Source: Methanosarcina sp. KYL-1
GTDB taxonomy: Archaea > Halobacteriota > Methanosarcinia > Methanosarcinales > Methanosarcinaceae
Reading direction: 5' to 3'
Length of the DNA: 62,307 bases
NCBI RefSeq assembly: GCF_024372725.1
Contig: NZ_VOUA01000023.1
Span: 1-62,307 of the forward strand
Numbering within the stretch: the first letter of the stretch is position 1; every line of letters starts with the position of its first letter. The position numbers and the translations under genes are program-made. The notes beneath the pieces were generated by a model that ran no database searches, was not told where the DNA came from, and saw only the letters and a list, made by a program, of their open reading frames with translations. Below, piece after piece: positions 1-62,307 of this stretch.

Positions 1-162
1 CACAGAATGCCTTGTGGACAGGCTATCGGTTTTTTGCCGATAATCTTCGACAAACAGGCTTGAAGATGGGTATTGAGTTCTTAGAGCCAATACCTGGATG
101 ATTCGAGTACTCGAAGGAAGCCCCTTCCTCGACTCCGAAGAAGGCAGGGAGGGGTAGTTCAC
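1..162 (+). mobile_element. Right end of an IS200/IS605-type (TnpB) element
   Basis: The window opens inside a mobile element. After a short reading frame that stops at 99-101 there is a GC-rich hairpin, CCCCTTCCT (121-129) pairing with AGGGAGGGG (146-154) with one G-T wobble, followed by GTAGTTCAC ending at about 162. This arrangement (tnpB 3' end, GC hairpin, terminal T(T)CAC) is the usual right end of IS605-family elements and overlaps the omega-RNA scaffold that TnpB uses. The left part lies outside the window. Confidence 0.5.
3..101 (+). CDS. TnpB-like protein, C-terminal tail only (partial)
   Basis: An open frame runs from the window edge to TGA at 99-101 and encodes about 32 residues ending in EFLEPIPG. 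It has no catalytic motif, so the call rests on its position immediately before an IS605-type right end with a GC-rich hairpin. It could also be an untranslated part of the element. Confidence 0.35.
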   Translation, partial: QNALWTGYRFFADNLRQTGLKMGIEFLEPIPG

Positions 163-505
163 GCTGGAAAAGAAGGATTTAAGAGGCTGGTTACTTACGA
201 GCGAAAGGTTAGGAACGGACAGGAAGAAGGGATGAAACCTATCCTTTCTAGAGTAATCGTTTCGATTCTCGTGTGTGTGTGTGAAATGAGGCTTTGACTT
301 TCGCCCATAAGCAACCGGTATCTTACTACCGTATATTTCTATATATAGTTTTCGCTATCGTTTTGAAACTATTATTATATGTTGGGAATTATATGCTTTA
401 TTCTCTTCTGGCCACCTGGAAATGGCGCTTTGAGTGCTGCGCTATCCCCATGGCAAAGCTAATATCCTCACATGTACATATTTCATTAAGGAGAGAATCT
501 GGGGG
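163..505. other. Gene-free spacer between TnpB end and repeat-protein gene
   Basis: About 340 bases with no supported gene. A 72-residue open frame (294-512) starts at a TTG codon, has odd composition and no recognisable domain, so it was not accepted. An SD-like GGAGA at 490-494 precedes the next gene. Confidence 0.5.
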
Positions 506-621
506 CATGTAGGATTCTACCGCTGGACGAAACCGAAGGGTTCGAACTTGGAATTGCATCGGTTAAGAATAGGGACGAAGCAGGGGTAGTAGAGGCTCTG
601 AATTTCCTGGTCGAAATCGCA

Positions 622-1389
622 GTGAAGTATGCGAGGGATGGGCAGGAAAGCGATACCAGGAGAATTATCGAATACCTGAAGGAAATAGGAAAAGCGGCAG
701 CTGAAGCCCGGCTGGAAACAGTTACTATCAGTACTCTTCTACTTATTTCTCCTCTTGCAAAGGAAGCGTGCAGGCAGGAAATGGAATATGTGATGATAAG
801 CATCGCACTTGCGCTTGGCGAGATAGGTAAGGTTGCGGCAGGGCAGAGAATGGAAATCCCGGCAAAAGTGGCAGCTTCCTGCCTCGGGGAAATGGTAAAC
901 ACGGCAGCATTCAGGCAAAAGAAGAAGGAAACAATAGCAGTCATTTTTGCTCTGGGGGAGATCGGAAAAAGCGTTACCCAGCAGAGACTTGGGTATGCTG
1001 CGGAAAGCACAGTGGCCTTGCTGGGGGAAGCGGGAAAGGCTGCAGCAAGCCAGAAGTTTGAGGAAGCGGCATTAAATGCCGAACTCATTTTGCAGGAACT
1101 CGGTTCCAAAGCGATCGAAAAGGACCTTAAAGAAGCTGCCGATACCACGGCCCGCTTCCTGTGGGACATAGGAAAAACCGCTGACAAACAGGGGCTGGAC
1201 AGAGCTCTGCTTCAGGCAGCTTATTCCCTTGAGACGATCAAATTCGATGCCGATGACCGTTATCTTATGAGTGCTTCTATTGTTGCCGAGGTGGCTCTCC
1301 AGCATTTCGAAAACCTTGATATTGAGGGGCTCGAAGCAAAATTGAATCTGACTCCAAAAGGCAAGAAAAAATCTCAGGAAAGGTATTAA
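622..1389 (+). CDS. Alpha-helical (HEAT-like) repeat protein, paralog 1; start disturbed
   Basis: About seven degenerate 34-residue repeats built around L-x-E-I-G-K-A-A-A-x-Q-x-M-E suggest an alpha-solenoid, probably a cytoplasmic scaffold or binding protein; function unknown. The C-terminal block (LLQAAYSLETIKFDADDRYL) recurs in the two following genes. From 622 the only start is a GTG, but homology to the paralogs' N-termini (here LDETEGFELGIASV) runs upstream in the same frame to about 511. An ATG sits at 507-509 but is out of frame by one base; deleting one T would give M-R-I-L-P-L-D-E. The gene has therefore lost its original start by a one-base insertion (or this is a sequencing error), or it now starts internally. 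Confidence 0.65.
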   Translation: MKYARDGQESDTRRIIEYLKEIGKAAAEARLETVTISTLLLISPLAKEACRQEMEYVMISIALALGEIGKVAAGQRMEIPAKVAASCLGEMVNTAAFRQKKKETIAVIFALGEIGKSVTQQRLGYAAESTVALLGEAGKAAASQKFEEAALNAELILQELGSKAIEKDLKEAADTTARFLWDIGKTADKQGLDRALLQAAYSLETIKFDADDRYLMSASIVAEVALQHFENLDIEGLEAKLNLTPKGKKKSQERY

Positions 1390-1420
1390 AAGATCTCAGG
1401 AAAGTAATTGTTGTAAACTT

Positions 1421-1440
1421 CCTTGCCCCCGGGGGCAGGG
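1421..1440 (+). terminator. GC-rich inverted repeat after paralog 1
   Basis: CCTTGCCCCC followed directly by GGGGGCAGGG forms a nearly perfect 10-bp stem with no spacer. It lies 30 nt after the stop codon and may act as a transcript 3' end or mRNA stabiliser. Archaea do not strictly need hairpins to terminate, so the role is inferred. Confidence 0.4.
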
Positions 1441-1596
1441 AGAATTCCGGGCCTGAAATCCCTGTACCAGGGGCCTGTATTTTTCATGAATTGAGGGTGA
1501 AAATGCCGAATTGTATGAAAATTCGAATTGTATTAATGGCATAAATTCAACAGTTTTTCTTCCATATGCTAAAAAATTCCGGTGAGGTTATACTAA

Positions 1597-2436
1597 ATGT
1601 CCTCTTTAAACGAGGCCGGGGCAGAAGACCTTGGCTTGAGTTCTGTTAAAGATAATGATGAACTGGGCGTACTCAGGTCTCTGGATATCCTGACAGATCG
1701 CGGAACCGAATACATAAACAAAGGGCTTGAACCTGATGCCAGACGGGCTGTTACCAGGATAAAGGGCATAGGGAGAGCGGCTGCCCTTCAGGGAATGGAG
1801 ATAGGGGTTTTTGTTTCCCTCATTTCCCTGGGAAGAATGGCAGAAGCTGCAAGAGGGCAGAAACTGGAGGATACCGGCCTGAGCATACTGTACTCCTTCT
1901 GTTCCATCGGGAAAGCCGCCGCAGGGCAGGAAATGGAAGCAGCAGTCAGGGTTGCGGCTGCATACCTTGGAGAGATCGTAAACTCCGCTTCCAGGCAAGA
2001 TATGAAAAGAGAGGCTATGGTGGCGGCGCTTGCTCTGGGAAACATGGGAAGGGATACATACGGGCATTCAGGTGCCAGGACTCCGGAGAACGGAGGACTC
2101 TTCCCCACCCAGCCGGGTGTACTTCTGTCCCCTCCTCAGGTGAAGGAAGCGACAATTTTCTCCGAGGAGTTCCCGGGTGCTCTGGGCATTATGATAGAAC
2201 ATGCAAGGGAAAACAATTCCCTCCGGTATATGCCCTCCCTCGCTGATTACGAATTTATGTGCTCAAACTTCAGGAACTTTGAAAACACCGTTATCCAGGC
2301 TGCACATTCCCTCGAAACCATAAGATTCGAATCCGACGAAAAATACCTTATCAGCTATATACTCATGGCGAAAATGGACCTTGAAGCTTTCAGCGAGTAT
2401 GAGTTCACAAACGAAGCAGACGCAATGGAAAAATGA
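1597..2436 (+). CDS. Alpha-helical (HEAT-like) repeat protein, paralog 2
   Basis: 279 residues, ATG start after a GGTGAGG ribosome site at about 1581. The N-terminus (GAEDLGLSSVKDNDELGVLR) matches paralog 3 closely and is followed by four G-K/R-A-A-x-Q-x-M-E repeats. From about residue 150 the repeat pattern is interrupted by roughly 70 residues rich in P, S and G with no repeat character, then the shared C-terminal block (VIQAAHSLETIRFESDEKYL) resumes. This looks like replacement or decay of the central repeats. Second of three tandem paralogs; function unknown. Confidence 0.75.
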   Translation: MSSLNEAGAEDLGLSSVKDNDELGVLRSLDILTDRGTEYINKGLEPDARRAVTRIKGIGRAAALQGMEIGVFVSLISLGRMAEAARGQKLEDTGLSILYSFCSIGKAAAGQEMEAAVRVAAAYLGEIVNSASRQDMKREAMVAALALGNMGRDTYGHSGARTPENGGLFPTQPGVLLSPPQVKEATIFSEEFPGALGIMIEHARENNSLRYMPSLADYEFMCSNFRNFENTVIQAAHSLETIRFESDEKYLISYILMAKMDLEAFSEYEFTNEADAMEK

Positions 2437-2982
2437 AATAGTAAAGTTTTCTCCGATAGGTTAAATTATTCCGATCTTTTTATTTCTTTTTGGGAGACGC
2501 CGCCAGGCAAGCTGAAGGGAGCACTTTATTGACACCGGACCGAAAAACGGTTTACTGGGCCATAGGAAGTATTTCTCAGGCCGGGTGGAGTATTTCTCCA
2601 GGTATTCCGGCTCTTTTCATAGTATTCGGATCTGATTATTCGGATCTGATTATTCGGATCTGATTTTGTTTGCTCTTTTCTTTCCTGGAACCCGGGTCGG
2701 CTCCAGATACTTGCGGAGAGGGGAAAGGAGCTCAGAGATTACCTTTTCCGGACCTCTGGAGTAGTCTCGACCGATTAATCAGGAACTACCTGTTTTTCTT
2801 TAAAAACAGAACCTTATTTGTAATATAGTAACACTAATATCCTCATAACTTCATAGAGTAAAACAGACAATTATTACCCTGCGTAATAGTATGGAGCAAG
2901 TCTGGCCGGGCAAAAGTGAAATCATGCTGAACCCGGAAGTTTTGATTTACTTCTATCAACCTGAAAAAGAGGGAAAAAGAAA
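2437..2982. other. 546-base intergenic region with a 14-bp tandem repeat
   Basis: No protein gene is visible. It contains three perfect 14-bp repeats at 2624-2665 and an AT-rich stretch (2815-2850) that could hold the promoter of the next gene. Confidence 0.5.
2624..2665. repeat. 14-bp tandem repeat, 3 copies
   Basis: Unit ATTCGGATCTGATT repeated three times without mismatch. One of many short intergenic tandem arrays in this window. Confidence 0.9.
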
Positions 2983-3867
2983 ATGATTACGTTAAGCGAA
3001 GCAGAGGCTGTTGATGTGGGTTTATCTTCGGTTGAAGAAAAAGATGAGATACGGGTTTTCCAGGCTCTTGATTCCCTTGCCGGGATTGCGGGAGATTTCA
3101 TCAAAGAAAAAGAGGAGCTGGATGCTGAGAGGGTTATCCGCTGCATCGATGAAATCGCACAGGCGGCAGTAGGAGAGGGAATGGAGCTGGTTGCGATCAA
3201 TTCCGTCCTGGCCATGGGGAAACTGGCAAAGGCATCAGTCGAAAAGGGCGGCGAATCCACCCTGAACAAATCCGTTGTGGTAATAGGGAAACTGGGCAGG
3301 GCGTCGGCTGCAAATGGGCTTGAGGCCGGCTCAAAGGTGGCTATAACTACCCTTATGGAAATAAGGAAAGTTTCCCCCACGCAGAAGGGCCAGGAAGAAA
3401 CAATTACCATGTGCGTGACTTTAAAGGAAATCGGGGCAGCTGCGGCCGCTCAGGGCATGGAAGATACCCTGCTGAGTGCGATTACTTTCCTTGGGGAAAT
3501 AGGCAAAAATGCAGCAGGAGAAGGCCTTGAAACCGAGACTCTTAGCACACTAATCCTGCTCGAAGAATTGGGAAAACTAGCTGCGGAAAAATACTCTGAC
3601 GAAGCCCTGAGTTCAAGTGCTCTTTCTATTGAAGAGATTGGAAAGCTTTCCTTTAAGAAAGGGCTGTACGGGACCGTGCTCCAGAGCCAGTGGGCACTTG
3701 AAACCCTGAAGGTGCAGGCTGAAGAACAAATCCTGACCAGTTCTACTATTGTGGCGGAACTCGCACTTGAAAACTTCGAAAGCATGAAAATTGGAGATAC
3801 GGAAGAAAATGTGGAAAAACTCAAGGAAATAAAGGAACTCCATGCAAAAATCCTTTCCGGGCTTTAA
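2983..3867 (+). CDS. Alpha-helical (HEAT-like) repeat protein, paralog 3
   Basis: 294 residues, ATG start after an AGAGGGA ribosome site. This is the most regular of the three: about seven roughly 34-residue units of the form LxEIGKxAAxxGxExxxLxx fill residues 45-250, then the shared tail block (VLQSQWALETLKVQAEEQIL) and a charged helix. The repeats resemble HEAT/armadillo-type solenoids in pattern only. No signal peptide or membrane segment, so probably cytoplasmic. The tandem arrangement implies local gene duplication. Function unknown. Confidence 0.8.
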   Translation: MITLSEAEAVDVGLSSVEEKDEIRVFQALDSLAGIAGDFIKEKEELDAERVIRCIDEIAQAAVGEGMELVAINSVLAMGKLAKASVEKGGESTLNKSVVVIGKLGRASAANGLEAGSKVAITTLMEIRKVSPTQKGQEETITMCVTLKEIGAAAAAQGMEDTLLSAITFLGEIGKNAAGEGLETETLSTLILLEELGKLAAEKYSDEALSSSALSIEEIGKLSFKKGLYGTVLQSQWALETLKVQAEEQILTSSTIVAELALENFESMKIGDTEENVEKLKEIKELHAKILSGL

Positions 3868-4089
3868 AGCTGCAAAAATTCCGTGCCCGGAAAATTTTTC
3901 CCTTTTTTCTTTTTGAATCCTCTGCTTTTTTACCCATCTTATTTTCCTTTTTATCTTATTTTCCTTTTTATCTAAATGCCTGTTTTTACCTTTGTTTCTC
4001 AGTCCGATAAATTTCCCTAATCTATTTTTCGGATCTATTTTTGGATCTATTTTTTTGATCGGCGGTGTACCGAGATTTCTGTAAATTAT

Positions 4090-4143
4090 GATTGACTCTG
4101 TATCCTTTTTCTTCACCACAAAAAAACAGGATGCAGAGTCAAT
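4090..4143. repeat. 15-bp inverted repeat at the start of the IS256-type remnant
   Basis: ATTGACTCTGTATCC at 4090-4104 is repeated inverted at 4129-4143 with one mismatch, with an A-rich spacer. The second arm overlaps the transposase start, so it may be part of the element's left end or a hairpin limiting transposase translation. Confidence 0.6.
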
Positions 4144-4821
4144 GGTTAATTTATTCTCACTCATAAAAGATTATTTTGTCGATCAGGGAGATGGAATTCG
4201 CCAGCTAATTACCTGGTTTTAAACCTTGTAATGGAAGAAGAAGCCCTTCTCCAGGCTGGAGCACAACGTTATGAGCGAACTGATTCCCGCAGAGCCAGTA
4301 GAAACGGATACAAACCCCGAACTCTCCTGACCAAGTATGGAGAACTCGAATTGTTGAAGCCTCAATTCCGTGAGTTTCCCTTTGAAACTCAGGTGTTTGA
4401 GAAGTATTAGAGAGTTGAAAAAGCCATCTTATCCGCTATAGCGGAATCTTACCTGCAAGGTGTTTCCACCCGAAGGGTGGAAAAGGTCATGACTGCATTA
4501 GGAGCAGGAGAAATCTCAGCCTCTTCTGTTTCCAGGATTACCAAAGAACTGGATGAGAAGGTTGAAGAATTCCTGTCAAAACCAATAGAATATGAAATCC
4601 CTTACCTGCTCATTGATGCGACTTATTTCAAGATAAGAGATGGACTTCATTATGAAAACAAAGCTCTCTTTGTAGTTGCCGGGATCAGGGACGACGGTTA
4701 CCGTGAGATTCTTGGAACAAGATTGGCAGACAGTGAAGACTCCCTGTTCTGGGAAGATCTTTTCGATGATCTGAAAGAAACAGGCTTAAGAGATGTCAAG
4801 TTAATCGTTTCTGATGGCCAT
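4142..4821 (+). pseudogene. IS256-family (mutator-type) transposase, frameshifted, with in-frame TAG, truncated
   Basis: The conceptual protein runs from ATG 4142 (MVNLFSLIKDYFVDQG...) through a typical IS256 N-terminal region (SRRASRNGYKPR; YLQGVSTRRVEKVM) to the first DDE motif (LLIDATYFKIRDG) and second-Asp region (DVKLIVSDGH), then stops matching at about 4820. Three lesions are visible: one T missing near 4220 (WF-stop where WFLNLV is expected), an in-frame TAG at 4408-4410 (EKY-TAG-RVEKA, where IS256 proteins often have Q), and loss of the C-terminal half. The TAG may be a CAG-to-TAG change or pyrrolysine readthrough. Cannot encode an active transposase as it stands. Confidence 0.85.
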
Positions 4822-4822
4822 T

Positions 4823-4933
4823 GTCCTCATAGCAGGCATAGCCATTGTAAACGGAGCGGAAAAGATTGTTTCCAGGGATAGGGATTTTATCAGCATCGGG
4901 AAAGTTTCCGACCTGGACGTTCTGGTCTATTGA
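4823..4933 (+). pseudogene. vapC 3' fragment (PIN toxin tail) joined to the transposase remnant
   Basis: These 111 bases encode VLIAGIAIVNGAEKIVSRD... ending LDVLVY-stop, almost identical to the last 37 residues of the intact VapC ending at 8062. The PIN-domain C-terminal Asp residues are kept, but there is no start and no N-terminus. The join to the transposase is abrupt and out of frame, so this is the leftover of a second vapC broken by insertion or recombination. Confidence 0.85.
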
Positions 4934-5070
4934 CCTGAATTTTTATATGAACTGCCCCTCCCCAACATGTCAATCTCTATGCAAGAGAGGTCTTTCAAAG
5001 GAAAAACAAAATGAAAAAGTAAAAAAAGCTAACAAAAAGACAAAAGCCAAAAAGTAAAAGTTGTGAGAAT

Positions 5071-5727
5071 TTACAGGGTTGTTTGCCGCTTTACGAACCT
5101 GGCTCCCATCTCAAAAGCTTTGTCACAGTCCTGCGGGAACACTTCCTTTCGCCTTTTTGCCTTTTCCACAGGGTCAATCCTGTCGGCAACATACTTTGAA
5201 TAATCATCGAACTGGTAGGTATCGGTACTGCACAGGGATTCGGAATCTCCGAAGATTATTTTCGCCATATATTCATTCACTTCAATAGTTTTCCTGAGCC
5301 CTATCATATCTAAGTATTCTTCCGTTGCCCCCATCGTATAGATAAAACCAACAGGGATATTTTTCGGATAGAGCGTGGGCAACTCATTGGAGTAAACGAG
5401 GTATGGAAATATATAGCGCTCCATGAACGACCTCATCTCCCCCGTAGAGTTCCCTAGATAGATGGGCGATCCAAGGATCACTGCATCAGCATCTTTCAAC
5501 CTCTCCAGCACGGGTGTCAGCTCGTCCTTCACTGCACATTTCCCATAGCTTTTCCCATCTTTTAATTTGCAGGCAAAACAACTTGTGCAGCCTTTAAAAT
5601 TAAGGTCATAGAGGTGGATAATTTCTGTTTCCGCACCCTCCGAAGCCGCACCTTCAAGGGCTTTTTCCAGCAGGGTTGCCGTATTCCATTTCTTTCTGGG
5701 GCTTCCGTTTATGGCTATTAATTTCAT
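5071..5727 (-). CDS. NADPH-dependent FMN reductase / flavodoxin-like flavoprotein
   Basis: 218 residues from ATG 5725-5727, chosen because GGAGGAAAAAACC lies directly upstream; the longer open frame has no ribosome site. The flavodoxin-like fold starts MKLIAINGSPRKKWNTATLL (phosphate-binding loop) and continues to GSPIYLGNSTGEMRSFMER, typical of FMN reductases and iron-sulfur flavoproteins. The segment CTSCFACKLKDGKSYGKC carries closely spaced cysteines, as in archaeal iron-sulfur flavoproteins that bind a 4Fe-4S cluster next to FMN, so two-electron flavin chemistry with ferredoxin-linked transfer is likely. Monocistronic; substrate unknown. Confidence 0.85.
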   Translation of the reverse strand: MKLIAINGSPRKKWNTATLLEKALEGAASEGAETEIIHLYDLNFKGCTSCFACKLKDGKSYGKCAVKDELTPVLERLKDADAVILGSPIYLGNSTGEMRSFMERYIFPYLVYSNELPTLYPKNIPVGFIYTMGATEEYLDMIGLRKTIEVNEYMAKIIFGDSESLCSTDTYQFDDYSKYVADRIDPVEKAKRRKEVFPQDCDKAFEMGARFVKRQTTL

Positions 5728-6354
5728 GGTTTTTTCCTCCATTTCGATTAGTTCTGAAATTATACTCACAACCTGATTTTCTATGTTGTCACTACGGTTA
5801 TAAATTACTACGATACCCACTCAGGAGTTTACATGGGGCCGGTTTCGTATCCCAACCCCTTACACGCCCCCGGTTTCGAAGCAACCGGCTTGCTCTCAAA
5901 TTAAATGAATAAGAAAGAGAAATTGAAACTACTTTTTTGTTTTCGAATACACCTCTTCTAAAAGGTGTGGTGGGCGTATACTTCGTTTTTATCCTTCTGC
6001 AGTGGTGGTTATTTTTGATGTATTCTTTCATTCTGGCAGTTGCGAACGACGGGAGATGCCAATACGGTTGCACCGGTTAAGTTCGATCAAGCAGAAGGAA
6101 ATAGCCCCGGTATTTTGCTCCTTAAAAAGGCTTGCGAATCAATCATTTTTTTGGGCTACCTTTGCTAGTTCTCGGAACAATTTTTACTCAAAAGCTTGCA
6201 AAATAACCTAACTTATTTATTATTTTAGTATGGATAATGTCGTGTTATGGAAAACTAAGAGATATTATCACCGATCTTTTTAAGATTCGACATATAATTC
6301 GGAATACTAACAGCCTCCTCAGTTTACTGATGTTTTCCCGGAGTTGAGAGTTTC
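5728..6354. other. 627-base intergenic region with a dispersed-repeat copy
   Basis: No gene is supported. Positions 6010-6090 resemble the intergenic sequences at 8130-8250 and 15407-15475 (shared core near GGGAGATRCCATTCCGGTTG). A 6200-6300 AT-rich stretch probably holds the promoter for the next gene. Confidence 0.5.
6010..6090 (+). repeat. Dispersed intergenic repeat, copy 1
   Basis: Shares TTTTGATRTATTCTTTCAYT and GGGAGATRCCA-TACGGTTGC with copy 2 (8130-8255), but lacks the CTCGCTNACGCTCGG block present in copies 2 and 3. Confidence 0.6.
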
Positions 6355-7296
6355 ATGAATAAGCAAAAAGCCATACTGATACTATTATTACTCATTCCCC
6401 TCCTTCTCGTGCTGTGTATCTTCGGCCCTTTCCTATTAATGGGTTTTATTGACAGCTCCTGGTACTATTCCGAAGAAGTTGATATCGGGCCTCTCGATTA
6501 CAGTTCAGCACTTACGAACGCGGAGAAAGCAGGCTATGAGGTGGAAGGTTCCTGGCCCTGGCCCGGAAACTTTTCGGGCTTTGAGGCCGGGGATGTCCCT
6601 GAGGTCCGGGAAAGCTTCGGAAGTGCTGCTCTTGTGGAGAACATCAGGCTTAACTATGACAAGAACTCCGAGCTTATGGTCATCGCATGTGAGAACGAAT
6701 CCGAAGCTGAAACCAGGACCGGAACCTGTGTAGTCATCTCGAACTTCAGCCACTCCGACCCCGAGTCCCCCATACAGCTATCGGAATTTCCGGATGACTC
6801 CTGGATGCTTGAAAAATTCGGGCTCCTCTTCGGTCAGGATGAAAATGCTTCGGAAAAGTATCTTGAGGAACTGAAAAAAGCCTCACAAAACCAGACCTGG
6901 GACGCTGAAATATCGGTGAACGAATCTCCGGATTTCCCGGCTGTATATGCCTATCTTATGGAAAACAGTGATGAGTTCGGTTACGAAACCAGTTTGGGTA
7001 TTAATGCATACCCCACAGAAGTCTTTTTAAAGGACGGGAAACGGCTGGGTTCCGTAAAGTACCTCGTCCCGGAAGCAAAGGTAGTGGCTTATGATAATGA
7101 GAACAGGTACATAGTTGAACTCGATGCCTCGGGAAAGGTAAGGCTCGAAATCGTAATGCCTCCGGGAAGCAGTGGGGATACGATACCTGAAGATGAATAC
7201 CGGGCAGTTTTCAGGGAGATATTTGGAGAAATGGGGCTTGATCCGGAAGTGGTGGACAGCTTTGAATTTTTTCACAGCTCTTCACGGGTGTGGTGA
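6355..7296 (+). CDS. Membrane-anchored hypothetical protein
   Basis: 313 residues. One strongly hydrophobic segment at residues 6-31 (ILILLLLIPLLLVLCIFGPF) acts as a signal anchor, placing the remaining 280 residues outside the membrane. The rest is acidic and soluble, with several N-x-S/T sites and no catalytic motif that I recognise. ATG start after GGAGTTGAGAG. Flanked by non-homologous genes with no operon partner. Function unknown. Confidence 0.75.
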   Translation: MNKQKAILILLLLIPLLLVLCIFGPFLLMGFIDSSWYYSEEVDIGPLDYSSALTNAEKAGYEVEGSWPWPGNFSGFEAGDVPEVRESFGSAALVENIRLNYDKNSELMVIACENESEAETRTGTCVVISNFSHSDPESPIQLSEFPDDSWMLEKFGLLFGQDENASEKYLEELKKASQNQTWDAEISVNESPDFPAVYAYLMENSDEFGYETSLGINAYPTEVFLKDGKRLGSVKYLVPEAKVVAYDNENRYIVELDASGKVRLEIVMPPGSSGDTIPEDEYRAVFREIFGEMGLDPEVVDSFEFFHSSSRVW

Positions 7297-7463
7297 AAGT
7301 GGATGAAACTTAACAGCTTCTTTGCTTTATCCTTTTGAAAATGGAAAATGCTCGAAATGTGCTGGAAAATAGGTTCTGAAAAGTAGAGGCGTTTCGTTAG
7401 ATCGACTCCGGATATTTGTCCCGGACAAAGAACTTATATTTCTGTGTTAACATACACATATAC

Positions 7464-7682
7464 ATGGGTACAAAGACAATCTCAATCCGCGATGATACCT
7501 ACGATCTGCTAAAAAATGCGAAGCGTGAGGGAGAAAGCTTCAGCGATGTTATAGACCGCATGCTGGTGAGAGAAAAGGGGGATCTCTCGGCTTATTTTGG
7601 TGCACTGAAAGACGAAGAACTTCTGGAGGGGCTGGAAGAGGATTCCAGGAAAATAAGGGAACTTTCGAGGCTCAGGATATGA
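7464..7682 (+). CDS. vapB: VapB-type antitoxin (DUF217-like)
   Basis: 72 residues from ATG 7464. The opening MGTKTISIRDDTYDLLKNAK is the ribbon-helix-helix-type N-terminus of archaeal VapB antitoxins, and GESFSDVIDRML is the usual second helix. The acidic C-terminal part would bind and inhibit the PIN toxin encoded next. The stop overlaps the vapC start (ATGA at 7679-7682), so the pair is translationally coupled. The antitoxin probably represses its own promoter (TATA-like CTTATATTTC at about 7432). Confidence 0.88.
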   Translation: MGTKTISIRDDTYDLLKNAKREGESFSDVIDRMLVREKGDLSAYFGALKDEELLEGLEEDSRKIRELSRLRI

Positions 7683-8062
7683 TCGTACTCGACACCAGTA
7701 CCCTTATCGACTTTTTCAGGGGCGTAGAAAAAACCCGGGAATTCATGGACAAAGATGTGACAACCACTGCTATAAGTTACTACGAAATCCTCTCAGGGGT
7801 CAAACACAGAAAAGCAAGGAAAGAAGAGCAGTTTTTCAGAAGGTTTTTCTCCGAAATTGAAATACTGGACTTCGATCTGAGAGCCGCTGAGGAAGCCAGT
7901 GATATAATGGGCAGGCTGCTGGGCCTTGGAACTCCGGTAAACAGTGCGGATGTCCTCATAGCAGGCATAGCCGTGGTAAACGGGGCGGAAAAGATTGCCA
8001 CCCGGGATAGGGATTTTATCAGCATCGGGAAAGTTTCCGAGCTGGATGTATTTGTCTATTGA
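7679..8062 (+). CDS. vapC: VapC toxin, PIN-domain ribonuclease
   Basis: 127 residues. The PIN-fold acidic residues are all present: D5 in IVLDTSTLIDFF, the Glu in ISYYEILSGV, the Asp in NSADVLIAG and the Asp pair in ATRDRDF. PIN toxins cleave RNA with Mg2+ and are held inactive by VapB. It overlaps vapB by 4 bases. The last 37 codons are nearly duplicated at 4823-4933, showing that a second copy once existed upstream. Confidence 0.92.
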   Translation: MIVLDTSTLIDFFRGVEKTREFMDKDVTTTAISYYEILSGVKHRKARKEEQFFRRFFSEIEILDFDLRAAEEASDIMGRLLGLGTPVNSADVLIAGIAVVNGAEKIATRDRDFISIGKVSELDVFVY

Positions 8063-8129
8063 GCTGCAGTATTTTGTACAGCTCTCCAGTCCTGTGCTGG
8101 ATTTTTTTTCATTGTTGATTCCTTCTGTC

Positions 8130-8255
8130 AGGGTGCTTACTTTTGATATATTCTTTCACTCTGGAAATTGTTTTGGGCAGGCCTCGCTGACGCTCGGGAC
8201 AAGAACGATGGGAGATACCATTCCGGTTGCTCTGGTCAAGTTCACGAAGTTTCCG
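8130..8255 (+). repeat. Dispersed intergenic repeat, copy 2
   Basis: Most complete copy: a TTTTGATATATTCTTTCACT start, the block GCCTCGCTGACGCTCGGGA, then GGGAGATACCATTCCGGTTG and CAAGTTC. Related to 6010-6090 and 15407-15475. Confidence 0.65.
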
Positions 8256-8411
8256 CCTCAAAAGAGACAAAAATGGGTTACTCAAAAATAGTCGAAATGT
8301 TCCCGGAATATTCCGGGAAATCTAAAATCTATAAGGATGAGATGTATTACGGCTCTTTCAAACCATAATGGTCCCATCCTCTAACTTCACTCTTCAATCT
8401 TTAAACACTCT

Positions 8412-10817
8412 TCAAACATTCTGCGCAGCCGAAAATCCATTCCCTTCAAACGACAAAACCTGCTTTGGCAGCTCAATATCCAGTGCCTCTTTCAGGACCT
8501 CTTCAATGGTCTCTACAGGCACGAACTTGAGTTCTTTCCTGACATCTTCGGGCACGTCTTCAAGGTCTCTTTCGTTCTCCTTGGGGAGGATGACCTTTTT
8601 TATGCCTGCCCTGTGGGCTGCGAGGACTTTCTCTTTTATGCCGCCGACAGGGAGGACAGAACCGCTCAGGGTTATTTCCCCGGTCATGGCAAGTTTGGGG
8701 TCAACGGCTTTGCCGGTGATCAGGGATGTGAGGGCGGTAAAGAGGGTCACGCCGGCTGACGGGCCGTCTTTGGGAGTTGCACCCGAAGGGACGTGAATGT
8801 GGATGTCGCTTGTGGTAAAGTTGAAGCTGTTTGCGGGGTTTGCAGTGCTTGCGGGGGTTGCAAGCCTGGACCTGGCAAGGCTCATGGAGATCTGGGCCGA
8901 CTCTTTCATCACGTCCCCGAGCTGGCCGGTAAGGGTGAGCTTTCCGGTTCCGGGCATGAAGGTGCCTTCGATGAAGAGGATGTCCCCTCCCACAGGGGTC
9001 CAGGCAAGACCGGTTACCACGCCGGGTATGTTCTCTTTCCTGGCTTCTTCCTGCCGGACCATCTCTTTTCCGAGGACCTCTTTGAGCATGTCGGGCTTTA
9101 CCACGTAGGGAAGCTTGGCGGTCCCTGAGACGATCTTTTCGGACACGAACCTTGCCGTCTTTGCAAGCTGTTTTTTAAGCTGCCTGACTCCAGCTTCGCG
9201 GGTGTACTTTTCGATGATCAGCTTCAGGGCTTCATCTTCGATTTTGAGTTTGTCCGCATCAAGGCCGTGTTCTTCGAGGGTCTCGGGGAGCAGGTGGTCT
9301 TTTGCGATTGCAAACTTCTCGTTTTTCGTGTAGCCGGAAATCTCGATCAGCTCCATCCTGTCCAGGAGCGGTGCCGGGATGGTTGCCAGGGAGTTGGCGG
9401 TGGCGATGAACAGTACCTCGGACAGGTCGTAGGGGACTTCCAGGTAGTGGTCCGAGAAGGTGCTGTTCTGTTCGGGGTCGAGGACTTCAAGAAGGGCACT
9501 TGCCGGGTCTCCTGCGTAGGAAGCCGAAAGCTTGTCGACTTCGTCGAGAATAAAGACCGGGTTCTTTGTGCCTGCTTTTCTCATGCCCTGGATAATCCTT
9601 CCGGGAAGGGCTCCCACGTAGGTCCGGCGGTGTCCCCTGATCTCTGATTCGTCCTTGACGCCTCCGAGGCTGACCCGGACATACTCCCTTCCCAGGGCAT
9701 CTGCAATGCTCTTCCCAAGGCTGGTCTTGCCGGTGCCTGGCGGGCCTGCAAAGAGCAGGATCGAACCCTGTTTTTCCTGTTTGAGTTTCATTACCGCCAG
9801 GTGCTGGATTATTCTTTCCTTGACCTTTTCAAGCCCGTTATGGTTGTTTTCGAGCACACGGCGGGCTTCGGCAATATCGATGCTCTTTTTCTCTTCGGTT
9901 GCCCAGGGAAGGTCGACCAGGAGGTCCAGGTAATTTCTGATTCCGGGGGCTTCATGGTTGTGTGGGCCTCCGGTTTCGAGTTTCTTCAGCTCTGAGAGTG
10001 CCTTCTTTCTAACTTCATCAGGCATCTTCGAGTTCTCAATCCTTTCCCGGTATCCACCTTCTCCTGAAACGGAATCATCGCTTTCATTCAGCTCTTCCTG
10101 GATTAGCTTAAGCTGCTCCCGGAGCATCGCCTCCCGGTTTGATTTGTTTACTTTATCGGTAACTTTTTTTGCCATCTCCATCTGGATATTGACATTTTCT
10201 TTCTGCTTCATCAGGATCTCAAGGAATGCGAGATACCTTTCACGAACAGATTCGATCTCCAGAAGGGCCTGCTTTTCTGCAAGTTTTATCGGCATATACG
10301 GCATAACATATCCGAGTATCTGGTCAATGGAATCCATCCTGTCAATGGGCCGGATAAACTGTTCGGAACCCTGGAAACGGCTGCTGATCTCGTGAACTGT
10401 CCTTTTGATATTCTCCATCATTTCTGCCTGAATGCCTTCATCGAGGTCAGGCAGGTCAGGAACAGGTTCATATGCGGCATAGAACAGCCCGTCTTTCCGG
10501 TGAAGGGAAACAGCCTCTACCCTCTGGACCGCCCTTGCAGCAATCAGATACCCACCATCGGCAGGCTGTACATACGTGATTTTGAGCAGGTTTCCTGTTT
10601 TGTACAGCTTATCTTCGGACAGGTCTGAAGGTTTGGTCCCGCTCTTTACTGTCAGTCCGACAGCATACGTAAATTTGGCATTTTCCAGCTCTTTTGACAG
10701 TATTTCTCCTGTGTTTCTGTCAGCCAGGAATTTTGCCCGGCTTCCGGGGTAGACCGCTATCTCAAAGAGCGGCATTACAAGGGTTTCTCTGTTATCTTCG
10801 GTTCGTTTTGTATCCAT
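8412..10817 (-). CDS. lon: Lon protease, bacterial-type (LonA) ATP-dependent serine protease
   Basis: 801 residues, the normal LonA length. Order: N-terminal substrate-binding LAN domain (about 10-200), coiled-coil linker, AAA+ module with Walker A GPPGTGKTS (357-365) and Walker B VFILDEVDK, then the protease domain with catalytic Ser about 687 in PKDGPSAGVTL and Lys about 730 in GGIKEKV. It degrades misfolded and regulatory proteins in the cytoplasm. There are no membrane segments, so it is not the membrane-bound archaeal LonB; bacterial-type Lon in Methanosarcina is usually seen as acquired from bacteria. Upstream (10852-10922) are repeated ATTATCGCAATTGTCGTCG-type motifs that may be regulatory. 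Confidence 0.97.
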   Translation of the reverse strand: MDTKRTEDNRETLVMPLFEIAVYPGSRAKFLADRNTGEILSKELENAKFTYAVGLTVKSGTKPSDLSEDKLYKTGNLLKITYVQPADGGYLIAARAVQRVEAVSLHRKDGLFYAAYEPVPDLPDLDEGIQAEMMENIKRTVHEISSRFQGSEQFIRPIDRMDSIDQILGYVMPYMPIKLAEKQALLEIESVRERYLAFLEILMKQKENVNIQMEMAKKVTDKVNKSNREAMLREQLKLIQEELNESDDSVSGEGGYRERIENSKMPDEVRKKALSELKKLETGGPHNHEAPGIRNYLDLLVDLPWATEEKKSIDIAEARRVLENNHNGLEKVKERIIQHLAVMKLKQEKQGSILLFAGPPGTGKTSLGKSIADALGREYVRVSLGGVKDESEIRGHRRTYVGALPGRIIQGMRKAGTKNPVFILDEVDKLSASYAGDPASALLEVLDPEQNSTFSDHYLEVPYDLSEVLFIATANSLATIPAPLLDRMELIEISGYTKNEKFAIAKDHLLPETLEEHGLDADKLKIEDEALKLIIEKYTREAGVRQLKKQLAKTARFVSEKIVSGTAKLPYVVKPDMLKEVLGKEMVRQEEARKENIPGVVTGLAWTPVGGDILFIEGTFMPGTGKLTLTGQLGDVMKESAQISMSLARSRLATPASTANPANSFNFTTSDIHIHVPSGATPKDGPSAGVTLFTALTSLITGKAVDPKLAMTGEITLSGSVLPVGGIKEKVLAAHRAGIKKVILPKENERDLEDVPEDVRKELKFVPVETIEEVLKEALDIELPKQVLSFEGNGFSAAQNV

Positions 10818-10851
10818 TGTTCGTCGTCCTAATTATTGTCTAAAATTATCA

Positions 10852-10922
10852 CGGTTATTATCGCAATTGTCGTCGAAATTATCCAGATTATTATCGCAAT
10901 TATCCCGATTGTCGTCGAAATT
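10852..10922. repeat. Imperfect tandem repeat upstream of lon
   Basis: GTTATTATCGCAATTGTCG and TCGAAATTATC motifs occur twice within 70 bases in the lon promoter region. Could bind a regulator or be a simple intergenic array. Confidence 0.6.
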
Positions 10923-10965
10923 ACTTAGTTTGAATTAACCTAACTATTTTGCAAGTTAAAAAAAA

Positions 10966-11385
10966 TTAGCTAACCTTATCAAGAAGTCTGATAAGGGTGT
11001 CCATTTCGTGTTCATCCAGGGAATCGGCCATCCTTTCAATAACCCGGAGCAAGGCTTTCTGTTCGGCGTTTGCTATCTTTTGCCCTTTTTCAGTCAGGCG
11101 AATATAGTAGATTCTGGCATCCTCGGGGGATTTTTCCCTGTAAACGCACTCCATTTTGACAAATTTGTTAATCATCTCTGTGATAGTGGGTTTCGAGTTA
11201 TTGGTGATTTTAGCAAGTTTGCTAAACGTCACATCCCCGTGTTCATCAATGATTTTTAGATATCCTATCTGCTTTACAGTAATATCCGATAATCCGCATT
11301 CAGAGAAGATCTCACAAGAGCATTTGCTTTTAATATTAAACAGGTTTTCAAAAACTATCAATAAATGCTCTCTTTTTTCCATCAT
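10966..11385 (-). CDS. MarR-family transcriptional regulator
   Basis: 139 residues. It has the winged-helix core of the MarR family: helices with VTFSKLAKITNNSKPTITEM (recognition helix) and a wing ENSPEDARIYYIRLTEKGQK-like segment (here KSPEDARIYYIRLTEKG), then a C-terminal dimerisation helix. Three cysteines near residues 20-27 (KCSCEIFSEC) could sense metal or redox, but this is inference. Diverges from the GNAT gene at 11572 with about 190 bases between, so it may control that gene and itself. Confidence 0.88.
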   Translation of the reverse strand: MMEKREHLLIVFENLFNIKSKCSCEIFSECGLSDITVKQIGYLKIIDEHGDVTFSKLAKITNNSKPTITEMINKFVKMECVYREKSPEDARIYYIRLTEKGQKIANAEQKALLRVIERMADSLDEHEMDTLIRLLDKVS

Positions 11386-11571
11386 ATTCCGACCCTTCTG
11401 TTAGTTAGTATTGCCCTAATTATATTATTTGGTATATATAGTTTGTGCCCAAGTTCGGTATTCCAAAAAAATATGCAAAGGTTTTTACCTATATTTTACA
11501 ACTCCTTTACCTGTATCTCACAACTTTATTTATGCAATAGGCCAATTGTTCATCGTTCCGGGAGAATTCAA

Positions 11572-12081
11572 ATGATCATCAGAGGAGAAACAGAGAAAGA
11601 CTTCGACCAGATATACGATCTGGTAAAAGTTGCATTTCAAACCGCAAAAGTTTCCAATGGCAAAGAGCAGGATTTTGCCGTTGAGCTGCGCAACAGCGGT
11701 AACTATATTCCCGAACTTGCACTGGTCGCAGAGGAAGACGGCAAGCTAATCGGGCATATTATGCTGACAAAAATGTATATCACGACCGGTAATGGTAAAT
11801 TTGAAGCCCTTTTGATAGCACCTATTTCCGTCCTGCTGGAATATCGGAACAAAGGAGTCGGTTCCGAACTGATAAACGAAAGTTTCAGGCTGGCAAGAGA
11901 GCTGGGTTATACGGTAGTAGTTCTTGTAGGCGACCCTGCCTATTACCATAGATTCGGGTTCAGGCCGGCTGTGACTTTTAGTATCAAACATACACCTGAG
12001 ATTCCCGACGAAAATGTCATGGCCTGTGAATTAGTTCCGGATGCATTAAATGGATTTAGCGGGATAATTGATTTTAGCTGA
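11572..12081 (+). CDS. GNAT-family N-acetyltransferase
   Basis: 169 residues from ATG 11572 (CGGGAGAATTCA ribosome site). The acetyl-CoA loop is visible as EYRNKGVGSELINESFRLA, followed by the strand VVVLVGDPAYYHRFGFRPA, where Y-x-R-F-G-F is typical of the YhbS-like subgroup. It would transfer acetyl from acetyl-CoA to an amine; the substrate is unknown. Divergent from the MarR gene, which may regulate it. Confidence 0.9.
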   Translation: MIIRGETEKDFDQIYDLVKVAFQTAKVSNGKEQDFAVELRNSGNYIPELALVAEEDGKLIGHIMLTKMYITTGNGKFEALLIAPISVLLEYRNKGVGSELINESFRLARELGYTVVVLVGDPAYYHRFGFRPAVTFSIKHTPEIPDENVMACELVPDALNGFSGIIDFS

Positions 12082-12212
12082 AATGGCAAAAGAGCCCGCG
12101 AAATAATTGATTGTGCTTGAAAGGGCAAAAAGCAAAAAAGCAATTGAATCTGAAAATTAAGGATAAATAAAATAAATTATGGATAAATAAAGGACTGACA
12201 CCGGGGCAAAAA

Positions 12213-13349
12213 ATGCTGTACCGCAAACTAGGAAAAACAGGTGAGAAGGCCTCCATTCTCGGCTACGGCTCCATGAGGCTTCCCGTCCTCGACGGGGCGG
12301 TTGATAATATCGATGAGGAAAAAGCAATCGAACTCCTCCGCTACGCCATTGACCACGGGGTAAATTACGTTGACGCTGCCTATTCCTATCACGGCGGGAA
12401 AGGCGAAGTTTTCCTGGGAAAAGCCCTTGCCGACGGCTACCGGGAAAAGGTCCACCTGGCAACCAAGCTTTCCTGCAAGCGCGTAAACTGCAAAGAGGAC
12501 ATGGACCGCTTTTTAAACGAGCAGCTTGAAAAGCTCCGGACGGACTGCATTGACTTCTATCTCCTGCACGCCGTAAAAAAAAGCTACTGGGAGAAACTGA
12601 AAAAGTTTGGGGTTATAGAGTTCCTGGAAAGGGCCCGTGCAGCCGGGAAGATCAGATACACCGGTTTTTCCTTCCACGACGAGCTGGACGTTTTCAAGGA
12701 AGTCCTGGACGCCTACCCCTGGGACCTCTGCCAGATCCAGTTCAATTACCTGGACGAAGACTTCCAGGCCGGAACCGAGGGCCTGAAATACGCAGCTGAA
12801 AAAGGCATTGCTGTTGTCATCATGGAACCCCTGCGCGGCGGAAACCTTGCTTCAAAAGTCCCGGAAGAAGCCCAAAAGGTCTGGGAACGTTCAAAAATCA
12901 AAAGGACCCCCGCAGAATGGGCTTTCCGCTACCTCTGGGACTATCCCGAAGTCAGCGTCGTCCTGAGCGGGATGTCGGAGATGGGGCACCTCAAAGAAAA
13001 CCTGAGAATTGCGGACGAAGGGCTCGCCAACTCCCTTTCCCCCGAAGAAAAAAACCTGATAGCCGAAGTCAAGGGGATCTACAAAACCCGGATCAAAGTC
13101 AACTGCACCGGCTGCAAGTACTGCATCCCCTGCCCTCAGGGAGTAAATATCCCGCGGAACCTTGGTTATCTGAATGACGTTTATGTGCTCGATGATGTGG
13201 AGAATGCCAGGTTCCAGTATGGAGTCCTTCTGGCACCGGAAGAAAAAGCCGGGAACTGCGTTGAGTGCGGAGAATGTGAGGAGGTCTGCCCGCAGGGAAT
13301 TGAGATCCGGAAGATGTTGAAGAAAGTAAGGGAGTATATGGAAGATTAA
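12213..13349 (+). CDS. Aldo/keto reductase with C-terminal 4Fe-4S ferredoxin domain
   Basis: 378 residues. The (beta/alpha)8 reductase domain begins MLYRKLGKTGEKASILGYGS and keeps the catalytic Asp-Tyr region (NYVDAAYSYHGGKGE). The last 90 residues carry CTGCKYCIPC and CVECGECEEVC, ligands for Fe-S clusters. Such fused enzymes couple ferredoxin or flavoprotein electrons to carbonyl reduction and are common in anaerobes. The gene stands alone; substrate not predictable. Confidence 0.92.
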   Translation: MLYRKLGKTGEKASILGYGSMRLPVLDGAVDNIDEEKAIELLRYAIDHGVNYVDAAYSYHGGKGEVFLGKALADGYREKVHLATKLSCKRVNCKEDMDRFLNEQLEKLRTDCIDFYLLHAVKKSYWEKLKKFGVIEFLERARAAGKIRYTGFSFHDELDVFKEVLDAYPWDLCQIQFNYLDEDFQAGTEGLKYAAEKGIAVVIMEPLRGGNLASKVPEEAQKVWERSKIKRTPAEWAFRYLWDYPEVSVVLSGMSEMGHLKENLRIADEGLANSLSPEEKNLIAEVKGIYKTRIKVNCTGCKYCIPCPQGVNIPRNLGYLNDVYVLDDVENARFQYGVLLAPEEKAGNCVECGECEEVCPQGIEIRKMLKKVREYMED

Positions 13350-13446
13350 GGGGCTCATGGATATTAAGGAATTTATGGAGATTAGGGAGTTCATGGAGGA
13401 GTGAAGAAGTCATAGTATCATTCATTCAGGTTCAGGAAAGCATTAC

Positions 13447-13508
13447 ATCCTGTTTTTTAGGATCAAGTAAGGGCTAATCCCTGCCATTTCAATGGTGGGA
13501 TACAGCCC
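13447..13508 (+). mobile_element. Left-end hairpins of the IS200/IS605 element
   Basis: ATCCT...AGGAT (13447-13463) and an imperfect GGGCTAATCCC / GGGATACAGCCC stem (13471-13508) lie just before tnpA. Subterminal hairpins of this kind are what Y1 transposases recognise. The exact left boundary, probably near 13430, cannot be fixed from one copy. Confidence 0.5.
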
Positions 13509-13569
13509 GTCAACTTCAACATAATAGCGTTAAATTAATACACACATGGTTACCATATGTATATATTAC

Positions 13570-13980
13570 ATGACCGGAAAAGAACACTGGATAAGTGCAA
13601 GAGGATGTGCATATAATACAAATTATCATTTCGTATGGTCTACAAAATATAGGAGAAAAGTCCTTATTGGAAAAATAGCGGAAGATTTGAAAGAGCTTCA
13701 TGGAAAGATAGCAAAAGAAAAAGGTGTAACTCTTGTGACTCAAGAAGTAATGCCGGATCATGTGCATCTTTTCATTGTTATGCATCCAAAGTTCGCCCCT
13801 GCCGATATTGTGAAAATATTTAAGGGGATTACTGCAAAGAAACTCTTCGAAATGCATCCTGAAATAAGGAGTAGATTATGGAATGGTCATCTCTGGAATC
13901 CTTCTTATTATGTTGGAACATGCGGAGATACAACAAAAGATGTAATCCAAATGTATATTGAAACTCAAAAGGTGAAATGA
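13570..13980 (+). CDS. tnpA: IS200/IS605 transposase TnpA (Y1 HUH)
   Basis: 136 residues from ATG 13570 (MTGKEHWISARGCAYNTNYH). The HUH metal-binding motif is DHVHLF and the nucleophilic tyrosine is in DVIQMYIETQ. It cuts and joins single-stranded DNA at the element ends. It looks intact; the element's second gene directly follows and is broken, so this copy could still move and possibly mobilise others. Confidence 0.93.
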   Translation: MTGKEHWISARGCAYNTNYHFVWSTKYRRKVLIGKIAEDLKELHGKIAKEKGVTLVTQEVMPDHVHLFIVMHPKFAPADIVKIFKGITAKKLFEMHPEIRSRLWNGHLWNPSYYVGTCGDTTKDVIQMYIETQKVK

Positions 13981-15091
13981 TTGTTGAAAGTGTTACGGTA
14001 TAGGGTCTACCTACAAAGGCTCAAAAAACAACTATGAATAACACTCTTGAGCTTTGCCGGTGGACGTATAACGAAACACTCGCACTCAGGAAAAACACAT
14101 GGGAATTAGAACAAAAGAACATAGGTTACTATGATTCTAAGAAAATGATTCCCGAATGGAAAAAAGAAAAGCCCGAATTGAAAACCGTTCATTCTCAGGT
14201 GCTGCAGGAAGTCGTCAAGAGAGTAGACCTTGCCTTTGAAGCCTTTTTCCGTAGAGTGAAAAATGGAGAAAACCCCGGTTATCCTCGATTCAGAGGATAC
14301 GGAAGATATGACAGCTTCACTTATACTCAATTCGGTTTTTATCTAAATTCTGAAAGATTATCTCTTTCCAAAATAGGTGAACTCAAGATCAAGTTGCATA
14401 GGCCAGTAGAAGGGGAGATAAAGAGACTTACGATTCGTAGGATGCCTACAGGAAAATGGTTTGTTTTTTTCTGGTTGAAACTGATACGCCGACAAAACTG
14501 CAAAAAACCGGATTATCAGCAGGTGTAGATGTAGGCATCAAGAGTTTCCTAACTCTTTCTGATGGGAATTATGTGCCAAATCCAAGGTTCTTTATTACGG
14601 AAGAAATGGCTCTGGCAAAAGTACAGAGAAAGCTCTCAAAACTTGAAAAAGGAACACCTGAAAGAGCAAAGGCTTTGAAAGCTGTTCAACGTGTTCATGA
14701 AAGAATCGCAAACAAGAGAGAGGATTTTGTACAGAAAGTAAGTCTCAATCTGGTCAGAGCTTACGACTTTATCATATTTGAAGATCTGAATGTTAAAGAT
14801 ATGACCAAAAATCATTGCCTGGCAAAGCATATTGCTGATGCGGCATGGAGTAAACTTGTGACTATCACGTCTTACAAGGCAGAATGGGCTGGTAAACGTG
14901 TAGAGCTTGTCAATCCATGCAATACATCACAGATGTGCTCAGGCTGTGGTCAAATAGTTAAAAAAGACCTATCAGAGAGAATACACAGTTGTCCTTATTG
15001 TGGTCTTACTCTTGATAGAGATCATAATGCTGCTATTAACATTCTGAGATTGGGGCTACAATCTCTTCAGAATTCTGATAGATGCCCGTAA
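13981..15091 (+). pseudogene. tnpB: tnpB, RNA-guided nuclease of IS605, two frameshifts
   Basis: Directly follows tnpA (TTG start at 13981 or 13984; KVLRYRVY...). The frame breaks first near 14010-14016, where TACCTACA stands for the expected TACCCTACA, then again in the T7 run near 14462-14468, where one more T restores KWFVFFLVETDTP. The remaining parts keep all RuvC acids (GVDVGIKSF, IIFEDLNV, DRDHNAA) and the zinc ribbon CSGCG...CPYC. Both lesions are single-base deletions, so decay is recent, or one is a sequencing error in a homopolymer. Confidence 0.9.
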
Positions 15092-15113
15092 CTTCAGTGA
15101 TGGGAGTAGTCAC
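15070..15113 (+). ncRNA. Probable omega-RNA 3' scaffold / right end of the IS605 element
   Basis: The tnpB 3' end and the following bases (CTTCAGTGATGGGAGTAGTCAC, ending at 15113) are repeated almost exactly at the right edge of the window (62181-62203, minus strand), after which the two loci diverge completely. In TnpB systems the RNA scaffold ends at the element boundary and the next bases are the guide. Confidence 0.45.
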
Positions 15114-15777
15114 TTCAGTCAACAAGACTTCCGTAGAAACTACTGATTTGCAGAACCCCTAACTCTCTCCAGGCGTGAAGTCGGCCGGCCTTTCCTTATA
15201 AATTAAGAGACAGAAACGTAGAAATCTGAAAAGTCTAGCTGTGTTCCATAGATAATTTCCCAAAGGATAGCAACTTAAATTCTACTTGATTTTGGAATTT
15301 TTATAGAACCAGGGAATTTAAATATGGAACCAGCCACTTAATGCACAGGAAAGTTTAATGTCTGCTTTTTTTCCTTTCATACATCTTTTGAATTTTTTGT
15401 TAAAATGCTCTGGCCTCGCTTACGCTCGGGAAATAACGACTGGGGATGCCATTCCGGTTGCTTCGGTGAAGTTCAGCAAGCTAATTAAATGACCAGCAGC
15501 GGTGTATATGGCTGTCTTCATGGTTGTCTTCAATTCGCCAGCCTCCCCTATTGACAAAATGACCTGATCAAAGTCGGTAAGGCCGGGTCCGGGGTTTTGA
15601 GACAAATTAAAACTGGGATGAAAGCGGATAGATTCGATTTTTGAGGAAATTATTCAGGTCGCTTCGGGCAGTGCATGGAGAGGTGCCGGGACAGGAGAAA
15701 AATAAAAAATAAGATTTGAAAATTGAGGTATGTGTCCAGGAACCACTCCACCGCCTTTTTTCCTTATATAAGACTGC
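15114..15777. other. Intergenic region after the IS605 element
   Basis: 664 bases without a supported gene. It includes a third copy of the dispersed repeat (15407-15475). A 61-residue minus-strand frame (15420-15605) overlaps that repeat and was not accepted. Confidence 0.5.
15407..15475 (+). repeat. Dispersed intergenic repeat, copy 3
   Basis: Contains GCCTCGCTTACGCTCGGGA and GGGGATGCCATTCCGGTTGC, matching copy 2 at 8192-8236. Confidence 0.6.
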
Positions 15778-18024
15778 TCATGCTTTTCTCTTCTCCTGAC
15801 GGGTGTCCATCATCACGATCAGGGGCGGGAAAACCACGAAGGTGACAAAAATTGCCAGGAAAACATCAATAACAGTTACCAGCCCGAAATTGCTCAGAAT
15901 GGGGAACGGGGAGAAAATAAGGGCTGAAAAACCAAAGACCGTAGTGGCTCCGGAAGCTATCAGAGCCGAGCCGGTGGTGGTCACCGCCTGGTTGATAGCT
16001 CCCACAGGGTCCAGCCCGTTTTCTTTTTCCTCAAAGTAGCGTTCCATCATCAGGATGGAGTACTCGGACCCCACCCCCAGGATCAGGGCTCCGAGCACTG
16101 CAGTCATCGGCGTATATGCAAGGCCCAGCCCGGACATGACAAGGCCTGACCAGCCGACGACAATGAACATGGGAATTATAGGGGAGAGTGCTTTCATGGG
16201 GTTCCTGTAAACCACGACCAACCCTATCAGCACAAGCCCTATTCCGAGCATGGTCATAAAGACTCTCCCGCTCGTAAGGGCACTTATTATGTCAATCATT
16301 GCCACACTCTGGCCGGTAATGGTGACAGTGACGTCGGGAGGGGGCTGCATCCATTGTATATCCTCCTGAACAATGTCCCGCAGCTCTTTAATGCCCGTGA
16401 TCTCGAGGTTCTCCATAGCCTGCCCTATATCAAGGTCAATTGTAAGCAGCTGGCTCCCCTGCTTGTATTCTCTGCTCTCGCTTTCCGGGATCTTGCTGTA
16501 TATTTTCCGTATTTCTTCGGAAGTTTCGGGAATGGTGCCGCCGTTTCTTTCCTTTACAAGGTCTACAATGCTCGTAGCTGCATAGACATGGCCCCGGTTT
16601 GCAACTTCATGCCTGCTGAACTCATCCATCCACTCCAGGACCTGCGGGTCACTGTTGTCCTTAACTTTAAGAATGATGTTCAGGTGGTCTCCCATTCCGG
16701 GAATTATGTCCTGCATCTGCTTATAATATATCAGGGAGGGCATGTCCTGGGGGATGAAGGAATTCGTGTCGCTCTGGATCGGGACTGACTGGTCGGCATA
16801 AAGTCCCGCAAAACAGGTAAGCAAGGAGATCACGAGGATGACCCTGGAATGTTTGATGGTAAAGTCGGCGACCCGGATAAGGACTTTTTCGACTGCTTTT
16901 GCTTCCTGCACCTTTGCCCCGGGAGAACTTTCAGGGCCTGTTTCAGTTTTTCCCTCTCCATTTTTCTTTTTGAAAAGCCCAAACGGATTCCTCTTTGCAA
17001 GCCAGTCAAAACTGTAAAGAGTTACCAGCCCGAAAAAGACTGCAGAGATGTAACACATAATTACCCCGATCAGGAGCAGTTTTCCGAAATCCCGGATCAT
17101 GGGGATGGTGGAAGTGAAAAGAGGAATAAAGCCAAGTGCAGTCATTGCCAGGGCTATCAGGACCGCAGGGGCCGTGTGCTTGATGGTACGGACAAGGGCC
17201 TGTCCTGAACTCTTCCCGAACCGGATTTCCTCTTCCATCCTGTTGTGGAACTGGATGGCATAGTCAATCCCTATCCCGATCAGGACGGGAAAAGCTGCCA
17301 TGGAGACCATTGTCATGGGCACTCCGGCATACCCCATAACCCCGAATGTAAAAAAGACCCCCAGAAGCACAACCGGAAGAGGCAGCAGCCCCCATCTGAC
17401 ATGCCTGAAGACGAGGAGGAGCACGACAACCATCAACAGGGAGGCAACTCCGAGCAGGACCCCCATGCTCTGGCTTATTTCTTTGTTAATGTCAAGCCTA
17501 AGGGCGGGAGAACCCGTAATAATGAGGCTGTACCCCGGTGGAAAAGCAGCTTCTTTCAGGGAAGTATCCAGGACATTCAGAATGTCTTCCCGCTGCTGAT
17601 CAGTCGTACTGCCTGCAATTTTAATCCCGATCATCATATGGGTCCCGTCAGGCATGAGAGATTCAAACAGTTCCGGCTGGCTCTCAAGTATACTCTGGAC
17701 TTCCCGGTCCGAATCGGGGACCTTTGCCCTTCCGGAAGCTTTGTAATTGATTTGCTTTATCAGGGTAGCAGGGCTTGTGACGGATAGAACTCCCGGAACG
17801 GTCAGCATCTGCTGCTCCAGCCTGTCCGCGGCTTTCATCACGGCTGCGGATGTGACTTCATTTCCCTCAACCATCACTACAATGCTTTCAGTCTGGAAGT
17901 TCTTTTTAAAAAGGTGGTCATAATCTTTATACAGTTGTGTGCCCTTAGAAACAAAAGTTTCTGTCCCGGAAGCCATCTCGATCATCTGTGCCCCCTGCGA
18001 GGACAGCAGGATTAGAAGGAACAT
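15778..18024 (-). CDS. MMPL/RND-type exporter (HAE3-like)
   Basis: 748 residues as an ATG-started frame. Two repeats of a large extracytoplasmic loop followed by a block of membrane helices (about 185-355 and 575-745), with GIGIDYAIQFHNRMEEE and GVGSEYSILMMERYFEE at matching positions, are the signature of archaeal RND/MMPL exporters. They export hydrophobic compounds using the ion gradient. Coding similarity extends 22 codons further upstream (IKNIFEKLGIFIQSNRPTII) to an ATA codon at 18088-18090 preceded by AAGGGGG, so the true start may be a non-standard or mutated codon; without it, helix 1 is cut. Lies downstream of a MarR gene on the same strand. Confidence 0.9.
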   Translation of the reverse strand: MFLLILLSSQGAQMIEMASGTETFVSKGTQLYKDYDHLFKKNFQTESIVVMVEGNEVTSAAVMKAADRLEQQMLTVPGVLSVTSPATLIKQINYKASGRAKVPDSDREVQSILESQPELFESLMPDGTHMMIGIKIAGSTTDQQREDILNVLDTSLKEAAFPPGYSLIITGSPALRLDINKEISQSMGVLLGVASLLMVVVLLLVFRHVRWGLLPLPVVLLGVFFTFGVMGYAGVPMTMVSMAAFPVLIGIGIDYAIQFHNRMEEEIRFGKSSGQALVRTIKHTAPAVLIALAMTALGFIPLFTSTIPMIRDFGKLLLIGVIMCYISAVFFGLVTLYSFDWLAKRNPFGLFKKKNGEGKTETGPESSPGAKVQEAKAVEKVLIRVADFTIKHSRVILVISLLTCFAGLYADQSVPIQSDTNSFIPQDMPSLIYYKQMQDIIPGMGDHLNIILKVKDNSDPQVLEWMDEFSRHEVANRGHVYAATSIVDLVKERNGGTIPETSEEIRKIYSKIPESESREYKQGSQLLTIDLDIGQAMENLEITGIKELRDIVQEDIQWMQPPPDVTVTITGQSVAMIDIISALTSGRVFMTMLGIGLVLIGLVVVYRNPMKALSPIIPMFIVVGWSGLVMSGLGLAYTPMTAVLGALILGVGSEYSILMMERYFEEKENGLDPVGAINQAVTTTGSALIASGATTVFGFSALIFSPFPILSNFGLVTVIDVFLAIFVTFVVFPPLIVMMDTRQEKRKA

Positions 18025-18172
18025 GACAGCAATTATGGTCGGACGGTTACTCTGGATAAAAATTCCTAATTTTTCGAATATGTTTTTTATGGCGCTACCC
18101 CCTTGGAGGCATAACAGGTATGATTTCTATCTTCTGATCTCAGGACAAACTTCACCTGAAATATTCAGGTTT

Positions 18173-18274
18173 TAGTCCGGATGCTTAGCAGGTTTATTCC
18201 GGATGCTTAGCAGGTTTATTCCGGATGCTTAGCAGGTTAATCCGGATGTTTAGTGTTTAGCAGGTTTAGTCCGG
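18173..18274. repeat. 22-bp tandem repeat
   Basis: CCGGATGCTTAGCAGGTTTA-type units at 18177, 18199, 18221 and a shorter variant at 18242. They lie between the MMPL gene and its upstream MarR gene. Confidence 0.85.
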
Positions 18275-18293
18275 GTGGTAATCATCGGGTGCT

Positions 18294-18402
18294 TTTCTGA
18301 TTCATATTCTGATTCATTTTCTGATTCATTTTCTGATTCATTTTCTGATTCATTTTCTGATTCATTTTCTGATTCATTTTCTGATTCATTTTCTGATTCA
18401 TT
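18294..18402. repeat. 12-bp tandem repeat, 9 copies
   Basis: CTGATTCATTTT repeated nine times with one variant unit. Its length is a likely site of strain variation. Confidence 0.95.
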
Positions 18403-18703
18403 ATCAGGCCTTATTTGTCAGCAACTTAATCCGGGCAAAAATACATAGCCACGGCTAATCAAAACCGATATCCCATGAAAAATGAAGTAAATCTTTTCCC
18501 TGGTAGTGTAATGTCTACTCAGGAAACCTTTTAATGAACTGTGTAAACTTAAAAATCAGGTCAGCATGCTTCTCATAGAACCCCCTGAAAAGTGTTTGCT
18601 CAGGTCCCCGGATGCAGGGGACCGAGTTCTGTAAATGTTTTATCAGTGTGATCCGTTAAATCGGGCCGAATGCGTGAACCCGTTCGGCCGGGATTTTTAC
18701 TGT

Positions 18704-19198
18704 TCAGGATCTATCTCCTGCCTCCTTTACGGAATCGATTTTTCTCATGATCCGTACCTCTGTTTTAAGGCATTCTTCATAATCTTTGATGTCCTGTTCC
18801 TCAAGATGCCCCATGAGAAAAACGTCAACTTCTTCCATTTTCTTATTCATAATTTCATAGTACTTTTTCCCCTTTTCAGTAAGGGATATCAGGACTTTTC
18901 TGCGGTCTTCAGGGTCCGTTCTTCTCCCGACAATTTCTTTTTTTTCGAGGGAGTCTATCATCCTTGAGAGGCTGCTCCTGTCCAGATTCATGCACAGGCC
19001 GAGGTATGAAGGAATTATTTCTCCTGCCGTGCCAATTATTATGATTGCCAGAGGCTGCTGTTTACTGAGTTTTTCGAGCTCATCCAACCTGGTTTGGGAG
19101 ATTTTCCGATAGACTTCTCTTTCAAATAATTTGTTGAAAAGTATTGTCCTTTCCAGCATCAACCGCCTGATTTCTTTCCTTCTTTTGTCGTCTAACAT
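18704..19198 (-). CDS. MarR-family transcriptional regulator
   Basis: 164 residues. The winged-helix core has LGLCMNLDRSSLSRMIDSLE as recognition helix and GRRTDPEDRRKVLISLTEKG as wing, the standard MarR signature with D-x-R-x in the wing. It lies upstream of the MMPL exporter on the same strand, separated by 680 bases of repeats, and is a plausible drug-responsive regulator of that exporter. Confidence 0.9.
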   Translation of the reverse strand: MLDDKRRKEIRRLMLERTILFNKLFEREVYRKISQTRLDELEKLSKQQPLAIIIIGTAGEIIPSYLGLCMNLDRSSLSRMIDSLEKKEIVGRRTDPEDRRKVLISLTEKGKKYYEIMNKKMEEVDVFLMGHLEEQDIKDYEECLKTEVRIMRKIDSVKEAGDRS

Positions 19199-19648
19199 GC
19201 TTCCTCCAGGACGCCATACATGTAACTGTGGCGTACAGATGCAGGGATTCCATAGCGTATTTCAGCGTCGGTCCGTAAGCGTCTGGGGATTTACATGAAG
19301 TTCATTTAATGAAAACTTAATGTTTAACAACTACAAAAGATGCAATTGTTAATAATTGATATTTACAACAAATTGATAAAACTGATATTTAAAATTTTCT
19401 ATGATTCTTTAGAAAGTAAAGTGCGCTTTTAGAAAGATACAGTGAAAGGTTTCGGAATAGGTTTACAGGATAAGGGTAAGGGGATGAATTAGTTTCATCA
19501 GTAACTATTTATGCAATCAGATTTAAGAAGAGATTCGTAATTTAGTTTCATATGTAACTATTTGGCTCGGAATTTAAAATACTCAATCTGAAAACACTCA
19601 ATCTCAAAACAATCTCTTCACCATTCCCCAAAAATAGAGGATTCAACA
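19199..19648. other. Divergent promoter region between two MarR genes
   Basis: 450 AT-rich bases with no gene. Contains GTTTCATNNGTAACTATTT repeated at about 19491-19510 and 19545-19563, a possible operator for one or both MarR proteins. Confidence 0.4.
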
Positions 19649-20215
19649 ATGGAAGACCCAAGAGCAATCTGCGGCCCGATCGCCCACATCTACCGGAGCC
19701 ACCTGGCTTACATGGTAAAGGAGCTCGAACCTTACGGGATAGGGAGCGGACAGTTTGATTTTTTAATGGTTTTATACCGGAGGGACGGCATCTCCCAGGA
19801 AACTCTCGCAAAGGCCCTGAAGGTAAGCAAAGCCACGAGCACGAGAGCGGTCCAGAGCCTGGAAAAAGAAGGGTACGTGTATCGTCAGGTAGACGAAGAT
19901 GACCGCAGGGCCTACAAAGTTTACCTGACCGAAAAGGGAAAGGAAATGCGGGGAGTGGTCCTGGAAAAGCTAGTGGCTTTTGTCGATACCCTCCTTTCGG
20001 ATTTCACATCTGAAGAAAAAGAGGACTTCAGGCAGCTGCTACAAAAAGCTTCAAGAAAGCTATTTGAACCCTGTTTTGAGCCTCCTGAACTGGCAACGCA
20101 GGAACCTGTGGATGAACCTGCGGATCAGGAGAGAAACCCAGGCAGAGGAGAGGGCAGGGTTCAGGCAAGAGAATCGGCTGAGCTTCAAAACAGGGATGAG
20201 GACAGTAAGGAGTAA
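19649..20215 (+). CDS. MarR-family transcriptional regulator, linked to MATE exporter
   Basis: 188 residues. The winged helix is clear: SQETLAKALKVSKATSTRAV (recognition helix) and YRQVDEDDRRAYKVYLTEKG (wing). The C-terminal 45 residues are a charged, low-complexity tail (EPPELATQEPVDEPADQE) not typical of the family. Stops 3 bases before the MATE gene, so the two form an operon and the regulator very likely controls the exporter. Confidence 0.9.
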   Translation: MEDPRAICGPIAHIYRSHLAYMVKELEPYGIGSGQFDFLMVLYRRDGISQETLAKALKVSKATSTRAVQSLEKEGYVYRQVDEDDRRAYKVYLTEKGKEMRGVVLEKLVAFVDTLLSDFTSEEKEDFRQLLQKASRKLFEPCFEPPELATQEPVDEPADQERNPGRGEGRVQARESAELQNRDEDSKE

Positions 20216-20218
20216 AAA

Positions 20219-21607
20219 ATGGAAGGAAAAAGTGATTTTCTGGGCAGGGAAGAAATCAAAAAGCTGCTTTTCAAGCTTTCACTTCCAGGTATCATTGCAA
20301 TGGTAGTCCAGGCTTTCTATAATGTCGTGGACACTTTTTTTGTGGCAAAAGCGTATGGAGCGGATGAGAGTATTCTTGCGATAGGAGGGCTTACGGTTGC
20401 TTTTCCAATCCAGATGATCCTTATAGGGATTGCCGTTCTGCTTGGGACCGGGAGTGCGTCCGTTATCTCAAGAGCTCTTGGGGCAAAGGAAATTGAAAGG
20501 GCAAGAAGAGCCCTTGGAAATGTCTATTCCGCTGGGCTTGTAATGGGGGTGCTTTTTTTCGTATTGAGCTTCTCAGACCTCTCCCCGATCCTGAAAGCTT
20601 TCGGGGCAACGGAAGGGATCATGCCCTATGCCGTGGAGTACATAAAGGTCATACTGGCCGGGGCAATTACCTGCATCCTCGGGATAGCAGTCCAGAACAT
20701 AGTCCGTGCGGAAGGAAACGCCCGTTTTTCCATGAATGCGATGCTGCTCGGAGCCGGCCTGAACATCGTGCTTGATCCCTTGCTGATCTTCGGCTTCGGG
20801 ATGGGAGTCCGCGGAGCTGCTCTTGCAACCGTCTTTTCCCAGGGTGTGAGTGCCCTATGGATACTGCATTATTTCCTGGCAGGAAAAAGCGCCGTGCACT
20901 TCGGCTTTGAGATGTTGAAACCCGATATCGGGATCTTAAAAGAGATCGCAGCTATAGGGGCAGGGCCTTTTGTGATGGACATTTCACAGAGTGTTACGAT
21001 GATTTTCGTAAATGCCGCCCTTGCGGTTTACGGGGGAGACGTCGCTATTGCCGTTTACGGGCTTATTTTCCGGCTCTTTTCGTTTGTTTTTATGCCCCTC
21101 ATCGGCCTGTCCTTTGGCCTCCAGCCGATTGCAGGCTACAATTACGGGGCAGGCAAACCTGAAAGGGTAGTCAAAGCCGTAAAAATTGCGGCCCTGGGAG
21201 CAGTTTCTTTCGGGACGGCAGGGTTTCTGGTCATGTTTCTTTTCCCGCAGCAGCTCCTTTCAATCTTCAGTTCCGACCCGGCACTGCTGGACCTGGGAAA
21301 AACCGCAATGAGGATTTTCGTCTTTGGTATGCCTCTGGTGGGCATTAATATAATCGGGGCAACTTTGTTCCAGGCCCTCGGGAGGGCAAGGCCTTCTTTT
21401 ATTCTTTCGGTCTCCCGTCCCATCCTCTTCTTTTTGCCCATGGTATTCCTCCTTCCGCGGCTCTATAACCTCAATGGGGTCTGGGCAGCGTTTCCGGTTG
21501 CAGACCTGATGGCTGTTGTCCTGACTCTTCTCTTTCTTTTCAGGGAACACAGGATTTTCCAGCAAATCCCCGGTCCGGAAAATGCAGGAATGGAGAATTC
21601 CAGTTAA
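20219..21607 (+). CDS. MATE-family multidrug/Na+ antiporter
   Basis: 462 residues with about 12 membrane helices in two homologous halves, the standard MATE size. The opening LLFKLSLPGIIAMVVQAFYN and repeated VDTFFVAKAYG and GLQPIAGYNYGAGKPERV are typical of the family. It exports cationic drugs or metabolites in exchange for Na+ or H+. Co-transcribed with the upstream MarR gene. Confidence 0.95.
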   Translation: MEGKSDFLGREEIKKLLFKLSLPGIIAMVVQAFYNVVDTFFVAKAYGADESILAIGGLTVAFPIQMILIGIAVLLGTGSASVISRALGAKEIERARRALGNVYSAGLVMGVLFFVLSFSDLSPILKAFGATEGIMPYAVEYIKVILAGAITCILGIAVQNIVRAEGNARFSMNAMLLGAGLNIVLDPLLIFGFGMGVRGAALATVFSQGVSALWILHYFLAGKSAVHFGFEMLKPDIGILKEIAAIGAGPFVMDISQSVTMIFVNAALAVYGGDVAIAVYGLIFRLFSFVFMPLIGLSFGLQPIAGYNYGAGKPERVVKAVKIAALGAVSFGTAGFLVMFLFPQQLLSIFSSDPALLDLGKTAMRIFVFGMPLVGINIIGATLFQALGRARPSFILSVSRPILFFLPMVFLLPRLYNLNGVWAAFPVADLMAVVLTLLFLFREHRIFQQIPGPENAGMENSS

Positions 21608-21697
21608 TTTGAATTGGGAACATGACCCGAACTTATATACAAAGATTGCACTTTAATCAGGAACCATAATTTTTCCGTTAAATTTGCAGGTGAACTT

Positions 21698-21874
21698 GTG
21701 AAAGTAAATGTAAACAGATACAAATGCGGATACTGCGGTGCCTGTGTAGGAGTCTGCCCCGGCGGAGCCCTCGAACTCATCGAAACCTGGGTGGAAGTAG
21801 ATGAGAATACCTGCACAGCGTGTGGTATGTGCGGTCGGATCTGCCCTGTGGGAGCAATTGAATTAGTGAAATGA
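21698..21874 (+). CDS. Two-[4Fe-4S] ferredoxin, electron donor to geranylgeranyl reductase
   Basis: 58 residues, GTG start at 21698, stop at 21872-21874. Two complete cluster motifs, CGYCGACVGVCP and CTACGMCGRICP, in a bacterial-type 2[4Fe-4S] ferredoxin. The gene immediately precedes geranylgeranyl reductase on the same strand. In Methanosarcina acetivorans the neighbouring ferredoxin is known to supply electrons for full reduction of archaeal lipids, so the same role is inferred here. Confidence 0.88.
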   Translation: MKVNVNRYKCGYCGACVGVCPGGALELIETWVEVDENTCTACGMCGRICPVGAIELVK

Positions 21875-21887
21875 AGCAGGAAACCTG

Positions 21888-22019
21888 GCATAGGAAGTAG
21901 ACAGGGTATGGGAAGGAAACCGGGTATGAGAAGTAGACAGGGCATGGGAAGGAAACCGGGCATGGGAAGCAGACAGGGTATGGTAAGTAGACCGAGCATT
22001 GGAAGTAGACCGGGTATGA
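21888..22019. repeat. Degenerate ~20-bp tandem repeat between ferredoxin and GGR genes
   Basis: Units such as GGCATGGGAAGTAGACAGGG are repeated about six times with changes. They lie inside the probable ferredoxin-GGR transcript. Confidence 0.8.
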
Positions 22020-22066
22020 GATAGTTAAAAAATAGAAGAATTTCAGGTAAAATATGAGGAAATGAA

Positions 22067-23290
22067 ATGAAGGAGCGGTATGACGTCATAGTGGTCGGAG
22101 CTGGACCTGCAGGTTCCATTGCTGCAAAAACCGCGGCAGAAAAAGGGCTTGATGTGCTTTTGATAGAAAAGCGCCAGGAAATAGGAGCTCCGGTGCGCTG
22201 CGCCGAAGGCGTGAGCAAGGAATTTCTCAGGAAGCACGTGGAAATCGATAAACGATGGGTTTGCGCCGACGTCAATGGGTCCCGCGTATACGCACCTGAC
22301 GGAACAAAGGTAGAGATGGCAGAAAAACTCTCGGGAAAGGAAGTCGGTTTTGTCCTCGAAAGGAAAATCTTTGACCGTGCCCTTGCAGAACTTGCCGCGA
22401 AAGCCGGAGCAGAGGTAAGGGTCAGGACCCGGGCCACGGGCCTTGTCCTTGAAGACGGCTTTGTAAAGGGAATCAGGCTCATGCACCTGGGAAAAGAGTA
22501 CGAGGTACGTGCGGACATCATCATCGGGGCCGACGGCGTCGAGTCAAAGGTCGGCCGGTGGGCAGGAATTGATACTTCCCTGAAGCCCGCAGATATCGAG
22601 ACCTGTGTCCAGTACCTGGTAGCAGGAGTGGACATTGACCAGGAATGCTGTGAATTCTATCTTGGAAACGAAATAGCACCAGGGGGCTACGTCTGGGTCT
22701 TTCCGAAAGGAGAAGGGAAAGCAAACGTAGGAATAGGGATTCTCGGGAGCAAGGGCGGGAAGTTCAAGCCCAGGCCTGTAGATTACCTCAATAAGTTTGT
22801 GGAAAAACACTTCCCGGAAGGCAAAATCGTCGAAATGGTCTTTGGGGGAGTCCCGGTTTCGGGAAACATTGAAAAATTCACCGCAAACGGGCTCATGCTG
22901 ATCGGAGACGCTGCCCGCCAGGCTGACCCTATCACAGGCGGCGGGATCCTTAACGGCATGGATGCCGGGAAAATGGCAGGAGAAGCCGCTTACAAAGCCA
23001 TTTCCGCAGGGGACGTCTCAGAAGAGAAACTGGAAGAACTCTACGAAAAGCGGTGGAAGACAGGCATAGGTAAAAAGATCGATACGAACCTCATCGTAAA
23101 AAACTGCTTTGTCAGCCTGAGCGATGAAGACCTGAACTCCCTTGCCCACTCTGTCGAAGACGTGAAATTCGAAAGCATGAGGCTTTTAGACCTGCTCTAT
23201 GCCCTATTCAAAGCCAACAGGAAACTGCTCTGGGAACTCCACGTGCTCTTCAAGGACATAGCCGTAGAAGCAGCAAAAAACAGGCTCTAA
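22067..23290 (+). CDS. Digeranylgeranylglycerophospholipid reductase (geranylgeranyl reductase)
   Basis: 407 residues. The Rossmann FAD site is [20 protein letters not shown], the second FAD motif is [19 protein letters not shown], and VRCAEGVS is characteristic of archaeal GGRs. The enzyme saturates the double bonds of the geranylgeranyl chains in archaeal phospholipids at the membrane. It works with the ferredoxin encoded just upstream. Confidence 0.95.
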
Positions 23291-23321
23291 ACCTGCCGCC
23301 CCTGCTAGCCGGGGGTTTCAC

Positions 23322-23493
23322 AATTTTTTCCTGATTTTCCTGATTTTCCTGATTTTCCTGATTTTCCTGATTTTCCTGATTTTCCTGATTTTCCTGATTT
23401 TCCTGATTTTCCTGATTTTCCTGATTTTCCTGATTTTTTCCCTGATTTTTCCCTGATTTTTCCCTGATTTTTCCCTGATTTTTCCCTGATTTT
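23322..23493. repeat. 9-bp tandem array (12 copies) passing into an 11-bp array (5 copies)
   Basis: TTTTCCTGA units with period 9 run from about 23326 to 23434, then TTTTTCCCTGA units with period 11 to about 23490. On the minus strand this gives an artificial (GKS)n frame. It follows the GGR gene. Confidence 0.95.
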
Positions 23494-23593
23494 TTTCGGA
23501 TTGTTCATAGAAGAATACTCAGAACCATTGTTTCAAAAGCAGTTTGAATCCGGAATACGTATTTTTCTCATCAATCAAAATCGGTGGTTCAAT

Positions 23594-23752
23594 ATGCGCT
23601 GTGGGGAATTGAAGAAAGGCCAGATTCTTGTTTGCGGGGAATGCGGATTCGAACTTCAGGTGGTAAAAGAGTGCGGGGAAATCTGCACAACCGGGGCATG
23701 CTGTACCGGCGATGTTATGTGCTGCGGAGAGCCGATGAATTTAAAAGAATGA
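23594..23752 (+). CDS. Desulforedoxin-like small metal-binding protein, cysteine-rich
   Basis: 52 residues from ATG 23594. The pattern LVCGECGFELQVVKECG ... VMCCGEPMNLKE matches the desulforedoxin fold (CxxC ... CC), which holds one Fe in an FeS4 site. An extra cysteine-rich insertion (EICTTGACCTGD) lies between the halves, giving nine cysteines in total. Likely a redox or metal-handling protein of the oxidative stress response; exact partner unknown. Confidence 0.65.
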   Translation: MRCGELKKGQILVCGECGFELQVVKECGEICTTGACCTGDVMCCGEPMNLKE

Positions 23753-23879
23753 GTTGACCCGGGCCGTTTTAGCCTCGAATTTACCTGAAATATTACCTGA
23801 ATCTCACGTAAATCTCACATGAACTTTTAGTTGAATTTTTACCCTGTTTAACTTTAGAATATTTTTCCTTGAAAATATT

Positions 23880-24275
23880 TCAGTGATTGGTTTCTCTATT
23901 TCTTCCTTCTTTCCTTTTTTCCAGAAACCCGTGCATCAGCCGGATAAACATGAAGGAACTGACGAGCCAGGCCATGAGGGCAATAGCAAGGGAGATGCCC
24001 CATTTTCCCAGGTGCTGCATGCAGAAGCTGGCTACGAAGACGCAGACCGTACAGCCCATCATCCCGGCACTGGCTCCAAGGGCGATGTCTGCGGCCTGCT
24101 CCGAGCTCCCGAAGTGCCCGGCCATGATCACGGCTGCGGCCATTACCGCCGGAAAAGCGGCAAAAATCCCCGCAAAGGATTTCCAGGGAAGTATCTGGAG
24201 CATGATAAAACAGGCAGCTACGGCAGTCCCTCCGAAGACGAACCTTAACCCCAGGTCCCTTACGTCAGCTTTCAT
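23880..24275 (-). CDS. DUF3147-like membrane protein (1)
   Basis: 131 residues with four hydrophobic segments. The motif RFVFGGTAVAACFIM ... GIFAAFPAVMAAAVI is shared with the next gene (24392-24754), so the two are tandem paralogs. Such small four-helix proteins are common in archaea and bacteria, without known function. Ends in a basic, cytoplasmic tail (EKRKEGRNRE). Confidence 0.75.
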   Translation of the reverse strand: MKADVRDLGLRFVFGGTAVAACFIMLQILPWKSFAGIFAAFPAVMAAAVIMAGHFGSSEQAADIALGASAGMMGCTVCVFVASFCMQHLGKWGISLAIALMAWLVSSFMFIRLMHGFLEKRKEGRNRETNH

Positions 24276-24330
24276 AAAAGGCCTTCGGATTCCCCGATGG
24301 CAGGGTTGATTTTCTCTTTCCGTCTCATTT

Positions 24331-24372
24331 TACCACTGAGTTATTACCACTGAGTTATTACCACTGAGTTAT
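24331..24372. repeat. 14-bp tandem repeat, 3 copies
   Basis: TACCACTGAGTTAT three times without mismatch, between the two membrane-protein paralogs. Confidence 0.9.
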
Positions 24373-24391
24373 TTTTTTTCAATTTAATTCC

Positions 24392-24754
24392 TCAAAACCC
24401 GAACCACGCGAAATAAATCAGCGGGGCGAGCACAGCCCAGAGGAGCAGAGAGTAACCCAGCCCTTTTTTCCACCCGTACCTGAGGATCAGGTAGCTGGCT
24501 GCAAGGGCACACCCGATATCGGCAAGCATCCCCACAAGCGCACCTTTTGAAAGCTCTTCGGACACGAACAGGAGTTCGCTACCTTCATACTCCAGGCTCA
24601 GGCCCACGACTGCCGCCAGGTACACCGCCGGAAAAGCAGCAAAAATACCTCCAATCCGGCCCCCGAAAGCCCGTGCAATCAGCGTAGCAGCTACAACCGC
24701 ACTCCCCCCGAACAGGAAACGCAGTAAAACAGGAAACAGGTCAATGCCGAACAT
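24392..24754 (-). CDS. DUF3147-like membrane protein (2)
   Basis: 120 residues, four predicted membrane helices, with RFLFGGSAVVAATLI ... GIFAAFPAVYLAAVV matching the neighbouring paralog. Likely arose with it by duplication and may form a heteromeric membrane complex; function unknown. Confidence 0.75.
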   Translation of the reverse strand: MFGIDLFPVLLRFLFGGSAVVAATLIARAFGGRIGGIFAAFPAVYLAAVVGLSLEYEGSELLFVSEELSKGALVGMLADIGCALAASYLILRYGWKKGLGYSLLLWAVLAPLIYFAWFGF

Positions 24755-24968
24755 GATGGTTTTGCCCCTACACCGGAATAACCTTTACAGTCATTTGAAT
24801 GCCCTTTATAGTCGTTGGAATGCCCTTTTCTCCTGGCTTTCAAAGCTGCCATTAAAGGCAAGAGGTATATTTATCTTTCCGGATGAAGAGCATGTTTCTG
24901 AAAAATATATTTCCTGAGAGCCGTATTTTTTCCAGGTACTGATTTTCCTGAATTTACAGTTCCTGAAT

Positions 24969-25931
24969 TTACAGTTCCTGACCGTACTTTTCCCTGATCT
25001 CTGACTCTTTTAAGACCTGGAGCCCGAGCTTTTCCACAATTTCGGAAATGCGTTTTCTGTCCTCACTTTTCATGGATTTCCGGTCAAAATACACAAAGTC
25101 GGCCCCGGACTTTTCGACTGCCTGCCTGATCAGGGCTTCGTCCGTGAATTCGAGCTGGTACTTGGGGAAGTTGTGCCCGAAGGATATTCCGGTTTCCAGC
25201 AGCATCCCCGTCTGGCGCATGGCATAGTGCCCGCCTCCGAAGCCAAGGGCTACGGGAACCTTTTCCAGGGAAACGGCCAGGATCGCTTTTGCAGCTACCT
25301 CTCCGGCTTCAGGGTCCTGCCACTGGACCTCTGTGCTCCCGATTTCGGTGTAGATGGACGGCACCGAGAGTTCCGTCGGCCCGTGATGGGTCACTTCCAG
25401 GGTCACGTCGTATTTCAGGCCCATTTCTCCGGCCAGCCTCTTCATCTCCATAAGGATGGACTTCATAGCAGGCGGGGAAGAGACTGCAAGTTCTCTCGGG
25501 CGGCCTCCGAGCCTGGCTTCATCGGAGGGGTTTCCTGTGCAGTGCACGGTCAGGGAATTGACTTCTTCCTTGCTCCTATGCTTGGAAGCAAAGATAATAA
25601 GTTCTGCCGGAAGCCCAGCAGCTTCAAGTTTCTTATCAAGCCCGTCCTGAAAAACATGGATCTCCTCAATTTCCACAAGCCTGAACTTCCCGTCTGCGGA
25701 TTCACGGGCTGCTGAGAACCCGGAGTTTTCCGGGAGTTCCAGGTGCTTCCATTCCCTGAGGGCAAGAAGGTGTTCTTTGATGTTCTGGCTGGCAAGGTCA
25801 GGGGCAGAACAGATGATGGTGATTTTCGGGGCGTTTTCTGAATTCAGGGTTTTTCCTGAACTTTTGCTCTGGTTTCCAGATTTACCAGAGCTTTCTATTT
25901 TATTTTCTTCTGGATTGCTCGTTCCTGTCAT
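24969..25931 (-). CDS. dtdA: D-aminoacyl-tRNA deacylase, archaeal type (GEK1/DtdA)
   Basis: 320 residues. The family core KITIICSAPDLASQNIKEHL, TLEVTHHGPTELSVPSIYTEIGS and GFGGGHYAMRQTG (metal-binding histidines) is complete. The enzyme removes D-amino acids from mischarged tRNA. About 35 residues of S/N/K-rich sequence precede the usual start of the family, and no ATG, GTG or TTG lies between the first Met and the core, so this extension seems to be translated. Confidence 0.93.
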   Translation of the reverse strand: MTGTSNPEENKIESSGKSGNQSKSSGKTLNSENAPKITIICSAPDLASQNIKEHLLALREWKHLELPENSGFSAARESADGKFRLVEIEEIHVFQDGLDKKLEAAGLPAELIIFASKHRSKEEVNSLTVHCTGNPSDEARLGGRPRELAVSSPPAMKSILMEMKRLAGEMGLKYDVTLEVTHHGPTELSVPSIYTEIGSTEVQWQDPEAGEVAAKAILAVSLEKVPVALGFGGGHYAMRQTGMLLETGISFGHNFPKYQLEFTDEALIRQAVEKSGADFVYFDRKSMKSEDRKRISEIVEKLGLQVLKESEIREKYGQEL

Positions 25932-26278
25932 TTTTGAATCAATCCGGGTCTTTTTATCCTGAATTTCTCTGAGTCAAAGCACTATCATTTCTTCAAATTA
26001 GATAAACCCAACCCAGAAATTCCGGCTCCGATCAAAAAGCTGCTGTTTTGTCTTTTTGAGCTTCTGGAAAAATTTCGATTCCCGGTTATGGAGAATGCAT
26101 TTTCGACCCGAAAAAACATTTTTTCTCGATAAAAACTCAAAAGCCTCCGCCAGCTTGCCTGGCACCCCTCTCCAAAAAGATAATTAGAAAATCTAGAGTA
26201 ATATGACCTCAGACTGTTTTTAAATATTAATCTATTTTTTGTTGTTGTACTCATTTTTACGCTGTTTCTTTCACTTTT

Positions 26279-26382
26279 CACTCATATTTTTCCATTTTAT
26301 TCCGGAAAAGCCGGACTTGAGTCCGGAACAGGAACGACTCAATAAGGCTATCCGGTTAAGTCAGTTTTAGTTCAGGAATTCT
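26279..26382 (+). repeat. About 105-bp structured direct repeat, copy 1
   Basis: CCGGACTTGAGTCCGG forms a hairpin and is followed by conserved AATAAGGCTAT and TTAGTTCAGGAAT. A related sequence stands in the same orientation at 28325-28431. Together the copies flank the K+ channel, small membrane protein and UPF0145 genes. Confidence 0.7.
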
Positions 26383-26455
26383 ACTGTAGGTTTACGGTTG
26401 TGTTAAAAGTATGGAAAACGTTCCTGAAAAATAGACCAAACAGTCAAATGTAAGT

Positions 26456-27295
26456 TCATAATCTTGCCCCACAATGCTTACAGAATTTAGCGTCGATGTC
26501 ATGTCCCTCAAAACTGCAATTTTGACATACCCTTCCTTTAGAGTATTTGCCTGCATAGGTGATCTCGGATGTGACAATGCCTGTCGGGACCGCTATGATG
26601 CTGTACCCTATTATCATGATAACCGATGCCAGGGCCTGTCCGAGATTCGTCTCGGGGACTATGTCCCCGTATCCCACGGTTGTAAGGGTTATGATTGCCC
26701 AGTAGATGCTCCGGGGTATACTGGTAAACCCGCTCTCTGGCCCTTCGATAACGTACATCAGGGAGCCCAGTATCACCACCAGGTTCAAAACAGTAAACAG
26801 GAATAGGGTTATTTTTCGCCGGCTCGCACGTAAAGCTCTTATCAATAAATCAGCTTCACCAAGATACTGAGCAAGTTTGAGCACCCTGAAAACCCTGAGT
26901 AACCGTAAACTCCGGATCACCAGCAGGTACCGGCTGCCTGGCAACAGCAGGCTAAGATATGTCGGAAGAATTGCCATCAGGTCTATGATACCAAAGAAAC
27001 TCGTGGCGTATCGGAGGGGGCGGCCAACACAGATAAGGCGCAAAAAATACTCCACTGTGAACAGTATCGTGAAAACCCATTCCAGGATATAGAACAAATT
27101 GCCATATCTAACCGCGATACTGCTTACGCTGTCGAGCATAACGACAATAACGCTCAGCAGGATGCTAAGAATCAGGACTTCATCAAAAAGCTTTCCAGCG
27201 GGGGTGTCTGCTTCAAATATTATTGTATATAACGTATTTCGCCAATTACTCTCAGGCGGCCTATTTTGCGGGTTATTTTTCACTGAAGCAGCCAT
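26456..27295 (-). CDS. Voltage-gated-type K+ channel with C-terminal zinc ribbon
   Basis: About 279 residues from ATG 27295 (a TTG-started form would add 13 residues). Six membrane helices with a charged S4 (RSLRLLRVFRVLK) and the potassium selectivity filter TLTTVGYGDIVPE identify a 6-TM Kv-like subunit acting as a tetramer in the membrane. The cytoplasmic tail ends with CQNCSFEGHDIDAKFCKHCG, a four-cysteine zinc ribbon, an unusual addition that may gate the channel or bind a partner. The exact start is uncertain because no candidate has a strong ribosome site. Confidence 0.9.
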   Translation of the reverse strand: MAASVKNNPQNRPPESNWRNTLYTIIFEADTPAGKLFDEVLILSILLSVIVVMLDSVSSIAVRYGNLFYILEWVFTILFTVEYFLRLICVGRPLRYATSFFGIIDLMAILPTYLSLLLPGSRYLLVIRSLRLLRVFRVLKLAQYLGEADLLIRALRASRRKITLFLFTVLNLVVILGSLMYVIEGPESGFTSIPRSIYWAIITLTTVGYGDIVPETNLGQALASVIMIIGYSIIAVPTGIVTSEITYAGKYSKGRVCQNCSFEGHDIDAKFCKHCGARL

Positions 27296-27596
27296 TGTTA
27301 ACATCCACGCAGCAAGAGTTTGATACGCAATCAAGGTTTTAAGCTTTTGAAGATGAGCTTATGATGCAACATCTTACAAAGCAGTTACGCCCACCTATGT
27401 TTCACAAGGTAATAAGTATTTTCTTGCAGTGGCTTAAGGTTATAGTAGGGGAACTGCCTCATTTTTTTGGTATAGTTTTATAAGATGAAACATGTCCATT
27501 AATATAACGAAAGTGATATAATATGTCCTGTACTTATATAATATCTCAAGCAACCTGGTTTCTGTATGATTTCAAATTTTGTTTGAGAGGTGTTCC
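27296..27596. other. Divergent promoter region between K+ channel and small membrane protein
   Basis: 300 bases. AT-rich TATA-like stretches (TATATT, ATAATATG) near 27510-27545 probably drive the plus-strand pair 27597-28150. Confidence 0.4.
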
Positions 27597-27818
27597 ATGA
27601 ACAGCAACACAGCAGTGAAAAATCTTGGCATCGGACTGGCAGTCACAGGTTTCATCTTGCTGGTGGGATATGCCCTTTATGATTTTTTTACCATAGAGTC
27701 CAGCCTGGTACTTAAAATGTCCATCGGGGCAATTGTAGCAGGTATAGTACTGGCTTTATTGGCCCTGATAAAGGAAAAAATGGGTGCTGAGGATAAGGAG
27801 ATTGAAAGGAGATACTAG
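27597..27818 (+). CDS. Small membrane protein (two TM segments)
   Basis: 73 residues from ATG 27597, after a GAGAGGTG ribosome site. Two hydrophobic segments (NLGIGLAVTGFILLVGYALY and MSIGAIVAGIVLALLALI) and a charged tail. It ends 8 bases before the UPF0145 gene, so the two are an operon. No known family recognised. Confidence 0.7.
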   Translation: MNSNTAVKNLGIGLAVTGFILLVGYALYDFFTIESSLVLKMSIGAIVAGIVLALLALIKEKMGAEDKEIERRY

Positions 27819-27826
27819 GTGAGAAC

Positions 27827-28150
27827 ATGATAATCGCAACCACAGATACAATAGCAGGAAAGGAGATCACACGTACCCTTGGAATGGCCCGCGGCAGTAC
27901 TATTCAGGCCAAGCATATCGGCAAGGACATCATGTCAGGGCTGCGCAGCGTCGTAGGGGGCGAACTGACAGAATACTCAGAGATGCTTGAAGAGGCAAGG
28001 GAGAAGGCGATCAACCGCATGGTGGAGGATGCCGAAAAGATGGGGGCTGATGCCGTGGTAAATGTCAGGTTCATGACCTCCATGGTTATGGCAGGGGCAG
28101 CCGAGATACTTGCATACGGAACAGCTGTAAAGATAAGGGATAAGGAATAA
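27827..28150 (+). CDS. UPF0145 (YbjQ-like) protein
   Basis: 107 residues. The opening MIIATTDTIAGKEITRTLGM and AEKMGADAVVNVRFMTS match the YbjQ/UPF0145 family, a pentameric small protein sometimes called heavy-metal-binding, though its role is not established. Part of an operon with the small membrane protein upstream. Confidence 0.9.
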   Translation: MIIATTDTIAGKEITRTLGMARGSTIQAKHIGKDIMSGLRSVVGGELTEYSEMLEEAREKAINRMVEDAEKMGADAVVNVRFMTSMVMAGAAEILAYGTAVKIRDKE

Positions 28151-28676
28151 TCATTGTTCATCAGGTAATAAAGAAGTTTTCACTGCGCAGCTAAGTCTTC
28201 ACAGCGCAGCTAACGCTGTCTCAACTTATTCATCCCATTCAATTCACACAGTCCTTTAGCGGCGGCTTTTAAGACTGTTGTTGAGTATCTTTTGGAGTGA
28301 ACTTTTCAGACCGGAACTTACTTTCCACTCATCTTTTTACCATTTATTTCGGGAAAGCCGGACTTGCGGCCGGGAGAGTAACGGGTCGATAAGGCTATTC
28401 CAGTAAGTTCGGCCTTAGTTCAGGAATCCTTCAATTCAATGGCTGCTAACCCTCTGTCAGGAAACCGCAGGATCGTTTACGAAGACCTGGTTCAGGATCT
28501 CGATTACCATTAACGCGTCAGAAATATTGTAAGAATTAAGGAGGAAAAGGAGAAAAAATTGTAAGAAATAAGGAGAAAAATCGTTTTTTACAGGGTTCTG
28601 CTTCCTGAGAAGCATGAACCCTGCTCTTTTTTCCCGGTGGAAAAAAGAAAAAAGGTTGTTTGAAGTCTTTACGATA
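28151..28676. other. Intergenic region holding the second structured repeat
   Basis: 526 bases, no supported gene. A duplicated CGCAGCTAA motif at 28182-28211 and the 105-bp structured repeat at 28325-28431 are the only notable elements. Confidence 0.5.
28325..28431 (+). repeat. About 105-bp structured direct repeat, copy 2
   Basis: Related to 26279-26382 over its whole length: CCACTCAT..., GGGAAAGCCGGACTTGCGGCCGG, GATAAGGCTAT and TTAGTTCAGGAAT. Confidence 0.7.
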
Positions 28677-30197
28677 TCATCCAATGTGGATGTAAGCGTT
28701 CACAAGTTTCCTGATTTCTTCGTTCTTGCCGTAGAGTCTCTCACTGAGCTGGTTGTCGTTAAGGCCTTCAAGATATTTTACGGAGTCGTTAATCATACCT
28801 TCAGTAAAGACATCGTACTGCATGAAAACATCCTTCAGGTTCTTCAGGGCCTGAGCAGACTCGTAGCAGGAAGCAGGCAGGTGTTCAAGCTGGGCAAGCC
28901 TGTCCTTGTGCTCTTCCTTGAAAATGTTGACACCGATGTAGAGGTTCTTTGCAACCTCAAGAGCGTTGTCCATTTCAAACCCGTGGCGGATACCTACAGC
29001 AAAGGCTGCAAGGAGGAGGTAAAGATCAGCCGAGGGATCTGCAGCGCGGAATTCGAAGGTAGATTTGTAGCTGTGGCTCTTGAACTCATCGTCGTAATTT
29101 GGATTGGCGGTGGCTATCATCCTGCTGGATTCTTCAGCGAACCAGCCAAGGGGAACACGGACAAGGGCAGAGCGGTTCCTGTCTCCCCAGCAAATATTTG
29201 TAGGAGCTTCCTGGTGGGGGACAAGGCGCAGGTAGGATGTGGGGATCCTGTTTCCAAAAGCAGTGATTCCTGATGCAATGTCAAGAAGACCAGCCATTGC
29301 ACACTTTGCAGTGTCACTAACATCGCCGTTCTCGACCATAACGCTCTTTCCGTCCTTCAGGAGCTTCATATGGACGTGCAGCCCGCTTCCGGCTTTTCCG
29401 ACAGTGATCTTCGGGGCAAAGCTGACAATTACACCGTACTGGTCTGCAAGCATCCTGAGCATCCATTTTGCAACAAGCAGACTTTCGACACTACTCTCAG
29501 GTGAGTCAGTCTCGAATTCGATTTCGTTTTGCTCGTAGTAGTACTCATCGTCAGTGAAGTTCCCGACTTCAGAGTGCCCGTATTTGATTTTTCCGCCAGC
29601 TTCGGAAACGTACATCATTGCTTCCTTCCTGAGCTGATCGAATTTGGTAAAGGGATTGGACTCGTGGTATCCTCTCTGGTCAACGGCCGGGAAATTCATG
29701 TTGACTTCATCTTTGTTGGCGATGATGTAGTATTCGAGTTCGCCCATTGCCTGGAGCTCGTAGCCTGTCTTCTCGGTAAGAGTCTGGAGAGCCTTCTTCA
29801 TGACGGTTTCAGACGCGCTTTTGAGGGGGGTTCCGTCCTTGTCGAAGTAGGAACAGAGGATATCCAGAGTGGGGATTTCTTCAAAAGGATTTACGAAGGC
29901 GGTCCTGTATTTAGGGAGGACGTAGAGGTCACTTGAATCTGCCTCAATGTACGTAAAAAGGCTTGATCCATCTACTCTCTCACCGGCGGAAAGTAAATTG
30001 TCAAGGTGCTCTTCATCTCTGATCACGAAGGTGAGGGCTTTAAGTCTTCCATCCCCGCCAACATAGCGGAAGTTGAGCATCTTAATGCCGTTTTCCTTAA
30101 TGAATTTTATAATGTCTTCTTTGGTGAATTCGCTTGCTGGTTTGTTGAGGTACTGTACCAGTTTGTTCGGATTAAGTTCTATTGATGATGTTTTCAT
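28677..30197 (-). CDS. Glutamine synthetase family protein, divergent
   Basis: 506 residues from ATG 30197; longer than typical archaeal GlnA (about 445). The GS core is present: DGSSLF, the metal-binding ELEYYI and NEIEFETDSPE regions, the ATP-site segment GSGLHVHMKL and the substrate-loop NRSALVRVP. It lacks the usual DGSSI-R-GF continuation and the adenylylation Tyr loop, so it is best called GS-like. It would join ammonia (or another amine) to glutamate with ATP. A GAATA-N6-TATTC palindrome lies at 30234-30249 upstream, possibly a nitrogen-control operator. Confidence 0.85.
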   Translation of the reverse strand: MKTSSIELNPNKLVQYLNKPASEFTKEDIIKFIKENGIKMLNFRYVGGDGRLKALTFVIRDEEHLDNLLSAGERVDGSSLFTYIEADSSDLYVLPKYRTAFVNPFEEIPTLDILCSYFDKDGTPLKSASETVMKKALQTLTEKTGYELQAMGELEYYIIANKDEVNMNFPAVDQRGYHESNPFTKFDQLRKEAMMYVSEAGGKIKYGHSEVGNFTDDEYYYEQNEIEFETDSPESSVESLLVAKWMLRMLADQYGVIVSFAPKITVGKAGSGLHVHMKLLKDGKSVMVENGDVSDTAKCAMAGLLDIASGITAFGNRIPTSYLRLVPHQEAPTNICWGDRNRSALVRVPLGWFAEESSRMIATANPNYDDEFKSHSYKSTFEFRAADPSADLYLLLAAFAVGIRHGFEMDNALEVAKNLYIGVNIFKEEHKDRLAQLEHLPASCYESAQALKNLKDVFMQYDVFTEGMINDSVKYLEGLNDNQLSERLYGKNEEIRKLVNAYIHIG

Positions 30198-30233
30198 AAT
30201 TATCCCTTCTTTTGATTGAAACACGTCCGATTA

Positions 30234-30249
30234 GAATATTCGAGTATTC
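30234..30249. promoter_or_regulatory. Palindrome upstream of GS-like gene
   Basis: GAATA-TTCGAG-TATTC, 37 bases before the start codon. The layout (5 bp, 6-base gap, 5 bp) is like the NrpR nitrogen-repressor site of methanogens (GGTA-N6-TACC type), but the bases differ, so NrpR control is only a guess. Confidence 0.35.
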
Positions 30250-30462
30250 AAAGCCTCATTTCAATACCGAATATTTTTCAGGCTCGCTTGTTCCCACATC
30301 AATCATAATTTTGTGAATTCTTGCCTGATAGGAAGAAGATAACTTACTGCTGTCTATATAAACGTTTCCTTTGGAAGCTCTTTGTAAAAAAGTGGAAATT
30401 AAAAGAAAAGAATCAGGAGGCGGCTTTTTCTAACACTTGAAACAGATACCTCAGGAGGGCCT

Positions 30463-30482
30463 GCCCAATAGATATATTGGGC
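30463..30482. promoter_or_regulatory. Perfect 8-bp inverted repeat upstream of FprA
   Basis: GCCCAATA-GATA-TATTGGGC, about 120 bases before the start codon. Could be an operator or a transcript hairpin; no evidence to choose between these. Confidence 0.4.
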
Positions 30483-30531
30483 GAGTACCATACAGTAATT
30501 AAATAAATATACTTGTCGAATGGACAGGCAG

Positions 30532-30550
30532 CAGCCTGATTTTCAGGCTG
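30532..30550 (+). other. Hairpin in the FprA leader
   Basis: AGCCTGA and TCAGGCT pair around a 3-5 base loop, 50 bases before the ATG. It probably lies in the 5' untranslated region of the transcript. Confidence 0.4.
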
Positions 30551-30598
30551 GCATTTCTTGCCGTTTCCTGCCGACTCGAGAGAGAGGGGAAAGAAAAG

Positions 30599-31780
30599 AT
30601 GGAGAGCTATAACGTTCCCGAAATTGCCGGAAATGTTTTCTGGGTCGGGGCAAAGGACTGGAACCGCCGGCTGTTTGATGCGCTGATCCCGCTGCCCGAG
30701 GGTACGAGCTATAACGCTTACCTCGTGAAGGGAGAGGAAAAAACAGCCCTTATCGATACCGTGAACCCGGGGTTTGAAAAAGAATTCGAAACTAAAATTA
30801 ACACGGTCTCCGGCCTGGAAAAACTGGACTACCTAATCATGAACCACGCCGAGCCCGACCATTCGAGTGCAATCCGTTACATCCTGGAAAAAGCCCCAAA
30901 TGCCGTGCTTGTCACAACGGAAAGAGGCGTAAAGATGGCCAGGATCTATCACGACATTCCGGAAGAAAGGATCCGGACCGTTGCCGAGGGAGACAGCCTC
31001 GACCTGGGGGGAAAGACCCTCCGCTTCATGGAAGCCCCCTGGCTCCACTGGCCCGAGACCATGTTCACCTATCTGCCGGAGGACAAAATCCTTTTCCCGT
31101 GCGACTTTTTCGGAGCCCACACCGCCCAGGGGACCTTTGACGAAGAGATCGAAGACCTTATCCCCCTGGCCAAACGCTACTTCGGGGAGATCATGATGCC
31201 TTTCCGGAAAATGGGGGCAAAGGCCCTTGATAAACTCAAGGACCTTGAAATCGAGATGATCGCCCCGAGCCACGGCCCGATCTACAAAAACCCAAAGCGG
31301 ATCATGGACGCCTATGCGAAATGGACGGCTGGGGAAACCGAAAACAAAGCCCTCGTAGTCTATGTAAGCATGTGGGGCTCCACAGGCGAGCTGGTCCGGA
31401 CTATGGTCGAAACCCTGCTAAAAGAAGGAATCGAGGTCCGCCTGTATGACCTTGCAGTTTCCGACATAGGAAACGTTGCCCAGGAACTCGTGGACTCCCG
31501 GGCCGTCGTGCTCGGGACACCCACTGTCCTTGCAGGCATGCACCCGCTCGCCCTTCACGGCGCTTCCCTGATAAAAGCACTCAAGCCCCCCGCAAAGTAC
31601 GGGGTCCTGCTCGGCTCCTACGGCTGGGGAGGAGGGGCAGTAAAACAGGCAGGAGAAATCCTGGCCCCCCTGAACCTTGAAGTTGTGGGAACGGTCCAGG
31701 TAAAAGGCAGGGCCGGGGCAGAAGACCTGAAAAAAGTAGAGGAAATCGGACGCGAGCTCGCTCAAAAAATGAAAGGGTGA
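30599..31780 (+). CDS. fprA: A-type flavoprotein (F420H2 oxidase / FprA type)
   Basis: 393 residues. The metallo-beta-lactamase-like di-iron domain (1-245) has the ligand set H83-x-E85-x-D87-H88 (NHAEPDHSS) and further ligands in HWPETMFTY and APSHGPIY. The flavodoxin domain (250-393) has VYVSMWGSTGELVR for FMN. In methanogens this enzyme reduces O2 to water with F420H2, protecting against oxygen. It has no rubredoxin or other fused domain. Its own promoter region contains two inverted repeats. Confidence 0.93.
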   Translation: MESYNVPEIAGNVFWVGAKDWNRRLFDALIPLPEGTSYNAYLVKGEEKTALIDTVNPGFEKEFETKINTVSGLEKLDYLIMNHAEPDHSSAIRYILEKAPNAVLVTTERGVKMARIYHDIPEERIRTVAEGDSLDLGGKTLRFMEAPWLHWPETMFTYLPEDKILFPCDFFGAHTAQGTFDEEIEDLIPLAKRYFGEIMMPFRKMGAKALDKLKDLEIEMIAPSHGPIYKNPKRIMDAYAKWTAGETENKALVVYVSMWGSTGELVRTMVETLLKEGIEVRLYDLAVSDIGNVAQELVDSRAVVLGTPTVLAGMHPLALHGASLIKALKPPAKYGVLLGSYGWGGGAVKQAGEILAPLNLEVVGTVQVKGRAGAEDLKKVEEIGRELAQKMKG

Positions 31781-31880
31781 ACTGGAGGCCGGATGGCCTG
31801 AAATTTCCGGGTTCAGGCAATTTAGGAATTCAGGCCATTTCCGCGTTCAGGCCATTTCCGCGTTCAGACCATTTCCAGGT

Positions 31881-32774
31881 TCAGGCCTTACTTAACATTT
31901 GCAGCAGGAGCCGGGCATATCCGTAAATAGGGACTCCGATCAACGCTCCCCAGAAAGGCATGAGAACTTCTATTCCCCACCACCCTTCAAGCCCTGCAAG
32001 CAGTAGTGCACCTGCCAGGGAGCTGAGCTGGGCTGCCTGAACCCTTATCGGAGTTAAGGGGCTCCCGGAAAGGTCTCCTTTTGTCCTGATTTTCCGGGAA
32101 AAAAAGATATGAGGCAGGAAAAGAAAGGATGCTGCAAGCACTAACATTCCTGCATCCCCGAAAATGACTTCTTTTCCTCCGGCTACTTCTACTGTTCCGG
32201 CTGCTCCGGCTCCAGAGAGTGCAAATAGGGAAATGAGAAATGCAGCTCCTGAAAAAACCCTGTGGTTGCGGTTTGGTCCGGGGAGGAAACCGTCCAGGAA
32301 AAAGGCCAGTGCAGCAATCAGGCCGAAGATCCAGCTTTCCTGCAGGGAAAGCCAGCCTGAGAGCAGCAGCACCCCCACGGAATCGGAAAGTTTTGCGGGA
32401 AGGCCTGTGCTCCTGTTTATGATGCGGATTGAAAGAAGAAACAGGAACAGGGCGAGCAGCCCGGGAGAAGGAAGAAACGGAGAAGGGAAAAAAGGAGAAA
32501 GGAAATACAGGAAAAACAGACAGGCCATAAAGGCTGCAGCAAAAGCCGAGAGCTCATTATCAGGATCAATTTCCCTTGCGAGTGCCCAGGCAAAAAAGAC
32601 AGAAAAACCTGCCCTGAAACCTGAAACAAGTGCCACAGAGACCGGTTTTCCGGAAAAAAGTTGAAAATATGCAATCCCAAAAAGGAAAAGGAGGCTGATT
32701 ACCGCAATGGCCCTGTTTGTGGGATAGGACAGGTCAATGGAGCGGGTGATGGAACTCAACCTGTTAATTTGCAT
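31881..32774 (-). CDS. Polytopic membrane protein, unknown
   Basis: 297 residues, almost entirely hydrophobic with about eight membrane segments. There are no charged catalytic motifs and no recognisable family. A convergent arrangement with the flavoprotein gene leaves just 100 bases, which carry repeated TTCAGGCCATTTCCGCG. Function unknown. Confidence 0.75.
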   Translation of the reverse strand: MQINRLSSITRSIDLSYPTNRAIAVISLLFLFGIAYFQLFSGKPVSVALVSGFRAGFSVFFAWALAREIDPDNELSAFAAAFMACLFFLYFLSPFFPSPFLPSPGLLALFLFLLSIRIINRSTGLPAKLSDSVGVLLLSGWLSLQESWIFGLIAALAFFLDGFLPGPNRNHRVFSGAAFLISLFALSGAGAAGTVEVAGGKEVIFGDAGMLVLAASFLFLPHIFFSRKIRTKGDLSGSPLTPIRVQAAQLSSLAGALLLAGLEGWWGIEVLMPFWGALIGVPIYGYARLLLQMLSKA

Positions 32775-33097
32775 ACAGTGTGTTAGCAGCTTAAAGAGTA
32801 TAGGTCTTCCGTATTCAATCTTCTTTCGACCTCCATTTAAGAAGGAAACTGAACGCCTGGAAGCAAAATTTTCAGAAACATTGTTTCTCCGGGTATATAA
32901 TTATCTCCGGGTATATAATTACTTGAATTTCAAATGTAATTCCTGGAAAAATATTGCTCCGGGAGGGCTCAGGAGAGGCTCAGGGAAGAGGCAGGGAAAA
33001 GGCGGGGAAGGCTCCGAAAAGCCTGCTGAAAGCCTGCGAGAGGGGGAAGGCGGTAAAGGTTACCTGGGGTTTGCTTTATTATGGAGAGGGGTTTGCT

Positions 33098-34378
33098 GTG
33101 GAAGGGGAGTCGACACTAAAGCGGGAGCTGAGCCTGCCGGAAGTCACGCTAACCGGGATAGGCAGCATTCTTGGGGCAGGGATTTACGTGCTTGTGGGAA
33201 AAGCTGCGGGGCTTGCAGGCAACCTTGTATGGTTCTCCTTTCTGTTTGCAGGGGTGACTGCTGCACTTTCTGCCCTCAGCTACATGGAACTTTCTTCCAT
33301 GTACCCCCGGGCCGGGGCAGAGTATGAATTTGTCAGGAGGGCTTTTGGGGAAAGGACAGGGCTCCTTGTGGGGCTACTGATTATCTACGTGGTGGTTATC
33401 ACCAGTTCTGCGGTTGCCCTGGGTTTCGGTGGCTACTTCAGTACCCTTTTCGGGGCAGGAATCTTAAGCGGGGCAATCGGCTTAATCCTTGCCCTGGGCC
33501 TTATAATGCTTTACGGGATAAGGGAGTCGGCGAGGCTTGCGATTCTTATCACGCTGATAGAGTTTTCAGGGCTTCTGCTTATTATCTGGGTGGGGCTTCC
33601 TTATCTGGGCTCGGTCGATTACTTTGAGGCTACGAGCCCAGCAGGGGTTTTTGAAGCTTCGGCCCTGATCTTTTTCGCATTTCTAGGCTTTGAAGACATT
33701 GTCCGGCTCTCCCAGGAAACAAAAGACGCCGAAAAGACCACGCCTATGGCCCTGCTCCTTGCAATCTTTTCTACGGTTCTCATTTATGTCTGCGTGGCAG
33801 TAGCAGCAGTAAGCGTGCTTGACTTTCGGGCCCTGGGGACTTCAGGTGCCCCACTTGCCGATATTGCGGCTGTGGCCCTAGGAGCTGACGCTTTTGCCCT
33901 TCTTTCCTGGATCGCCCTTTTTTCCACGGTAAACACCGTACTTGTCGTGATGCTGGGAGGCTCAAGAATCATCTACGGCATAGCGGACTCGGGTTCGCTC
34001 CCAAAAATCCTGGCCAGGGTCCACCCGCGGTTCGGAACCCCCTGGGCCGCAATTTCCTTCATAGTGGTCCTTGCTGTCGCCTTTGTTTTCCTGAGGGACA
34101 TTGCAACCGTAGCAAACATTTCAAATTTCATGATCTTCATTGTCTTTTTCATGGTCAACCTCTCCCTGATAAAGCTCCGCTATACAGAACCCGAGAAAAA
34201 GCGCCCCTTCAGGGTCCCCCTAAACATCGGCCGTTTTCCCCTGCCTCCGGCCATAGGCGCCCTTTCAACAGTATTTTTATTCCTCCAGCTGAGTGCCGAA
34301 GTTATGGCTTATGGTTTTACCCTGGCAGGCATTGGCATCCTGGCGGTGTTTCTTAAAACAAGAGGAAGAAAGGAGTGA
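33098..34378 (+). CDS. APC-family amino acid permease
   Basis: About 426 residues from GTG 33098, chosen because the first membrane helix (ELSLPEVTLTGIGSILGAGI) begins soon after and the longer frame upstream is charged and without homology. The G-S-I-L-G-A-G-I-Y motif in helix 1 is the substrate/ion site of APC transporters, and 12 helices fit the size. It would bring amino acids or amines in by proton or sodium coupling. The neighbouring ornithine-decarboxylase-like gene makes an amine-related role possible but unproven. Confidence 0.9.
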   Translation: MEGESTLKRELSLPEVTLTGIGSILGAGIYVLVGKAAGLAGNLVWFSFLFAGVTAALSALSYMELSSMYPRAGAEYEFVRRAFGERTGLLVGLLIIYVVVITSSAVALGFGGYFSTLFGAGILSGAIGLILALGLIMLYGIRESARLAILITLIEFSGLLLIIWVGLPYLGSVDYFEATSPAGVFEASALIFFAFLGFEDIVRLSQETKDAEKTTPMALLLAIFSTVLIYVCVAVAAVSVLDFRALGTSGAPLADIAAVALGADAFALLSWIALFSTVNTVLVVMLGGSRIIYGIADSGSLPKILARVHPRFGTPWAAISFIVVLAVAFVFLRDIATVANISNFMIFIVFFMVNLSLIKLRYTEPEKKRPFRVPLNIGRFPLPPAIGALSTVFLFLQLSAEVMAYGFTLAGIGILAVFLKTRGRKE

Positions 34379-34719
34379 ACCAGAAAGGGAAAGAGAGGAG
34401 TGAAGCAGGACGTAAAAAGAGAACTGACCACCCAGGAAAACTAAAAAAACCGGAAAAAGCTTGAAACTTCGTTAGAATGAAAATAAAGGTTAATTCAGCT
34501 TTTTTTTTGAATATAACGATTTTAATTGAATATTATGAGGTTTTAAACCTTTTTAAATCCTTATATTCTTCAAGAATTAGTTTTATATACTTAAAACACT
34601 ATTTGGACCACTTTATCTACGGATTTTTCAAATAATCAATCCAAAACTCTTAAAAATCGATTTAAAGCGATTAAGTACTAAAAATTAAGAATCAGTTTAA
34701 GACCGAATAAGGAGTAGAT
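34379..34719. other. AT-rich leader/promoter of the decarboxylase gene
   Basis: 340 bases, very AT-rich, without a gene. TTTTATATACTTA at about 34580 is a good archaeal TATA box, which would give a leader of about 110 nt. Confidence 0.45.
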
Positions 34720-35892
34720 ATGAGAAAAGAGGCATATGAGTTTCCACTGGAAGATTTTATCTCCAGTGAAGATTTCAAAAAGATTAAAAAGTTTTCCAAG
34801 GACAAAGAGACTCCGTTCCTTATTGTGAATCTGCAGAAGATTGAGCGAATGTACGATGAAATTATCGAGCATATGCCTTTTGCAAAAATTCACTATGCAG
34901 TAAAAGCAAACCCCATGGATGAGGTCGTTCTTGCCCTTAAAAACAAAGGTTCCAGCTTTGATGTGGCAACAGTCTATGAGCTGGACCAGCTACTCAGGCT
35001 TGGGGTGGAACCTGAGCGGATCAGTTACGGAAATACGATCAAGAAGGAAAAGGACATTGCTTACGCCTATGAGAAGGGCATAAGGCTTTATGTTACGGAC
35101 TCCGAAAGCGACCTTAAGAAGCTTGCAAAAAACGCACCGGGTTCGAGGGTCTTTTTCCGGATTCTCACGGAAAGCGATGGGGCAGACTGGCCGCTTTCCA
35201 GGAAATTTGGGGCTCACCCGGACATAATCTACAAGCTAATCCTGAAAGCCGAATCCCTGGGGCTGGAACCTTACGGGCTTTCCTTCCATGTGGGTTCCCA
35301 GCAGCGTGACATCGGACAGTGGGATAACGCAATTTCCAAGTGCAAATACCTTTTCGAAGCTGCGGGTGAAAAAGGCATCAAGCTGAAGATGATCAACCTG
35401 GGAGGAGGCTTCCCTGCCAAATATCTCTCCCCGGCCCACGACCTTGAGACCTATGCCCACGAAATACGCCGCTTTTTACACGAGGACTTCGGAGAAGAAC
35501 TCCCGGAAATCCTTATAGAACCTGGCCGTTCCCTTGCCGCCGATGCCGGCATAATAGTAAGCGAAGTGGTCATGGTCTCCAAGAAAGCCAGGTTCAACCA
35601 GTACAGGTGGGTCTTCCTTGACATCGGGAAGTTCGGGGGCCTGATCGAAACCCTCGACGAATGCATCAAATACCCCATCTACTGCGAAAAGAAAGGCAAC
35701 GCCGAAGAGGTAATCCTTGCAGGCCCTACCTGTGACAGTATGGACATCCTCTACGAGCACCACAAATACGCCTTCCCCCACACCCTTAGGGAAGGAAACC
35801 GCGTCTACATCTTTACAACAGGCGCCTACACCCAGAGCTACAGTTCCGTAAACTTCAACGGCTTCCCGCCGCTGAAGGCGTATGTGATTTAA
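34720..35892 (+). CDS. Ornithine/lysine decarboxylase-like PLP enzyme (fold type III)
   Basis: 390 residues. The PLP lysine is K62 (HYAVKANPMDEV), with the eukaryotic-ODC-type glycine loop NLGGGFPAKY, EPGRSLAADAG, and the second-subunit active-site Cys338 in GPTCDSMDIL. This set matches ODC/DAPDC-type enzymes, and GPTCDS favours ornithine decarboxylase over diaminopimelate decarboxylase. It would make putrescine for polyamines. Transcribed into the four-copy RNA region downstream. Confidence 0.9.
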   Translation: MRKEAYEFPLEDFISSEDFKKIKKFSKDKETPFLIVNLQKIERMYDEIIEHMPFAKIHYAVKANPMDEVVLALKNKGSSFDVATVYELDQLLRLGVEPERISYGNTIKKEKDIAYAYEKGIRLYVTDSESDLKKLAKNAPGSRVFFRILTESDGADWPLSRKFGAHPDIIYKLILKAESLGLEPYGLSFHVGSQQRDIGQWDNAISKCKYLFEAAGEKGIKLKMINLGGGFPAKYLSPAHDLETYAHEIRRFLHEDFGEELPEILIEPGRSLAADAGIIVSEVVMVSKKARFNQYRWVFLDIGKFGGLIETLDECIKYPIYCEKKGNAEEVILAGPTCDSMDILYEHHKYAFPHTLREGNRVYIFTTGAYTQSYSSVNFNGFPPLKAYVI

Positions 35893-36234
35893 AGTACGTG
35901 ATTTAAAGGGCCTGTGCGCCCTATTCTATTTTTTATTTTTCTACTGCTTCCTTTGTCCCGATTCTTTTGTACCCGGTTCACATGCACTTTTCCCGCAAGT
36001 ATAGCAACGAATTGAAGGCAAAAAAAGGACATGCTGCATAAATTACATGCATTGAAGCCTGCAAGCTGGAAAAAATGGCAAAAAGACCCAATATAAAAAA
36101 GGCAAATATCTTATGTAAATTTTGTAATTAATTTTGTAATTAAGGTGGATACTTTATATTTGTTGAAAATTTCACTGCTGTGAAAAAATACAATGGGGTC
36201 AAAATTTTAGATAACATCAAATATTTTACATCGG

Positions 36235-36246
36235 TTATGATATATA
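36235..36246 (+). promoter_or_regulatory. TATA box, small RNA copy 1
   Basis: TTATGATATATA with the upstream TCGG, centred about 25 nt before GTAG of the RNA. The same block is conserved in copies 2-4. Confidence 0.75.
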
Positions 36247-36267
36247 GCTCTGTGATTATAAAAATAA

Positions 36268-36352
36268 GTAGATTGAGAGTTAAAGGGTTTCCTCTCGATC
36301 ACCTGGGTTGGATCATCGATAGGGGCCTTTGACGGGAACCTGGCCCCTGTCA
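36268..36352 (+). ncRNA. Two-hairpin small RNA, copy 1
   Basis: Begins GTAGATTGAGAG. Stem 1: GATTGAGAG (36271-36279) with CTCTCGATC (36292-36300), loop TTAAAGGGTTTC. Linker GGGTTGGATCATC. Stem 2: GATAGGGGCC (36318-36327) with GGCCCCTGTC (36342-36351), loop containing ACGGGAAC. The three sister copies keep both stems with compensating changes and keep both loops. Predicted length about 85 nt. No ORF. Function unknown; probably a trans-acting RNA or protein-binding RNA. Confidence 0.8.
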
Positions 36353-36836
36353 CACACTTCTAAAATATACACTTAAAATACTTTTTGTATATTGCGCCTG
36401 GTTTTTGAAATGTCCTTCATGATAAATAAAGCTTATGAATGGTCATACTATTTATTCCAGGTTTAATTGTCCATCCGGCATGTTCTTTCTCCCTGGCATT
36501 TCTTCTTTTTCCTAACAGTTTTTACGCTTTTTGGACACCTGAGAGTTTCCAATTCTGTGATACTGCAGGTCCTCATAGACTGTTATTTTGCTCTGCATTA
36601 TCCGCAAGCATCCGCAAAAGTAAGGACAATAGACAAAGAAAAGGAGAGGTAAGAATGACTGGTAAGAATGACTGGTAAAAATGAACGACAAGAAAGAACG
36701 ACAAGAAAGAACGATAAAAGGGTATCCGTATTTTATATAAAATGCCGAGAAAATATATAAAGCCGTAAAAAGTTTCAACAACGGAAAAATAAGTAACGTG
36801 GTTGAAGATTAAAACAACAAATTACTTTTTACATCG

Positions 36837-36848
36837 ATTATGATATAT
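36837..36848 (+). promoter_or_regulatory. TATA box, small RNA copy 2
   Basis: ATTATGATATAT preceded by TACATCG, about 29 nt before the predicted RNA start. Confidence 0.75.
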
Positions 36849-36873
36849 GGGTTTACAACACTATAAAGGAAAT

Positions 36874-36958
36874 GTAGATTGAGAGTTAAAGGGTTTCCTC
36901 TCAATCTCAGGGCTAGATGATTGATAGGAGTCGTTGAACGGGAACTCGGCTCCTATCA
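36874..36958 (+). ncRNA. Two-hairpin small RNA, copy 2
   Basis: Stem 1: GATTGAGAG (36877-36885) with CTCTCAATC (36898-36906). Stem 2: GATAGGAGTC (36923-36932) with GGCTCCTATC (36948-36957); relative to copy 1 the G-to-A change in the left arm is matched by C-to-T in the right arm, i.e. compensatory. The loop ACGGGAAC is conserved. A T-run (CTTTTG) follows within 10 bases. Confidence 0.8.
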
Positions 36959-37227
36959 CCTACTTTTGAAATGCCTTTCGTTTTGCTATTTTATTTTTTT
37001 AGAGGTATTATTTCTAGATAAAGCTTGTGAAATTCCATGAATGGAAAGGATTTTTAATGTTGAAGGTATGTCGGCATCATCGGTACCATCTACCTGTCCT
37101 TCTCCTTTAGTCTCATATTTTTCGGAGGGAAAAAAGACGGCCAACACTCGCCTGTAAACATGAATCAAAGTAAGGAACACTTTACGGAACACTTATCTCA
37201 TTTTTACTTCCTTTTACATCCTTTTAC

Positions 37228-37289
37228 GTTTTTACTTCCTATCCCTTCAGTTAGACTCGTTTTTACTTCCTATCCCTTCAGCTAGACTC
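37228..37289. repeat. 31-bp direct tandem repeat, 2 copies
   Basis: GTTTTTACTTCCTATCCCTT...TTAGACTC occurs twice with one difference. Confidence 0.9.
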
Positions 37290-37560
37290 GTTTCTTCAGC
37301 CCTCTCAACGGTGTATTTCTTTACTCCGATCTGTAGATGTCCAGCAGACAGGAAACAGGTGAAAGCTATTAAAGTTGCATAAAAGGTTTTGGAGAAAAAG
37401 TTGGATTAGAGAAAAACACAAAAATGGCTTTACACGGAATTTTAATGTATAGATAATTATATTAAAGCCGTAGAAAAATTCAATGCCCCTGAAACTTTCA
37501 ATTGCAGGAAAAGTATAAAGATGATTGAATAATTAAGTAGGGTTACATAATTTTAAACGA

Positions 37561-37572
37561 TTATTATATATA
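37561..37572 (+). promoter_or_regulatory. TATA box, small RNA copy 3
   Basis: TTATTATATATA preceded by AAACGA, about 28 nt before GTAG. Confidence 0.75.
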
Positions 37573-37596
37573 GAACAACATAATAATAAAATACAT

Positions 37597-37686
37597 GTAG
37601 ATTGAGAGTTTAAGGGTTCCCTCTCAATCTCTGGGGTTAGATCATTGATAGGGATCTGTTATAAACGGGAACCGGATCCCTATCTC
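37597..37686 (+). ncRNA. Two-hairpin small RNA, copy 3
   Basis: Stem 1: GATTGAGAG (37600-37608) with CTCTCAATC (37621-37629). Stem 2: GATAGGGATC (37647-37656) with GATCCCTATC (37675-37684), a perfect 10-bp stem whose sequence differs from the other copies in both arms together. The loop is longer by three bases but still holds AACGGGAAC. Confidence 0.8.
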
Positions 37687-38045
37687 CGATTCATAAAAGA
37701 CTTTTGATTTGGACTGCCTTTTTTTGTAATGTTTTTGCATATTAATAAAACTTGTGAGTGAATTAGATTGAAAGGAGCCTTAACGCTTAATTCTTAATTT
37801 TTAATCATTACTGATTAACCCCCGGTATGATGTTTCCATGATGCATCCAACCCTTTGTGACTGAGCCAGTCTGCCGGTGGAAATTCTGTTTTGTTTGCAC
37901 CATTACCGGCTTTTTGGTCGCTTTTACTTTTTGCCTTTTCTTTCCTTTTCTTACTTTAGAAAGACCGGGCTTACTCCTCTGGACAAAAGATGAACAGAAA
38001 AAATGCCGTGAGATGAAGACTTCAGCTTGTAGGAGCTAAAATTCA

Positions 38046-38101
38046 GGATATTGAGCCAGGGATATTGAGCCAGGGATATTGAGCCAGGGATATTGAGCCA
38101 G
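38046..38101. repeat. 14-bp tandem repeat, 4 copies
   Basis: GGATATTGAGCCAG four times, between small RNA copies 3 and 4. Confidence 0.9.
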
Positions 38102-38403
38102 CTATTTTTCTCTTTACTTGAGGAGCGCTGTGTAAAAGTAGGCGACAGCCATTCATATTCGTCATACATATATACTAATGGAAAACTCCGTCGGTTTCCC
38201 AGCCGGTGAGAGTGCAGGCACCTGAAAAGCAATTTGAAAAAGGTTTTATTTATTTCGATTTGATCGAATAAATATCAACTACGTAAATGTAGATGACCGA
38301 AGAAATAAACACCGAAGAAATTAACGCCGTTAAAAATTACAATGAAGGCAAAAATTAACATCATCATACAAGATTCCAAAGGCAAGAAATATTTTGGATC
38401 GGT

Positions 38404-38415
38404 TATGATATATAT
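38404..38415 (+). promoter_or_regulatory. TATA box, small RNA copy 4
   Basis: TATGATATATAT preceded by GATCGGT, centred about 26 nt before GTAG. Confidence 0.75.
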
Positions 38416-38436
38416 GTACACGTGATTATAAAAAGT

Positions 38437-38522
38437 GTAGATTGAGAGTTTAAGGGTTTCCTCTCAATCTCCGGGGTTGGATCATCGGTAGGGGCCGCTG
38501 GACGGGAACCAGGCCCCTGCCA
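38437..38522 (+). ncRNA. Two-hairpin small RNA, copy 4
   Basis: Stem 1: GATTGAGAG (38440-38448) with CTCTCAATC (38461-38469). Stem 2: GGTAGGGGCC (38487-38496) with GGCCCCTGCC (38512-38521); the A-to-G change at position 2 is balanced by T-to-C at the partner. Loops TTTAAGGGTTTC and GACGGGAAC are conserved. Confidence 0.8.
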
Positions 38523-39551
38523 ATTACTTAAGAGTTTATTTTTATCTTGTAGTGCTTGAGAATTTATTTTACTTATAGTGCTTGAGAATTTATTTTACTT
38601 ACATAGTACTTGTGAATTTATTTTTACTCTTATTCCACATTATTTATGAGGTACTTAACTTTTATAAACCTTATGAGTGGTCCTAAATTTTAAAATTACT
38701 TCCAGTAGTTGAGCAGCGCAGGTTGCATTTCTTATCCTATTTTAAGCACAAAATGTTTATTTTCAATGAGCAAGTTGCTTTTTTTGAGAGATCTGACAAA
38801 CATTAAACGGTTAAAAAATAGTATTTACTGATAAGTAGATTCAACAATCCGATTAGGAAATCTTCATGTATCAGGCCTTTACTCATTTGCGCTATATCCC
38901 TGTGGAAAATGATCTTAATGAAAATTTTCCATTTCTATTTTAAAGGGCTAATCCTTTTTCATTTTAATTTATTTCCTGCTCTAACCTCGCTTCGCTCGGA
39001 CAAAAACAGTCAGATATACCGATTTCCTGCTCCCGGACCCAAATCAAAATCAAATCACAAACCCACCCAGGGAAGTCTTAAAACTCCTCAAAAAACGGAC
39101 CCCACTTTCCCAAAAATCCACACTTTCCGTGCGCGTTCCTGCATTTAAAACCGCCGTACTGTGTGAGAAAATCCAGGAAATCTAACGAAAGAGGGAAAAT
39201 ATCAAGATAAAAAGTAAGATAAGAGCAAAAAAGACAAAAGGAAAAAAATAAAAAAGAAAAAACTGGAAAAAAAGTAAAATGGGTAAAGAACGGCAAAAAG
39301 CAGTTTGAGAGGTGGTGAAAAGCGTTTATGCCGCTCTTTAATTTAAACGACTTCTTACATCTATTTTAACCTTTCTTTTTTGATTTGTGTTAAAAAATTT
39401 TGCTGCTGATTTTAAAATGGGGGAAGTGTACGTGAAGGGGAAATTCAAAAAAGAAGGCTTGCAGGCAGATGAAACTTCGGTCCAGCCGCCTGTTTGCCGG
39501 TTGAATTAAGAGTTTACCTGAAATTTGCCTGAAATTTGCCTGAAGTTTTAC

Positions 39552-40997
39552 TCAGGCGTTTTCTTTAGCCCACTCTGCCCCGGCTTCCAGGACCATCTGG
39601 TTGAAAGCGATTACTTTGGGCTTGCCGGCGAAGTTCTCGGCAAGGGCTTCTTTGAAGGCAAGCTCATCAAGGCCGGTTACTCCGAGGCCCATCAGGACTC
39701 CGAGCATGAAGGAGTTGGCGGCCCTTTCGTCCCCGGATTCTTTGGCTTTTTCGGTGGCCGGGACTGCAAAGGCTCTCACGCCTGCAGGGGTCTCGGCTTC
39801 TCCGATAGTTGCGTCGTAGAGGATAACCCCACCTTCCTTTACTGCCCCTTCGAATTTTTCAAGGGAGGGGCGGTTCATGGCGACCAGGATGTCAGGGGTG
39901 TAGACTGTCGGGGAGCCTATGGCCTGGCCTGAAATCACGACCGAGCAGTTGGAGGTCCCTCCGCGCTGTTCCGGGCCGTAGGAGGGGAACCAGGAGGCGT
40001 TGAGGTTTGCCTTGCAGCCGGCCTGGGCGAGGATAAGGCCCATGCTCAGGACGCCCTGGCCTCCGAAACCTGCAATCTTGGTCTGGACAGGAGTAAAATC
40101 TGTCCTGGGGGGAATTTCCTCGGCTCCGGCTTCAATGCCGAAGAGCTTGTCCAGAGTTTCTTTTGTGAAGTCGCTGGTCCCGCGGTCAAGGGGTTCGGCT
40201 TCTTCGGAGTTGTCCCTGAAGTTCTTGAGCGGGAATTCCTTTTCCATCTCCTCGTTGATGAACTTGATAGCCTGTTCGGCGTCCATCTTCAGGTTGGTCG
40301 GGCAGGCGGCAAGCACTTCCACAAAAGCGTACCCTTTGCCGTCGCGCTGGACTTCGAGGGCTTTCCTGACAGCCTTCCGGGCTTTCCTTATGTGGGAGAT
40401 GTCCGAGACCGAAACCCTTTCAATAAAGACAGGGGCTTTGAGGTTGTCCAGGAGCTCGCACATGTGGAGCGGATAGCCTGCAAAGCGGGGGTCGCGGCCT
40501 TCGGGGCAGGTGGTAGTCTTTTCGCCCACAAGGGTTGTGGGAGCCATCTGTCCGCCGGTCATGCCGTATACGGTGTTGTTTACGAAAAAGACAGCGAGCT
40601 TTTCGCCCCGGTTTGCCGCCTGGAGGGTCTCGTTCAGGCCGATAGAGGCAAGGTCACCGTCACCCTGGTAGGAAATGACCACAGCGTTATCCTCAGCCCT
40701 GGAAACTCCGGTCCCGACTGCAGGAGCGCGGCCGTGGGCGACCTGGATGTTTCCTGCATCAAAATAATAGTAAGCAAAGACCGCACAGCCCACAGGGCTG
40801 ATCATGACGGTCCTGTCCTGGATCCCGAGGTCGTCAATGGCCTCGGCAATGAGCTTGTGCAAAACCCCGTGTCCGCAGCCGGGGCAGTAGTGGGTGGCTG
40901 TGGGAGCGGCTCCACCCTTCCTCGGGAATTCCGCATACAGGGCGTCAGGCCTTTTGATTACCTTTTCATCACCTATGATTTTTGCTGCCATTTTCAT
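39552..40997 (-). CDS. vorA: 2-oxoisovalerate:ferredoxin oxidoreductase subunit VorA (beta-gamma fusion)
   Basis: 481 residues. The N-terminal half (1-260) is the TPP-binding beta subunit ([34 protein letters not shown]). The C-terminal half (about 300-481) is the gamma subunit ([20 protein letters not shown]). Fusion of the two with separate vorB and vorC matches methanogen VOR, which oxidatively decarboxylates branched-chain 2-oxo acids to acyl-CoA using ferredoxin, or runs in reverse to make amino acids. It overlaps vorB by 4 bases. Confidence 0.9.
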
Positions 40998-42049
40998 GCC
41001 TCCCCTGCAACTTTTCTGATTTTGTCCATAACCTGGTCGAGGGTAATCAGGTTTCCTCCCATACGGTTTACGAGTTCCACCGGCTTTGAGCAGTTGATGG
41101 CAAGCCTGATGTCATCAATCATCTGCCCGTTGCTCATCTCCACTGAGATAAAGGAACAGCCTTTGTCAGACAGGGCTTTTAACTGCGCCTCTGGGAATGG
41201 GAAGAGGGTCTTTGGCCTGAAGAGCCCTACCTTGAGGCCTTCCTTTCTGGCAAGGTCCACGGCAGACCTGCAGATCCTGCTGCTGATCCCGTAGGAGACC
41301 AGAACGACACTGGCATCGTCGGTCAGGTATTCCTCGCAGTCGACCTCGTTCTGCTTGATCAGTTCGTATTTTGCCTGCAGCTTTTCGTTAAACTGCCCGA
41401 GTTCGTTGAAATCCAGGAAGATCGAGGTGATCAGGTTCGGCCTGGTTTCGGCAGTGCCGTTTACAGCCCAGGTTGTATCGATTTTCGGGACTATGGCTTC
41501 TTTTGGGAATTCCAGGGACTCGATCATCTGCCCGAGCACCCCGTCCGCAAGGACCACTGCCGGGTTCCGGTACTTAAAGGCGAGTTCAAAAGCCTTCATT
41601 GTGAAGTCGCACATCTCCTGCACGGAATTCGGGGCAAGTACGATGTTCTTGTAGTTCCCGTGCCCTCCGCCCTTGACCACCTGGTTGTAGTCGGCCTGTT
41701 CGGGCCCGATGTTCCCGAGCCCCGGCCCTGCCCGCATGACATCCACGAGCACACAGGGGAGTTCCGCACCTGCCAGGTAGGATACGCCCTCCTGCATCAG
41801 GCTGATTCCCGGGCCTGAAGATGAGGTCATTACCCTGTGCCCTGCGGATGCGCCGCCGTAGACCATGTTGATTGCGGCTTCTTCTGACTCGGCCTGGACG
41901 AATTTCCTCCCGATTTTAGGGAAGTACTTGGAGGCGTCGTGCAGGATTTCACTTGCCGGAGTGATGGGGTATCCGAAGAAACAGTCGCATCCGGCGTACA
42001 TTGCGCCGATGATTATTGCGGAGTTGCCTTTTACTAGTTGTGTTGCCAT
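40994..42049 (-). CDS. vorB: 2-oxoisovalerate:ferredoxin oxidoreductase subunit VorB (alpha)
   Basis: 351 residues. The pyrimidine-binding alpha subunit of 2-oxoacid:ferredoxin oxidoreductases: [61 protein letters not shown] and, at the C-terminus, RMGGNLITL. The size is that of methanogen VorB. Between vorC and vorA in one transcription unit. Confidence 0.9.
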
Positions 42050-42069
42050 CTTTTTTCCTCCTTCCTGCC

Positions 42070-42318
42070 TTACTCGGTTTCTTCCTCCTTCAGGGGGATA
42101 TGGATTTCGATTGCCAGGGGTTCCGGGCAGGTGTAATAGCAGTTTGCACAGCCTGAGCAGCCCTCACCTTTATACACAACGTAGTGATAGCCCCTTGCGT
42201 TCAGGCCCTCACTCATGGAAAGCACGCCTTTGGGACATGCAAGGAGGCAGCGCCCGCAGGCCTTGCACTCCAGGATGTTGATAACAGGGTAAGGTTCTTT
42301 TTTATCACTTTTTGACAT
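42070..42318 (-). CDS. vorC: 2-oxoisovalerate:ferredoxin oxidoreductase subunit VorC (delta, 2[4Fe-4S])
   Basis: 82 residues with two cluster motifs, [14 protein letters not shown] and [14 protein letters not shown]. It passes electrons from the TPP site to external ferredoxin. First gene of vorCBA, 20 bases before vorB. Confidence 0.9.
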
Positions 42319-42782
42319 GTCGGATCCTCATATGGTTTTATTTCCCGTCTTTTTTCAGGTTCTCCACAGCCTTATATCCCCTTTCCCGGGTTTAAGGGCC
42401 CTGTTTTCCGGATTTATCCCTTCCTTTTTGACTTCTATTTTTCACTTTTTCTTTTCCGGAACTATTCATGCCCCTGTTTTTGCAACCGGTTTTCCCTGGA
42501 AAGTGGAGAGCCTGCCATTTTTCGGAACTGTGTATATAAATAATCTATAACTGCAAAAAATTAAGATACAGCCATAAGGGTACAGTCCGGGGTCGGTCCC
42601 CTTTCAGAGCAAACTTCTCAGGAAAAGTTTAAGGTACTTATTTCTTTCCTTTCCAGACCTCTCTTCTTCTTTTCAGAGCCTTTTTTGATCAGGTCCCTTT
42701 TTCCATCTGGCAGGGAAAGATTCCTTAAATTTCCTCTTAACTTAGACTGTATTCCTGACTGTATTATATCATTTTTTATTTT
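42319..42782. other. Spacer between acyl-CoA synthetase and vorC
   Basis: 464 bases with no gene. TATATAAATAATCTATAAC at about 42530 is on the plus-strand side; no obvious minus-strand promoter is seen, so vorCBA may be read through from the synthetase gene or use a weak promoter near 42400. Confidence 0.4.
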
Positions 42783-44465
42783 TTATTGTTTCTGATCCAT
42801 GTCCCGGATTTCCACCCTGCGGATCTTTCCACTGATGGTCTTCGGGAGCTCGGGAACGAATTCCACGATCCTGGGATACTTGTACGGGGCAGTAACACTT
42901 TTTACGTGTTCCTGCAGCTCTTTCTTAAGTGTCTCGCTTGCGGTATAGTCCTTCGTAAGCACGATGGTCGCCTTGATGACCTGGCCCCTTACCGGGTCGG
43001 GGGCTCCGGTGATTGCGCACTCAAGCACTGCAGGGTGCTGGATCAGGGCGCTTTCCACTTCAAAGGGCCCTACCTTGTACCCGGAGGTCTTGATGATGTC
43101 GTCAGCCCTTCCCACAAACCAGAAGTACCCGTCTTCATCCATCCAGGCCATGTCCCCGGTATGATAGTAACCGTCGAACCAGGTTTCTCCGGTCTTTTCA
43201 GGGTCCTTTCCGTAGTGGACAAAGAGCCCGACCGGTTTTTGTTCCCTGGTGTTGATTACGATTTCCCCTTCTTCTCCCACCTCACAGAGCCTGCCGTCCC
43301 GGTCCATGAGTTCAACCTTAAAACCGGGGGTTGGCTTTCCGATGGACCCTGGTTTTGGTTCCATCCAGGGGAAGGTCGCAATTGTAACAACGGTTTCGGT
43401 CTGTCCGAACCCTTCCATGAGTTTGATGCCCGTAAATTCCAGGAAGCGGTTGAACACCTCGGGGTTCAGGGGTTCGCCTGCAACGACCGCATACGTCAGG
43501 CTGCCGAAGTCATACTGGGAGAGGTCTTCTTTGATAAGGAAGCGGTAGATGGTGGGCGGGGCGCAAAACGTCGTAACCCCGTATTTGGAAGCTTTTTCCA
43601 GCATGTTTTTTGCCTCGAAGCGGTCGTAGTCATAGACAAAGACCGCACAGCCGGCAATCCACTGCCCGTAGAGCTTTCCCCATACGCATTTTCCCCAGCC
43701 GCTGTCTGCGACCGTGTAGTGCAACCCGTCATCTTCGACTTTTTGCCAGTAGCTTGCAGTCAGGATATGCCCCAGGGGGTAGGTATGGTCATGTTCCACC
43801 ATTTTCGGGAAGCCGGAAGTCCCGGAGGAGAAGTATACCAGGCAGATGTCTTCATTCTTTGTAGCAGCTTCCCCTGTGGGCCTCTCGAAATCGGGGGAAG
43901 TTTCTTCGAGTTCTTTCCTGAAATCGATCCAGCCGTCCCGGGGCTCTCTCCCGACCAGGGCCTTTTTAAGGGGGATGTCTCCGCATTCGGCATGGGCTTC
44001 GTCCACCTGCTCAGGGACCTCGTCTTCGGAAATGCAGACGATCATCTTCAGCCCGGCTTTTTCTATCCTGTAGACTATATCCCGGGTTTTCAACATGTGG
44101 GTTGCAGGGACCGCTATTGCTCCCAGCTTGTGCAGCCCCAGGATGCAGTACCAGAACTCATAGCGGCTTTTCAGGGTAAGCATCACATAGTCGCCTTTCC
44201 CGACCCCGTGATTTGCAAAAAAATTGGCGGCTTTGTCGCTGTAATACTTGAGGTCTTTGAAGGTGAAGATCTTCTCTTCCCCATAATCGTCGCACCAGAC
44301 CATTGCCCTTTTTTCAGGACAGGCCTTCGCATAGGCATCGACCACGTCGTATGCAAAGTTGAAATTTTCAGGGACGAGGATCTTGAAGTTTTTCTGGAAA
44401 TCCTCGTATGACTCAAAATCAGTCTGTGAAACAAATCGGCTCAGCAAGGAAGTCATTCTGGACAC
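42783..44465 (-). CDS. Medium/branched-chain acyl-CoA synthetase (AMP-forming)
   Basis: 560 residues. Adenylate-forming motifs in order: [19 protein letters not shown] (P-loop), [46 protein letters not shown], and the C-terminal catalytic lysine in [14 protein letters not shown]. This set fits the AMP-forming acyl-CoA synthetases of Methanosarcina that prefer 2-methylbutyrate. It would activate branched-chain acids for VorCBA, encoded just downstream, to convert to 2-oxo acids and amino acids. Confidence 0.92.
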
Positions 44466-44646
44466 CCGTTTTAAGTGCTTTCTGTTTGTGCTTTCTGTGA
44501 GATTTGAAGCTTGTATGATTCAAGCTTATATGATTGAAGGCTCGTGTGATTCAAGCTTTTATGATTGAAGCCTGTATGATACTCGAAGGCTTTCGGGGCA
44601 GTACTCGTAATCGGTATTTATGACTTAATCGGCATTTGATGAAAAT

Positions 44647-45201
44647 TCACATGATTACGGCCAGGAACTTTGCAGGTTTTCCTCCAAGAGCTTCCATGGC
44701 GTGCTCATAGTTGGAGTCAAAAAATATGGAGTCACCCTCATTCAGGATTATTTCATTGTTGTGGATGTAGACTTTCAGGCTTCCCTCAAGCACGTAGTTG
44801 AACTCCTGCCCGGGATGGGAGTTGGTTCCGGGTCTTATGCCCTCGGGTTTGGGCTCGACCGTAACGATGAAAAACTCTGATTTTTTGTGGATGAACTTTT
44901 CAGCCAGGTTCTGGTATTTGTACTGTTTTCTTCTCTCCACACTGACCCCCTTTCCCTCACGGGTGACGGTAAAGATGTTCATCCGGGGCTCTTCTCCCGT
45001 AAGAAGGGTTGCCATGTCCACCTGCAGTTTGTGGGCAATCTCAAAGAGGATGCTGGCCGGAATGTCCTCGGTTCCGTTTTCGTAATTCTGGTAGGTTTCG
45101 GCCTGTACCTGCAGATAATCTGCCATTTCTTCGAGCGAAATATCAGACAGCTCCCGCAGTTCACGGACCCGGGATGCGATTTCCTTGATTTTTTCCTGCA
45201 T
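44647..45201 (-). CDS. XRE-family regulator with C-terminal cupin domain
   Basis: 184 residues. N-terminal helix-turn-helix ([20 protein letters not shown]) is followed by a small-molecule-binding cupin ([42 protein letters not shown]). It probably senses an acid or acyl-CoA and controls the synthetase and vor genes downstream on the same strand, a control layout seen for acyl-CoA synthetase operons. Confidence 0.9.
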
Positions 45202-45386
45202 GCAAGATCTTCTCCAGCTGGATGTATTTAGGGAACTTAACTTGAAGTTTATTTAAAAACCTTTGTACTCTACCGGGGCTTTCCGGACCCTGTTGAAGGA
45301 ATGGAGCTTTTCCCCGCAGAACATTGAGAATTATAATTAATATACATTACCATTCACGGTTCAGACCGGAAAGAATGTATTAGAAT

Positions 45387-45499
45387 AATTTGAGGGTAGA
45401 AAGTGATTTATTTGAGGGTAGAAAGTAGTTTTATTTGAGAGTAGAAAGTGATTTATTTGAGAGTAGAAAGTGGTTTATTTGAGAGTAGAAAGTAGTTTT
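45387..45499. repeat. About 22-bp tandem repeat, 5 copies
   Basis: Units ATTTGAGRGTAGAAAGTRRT with small changes, in the spacer between two minus-strand genes. Confidence 0.9.
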
Positions 45500-45525
45500 A
45501 TCCGGTTTTTGAGTCTTCTCTATTT

Positions 45526-46341
45526 CTAACAGCAGCCTGCGATCAATGCCACAAGGTTTTCCTGGTGGTTTTTTACCTCTTCTCCGGTGGCATTTTTCAA
45601 CCACTTTTGCCCTCCGTGGACTGCGTGGTCCCCGCAGATGAAGAAAATGGTGCCTTTTTGTGAATTCTGAAAAACCTCTCCGAGATTTTCGTCCACGGCT
45701 TTTGCAGCTTTTTTTAGTTCTTCCCAGCTATCGGCCCGATGGGAGAAGCGGTCAAGAGCCCGCAGGTGCACGGCCAGGATGTCAGGTTTTTCCCTGAGGG
45801 CCTGTACGGCGTACTCCGTAATCTTTCGGTCATAGTCCAGGATGTCTTCGGAATCCGGGACCCCATAAAACTCTTTTATCCTGCCCCTGAAACTCTCCGC
45901 CCCTTCGGATTCGATCACGGCGGAAGCTTTCATCCCTGCCTGGTAAGCCCATTCCATGATGCTTTTCAGTTTTGGGTTCTCAGGGTCTTTTGCCCTTTCA
46001 ACATAGATGTCCCCTGTTGAAAATATCCTGTGCTCCTCCGGGAAATAGCCTGTAAATATGGACGCAATCGCAGGAGAGGTGTGGGTCGCAGGGGACTTGC
46101 ATTTAAACAGGACCCCTTCCCTGGCAAGAGCTTGCAAATTTTGCATTACGGGGCAGAGGCGCCTGAAAAGGGAATAGCCCAGGCTGTCGACAATGATTAT
46201 TACCGCTCTTTTGCAGGGCTTTCCTTTGGTAAAGGCTTCGACCTCGGGGATCGGCTTCCCTGTGGGAAGGACCATGGGGATTTCCAGCAACTTTGAAATC
46301 GTAGGAGCAATGTCAATTGTCCTGCACTCAAAAGTTTCCAT
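45526..46341 (-). CDS. Alkaline-phosphatase-superfamily metalloenzyme, apparently circularly permuted
   Basis: 271 residues from ATG 46341. The core contains the first metal site VIIIVDSLGYSLF (nucleophile region THTSPAIASIFTGY), and near the C-terminus ICGDHAVHGGQ (metal D-H) and NHQENLVALIAGCC. In sulfatases and phosphopentomutase-like proteins a DIAPTI-x-LLGIP motif normally follows that last strand; here the equivalent (IDIAPTISKLLEIPMVLPTG) stands at residues 9-28, at the N-terminus. The order thus looks permuted. A phosphatase, phosphomutase or sulfatase role is likely, substrate unknown. Confidence 0.75.
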   Translation of the reverse strand: METFECRTIDIAPTISKLLEIPMVLPTGKPIPEVEAFTKGKPCKRAVIIIVDSLGYSLFRRLCPVMQNLQALAREGVLFKCKSPATHTSPAIASIFTGYFPEEHRIFSTGDIYVERAKDPENPKLKSIMEWAYQAGMKASAVIESEGAESFRGRIKEFYGVPDSEDILDYDRKITEYAVQALREKPDILAVHLRALDRFSHRADSWEELKKAAKAVDENLGEVFQNSQKGTIFFICGDHAVHGGQKWLKNATGEEVKNHQENLVALIAGCC

Positions 46342-46518
46342 GTACGCTCGAATGTATAATCTGGCAGGACGGTTTATATTTGTTTCCTGCAAAGACAGTT
46401 TAACAGCTGCAATAAATTATTTTTTTATTTAAAACCGTATTCATGAGACCTATCCTGTGCTTATCCTTTTGCCTTTACACCTGTTTTTTTAAATGATCCA
46501 GGCATAAATAATTCCAGA

Positions 46519-47241
46519 ATGATGAACGAATTCGAGAAAGATGAAAAAATGGATAAAGAAGAAACTGAAGGGGAAATTGAAGAAGATGAGGAAAATGGAG
46601 GGGACGTTGAAGAAGATGAGGAAAACGAAGAACTCCCTGAAGGAGAAGAATTTTCCGAACTGATAAAATACACCTTGCCGGGTTATGCCATAGGGCTTCT
46701 TGCAGGCATTTTCCTGGATTTGCAGGGTTACCAGAGAAGCCCTGTCGGGCAGTGGATCGTCCGGACCCTGGCAGGGGAGGGGGAAAGTATCTTTGAGGGG
46801 ATCTATTCCGTCAGGCAGCGCTTCCGGAAGGCCGAAGGCAGCATGGCAGAAGCCTACGGCTGGGGTAAATTGTTCGGGCTTGCAGTCCCCTGGGTCATCG
46901 ATCTTGGAAGCCGGCTGGCAGGGGTAGACGTCTACGGCATCCAGGGTTTTTACATTCCTTACTTCTATGCCCTGAGCGACCAGATAGGAGCTAATATTTC
47001 AGGCCTCCTGTTCCTGAGGAGAAAAGAAGGGGCCTGGAAAGCCGGCCTGAACAGGTATGTCCGTCATCCGGTTATGCTGGCAAGCCTTTTCGTAATTACG
47101 CTTGTGCCCCTCGGGCTTTTTGCAGCCAGGTTCCTGGGTTTTAGCCCCACCACCCAGACTTTCACCGCCCTTGAGACCATTGCCGCAAACCTTTGCTGGG
47201 TCCCGCCGCTTATGGGCTGGCTGCACGAGAAGTACCGCTAA
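46519..47241 (+). CDS. Acidic N-terminus membrane protein, unknown
   Basis: 240 residues. The first 45 residues are almost all Glu/Asp/Lys/Asn (low complexity); after that come three or four hydrophobic segments ([52 protein letters not shown]). The acidic tail should be cytoplasmic. No recognised family or operon partner. Confidence 0.7.
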
Positions 47242-47291
47242 ACCCTTTATATAAAATGACAGCTGCGCCCAGGGTATATATAGGAGATATA

Positions 47292-47325
47292 ACTACATAT
47301 GTAGTATAAACACTACATATGTTGT
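47292..47325. promoter_or_regulatory. Two palindromic operator-like sites
   Basis: ACTACATATGTAGT (47292-47305, perfect) and ACTACATATGTTGT (47312-47325, one mismatch), centres 20 bases apart, i.e. two helix turns. They lie just downstream of TATA-like GTATATATAG and about 100 bases before the PepSY-like gene. The repeated palindrome is a good candidate binding site for the ArsR-type regulator encoded 1.1 kb downstream. Confidence 0.7.
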
Positions 47326-47419
47326 GTAAGCTATTAGGTCACAGCTCAGATTACTAAGAAGGCATCAAAGCACAAAAATAGAACGGCATAAAAATGAAAT
47401 TGAACGAAGGTGTAAAAAA

Positions 47420-47917
47420 ATGAAGAAAATAATAGCAATTCTCCTTGGCGCACTGTTGATAGGCACTTTAGGGGCAGCGGTTGTCAATGCCGTAGCTTCG
47501 GATGATGCAGGAACAGGCTACGGGTACGGACATATGCGTATGTGGGCTGCAAGAAACGGAGGAGCGGGTTATGGTGCGGGTTACGGTCCCGGATACGGAC
47601 CCGGCAACTGCCCTGTATACGACTCCTACTGTCCCTATGCCTCCACGGATGAAACTGTAGAACTTGAAGTAGAGACCGCAGACGAAGCCTTTGAAATCGC
47701 AAAGAAGAAGATCGATTCCGGTGTTTCAGAGGATGACATCTATCAGATGGGCCGATGGTGGGTAGTTTTTTATGAGAATGAGGACGGCGTTTACAAACAG
47801 GCCAGAATCGATGCGGTGACAGGTGACGTGTTTACCGACTATAATGTTCCTGCAGAGCCTCAGGCTGGCGGAAGGTATGCAAGAGGAACGGGTTATTGCA
47901 GGGCTTATGGCTACTAA
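47420..47917 (+). CDS. Secreted Gly/Tyr-rich protein with PepSY-like domain
   Basis: 165 residues with a signal peptide (MKKIIAILLGALLIGTLG, residues 1-25). A GYGYG-rich segment (about 33-60) is followed by a PepSY-like fold (TADEAFEIAKKKIDSGVSED, QARIDAVTGDVFTDYNV). PepSY proteins inhibit peptidases or protect cell-surface processes; ligand here unknown. Its promoter has the paired palindromes at 47292-47325. Confidence 0.8.
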   Translation: MKKIIAILLGALLIGTLGAAVVNAVASDDAGTGYGYGHMRMWAARNGGAGYGAGYGPGYGPGNCPVYDSYCPYASTDETVELEVETADEAFEIAKKKIDSGVSEDDIYQMGRWWVVFYENEDGVYKQARIDAVTGDVFTDYNVPAEPQAGGRYARGTGYCRAYGY

Positions 47918-48124
47918 GCCATTCCTTTTTTATTGAGTCCGAGCCCGAGACCCTGATTCGTATACAGCCAGCAAAAACCCCTTTTACCCATCAGTTTTTA
48001 TATTTATGGCAGTGATAAATGACTCAGGAAAAACCGGACAATATAAAGAGAACTTAAAGAGAACTTGAAAAAATAAAGAAAAAAGATACATTCGGTAAAG
48101 GTCTGTTTTTTCGAGGTGAACAGT

Positions 48125-48340
48125 TTGAACGGTATGGGATACGGCATGTACGGTTCTATATGGGGTTTTTTGCTGAACATTCTCATCATCCTGATCATTG
48201 TTGGTGCAGTGGTCGTGCTGCTGAGCAGGTCCGGCTATGCAGCTCCCAGGGACAACGAGAAGCTTGTGAGGATCGAAAAGGATATAGAAGATATCAAAAA
48301 GACAGTTGAAGAAATTAAAAATAAACTGGAAGAAATCTGA
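48125..48340 (+). CDS. Small membrane protein with coiled-coil tail
   Basis: 71 residues if it starts at TTG 48125, placed 5 bases after GAGGTGA; GTG 48116 and ATG 48134 are the other options. One membrane helix (SIWGFLLNILIILIIVGAVVV) then a charged coiled coil (KLVRIEKDIEDIKKTVEEIK). Lies between the PepSY-like and ArsR-like genes and may form one unit with them. Confidence 0.65.
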   Translation: MNGMGYGMYGSIWGFLLNILIILIIVGAVVVLLSRSGYAAPRDNEKLVRIEKDIEDIKKTVEEIKNKLEEI

Positions 48341-48493
48341 AGCTCAAAAACATAAAACTCAAAAATCAGAAGCTCAAAACTTAAAGCTCAAAAATCTAAA
48401 GCTTAATATGGATAGGACAACTTCAGGAATGAAGGCAATTTCAGGGAATGTTTCCAGGTCCAGCGTCAACAAAAACATGTGAAGGTATTCCTG

Positions 48494-48787
48494 ATGACAA
48501 AATCACTTCAGCAAATCGTTGATATCGGCGAGGCCCTTTCTCATCCTGTCAGGTTAAAGTTGCTCTACCTGCTGGCCGAAAGGGAGAGGTACGTATACGA
48601 ACTCGCCAAAGACCTGGACCTCTCAAGACAGGTGGTGAACCTGCACCTCAAACGCCTGGAAAAAGCCGGATTTGTTGAAAGTGACCTGCGGCTTGAGGAT
48701 GACGATATGCGGGCCAAGAAATTTTATCGGTTGAAGGAGTTTGAAGTTTCCCTGGGGATGGAAGACCTGGAACGAATTTTTGGATAA
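48494..48787 (+). CDS. ArsR-type winged-helix transcriptional regulator
   Basis: 97 residues from ATG 48494 (AAGG upstream). The winged helix is clear: SHPVRLKLLYLLAERERYVYELAKDL, recognition helix LSRQVVNLHLKRLEKAGFVE, wing RLEDDDMRAKKFYRL. It lacks the Cys or His metal site of classical ArsR. It probably controls the PepSY-like and membrane-protein genes through the palindromes at 47292-47325. Confidence 0.85.
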   Translation: MTKSLQQIVDIGEALSHPVRLKLLYLLAERERYVYELAKDLDLSRQVVNLHLKRLEKAGFVESDLRLEDDDMRAKKFYRLKEFEVSLGMEDLERIFG

Positions 48788-48868
48788 GGATGATCAAAGT
48801 TAGCTAACCTGGACCAAAAACCGGTCAATCGTCATGCTTTTTTCCCGATTTCTTTGTGCTTCTATTTT

Positions 48869-48948
48869 GTACTGCTTTTTTGCACTGCTTTTTTGCACTG
48901 CTTTTTTGCACTGCTTTTTTGCACTGCTTTTTTGTACTGCTTTTTTGC
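48869..48948. repeat. 13-bp tandem repeat, 6 copies
   Basis: GCACTGCTTTTTT (first and last units GTACTGC) repeated six times. Confidence 0.9.
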
Positions 48949-48959
48949 GTTCTACCTGC

Positions 48960-49763
48960 TCATTCCTTAAATGCCACAAGAAAGAGCCTGTTAAAGACCA
49001 GGTTCACTTCTCCCTGTCCACCGGCCTGCCGGACAAAGGCTTCTTTTACGATTTCCCTGAAAGTTTCCACATACCCGGCGTCAATCTCACTATCGTAGCA
49101 GTCTCGGTTAAGGTATCCCGCGACCGCTGCCCCCGAAAATATGTCAAAGACTTCTTCTGGCGTGTGCGCTGTCTTTACGCTCTCTATTTTTGCCAGAAGC
49201 ACCCGAAAGCCGTGTTTTTCAAATAATTCCCTGTACGCAGCTTCGGTCTCAAGAAAAAACCAGGGGGCTTTAAAGTGAGAAAAGACCTCTCCTGTCCTCG
49301 GGTCTTCTGCTACCTTTTGAACCGCTTCTACGAAGTTGGGGCTGTACACCTTTTTAGCAGGCGCCTGCACTCCAAGCTTCCCCCCTTTCCGAAGAGCCCG
49401 GGAGCAGTTGTCAAGCGCTCTTTCCGGGTCACTGAACCACTGGAAGGCAGAATTGCAAAAAATCACATCAAAACAGGCTTCACAGTCCAGCTCTTCCGCA
49501 CTCCCGACCTCATAGCTTATGCCCATCCCCCTGCTTTTTTCTACCGCTTCTTTGATCATCCCTTCGGAAGGGTCGATTCCGACCACTTTCCCCCGGGTAA
49601 TTTCCCTGATCTTCCTGGTAGGCTTCCCGCTCCCGCACCCCAGGTCCAGCACATCGTCAGCACTCCCTATTTCAAGCAAGTCTAAAAGCAGGTCTGCCGC
49701 AGGCATCTGGACCAGGGAATGGGCCTCGTACCTGGCAGCAATTGTTGAAAAGTCAATCTTCAA
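48960..49763 (-). CDS. Class I SAM-dependent methyltransferase
   Basis: 267 residues. Motif I VLDLGCGSGKPTRKI, then VVGIDPSEGMIKEA (motif II) and FDVIFCNSAFQWFSDPERAL (motif IV) define the SAM-binding fold, resembling the Tam/BioC-like or trans-aconitate methyltransferase group. The methyl acceptor cannot be read from the sequence. 50 bases before the deaminase gene on the same strand. Confidence 0.9.
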   Translation of the reverse strand: MKIDFSTIAARYEAHSLVQMPAADLLLDLLEIGSADDVLDLGCGSGKPTRKIREITRGKVVGIDPSEGMIKEAVEKSRGMGISYEVGSAEELDCEACFDVIFCNSAFQWFSDPERALDNCSRALRKGGKLGVQAPAKKVYSPNFVEAVQKVAEDPRTGEVFSHFKAPWFFLETEAAYRELFEKHGFRVLLAKIESVKTAHTPEEVFDIFSGAAVAGYLNRDCYDSEIDAGYVETFREIVKEAFVRQAGGQGEVNLVFNRLFLVAFKE

Positions 49764-49815
49764 GTCGTAACCCCCATTGACCTGTTATCTGTTTAATCCT
49801 TTATCCTTATTTTTC

Positions 49816-50247
49816 TCATTCCCCGATGTCCTCGTTCCAGATTTCCGGATATTTACCGATGAACTCCTCCATCATTTCCCTGCATTCCGGAAGGTCCAGA
49901 TCTATAACCTCCACACCGTGGACTTCCATGAATTCCTTTGCACCTTCAAACGTCCTGGACTCCCCGACCACTACCTTTTTTATTCCAAACTGCACCACGG
50001 CCCCTGCACAGAGGTAGCAGGGCATAAGAGTGGAGTACAGCACCGTGTCGTGATATTTTACGATCCTTCCTGCATTTCTCAGGCAGACTATCTCCCCATG
50101 AGCAAGGGGGTCGTTGTCCTGGACACGCCTGTTGTGACCTCTACCTATAATCTTCCCATTCCTGACAAGGACGGAGCCGATGGGGATTCCACCCTCCAGC
50201 AAACCGGTTCTTGCTTCTTCTATTGCAGCTTTCATGAAAATTTCCAT
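49816..50247 (-). CDS. Cytosine deaminase, yeast FCY1 type
   Basis: 143 residues. The zinc-dependent deaminase core has HGEIVCLRNAG (zinc His plus catalytic Glu), STLMPCYLCAGAVVQFGIKK (the two zinc Cys) and ends in EEFIGKYPEIWNEDIGE, a tail very like yeast cytosine deaminase rather than tRNA adenosine deaminases. It would deaminate cytosine (and perhaps 5-fluorocytosine) to uracil in pyrimidine salvage. Confidence 0.85.
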   Translation of the reverse strand: MEIFMKAAIEEARTGLLEGGIPIGSVLVRNGKIIGRGHNRRVQDNDPLAHGEIVCLRNAGRIVKYHDTVLYSTLMPCYLCAGAVVQFGIKKVVVGESRTFEGAKEFMEVHGVEVIDLDLPECREMMEEFIGKYPEIWNEDIGE

Positions 50248-50377
50248 TGCTACTCCTCTTTTATCTTTTCCATTTTTGCGTAGAAGCGGACCAAAAAGAA
50301 GAGTAAAGAGGTCTGAAGCCTTTCAGCTCTTCAAATGGGTCCTTCAAATTCAAATGGGTCCTTCAAATTTAAATGGA

Positions 50378-51328
50378 TCACTCGAGGATTTCCTCATTTT
50401 CCACTTTCCAGGCCGGCTCGTTTATTGCAAAGAATGTCAGGTTCGTGTTGCCGGTGTTGTGGGTTGACTGGGTGGCATTTGCAGGGATGTACACCATCTG
50501 CCCGGGCCTCAGGTCGACAGGAAGGTCTTCAATGTAGATTACCCCTTCTCCTTCCAGGACGTAGTGGATCTCGGGGTTTTTCATCCTGTGGGGGGCAAGG
50601 GCTTCTCCGGGCCTGATGATGGCGTGGGCGATGCTGTAGTCGATGTACATGTCCCTTTCATAAAGGTCCGGGTGGAAGAGGTTGCTTATGAAAATGTTTC
50701 CTTCCCGGCTGAAGTACTCGCATTCGTCCAGGTTTTTCGTCAGGATGTAGTCGTCGGCGTAGAACCCCGATCCCACAAGGCAGTCCTCGCCGTCAACCGA
50801 AACCCCCTTTATGAAGGCGTATTTAAGGGACGGTTCGACTTCTCCGGGTTTCGGCCAGTAGTACGAAACCCAGCCCTCTCCTTCGCCGCTAAGAGCCGTT
50901 TCAATGAAGAGCTTCCCTATCGGTTTTCCCCTGGAATCCTGAAGCCCGCTCATATTTTTTCCTTCCCCGCCCAGGTCTGGAGGATATACGAGTCGCATGC
51001 CATCGGTTTTCCAGACAAAGACATAAAAGTCGTCCTGGAACCACTCACTCTCGGGCTGCCTGAATTCGGGGAATGATTCTTCTCCCTTTTCTTCTATAAG
51101 GGAAGCAGCATCCCTTACCCCGGAAGCAATATACTCTTTCTGAAGCAGAACTTCACTTGGAGCATCACGGAGAGTTCCCACCTGTTCCGCGGCGATAGTT
51201 CCGGTTACTTCTTCAGACAGGGAGCCATTCCCCGCATCATCTGCAGGTTTCTCTGAAACGCATCCCGCGGCTAGTAGCATACTGGTAAGTAAAAAAAGAA
51301 CACAAATTGTTTTTTTTAGCTGATTCAT
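50378..51328 (-). CDS. Lipoprotein with Cache-like sensory domain and C-terminal cupin
   Basis: 316 residues. The signal peptide ends in a lipobox (LLAAGC, C22), so it is membrane-anchored outside the cell. A Cache-type ligand-binding domain covers about 50-220 (DDFYVFVWKTDGMRLVYPPD is the typical strand pair; SYYWPKPGEVEPSLKYAFIK also typical). The last 90 residues are a cupin (NPEIHYVLEGEGVIYIEDLPVDLRPGQMVYIPAN). The fusion of an extracellular Cache domain to a cupin in one lipoprotein is unusual; there is no signalling output domain. Confidence 0.85.
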   Translation of the reverse strand: MNQLKKTICVLFLLTSMLLAAGCVSEKPADDAGNGSLSEEVTGTIAAEQVGTLRDAPSEVLLQKEYIASGVRDAASLIEEKGEESFPEFRQPESEWFQDDFYVFVWKTDGMRLVYPPDLGGEGKNMSGLQDSRGKPIGKLFIETALSGEGEGWVSYYWPKPGEVEPSLKYAFIKGVSVDGEDCLVGSGFYADDYILTKNLDECEYFSREGNIFISNLFHPDLYERDMYIDYSIAHAIIRPGEALAPHRMKNPEIHYVLEGEGVIYIEDLPVDLRPGQMVYIPANATQSTHNTGNTNLTFFAINEPAWKVENEEILE

Positions 51329-51657
51329 AGATACACCTTTTTAATAAACTGAAATCATTAACTCTTCCACTCTTTTTATATATAAAAGTTAAGTTATTAT
51401 AATTATATGCATATTCGGTGATTAAAAGAAAACAGAAACAATATGCCCGCTGAATATTATACCGGCGTCCAAAACGTTAATGAACTTTCCCGGTGCCGAC
51501 AACTTAAATAAAAAAACTGCAAAGTATAAAGAAAGTATAAAGAAATAGAAATGCAGGATCTCCGGTGATACCTACTGATTACTGATTACTGATTACTATT
51601 GATGGATTTTCAACAGAAATATATCATAAGACCCCCAAATATCCTACGGGGGTTGTT
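51329..51657. other. Divergent promoter region
   Basis: 330 AT-rich bases. TATATATAAAAG at about 51380 is a likely minus-strand promoter for the lipoprotein. TGATTACTGATTACTGATTAC at about 51568-51595 is a small tandem repeat before the plus-strand gene. Confidence 0.45.
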
Positions 51658-52515
51658 ATGACTGTAGCAGTTAGTGGTGGTTCGGAGCTTTCGCCAGAGT
51701 ATATTATTGAAGAAATTCTCAGTCTATACCGGAATATCAGAAACCTGCCCGATGAAGAAATCCTGTACGGGCCGTCCGACCGAAACGAGGAATTGTTCCG
51801 GAAACTGGATGCCCTGATCACCCTGGACATCGAGAATGATACAGCATGGGAGATCCTGCAAAAGAAAGAACTTGACCCGGTCTTTGCTGACATCAGCAGG
51901 TTCAGGAACCTGTACACAGTAAAACTTGAAACCGAGCACGCAAACGAAATCCTTGCAAGCGACTCCCCCTGGGCTTCCCTGGAACAGTTTTATTTTTATG
52001 AGAATTACCTCAAGCTGGTCCGCACGGAATACGAAGGTCTTGGGCTTTCCCCCGGAGACAGGGTTTTCTTTCTCGGAAGTGGCCCGCTTCCCCTTACCCT
52101 GATCGTCTTTTTCAGGCAGCACGGGGTAAAAAGCACGGGGATCGAGCAGGACTCCGGGCGCGCAGGACTTTCGAAGAGAGTGCTCAAAAAACTGGGGCTT
52201 TCCGAAGCTGTCACAATAGTAAATGGGAACCATTTTTCGTTAAACGGAAAGGATTTGAGCTTAAAGCCGGAGGCTGGGATAAAAGCCCTGATGATAGCTG
52301 CCCAGGCCGAGCCCAAAAAGGAAATATTCGAACGCCTTCTGGAGGTTATGCCGGTAGGGAGCAGGGTCTCATGCAGGATCTACGAAAAGGGGTTCAGGAA
52401 ACTGCTGAACAGGGACTGCCTGCTTGATTTGCCTGAGGGCTTTGAGGAACATAAAAGAGTCCAACCGGAGCCACCTGTCTACAATACTGTTGTATTTCTG
52501 GAGAAAAAAAGATAA
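51658..52515 (+). CDS. Nicotianamine synthase-like SAM-using enzyme
   Basis: 285 residues. N-terminal helical domain (IIEEILSLYRNIRNLPD) is followed by FLGSGPLPLTLIVFFRQHGV, the SAM-binding motif that defines nicotianamine synthases. IEQDSGRAGLSKRVLKKLGL continues the Rossmann domain. Archaeal NAS-like enzymes of Methanothermobacter transfer aminocarboxypropyl groups from SAM to glutamate to make a metal chelator. No metal transporter genes stand beside it in this window. Confidence 0.88.
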   Translation: MTVAVSGGSELSPEYIIEEILSLYRNIRNLPDEEILYGPSDRNEELFRKLDALITLDIENDTAWEILQKKELDPVFADISRFRNLYTVKLETEHANEILASDSPWASLEQFYFYENYLKLVRTEYEGLGLSPGDRVFFLGSGPLPLTLIVFFRQHGVKSTGIEQDSGRAGLSKRVLKKLGLSEAVTIVNGNHFSLNGKDLSLKPEAGIKALMIAAQAEPKKEIFERLLEVMPVGSRVSCRIYEKGFRKLLNRDCLLDLPEGFEEHKRVQPEPPVYNTVVFLEKKR

Positions 52516-52877
52516 AAACCAGCAGTAACCTGTAGCTCCTTTACAGGTTTGAATTTTCCTGCCTTTATGCTTGAACCGCCGCAGAGAAGGCTATGTTAAA
52601 AATAACACCACATTTTTATTTTTAATCCGTTTTTCATTAAGAATCCGAACATATGCCGTCTTAATCCATTTGTATACACAATAGATACACAAAAATTGGT
52701 TTTGAAAATTAAAATCGGCATGTTTATATTATAATGGCCCATATACATTTCCTGAATTCCACAAAAGGGGGACGTTATGGAATTCTTTGTCGGGGGTGAT
52801 GATTGGTGACGGCCGTACCCTGTAACTGACATCATCTGATTTTTCCGGAATGCACCAGAATAATAAGGGGGATTTAT
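52516..52877. other. Leader region of the cytochrome peroxidase, with possible 10-codon micro-ORF
   Basis: 361 bases. TTTATATTATAATGG at about 52721 is a TATA box candidate. Downstream, AAAAGGGGGACGTT is a strong ribosome site followed by ATG 52777-52779 and a short frame encoding MEFFVGGDDW, ending at TGA 52807-52809, about 70 bases before the peroxidase start. It could be a leader peptide. Confidence 0.45.
52777..52809 (+). CDS. Possible 10-residue leader peptide
   Basis: ATG 52777 with GGGGG at 52766-52771, encoding MEFFVGGDDW-stop. Too short to prove; listed because the ribosome site is much stronger than chance. Confidence 0.3.
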   Translation: MEFFVGGDDW

Positions 52878-54167
52878 TTGACCAAAATAAGGTTATGGAT
52901 GTTTTTGCTGGTTCTGCTCCTGACAGTTCTCGTTGGGTCGGCTTCTGCAGAGTTGACTGATAAAGAAAAGCTTGGGAAAAATATATTTTTTGACAAAATT
53001 TCAGATCCTGACAGTATGTCCTGCGCCGACTGCCATGCTCCGCAAGTCGGCTTTACCGGACCAATTGCTGGCATTAATCTCAAAGGTTCCGTATACCGGG
53101 GTGCTGTGCCTCAGCGCTTCGGAAACCGCAAACCACCAAGTGCAGCCTATGCCACCTTGAGCCCCAACCTCTATACTGAACCAGGGGATGAACCAGGGGA
53201 AGTTCTGTTCATTGGAGGAAATTTCTGGGATGGTAGAGCCACTGGCGAAGTGCTCGGGAATCCTGCAGCAGATCAAGCCATGGGCCCATTCTTGAATCCG
53301 GTAGAACAGAATAATTTTGACAAAAAGGCCGTTCTGGAACAGATAGCTGCATCGAAATATGTCTGGCTGTGGGAACTAGTCTGGGGTGAACCGATAAGTT
53401 ATGGCGACACAGACGAGATCAATGAGAGTTATAATCGAACTGCTCTGGCGATCGCAGCTTATGAAAGTTCGAGTGAGGTCAACCAGTTCTCTTCCAAATA
53501 TGATGCCAACCTGACGAGAGGTGACGAGTTGACTGAGGAGGAAGCGTGGGGTCTTGAGCTGTTCAACGCACCGAATAATAACGATGGTATTAAACAAGTA
53601 GGTGAAGGTGGAAATTGTGCGGCGTGCCATCCAAGCAACCCGGAAAATGGCGAGCCTCCCCTGTTCACGGATTTCACCTTCGATAACCTGGGGATTCCCA
53701 GAAACCCGGATAATCCTTTCTACGACATGGACACGGTATTCGTCGATGGTGAAGCGATCAATCCTGAAGGAATGGACTGGGTTGATCCGGGTCTTGGAGG
53801 TTTCCTGGCGACAAGACCAGAGTGGTCAACTTACGCCGCTGATAACATGGGCAAACATAAAGTGCCAACGCTGAGGAACGTGGCCCAGCAGCCTGGAAAG
53901 GTTTTCCCCAAAGCCTACGGGCATAACGGGTACTTCAAGAGCCTGGAAAGTATTGTGCACTTCTACAATACCAGGGATTTACTGGATACATGCCCAGATC
54001 CCTTCACCACGGAGAAGGACGCCCTGAAGATGAACTGCTGGCCATTGCCTGAAGTCACTGAAAATGTTAATACTGAAGAATTGGGCAACCTGAGTCTGAC
54101 TTCTGAAGAGGAAGCTGCTATCGTCGCTTTCTTGAAAACTCTCTCAGATGGCTACTACGTTCCTTAA
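52878..54167 (+). CDS. Di-heme cytochrome c peroxidase (MauG/CcpA-like), secreted
   Basis: 429 residues, start TTG 52878 with AATAAGGGGG before it. Signal peptide residues 1-24 (MFLLVLLLTVLVGSASA). Two CxxCH heme sites: CADCH (49-53) and CAACH (about 246). Spacing and overall length fit bacterial di-heme peroxidases that reduce H2O2 outside the membrane, or MauG-like oxidases. Such enzymes are rare in methanogens, so horizontal transfer from bacteria is likely. Cytochrome maturation genes are not in the window. Confidence 0.92.
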   Translation: MTKIRLWMFLLVLLLTVLVGSASAELTDKEKLGKNIFFDKISDPDSMSCADCHAPQVGFTGPIAGINLKGSVYRGAVPQRFGNRKPPSAAYATLSPNLYTEPGDEPGEVLFIGGNFWDGRATGEVLGNPAADQAMGPFLNPVEQNNFDKKAVLEQIAASKYVWLWELVWGEPISYGDTDEINESYNRTALAIAAYESSSEVNQFSSKYDANLTRGDELTEEEAWGLELFNAPNNNDGIKQVGEGGNCAACHPSNPENGEPPLFTDFTFDNLGIPRNPDNPFYDMDTVFVDGEAINPEGMDWVDPGLGGFLATRPEWSTYAADNMGKHKVPTLRNVAQQPGKVFPKAYGHNGYFKSLESIVHFYNTRDLLDTCPDPFTTEKDALKMNCWPLPEVTENVNTEELGNLSLTSEEEAAIVAFLKTLSDGYYVP

Positions 54168-54499
54168 TACCCGAATCTTAAGCGTGCATACTCATAATGC
54201 ACGCACTAATTTTTTGTGTTTCCTGCTTAACCTGTTGACATGTCCTTTATCGAATTTCCTGTATGGCGAATGTCTACGTTTTTACTCCATTGTAGAAGGT
54301 TGGAGCCAGCCGTTCCAGGATGCCTGGAAGAAAAAAGGGAGATACCATTCCGAAAATTCCGAAATAAATCAACCGATTAAAAAAGGACTACCCACTTTTT
54401 ACTACTGAACTATACGGCTTTTCTGTTCATGATGGTAAAAAATGCTGGATTGGGTTTTACCCTTCAAGCTTTCCTTTACCCCTCCAGCTTTCTGATGCT
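54168..54499. other. Convergent 3' region
   Basis: 330 bases between convergent genes; CGTGCATACTCATAATGCACG (54183-54203) is a clear hairpin shortly after the peroxidase stop and may end its transcript. Confidence 0.5.
54183..54203 (+). terminator. Hairpin after peroxidase gene
   Basis: CGTGCAT...ATGCACG, 7-bp perfect stem, 7-base loop, then an AT-rich stretch with a T5 run. Confidence 0.5.
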
Positions 54500-55378
54500 T
54501 TACTCACTTCCTTCTTTTATCGGGACCTGAATCTCTGTCACCAGTTCAGCTTCAGGCACCTCGGCAGGATCGTTTAAGTACAGTTCCCTGCTCGGGCCAA
54601 AAGTTCCCAGGGATTCCAGGTTGTTTTCTGCAGCATAAGCAAAGATCCGGTTGTAGCCGGCTTCGACGCCCTGATAGGGGCCTCTGTAGATAACGGAAAT
54701 AGCTTTGACTGCAGGGAGGGTCCTTACTTCCATTTTCAGGTCCTCTACCGAGACCCTGCCCGAAACCGGAAGAGCAACTTCAATATCGGCACCGGTTTCT
54801 TTGTATTCCTCGTCGTGGCAGATGAACATGACAGGGCCTGTAACTTTCACGCGGTTCCGCTGGTTTTCCGGGCTGCTTACGCAGGCGCAGATTTCGCCGA
54901 TGAGCTTTCCGATAGTCACTGCATAAATCCCCTTTTCACGCTTGCTTATTACGCGCATTTCAGGGACTTCCTTGATAACTGGATCTGTAACTGACATCTT
55001 GAATAACTCCATAAATTTTCCATCGTGTCTGCAGGCGCCCTGCAAAATGCCTTCGATATTCTGCAGCTGCCCGATCTCCAGCCGGATATCCTCAAGCCTC
55101 TTTTTGAAGCAGGCTTCGATGACTTCGCAGTTTCCCGTACCTTCCGCGTCCAGAAGCACGGCAATCTCGTCTAAGGAAAAACCCATGTAGGAAAGGGTCT
55201 TTATCTTTATTCCCTGCTCAAGCTGGGAAACCGTGTAGTAGCGGTATCCTGTGAAAGGGTCCTTTGCTTCCGGAACAAGCAGCCCTTTGCTGTCATAGAG
55301 CCTGAGCGCTTTCTGGGAGAGGCGGGTCATGAAGGAAAATTTACCGATTGGGATCTGATCTACTGGCATCTTGCTCAA
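54500..55378 (-). CDS. MerR-family regulator with GyrI-like effector-binding domain
   Basis: 292 residues. N-terminal MerR winged helix (IGKFSFMTRLSQKALRLYDSKG, YRYYTVSQLEQGIKIKTLSYMGF) and a coiled-coil dimer helix to about 110. The C-terminal half is a GyrI/BmrR-type small-molecule-binding domain (ISKREKGIYAVTIGK, VKAISVIYRGPYQGVEAGYNR). This layout is that of drug-sensing regulators such as BmrR. Its target here is unknown; the next gene is a divergent serine hydrolase. Confidence 0.9.
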   Translation of the reverse strand: MSKMPVDQIPIGKFSFMTRLSQKALRLYDSKGLLVPEAKDPFTGYRYYTVSQLEQGIKIKTLSYMGFSLDEIAVLLDAEGTGNCEVIEACFKKRLEDIRLEIGQLQNIEGILQGACRHDGKFMELFKMSVTDPVIKEVPEMRVISKREKGIYAVTIGKLIGEICACVSSPENQRNRVKVTGPVMFICHDEEYKETGADIEVALPVSGRVSVEDLKMEVRTLPAVKAISVIYRGPYQGVEAGYNRIFAYAAENNLESLGTFGPSRELYLNDPAEVPEAELVTEIQVPIKEGSE

Positions 55379-55618
55379 CCTTTTAATTGCCCTGAAATTA
55401 GATAAACTGCCTCACTTTTCCCCGGGGAAAGGTTTTGTTTTTATGGTCAAAATGCATAATATTATTTGAGATATATATTTTCAGAAGTTCCAGATATTGT
55501 TGTTGCATTTTTATTGCATTATTGTTTCTATTTTTGCGGGGGATCCCCGGTTTGCTTGAAGCTGAATTCAAAATGCTCAGGCATCCTTTTTGAGGTCTGT
55601 TATGAGGGGGTAGAATTA

Positions 55619-57244
55619 ATGGGGAATGCAAAGAATTCGAAATTTCTCGGATTACTGGCTCTCACGGCGGTCATGCTCGCAGCCGCAGGTTGCGCTGAAC
55701 CGCCCGAGTCGGCCACGGAGCAAGGCATAGAACAAGGAATGGAGACAGGTACAGAGACAAGTACAGAAGCAGTCGTATATTGGCCCACAGAGGGCTGGCA
55801 GACATCAACCCCGGAACAGCAGGGGATTGACTCGGAAAAGCTGGCTGAGACGCTGGATTACATCCGGGAAGAGGACGTTAACATTCACAGCCTGCTGCTC
55901 ATAAGGAACGGTTATGTCGTGACGGATGCTTACTTTTATCCTTTTTCTGAGGGTTCCATACACGACACCGCTTCCGTTACCAAAAGTTTCACTTCTGCCC
56001 TGACCGGCATTGCCATTTCCGAGGGGTACATTTCCGGGGTCGAGCAGCCTGTCCTGGGATTTTTCCCGGATCGCACCGTGGAAAATGTTGATGCGAAAAA
56101 GGAGGCAATGACTCTCGAAGACCTTCTTACCATGAGATCCGGCTTTGAGTGTGCCAACGATGAAGCCACACTTTCTCAGATGCGGGAAAGCCCTGACTGG
56201 GTCCAGTTTGTGCTTGACCTGCCCATGGCAGAAAAGCCTGGAACCCGCTTTGTCTACTGCAGCTGTAATTCCCACCTCCTCTCCGGGATCATCCGGGAGA
56301 CCACCGGTATGAGCGAACAGGATTATGCCAATGGAAGTCTCTTTGAGCCTCTTGGTATCTCCAATGTCAGCTGGCCTTCCGACCCTCAGGGGAATAATCA
56401 CGGCTGGGGGGACCTGCGTTTGACCCCTTATGACATGGCAAAAATGGGTTACCTCTATCTGAACGGAGGTTTCTGGGAGGGTAAACAGGTAGTTCCGGCA
56501 GAGTGGGTGTCTGAATCCACTCAAAAGCACGTCTCTCTGGAAGAAGGCGATGGATATGGTTACCAGTGGTGGACTTCAGGTAGTGTCCCTGGAATTTATG
56601 AAGCCGTGGGTCGTGGAGGTCAACGCATAACTATCTGGCCTGAGAAAAACATTATACTTGTGACCACAGGCGGGGGTTTTGAGCCCGATGAGCTTGCCCC
56701 CTTCCTTCTTGCATCTCTGCAGTCGGATCAGGCCCTTCCGGAAAATTCGGAAGCCTACGGACAGCTTCAGGAAAAAATAGCAGCTGCCTCAACCCCACCT
56801 GATCCGGAACCTGTGCCGGCTCTTCCGGAAACTGCAGAGAAGATCTCAGGCAAAACTTATGTGGTTGAGCCAAATCCCTATGGAATAGAAGCCATTTCCC
56901 TGAGTTTTGAGGGACAGGAAGAAGCCCTTCTTAATCTCTCTCTGGAAGAAGGTCCACAGATACTGTTGGTCGGGCTGGATAATGTTTATCGCCTATCTCC
57001 CGGGGGGCAGTTCGGACCCCTGGCACTGAAAGGGTTCTGGAAAACTGACAACGAATTTGTTTTCTATTACAATGAAGTCTCCAATATTAACAATTTCCAG
57101 GTGAGCATGACCTTTGAAGCTGATCAGGTCACAGTCCGCGTAGAGGAATTGACAGGAACTGGCAGCAGTGCAACGTTTGGCGGGAGGCTTGAGGAAAGCA
57201 GCAGTGAACAGGACTCGACTGAACCACATAACACTGGCATTTGA
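55619..57244 (+). CDS. Beta-lactamase-type serine hydrolase lipoprotein (class C/PBP-like)
   Basis: 541 residues from ATG 55619 (GAGGGGG upstream). Lipobox AAAGC places it at the outer face of the membrane. The catalytic SxxK is in DTASVTKSFTSALTG, and the YxN-like motif in FVYCSCNSHLLSG. The C-terminal 110 residues form an additional domain. Substrate unknown; serine beta-lactamase/esterase families (COG1680-like) are common in Methanosarcina. Confidence 0.88.
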   Translation: MGNAKNSKFLGLLALTAVMLAAAGCAEPPESATEQGIEQGMETGTETSTEAVVYWPTEGWQTSTPEQQGIDSEKLAETLDYIREEDVNIHSLLLIRNGYVVTDAYFYPFSEGSIHDTASVTKSFTSALTGIAISEGYISGVEQPVLGFFPDRTVENVDAKKEAMTLEDLLTMRSGFECANDEATLSQMRESPDWVQFVLDLPMAEKPGTRFVYCSCNSHLLSGIIRETTGMSEQDYANGSLFEPLGISNVSWPSDPQGNNHGWGDLRLTPYDMAKMGYLYLNGGFWEGKQVVPAEWVSESTQKHVSLEEGDGYGYQWWTSGSVPGIYEAVGRGGQRITIWPEKNIILVTTGGGFEPDELAPFLLASLQSDQALPENSEAYGQLQEKIAAASTPPDPEPVPALPETAEKISGKTYVVEPNPYGIEAISLSFEGQEEALLNLSLEEGPQILLVGLDNVYRLSPGGQFGPLALKGFWKTDNEFVFYYNEVSNINNFQVSMTFEADQVTVRVEELTGTGSSATFGGRLEESSSEQDSTEPHNTGI

Positions 57245-57538
57245 TTGGCAGACTCTTCGATCATCTTCACCGCCTGCATGCAATTTTAATGCAAAAATGT
57301 GTCCTGGCAATAAAAAAGTAGGGATAGGAAGAAAGGGACCGAAATCCATGGGTCTGGGGTTCTGGAATTCGGTCTCTTTGTATTTTGTTTATCTTTTTCA
57401 TGCAGGAGAACTTCTGTAAGAGGGGAGTAAATTATACAACCCGGGGTTCAAAGCAGTTGTCTTCTTTTTTCCATGTAACATGACCGCATCAGTGTCCAGA
57501 GTAAAGTCTTCCTGCAGGCTTATGTTTTTTCCTTGATT
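57245..57538. other. Convergent spacer
   Basis: About 290 bases between convergent genes, no gene or clear structure found. Confidence 0.4.
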
Positions 57539-58075
57539 TCAGGGTTCAAGGGGAGTCGGATCGGGGATAATCGGGGTTTCCTCCGGAATTTCACAGGTGA
57601 AGTACGTAGCCCAGTTCCTTCCCTGGAAGTCAAAACCATCGCCCCAGGCACCCTCTTCAAGGAGTATTGTGCCATCATCTTCCACTACCTCTTTCTGTAC
57701 AGCGGCATGGGCTGCGATGAATACAGTATCACCCGCTCCAAGGCCCAGCTCTGCAAGAGGAATGTTATAGGTAAATTCTGTTACTCCGGGGAGATGTTCC
57801 TCTGAATAGTAGAACTGGCCAGGAATCGGGTTCCCTTTCTTTGTTGTCGGGATTTCTTCAAGGTCCCCTGCAACGGCAAGGTGGGTTTCATTTAAGGTCC
57901 ATCCGTCTTCTGTTGTGTATTTTATAGAGAGGTTTGCTCCGTCATATGTGGCGTTTACCATTCCAACATCAAGCGTCTGGCCAGCCATCAGGGCGGCCGT
58001 CATATCTGCCGAGGCGAGCGGAACCATTGTCAGTAAAACGATTGACAATGCAAGCAATTTCTTCAAAGTGTTCAT
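57539..58075 (-). CDS. Secreted protein, unknown
   Basis: 178 residues with a signal peptide (MNTLKKLLALSIVLLTMVPLASA). The mature part, with TLDVGMVNATYDGANLSIKY and GWTLNETHLAVAGDLEEIP, looks like an all-beta domain found in other archaeal secreted proteins. It has one cysteine and ends in a proline-rich tail. Function unknown. Confidence 0.75.
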   Translation of the reverse strand: MNTLKKLLALSIVLLTMVPLASADMTAALMAGQTLDVGMVNATYDGANLSIKYTTEDGWTLNETHLAVAGDLEEIPTTKKGNPIPGQFYYSEEHLPGVTEFTYNIPLAELGLGAGDTVFIAAHAAVQKEVVEDDGTILLEEGAWGDGFDFQGRNWATYFTCEIPEETPIIPDPTPLEP

Positions 58076-58793
58076 TATTCACACCTTCTTCGAATTAGTC
58101 GGAAAGCTTTTGATTTATTTTGAGAGTATTTGATAATATTTGAAACAGATTTTGTATCTATAAATATATAAGATCAAAGATATCCAACGTAAAATATAAA
58201 ATATTTAAGTTTAAAGATATATTACTAGTGTTTGAAGTTATATAATTGAACTTTAAAGAGATATCATTGAACTTTAATGTTATAGACTCCCAAAACTCCT
58301 AAATTTTTTCCAGCATTTCGTTTAACTTATAGGTATATAAAACTTCTTTTAGGTCAGGTAAAATAGCCGAAAATCATCGGAATTTAAAACTTATTAAGAG
58401 CTTATTTTTTCTTAAAAAATTTTATTATAGCTTTAAATCAAAATTTAACCATTAATTAAGCTTTTGCATAAGTTATTAATTATAAATGCTTATTTTAGAC
58501 ATACATTATTGAAAAAAAGTATTAAAATTAATCCAAAGTGTAATTTTAATGAACTAAGAATAAGGATTTATCCATTAGATGCGCGCAACTAGTTTTCGAT
58601 ATTAGTAGATCATACTTAATTGTAAATAATGATTTTATTGATATATTATTAAACTATCATATTAAACATATTGAACTATCAATTAGTCGTATTAAATAAT
58701 AGCTAAACAAATTATCAAATAGTAGTATACAATTATCGTCAAACAGATGTAAAAAATAGTTACATTCTTTCTCTCTTTTTATATTTCCTAATT
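58076..58793. other. 718-base AT-rich region
   Basis: No supported gene; highly AT-rich with TATA-like segments at 58150-58170 and AT repeats to 58700. Probably promoter for the secreted protein, perhaps an AT-rich remnant. Confidence 0.5.
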
Positions 58794-59552
58794 TCACTTC
58801 CGCAACAACAGGGTTGCCATTTTCAGGAGATTCTTTGCTGCGCCGACAAGCGTCATCACCAGGACAAATGCAAGGCCCAATTTTATAGCGAGCAGTGCAC
58901 CGGAATTTAAGGCTGGGTTGAAGGGGAAAACCGTTATAACGGCATATATCAGGACAGCAGAGGCAATGCCGAGCACTGTTTCTATGGCAAAAGGTACCCA
59001 TTTGCTCTTAATTACGGGATAGAGCAGGTTTGCGAGAATTGTAGAAACGATAAGCAGGTTTATGAACGGAAGGATTCCCGAAAATTCCGGGGAAAATAAC
59101 GACACGATCTCCGGGGGCTTATCTCCCGATAGGTTTACAACCACAGATACTTTCGTCCAGAATAAATTTATCACTGCTAAAAATACCAGGCTCATGCCCG
59201 TGATAATTGCGGCCCTGAGGGGCGATGAAAGTTGCTGGAGGTTTGCTGAAAGTCCCTCAAGCTGCCCTCCATACCTGACCTTTAGTCTGGATTCATAAAG
59301 ATACATTACAAGAAAAATGAGTGCCAGCACACTGATAGCCATTATCATCGCAGGGATGACCGTAATGAAAACGGAAATCATCGGAAGCCCGACCTCCGGT
59401 CCCGGTATAAGCAGGATAAAAGTTGCCATAGCAAACGCAAGCACCAAAGCCGCCAGTATATTTATGGCTTCCATGAAACCTCCAAGCCCCTTTTTTCCAG
59501 CTGCAAGAGCTTCAGTGTGGTCGGAGATATTCGGTCTTAGTTCTTTTCTCAA
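58794..59552 (-). CDS. Polytopic membrane protein, unknown
   Basis: 252 residues, about seven membrane segments (NILAALVLAFAMATFILLI, AMIMAISVLALIFLVMYLY and others). A loop LKVRYGGQLEGLSANLQQL is the only soluble part. No family recognised. Just upstream of a metallophosphoesterase on the opposite side, with no clear operon. Confidence 0.7.
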   Translation of the reverse strand: MRKELRPNISDHTEALAAGKKGLGGFMEAINILAALVLAFAMATFILLIPGPEVGLPMISVFITVIPAMIMAISVLALIFLVMYLYESRLKVRYGGQLEGLSANLQQLSSPLRAAIITGMSLVFLAVINLFWTKVSVVVNLSGDKPPEIVSLFSPEFSGILPFINLLIVSTILANLLYPVIKSKWVPFAIETVLGIASAVLIYAVITVFPFNPALNSGALLAIKLGLAFVLVMTLVGAAKNLLKMATLLLRK

Positions 59553-59595
59553 GCCATCCCTCTTTTCAGCACCTATTTATCGACCAATCAATCAA

Positions 59596-60249
59596 TCAGT
59601 AAGTTAGCATTTTTTCAAGCCTGGGCTTACCATTCTCAATTATGACGTAAGTAAGGTTGTCAATCATATCCCCGCAATCAAAGAGTTTACCATCACCACC
59701 TGACGGAGCGTGCGTATGCCCCATTATCAGGTAATCAAGTCCTTCTTTTTTGATGAACTCTCTTGCTTTTTCGTGGATCATCCGATTGCGCAATTCATAT
59801 TCCGGGTCCGTGATTTTCAGTTCGAAAGGAGTTTTGAAGAATTTTTGATACAGATAGGGGAATTTGTTTACCAGCCAGCCGTATAACCAGTATCCCAATC
59901 TCTGTTGTAAATCAAACCGCCAGCCGTGGCAATAGTAAATGTTATTTGAAACAAAGCTATCAGTGACCCTGACAGGTATGCTTACTTTTTTCCAGAGCTT
60001 ATAATCGTGGTTTCCCCAGATGATCGTTGTAGGTACTTTATCCGCCATCGAGAGTAAAGCTTCATAAGTACTTTTCATCGGTTCTTCATTTTGAATTGTT
60101 TCAATGGGACAGCGCCACAAATCAAGAACATCTCCGCAGAGGATAAGCTCGTCCGCATATTCTTTCACTAACTCAAAAAACTCTTTCATTTTTGGATAAT
60201 TTGCATTTTCGTAACCAATGTGAAAATCGGATGCGCAATATATTTTCAT
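59596..60249 (-). CDS. Calcineurin-like metallophosphoesterase
   Basis: 217 residues. The family motifs are complete: ASDFHIGYE (D-x-H), LILCGDVLDLW (GDxxD), TIIWGNHDYKLW (GNHD), YCHGWRFD (H near C-terminus) and LIMGHTHAPSG (GHxH). It hydrolyses phosphoester bonds using two metal ions; the order and the YCHGW segment recall UDP-2,3-diacylglucosamine pyrophosphatases, but archaea lack that substrate. Substrate therefore unknown. Confidence 0.9.
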   Translation of the reverse strand: MKIYCASDFHIGYENANYPKMKEFFELVKEYADELILCGDVLDLWRCPIETIQNEEPMKSTYEALLSMADKVPTTIIWGNHDYKLWKKVSIPVRVTDSFVSNNIYYCHGWRFDLQQRLGYWLYGWLVNKFPYLYQKFFKTPFELKITDPEYELRNRMIHEKAREFIKKEGLDYLIMGHTHAPSGGDGKLFDCGDMIDNLTYVIIENGKPRLEKMLTY

Positions 60250-60296
60250 TTCAATTCCCCATTGATTTCAGTCTTAAAGATTTGCCTTCTATTGCT

Positions 60297-60396
60297 AAAA
60301 ATAAGGATAGAGGAAGAAAATAAGGATAGAGGAGGAAAATAAGGATAGAGGAGGAAAATAAGGATAGAGGAGGAAAATAAGGATAGAGGAGAAAAA
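60297..60396. repeat. 19-bp tandem repeat, 5 copies
   Basis: AAAATAAGGATAGAGGAGG-type unit, five copies, last one shortened. Upstream of the phosphoesterase gene. Confidence 0.9.
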
Positions 60397-60502
60397 TGTT
60401 AAAGGAAAAATGACACTGAATGACAATAGTGCATGACAATACACTCCATGGCAATACAGTGCAGCCATTTCCTCCTGAACACTAACACTCCTTTTCCGAA
60501 GT

Positions 60503-61981
60503 TCACTTTTCCCGGGTGTGCTCCGAAATCCAGTCTCCTATCAGCTTTAAAGCATCAGGGGATATAGTCTCTTCAATAGTTGCGTACTCAGAGGGGGACC
60601 CGGTTTGGGCGGTCTGGAATAGATGGTTAAGCCCTGGCAGCTCTTTTACGGTATAGTCCTCGTTGCCTCCTGCTTCGAGGGCTTCCTCGATGGCCCGGAG
60701 GTTTTCTTCAGGCGGCACCTGGAGGTCTTTTTCCCCGTTTATCGCCAGGACCGGACATTCCACTTTCATCAATGTCGGTTTTGGGTCGTATGTCAGGAAG
60801 TAGCGCGTCCAGGGCGATACAAGGGTCCGGACTTCAGCATCCAGGGTTTCTTCAGTGTAGCTGGAATACTGTTTTTCTTCTTCGCTCAGGTTTGCCAGGG
60901 TATCCGTTATAAGCCCGCGGATTTCCTCCCCCGAAATCGTATCATTCTCTTCCTCTTTAAGCACGGAGAATATGCTTTTCAGAAGAGCGTCATTTTTGGC
61001 GATAGTCTCGTTAGGTACCCCGTCAGTCTCAGCAATCAGCCTGCTCTGTAACAGGATAATTTCCTCCCCGGTCAGGCCAGGGCCTGCCATCAGCACGATG
61101 AATGCGACATCCGGGGACCGGACTGCTGCAATCGGGGCAATCAGACCTCCTTCACTGTGCCCGATCAGGCCTATCCGGTCAGGGTCTATTTCTTCGCGGC
61201 TCTTCAGGTACTCAACGCCTGCAAGTACGTCCCCTGCGAAGTCTTCGGTAGTGGCCTGCGAGAAGTTCCCTGTTGAGCCTCCCACGCCCCGGTCATCTAC
61301 CCTGAGGACAGCAATGCCCTGGCGAGTCAGGTAATCCGAGAGCACAAGGAAAGGCCTGTGCCCGAAAACCTCTTCATTGCGGTTTTGCGGGCCTGAACCT
61401 GTTATTAGCAGCACTGCAGGGAAAGGCCCCTCCGACCCGGGAGTAGTTAACGTGCCTGCTAACATGACCCCTGCTTCTTTATTTTCATAAACGACTTCTT
61501 CTTCATCATACGGGTAGGGTTTTACGGGGTCCTGCTCCCTGCGCATTTCAGGTTTTTCATCAATACGGGAAAGCACAAGTGGGAGAATTGATCCCATCTG
61601 TTTCCACTCGCCCTCGATGGTTTTTCCGTCCTCTGTAAGTGTCCCTTCAAAAACACCCCCAACAGATTTCACTCCCAGGTGCAGATTCCCATCCTTAAAG
61701 GTAACTGTCTCTACGGGTATGCCGCTTGCCCCCTGGTCAAGGCTGTACATGGTGGCAGTCGGGGAACCTTCTGGGCCGGCAGAAATATTGAATAGAATCC
61801 TCAATTCCTGTCCGCCCGGGACCTCCAGGTTCCCCATCCAGAGGCCTTCGATGTCTTCGATGTCTTCGATGTTTCCAATTTCCTCTTCAGACATGTTATC
61901 GCCTTCTGAGATACAGCCCGGACCGGCTACAGTCGCAATCACAATCAACAAAAAAAAGCAAACTAAGGTTTTATGATTCAT
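60503..61981 (-). CDS. Alpha/beta-hydrolase lipoprotein
   Basis: 492 residues with signal peptide and lipobox (AGPGC). A beta-rich N-terminal domain (about 45-140, IEGLWMGNLEVPGGQELRIL) precedes an alpha/beta hydrolase with nucleophile elbow GHSEGG (Ser), the oxyanion region LITGSGPQNRNEE, and catalytic His in LPGLNHLFQ. Likely an extracellular esterase or peptidase (dienelactone-hydrolase-like). Substrate unknown. Confidence 0.9.
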   Translation of the reverse strand: MNHKTLVCFFLLIVIATVAGPGCISEGDNMSEEEIGNIEDIEDIEGLWMGNLEVPGGQELRILFNISAGPEGSPTATMYSLDQGASGIPVETVTFKDGNLHLGVKSVGGVFEGTLTEDGKTIEGEWKQMGSILPLVLSRIDEKPEMRREQDPVKPYPYDEEEVVYENKEAGVMLAGTLTTPGSEGPFPAVLLITGSGPQNRNEEVFGHRPFLVLSDYLTRQGIAVLRVDDRGVGGSTGNFSQATTEDFAGDVLAGVEYLKSREEIDPDRIGLIGHSEGGLIAPIAAVRSPDVAFIVLMAGPGLTGEEIILLQSRLIAETDGVPNETIAKNDALLKSIFSVLKEEENDTISGEEIRGLITDTLANLSEEEKQYSSYTEETLDAEVRTLVSPWTRYFLTYDPKPTLMKVECPVLAINGEKDLQVPPEENLRAIEEALEAGGNEDYTVKELPGLNHLFQTAQTGSPSEYATIEETISPDALKLIGDWISEHTREK

Positions 61982-62193
61982 AACAGGCTCCCTTTGAACA
62001 ATTATCTAGAAAATTTATTGTTGAGTATGGGTTCTTATTTATTTGTGTTACTAAGTGACCTTACCATTTAACAATGTTCATTTTTTATATTGTCGTTGTT
62101 CCTGATAATTCTCACCAGGTGCTCCTGTTTCCAGGTGCCTGAACACAAATTGCTCTTATTTAATGCTCTTATTTAATCATGTGACTACTCCCG

Positions 62194-62307
62194 TCACTGA
62201 AGTGACAGGCATCTACCAGAATTCTGGAGAGATTGTAATCCCAATCTCAGAATATTCATAGCAGCGTTATGATCTCTATCGAGAACCAGTCCACAGTAAG
62301 GACAACT
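62194..62307 (-). CDS. tnpB: TnpB C-terminus, partial (window edge)
   Basis: Minus-strand frame from the edge: SCPYCGLVLDRDHNAAMNIL... ending in LSLQ-stop (TGA 62194-62196). This matches the last 38 codons of the broken tnpB at 13981-15091, including the second zinc-ribbon CPYC pair and the RuvC Asp in DRDHNAA. The right-end bases (minus strand after the stop: ...GGGAGTAGTCAC, boundary at 62181) match the first copy, then diverge. Confidence 0.85.
   Translation of the reverse strand, partial: SCPYCGLVLDRDHNAAMNILRLGLQSLQNSGRCLSLQ

Follow-up and report, generated by a model that had tools for sequence, protein, structure and literature searches.

Three neighboring genes within a 62,307-nucleotide stretch of DNA from Methanosarcina sp. 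KYL-1 (the window) encode paralogous helical-repeat proteins that, on balance, are best explained as soluble scaffolds that bind a protein or peptide, that were freed from a membrane form, and the first of which would be initiated at an AUU codon. The repeats, the predicted fold, the orthology and synteny of the genes, their homology to a membrane form, and the absence of AUG from the position in gene 1 (g1) that corresponds to the starts of its paralogs are supported directly by the data. The relevant features of the window are:

434-513, plus strand: conserved g1 leader, containing CTAATATCCTCA at 459-470
501-505, plus strand: GGGGG run within the g1 leader, resembling a ribosome-binding site
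514-516, plus strand: proposed ATT start codon of g1, aligning with the ATG of g2 and g3
514-1389, plus strand: gene 1 (g1), 291 amino acids if the start is at 514; putative soluble alpha-solenoid of 23-residue repeats
1597-2436, plus strand: gene 2 (g2), 279 amino acids; a solenoid half followed by one of low confidence that closes with the shared C-terminal block
1597-2070, plus strand: solenoid half of g2 (residues 1-158)
2983-3867, plus strand: gene 3 (g3), 294 amino acids; 13-helix solenoid

An initial sequence-only reading had recognized three paralogous open reading frames on the plus strand (about 622-1389, 1597-2436 and 2983-3867) and a C-terminal block common to their products. Pairwise and three-way alignments confirm the paralogy, and the three-way alignment confirms the block, which comprises helix 11 and part of helix 12. 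The g2 protein matches g3 at 26% over 280 amino acids (E 3e-23), and g1 and g3 are 33% identical.

Repeat period and predicted fold

In these proteins, one helix of about 20 residues and a 3-residue turn make up each repeat, in place of the unit of about 34 residues, present in about seven copies, that had been proposed from the sequence. Among proteins of at least 240 amino acids (one per identical C-terminal 120 residues), a lag of 23 or 46 is the strongest period in all 112 soluble family proteins and all 12 longer relatives, and a lag of 34 shows no excess over noise (median z of -1.0 to 1.5 per group across these 124 proteins). For g1, g2 and g3 of the window, z is 8.7, 5.9 and 9.8 at lag 23 and -0.2, -1.4 and -0.5 at lag 34, where 99% of null maxima fall below about 3.7. 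The AlphaFold model of g3 (pLDDT 92, pTM 0.89) has 13 helices, and exactly 20 residues are present in ten of these. For g2, about seven solenoid helices (residues 1-158) are predicted with confidence, and the remainder is divergent or poorly predicted, with pLDDT below 50 in the second half. The earlier suggestion of a HEAT-like alpha-solenoid thus stands in part. Periodicity and the confident g3 model place the proteins in the class of stacked antiparallel helices formed by tandem repeats (g3 by its whole model, g2 for residues 1-158 only, and g1 by alignment), but the 23-residue single-helix unit is not HEAT-like.

Membership in the HEAT, TPR or armadillo classes was rejected because no such profile matches the window proteins at E values up to 10 and the period is different. 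HEAT repeats span about 30-47 residues and have unequal helices A and B. A period of 46 alone would fit this range, but helices repeating evenly every 23 residues do not, and even with E values as high as 10 allowed, neither PF13646 nor PF03130 (PBS-HEAT) matches any of the three proteins. TPRs are 34-residue repeats, and the proteins exhibit neither an excess at lag 34 nor a TPR profile match. Armadillo repeats comprise 42 residues and three helices, whereas the window proteins have a period of 23/46, helices of equal length and no armadillo profile match. What they share with HEAT, armadillo and PBS-HEAT proteins is an all-helical solenoid, and natural solenoids are found as structural matches at Z scores of 13-15. 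One of the longer relatives (L044) passes the PF03130 cut-off (6.7e-9), and another (L038) falls just short.

The absence of a catalytic domain noted earlier agrees with our Pfam and NCBIfam scans, which gave only sub-threshold matches and no family match for the three window proteins. A viral fold library gave no match at E <0.001. For g3, there is no sequence relative in the PDB. Its best structural matches by VIA are designed helical repeats (Z 21.0, 20.2 and 18.9), and Foldseek returned a circular tandem repeat protein (7rdr, E 7.9e-6) and a designed, peptide-bound repeat (7ue2, E 5.5e-4). Such designs (DHR14, DHR49, DHR54 and kin, and the peptide-binding RPB_PLP3_R6) resemble g3 in their near-regular helix stacks and short turns, with sequence identities of about 10-23% among the designed matches listed, but they are not natural and so have no common descent with the window proteins. 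The top natural match by VIA is 4imj (Z 15.1), an Ssu72/symplekin entry, and RRP12 is next (14.9). Armadillo proteins, several with bound peptides, appear at Z about 13, a value that may reflect merely an arrangement common to repeats, as the tool itself remarks; the modeled fold similarity at this level neither proves nor excludes kinship.

Membrane relatives, paralog groups and conservation

The longer relatives carry membrane domains together with the same 23-residue repeats, and DUF2254 (PF10011) is present in four of the six that were scanned. Therefore, the soluble proteins resemble the cytosolic half of these relatives, in which the repeats lie behind the transmembrane part. Homology of the window proteins to the DUF2254-associated repeats is seen when hhalign compares the g3 profile with a profile of the DUF2254 repeats (256 columns, probability 99.2, E 1.5e-19) and in the BLASTP match of g1 to L037 (E 9e-23, 32% over 198 amino acids), although similar repeat composition may inflate both E-values. 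In contrast to DUF2254 proteins, whose transmembrane domain is N-terminal and whose repeats are C-terminal, those of the window are encoded by separate soluble genes in an array, and they have no PF10011 match and no hydrophobic stretch. The highest 19-residue hydropathy among soluble members is 1.74 (n = 112), compared with 2.36-3.13 for the 12 long relatives. At E 0.001, PF10011 has no match in the window's whole genome, nor in 18 others of the 30 genomes of the genus. The soluble forms probably derive from a DUF2254-type membrane form by loss of the membrane part; because the root of the tree is unplaced, it is the distribution alone that points to this origin.

The window genes are part of an array, g1-g2-g3-g4-g5, that often lies between mtmCB and trpGEF. 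Across Methanosarcina there are as many as five paralogs in tandem and two more at dispersed sites, and each of the seven soluble paralog groups is set off by a branch with SH-aLRT 100 in an unrooted tree. The tandem expansion noted in the sequence-only reading is not a local, recent one: the paralogs are genus-wide and diverged long ago. Every one of the genus's 30 genomes yields a family match at E 0.001 or better, although G016 and G017 each have just a single weak one, to group g5. Among the matches listed, strong ones (E <1e-97) occur only in 28 of these 30 genomes, in all four of a genus labeled g7 and in both of a genus labeled g110, and weaker matches are listed for five other genera. 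Open frames of about 300 amino acids, corresponding to the soluble form, are limited to g7 and the genus of the window. Lineage specificity, as claimed earlier, therefore applies to the soluble form, so far as these matches show, but not to the repeat domain, which other archaea also have in longer membrane proteins.

Gene order was examined in 25 cluster loci, a selected set of which many end at contig ends or at the edge of the stretch taken. The order g1-g2-g3 is found in 21 of them, and in 12 of these 21 something is inserted between g2 and g3, in 10 cases a same-strand gene for a NosD-like beta-helix protein. In the window's genome, g4 and g5 are located on another contig, and g4 is shortened to 163-237 amino acids in seven of ten loci examined. 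Pyrrolysine read-through of the short g4 frames was rejected, as these frames end in TAA or TGA and the sequence that follows in frame, judged by eye, does not belong to the family. Neighboring MtmC, MtmB, TrpG and TrpE were assigned by Pfam. Of the 21 loci that have g1 and g2, 9 carry pieces of mtmB upstream of g1, and of all 25 loci, 15 have trpG downstream, the trp genes being on the opposite strand. The array in the window has neither an mtm nor a trp neighbor, and the dispersed paralogs C21 and C46 adjoin unrelated genes (an ECF transporter, a helicase and DUF711).

Purifying selection is evident from median dN/dS values of 0.14 for g1 after codon 35 and of 0.08 and 0.12 for the ends of g2, and the second half of g2 evolves faster (0.31); these medians leave out pairs with pS outside 0.05-0.65 (g1 codons 1-35: 96 of 190 pairs). 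For g1 codons 1-35, the largest single value is 1.70, and the five sequences that have no standard start codon in this region yield a median of 0.31 and a maximum of 0.69 (4 of 10 pairs usable). The unanchored pattern used for g2 took a later codon as the start in at least L055, L061, L062 and L068, and the g2 values of eight genomes with an ACG start were unchanged with start codons from an anchored pattern. Conservation per helix across the paralogs is nearly flat (0.44-0.59) and reveals no conserved surface patch, and the conserved residues of g3 orthologs concentrate in helix 2 and helices 9-11.

The proposed start codon of g1

The start of g1 is probably a non-AUG codon at 514 and not the GTG at 622 assigned in the sequence-only reading, since the homologous N-terminus continues in frame back to ATT 514, which would make GTG 622 an internal codon. 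The N-terminal residues ILPLDE of g1 align with MITLSE and MSSLNE of g2 and g3, such that ATT stands opposite ATG. The proposed start codon is ATT in 26 of 28 genomes, ATA in one and ATC in one, as counted with a pattern beginning with ATT, with the non-fitting L071 read by eye and five further genomes read without the pattern. It usually lies 8 nucleotides after GGGGG, and in 9 of 22 genomes a stop is located one codon upstream, with no other candidate. Mean pairwise identity among 22 genomes is 0.74 for leader positions -80 to -1, compared with 0.41 for -130 to -81 and 0.77 for the first 60 coding bases.

However, 8 of 28 genomes have a standard codon in the same frame, after the upstream stop and ahead of the proposed start: an ATG 21 codons before it in L058, L065, L069 and L070 (L065 also has a TTG), a GTG directly before it in L060 and L071, and a TTG in L073 and L124. 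Standard codons are also always found 9 to 68 codons downstream, at positions that vary between genomes, and therefore a shorter g1 N-terminus is compatible with the sequence taken by itself. Two other upstream starts were rejected. A frameshift from an out-of-frame ATG 8 bases before the ATT fails because this ATG is absent in 7 of 23 genomes (L051, L058, L065, L069, L070, L071 and L073) and, in the window, is directly followed by TAG. An in-frame CTG five codons upstream occurs in only some genomes and is cut off by a stop in others. At the start of g2, ACG is present in 9 of 27 genomes, and no noncanonical start is present among the g3 rows listed.

Possible roles of the array proteins

The three proteins, soluble and cytosolic in this reading, are most likely protein-binding scaffolds, in which the helix stack of each would hold another protein or peptide along its surface, the common C-terminal block would provide a shared contact, and each paralog would probably be kept to bind a different partner. 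The soluble paralogs would probably have arisen when the cytosolic repeat domain of DUF2254-type membrane proteins became free-standing, and AUU initiation would probably keep g1 at a low or regulated level. It is the binding function, the origin by membrane-part loss and the site and effect of initiation that we infer here. A more elaborate version, which we are inclined to doubt, joins these parts: the proteins would be natural single-helix 23-residue solenoids akin to designed helical repeats, free cytosolic halves of DUF2254-type proteins, that serve as adaptors under a non-AUG translational brake. The AUH (mostly AUU) start of g1, kept across three genera, would set the adaptor ratio, and the ACG start of g2 in part of the genus would belong to the same brake.

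Alternatively, g1 through g5 might stack side by side or end to end via the C-terminal block into a hetero-oligomer, with the array setting stoichiometry and weak start codons tuning g1 and g2. The recurring order g1-g2-g3, the block common to the paralogs and the noncanonical starts in g1 and some g2 genes, but not in the g3 rows listed, are consistent with such a complex, and the cyclic and filament-forming designed repeats among the structural matches indicate that such folds can assemble. However, the frequent interruption between g2 and g3, the location of g4 and g5 on another contig in the window's genome and the shortening of g4 render this arrangement unlikely. The proteins could also regulate or assist their neighbors, the corrinoid methylamine methyltransferase (mtmCB) or tryptophan synthesis (trpGEF), as the mtmB pieces upstream and trpG downstream might suggest. 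Such a role is quite improbable, because 12 of 21 loci show no mtmB next to the array, the trp genes are oppositely oriented, and neither the dispersed paralogs nor the window array has these neighbors. A further reading, also held with great reservation, is that the proteins are lipid- or small-molecule-binding sensors, free counterparts that titrate the input or output of DUF2254-solenoid membrane sensors. The membrane forms do carry the same repeats behind a transmembrane domain, and small hydrophobic residues are visibly abundant in these repeats. However, 19 of the 30 genomes have no DUF2254 match at E 0.001, and therefore soluble forms cannot depend on DUF2254 there; moreover, the accessible part of the literature on DUF2254 yields no function (PMC11184937).

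Literature searches on Methanosarcina helical repeats, DUF2254 and archaeal non-AUG starts gave nothing obviously on these genes. Seven unnamed alpha-rod proteins were counted in M. mazei (PMC2647740, as excerpted), and the accessible portion of PMC8211752 contains nothing on the array genes. The probable non-AUG start of g1 at 514 is new here. It corrects the gene models, given that an ORF listing based on ATG, GTG and TTG truncates g1, and also g2 in genomes with ACG. In the three window proteins, the repeat class found here escaped Pfam and NCBIfam scans; an orphan gene array of Methanosarcina is now tied to the DUF2254 membrane family; and g1 provides an archaeal example in which a conserved non-AUG start can be tested directly.

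Repeat unit and predicted fold

The three genes lie on the forward strand of the window, and the sequence-only reading took them to be paralogs.

622-1389 (as in the ORF listing), + strand, gene 1
1597-2436, + strand, gene 2
2983-3867, + strand, gene 3

Pairwise alignment bears this out, with 26% identity between genes 2 and 3 across 280 amino acids and 33% between genes 1 and 3. Seven matches to the family occur in the genome, three of them in the window (contig C23), two on contig C10 and single ones on contigs C21 and C46. Scans of the three products against Pfam and NCBIfam yielded no family above cut-off, which is consistent with the claimed absence of a catalytic domain, and a PDB sequence search with the gene 3 product gave no match at E values up to 10.

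The repeat had been put at about 34 residues, but self-comparison of the three proteins (lags 8 to 60) gives peaks at 23 and 46 and none at 34. Because, among all fetched members 240 amino acids or longer, lag 23 or 46 is also the strongest in 112 of 112 soluble proteins and in 12 of 12 longer relatives, we conclude that the unit is 23 residues. The AlphaFold model of the gene 3 product, built with 73 family sequences, has 13 helices joined by turns mostly of three residues, and 10 of the helices are exactly 20 residues in length (pLDDT 92, pTM 0.89). Each repeat is predicted to be one helix, and a pair of repeats accounts for the 46-residue period. In the gene 2 model, confidence extends over no more than seven helices, to about residue 158, and pLDDT is below 50 thereafter; despite this, the end of the protein is homologous to the shared C-terminal block. 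The middle of gene 2 evolves faster, with a median dN/dS of 0.31 (alignment columns 150-222) versus 0.08 and 0.12 on the flanks.

The proposed alpha-solenoid fold agrees with the gene 3 model and with its structural neighbors. Foldseek returned three PDB matches at E < 0.001, all of them designed proteins. VIA-align 2 likewise ranks designed helical repeats at the top (Z 21.0, 20.2 and 18.9); the best natural proteins are 4imj (Z 15.1; an Ssu72/symplekin entry) and RRP12 (Z 14.9), followed by armadillo proteins at about 13. Since Z values under about 13 may reflect merely an arrangement common among repeats, these matches assign the fold to the alpha-solenoid class but say nothing more specific.

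Membrane relatives and distribution

Twelve longer proteins (391-837 amino acids; 11 from other genera and one, at locus L049, from a Methanosarcina genome) join strongly hydrophobic N-terminal segments to the same 23-residue repeats. Four of six scanned exceed the cut-off for the membrane protein family DUF2254 (PF10011), and the remaining two are hydrophobic at the N-terminus and match no Pfam family convincingly. Profile comparison of gene 3 with nine DUF2254-type proteins gives a probability of 99.2 (E 1.5e-19), and the similarity falls behind the membrane domain. DUF2254 matches occur in 11 of 30 genomes of the genus; a search of the window's own genome found none. Predicted knotted and unknotted DUF2254 members have been described (PMC11184937), and the portion of that source consulted gives no function. 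Four period-23/46 proteins have a hydrophobic N-terminus not recognizable as DUF2254 (Pfam scan of the L043 and L038 proteins), which may represent another type of membrane anchor.

L042:4459-6162, repeat protein
L043:4146-5849, repeat protein
L046:3376-5049, repeat protein
L038:7963-9549, repeat protein

The family is matched in 30 of 30 genomes of the genus and in 33 of 294 across the phylum (E 1e-4 or better). Open frames of about 300 amino acids were confined in the phylum search to this genus and genus g7; a further search added genus g110 among the matches listed. In a tree of 57 sequences, in which the root and the joins between groups are not settled, genes 1 to 5, the C21 and C46 paralogs and the DUF2254 repeats each fall on one side of a single branch (SH-aLRT 100).

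Start codons of genes 1 and 2

In gene 1, the codon opposite the ATG of genes 2 and 3 in the alignment (ATT 514 in the window) is ATT in 26, ATA in one and ATC in one of 28 genomes from three genera, and ATG in none; the ATC is directly preceded by an in-frame GTG. Between this codon and the upstream in-frame stop, ATG, GTG or TTG is absent in 20 genomes and present in eight. Among 22 genomes, a stop one codon upstream leaves no other candidate in nine, and in three more a second ATT is the sole alternative. A run of GGGGG starts 13 bases 5′ of the ATT in 16 of the 22 and 11-16 bases away in all, and in genomes with an inserted second ATT this spacing holds for the first one. For gene 2, the putative start codon is ATG in 17, GTG in one and ACG in nine of 27 genomes.

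The simplest reading is that translation would initiate at AUU (gene 1) and ACG (gene 2) behind a strong ribosome-binding site. Alternatively, it may begin at a later standard codon. The 80-base gene 1 leader is conserved nearly like the coding start (0.74 versus 0.77). Codons 1-35 of gene 1 have a median dN/dS of 0.215 (single-pair maximum 1.70; 96 of 190 pairs usable), indicative of purifying selection, and codons 2-25 of gene 2 in eight ACG genomes have a median of 0.11 (27 of 28 pairs).

An identical 12-base element, CTAATATCCTCA, lies upstream of gene 1 (459-470) and gene 3 (2834-2845). Similar stretches precede gene 1 in aligned genomes and gene 3 in a few; the element is possibly a promoter.

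Gene neighborhood and proposed function

The typical order is an FAD oxidoreductase gene, mtmC-mtmB, genes 1 and 2, a NosD/beta-helix/thioredoxin gene in some loci, genes 3 to 5, then trpG-trpE-trpF on the opposite strand. Genes 1 to 3 keep this order in 21 of 25 fetched loci, many of which end at contig ends. The sequence-only reading had asked about conserved neighbors, and two recur: trpG (15/25) and mtmB pieces upstream (9 of the 21 loci holding genes 1 to 3). The window's genome has a divided array: genes 1 to 3 lie in the window, and genes 4 and 5 adjoin trpG and trpE on C10. In 10 of 21 loci the interval between genes 2 and 3 encodes a NosD/beta-helix protein that carries a thioredoxin domain (Pfam, L059 copy), for example:

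L059:7955-9457, same strand as genes 2 and 3
L065:8221-9723, same strand as genes 2 and 3

Gene 4 is short (163-237 amino acids) in seven loci (L055, L056, L062, L063, L066, L067, L068) and encodes 309-312 amino acids in L050, L073 and the window's genome (L054).

Elsewhere in the window, a 116-base stretch occurs twice, 88.8% identical, and is a rearrangement scar. A truncated ORF for a Mutator-type transposase (4477-4881; PF00872) has one copy, at 4822-4937, at its end, and the other copy, at 7951-8066, ends an ORF (7679-8062) that reads as VapC/PIN-like.

We slightly favor a role for the products as soluble protein-binding scaffolds. The paralogs might instead form a hetero-oligomeric assembly, serve the neighboring genes, or act in sensing. 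In gene 3 orthologs the conserved residues concentrate in helices 2 and 9-11. Between paralogs, however, the degree of conservation hardly varies along the protein, and therefore we claim no binding site. The family is real and conserved, and carries no name in the libraries searched. Its fold class was already known; the length of its repeat, its connection to DUF2254 and its start codons are new.
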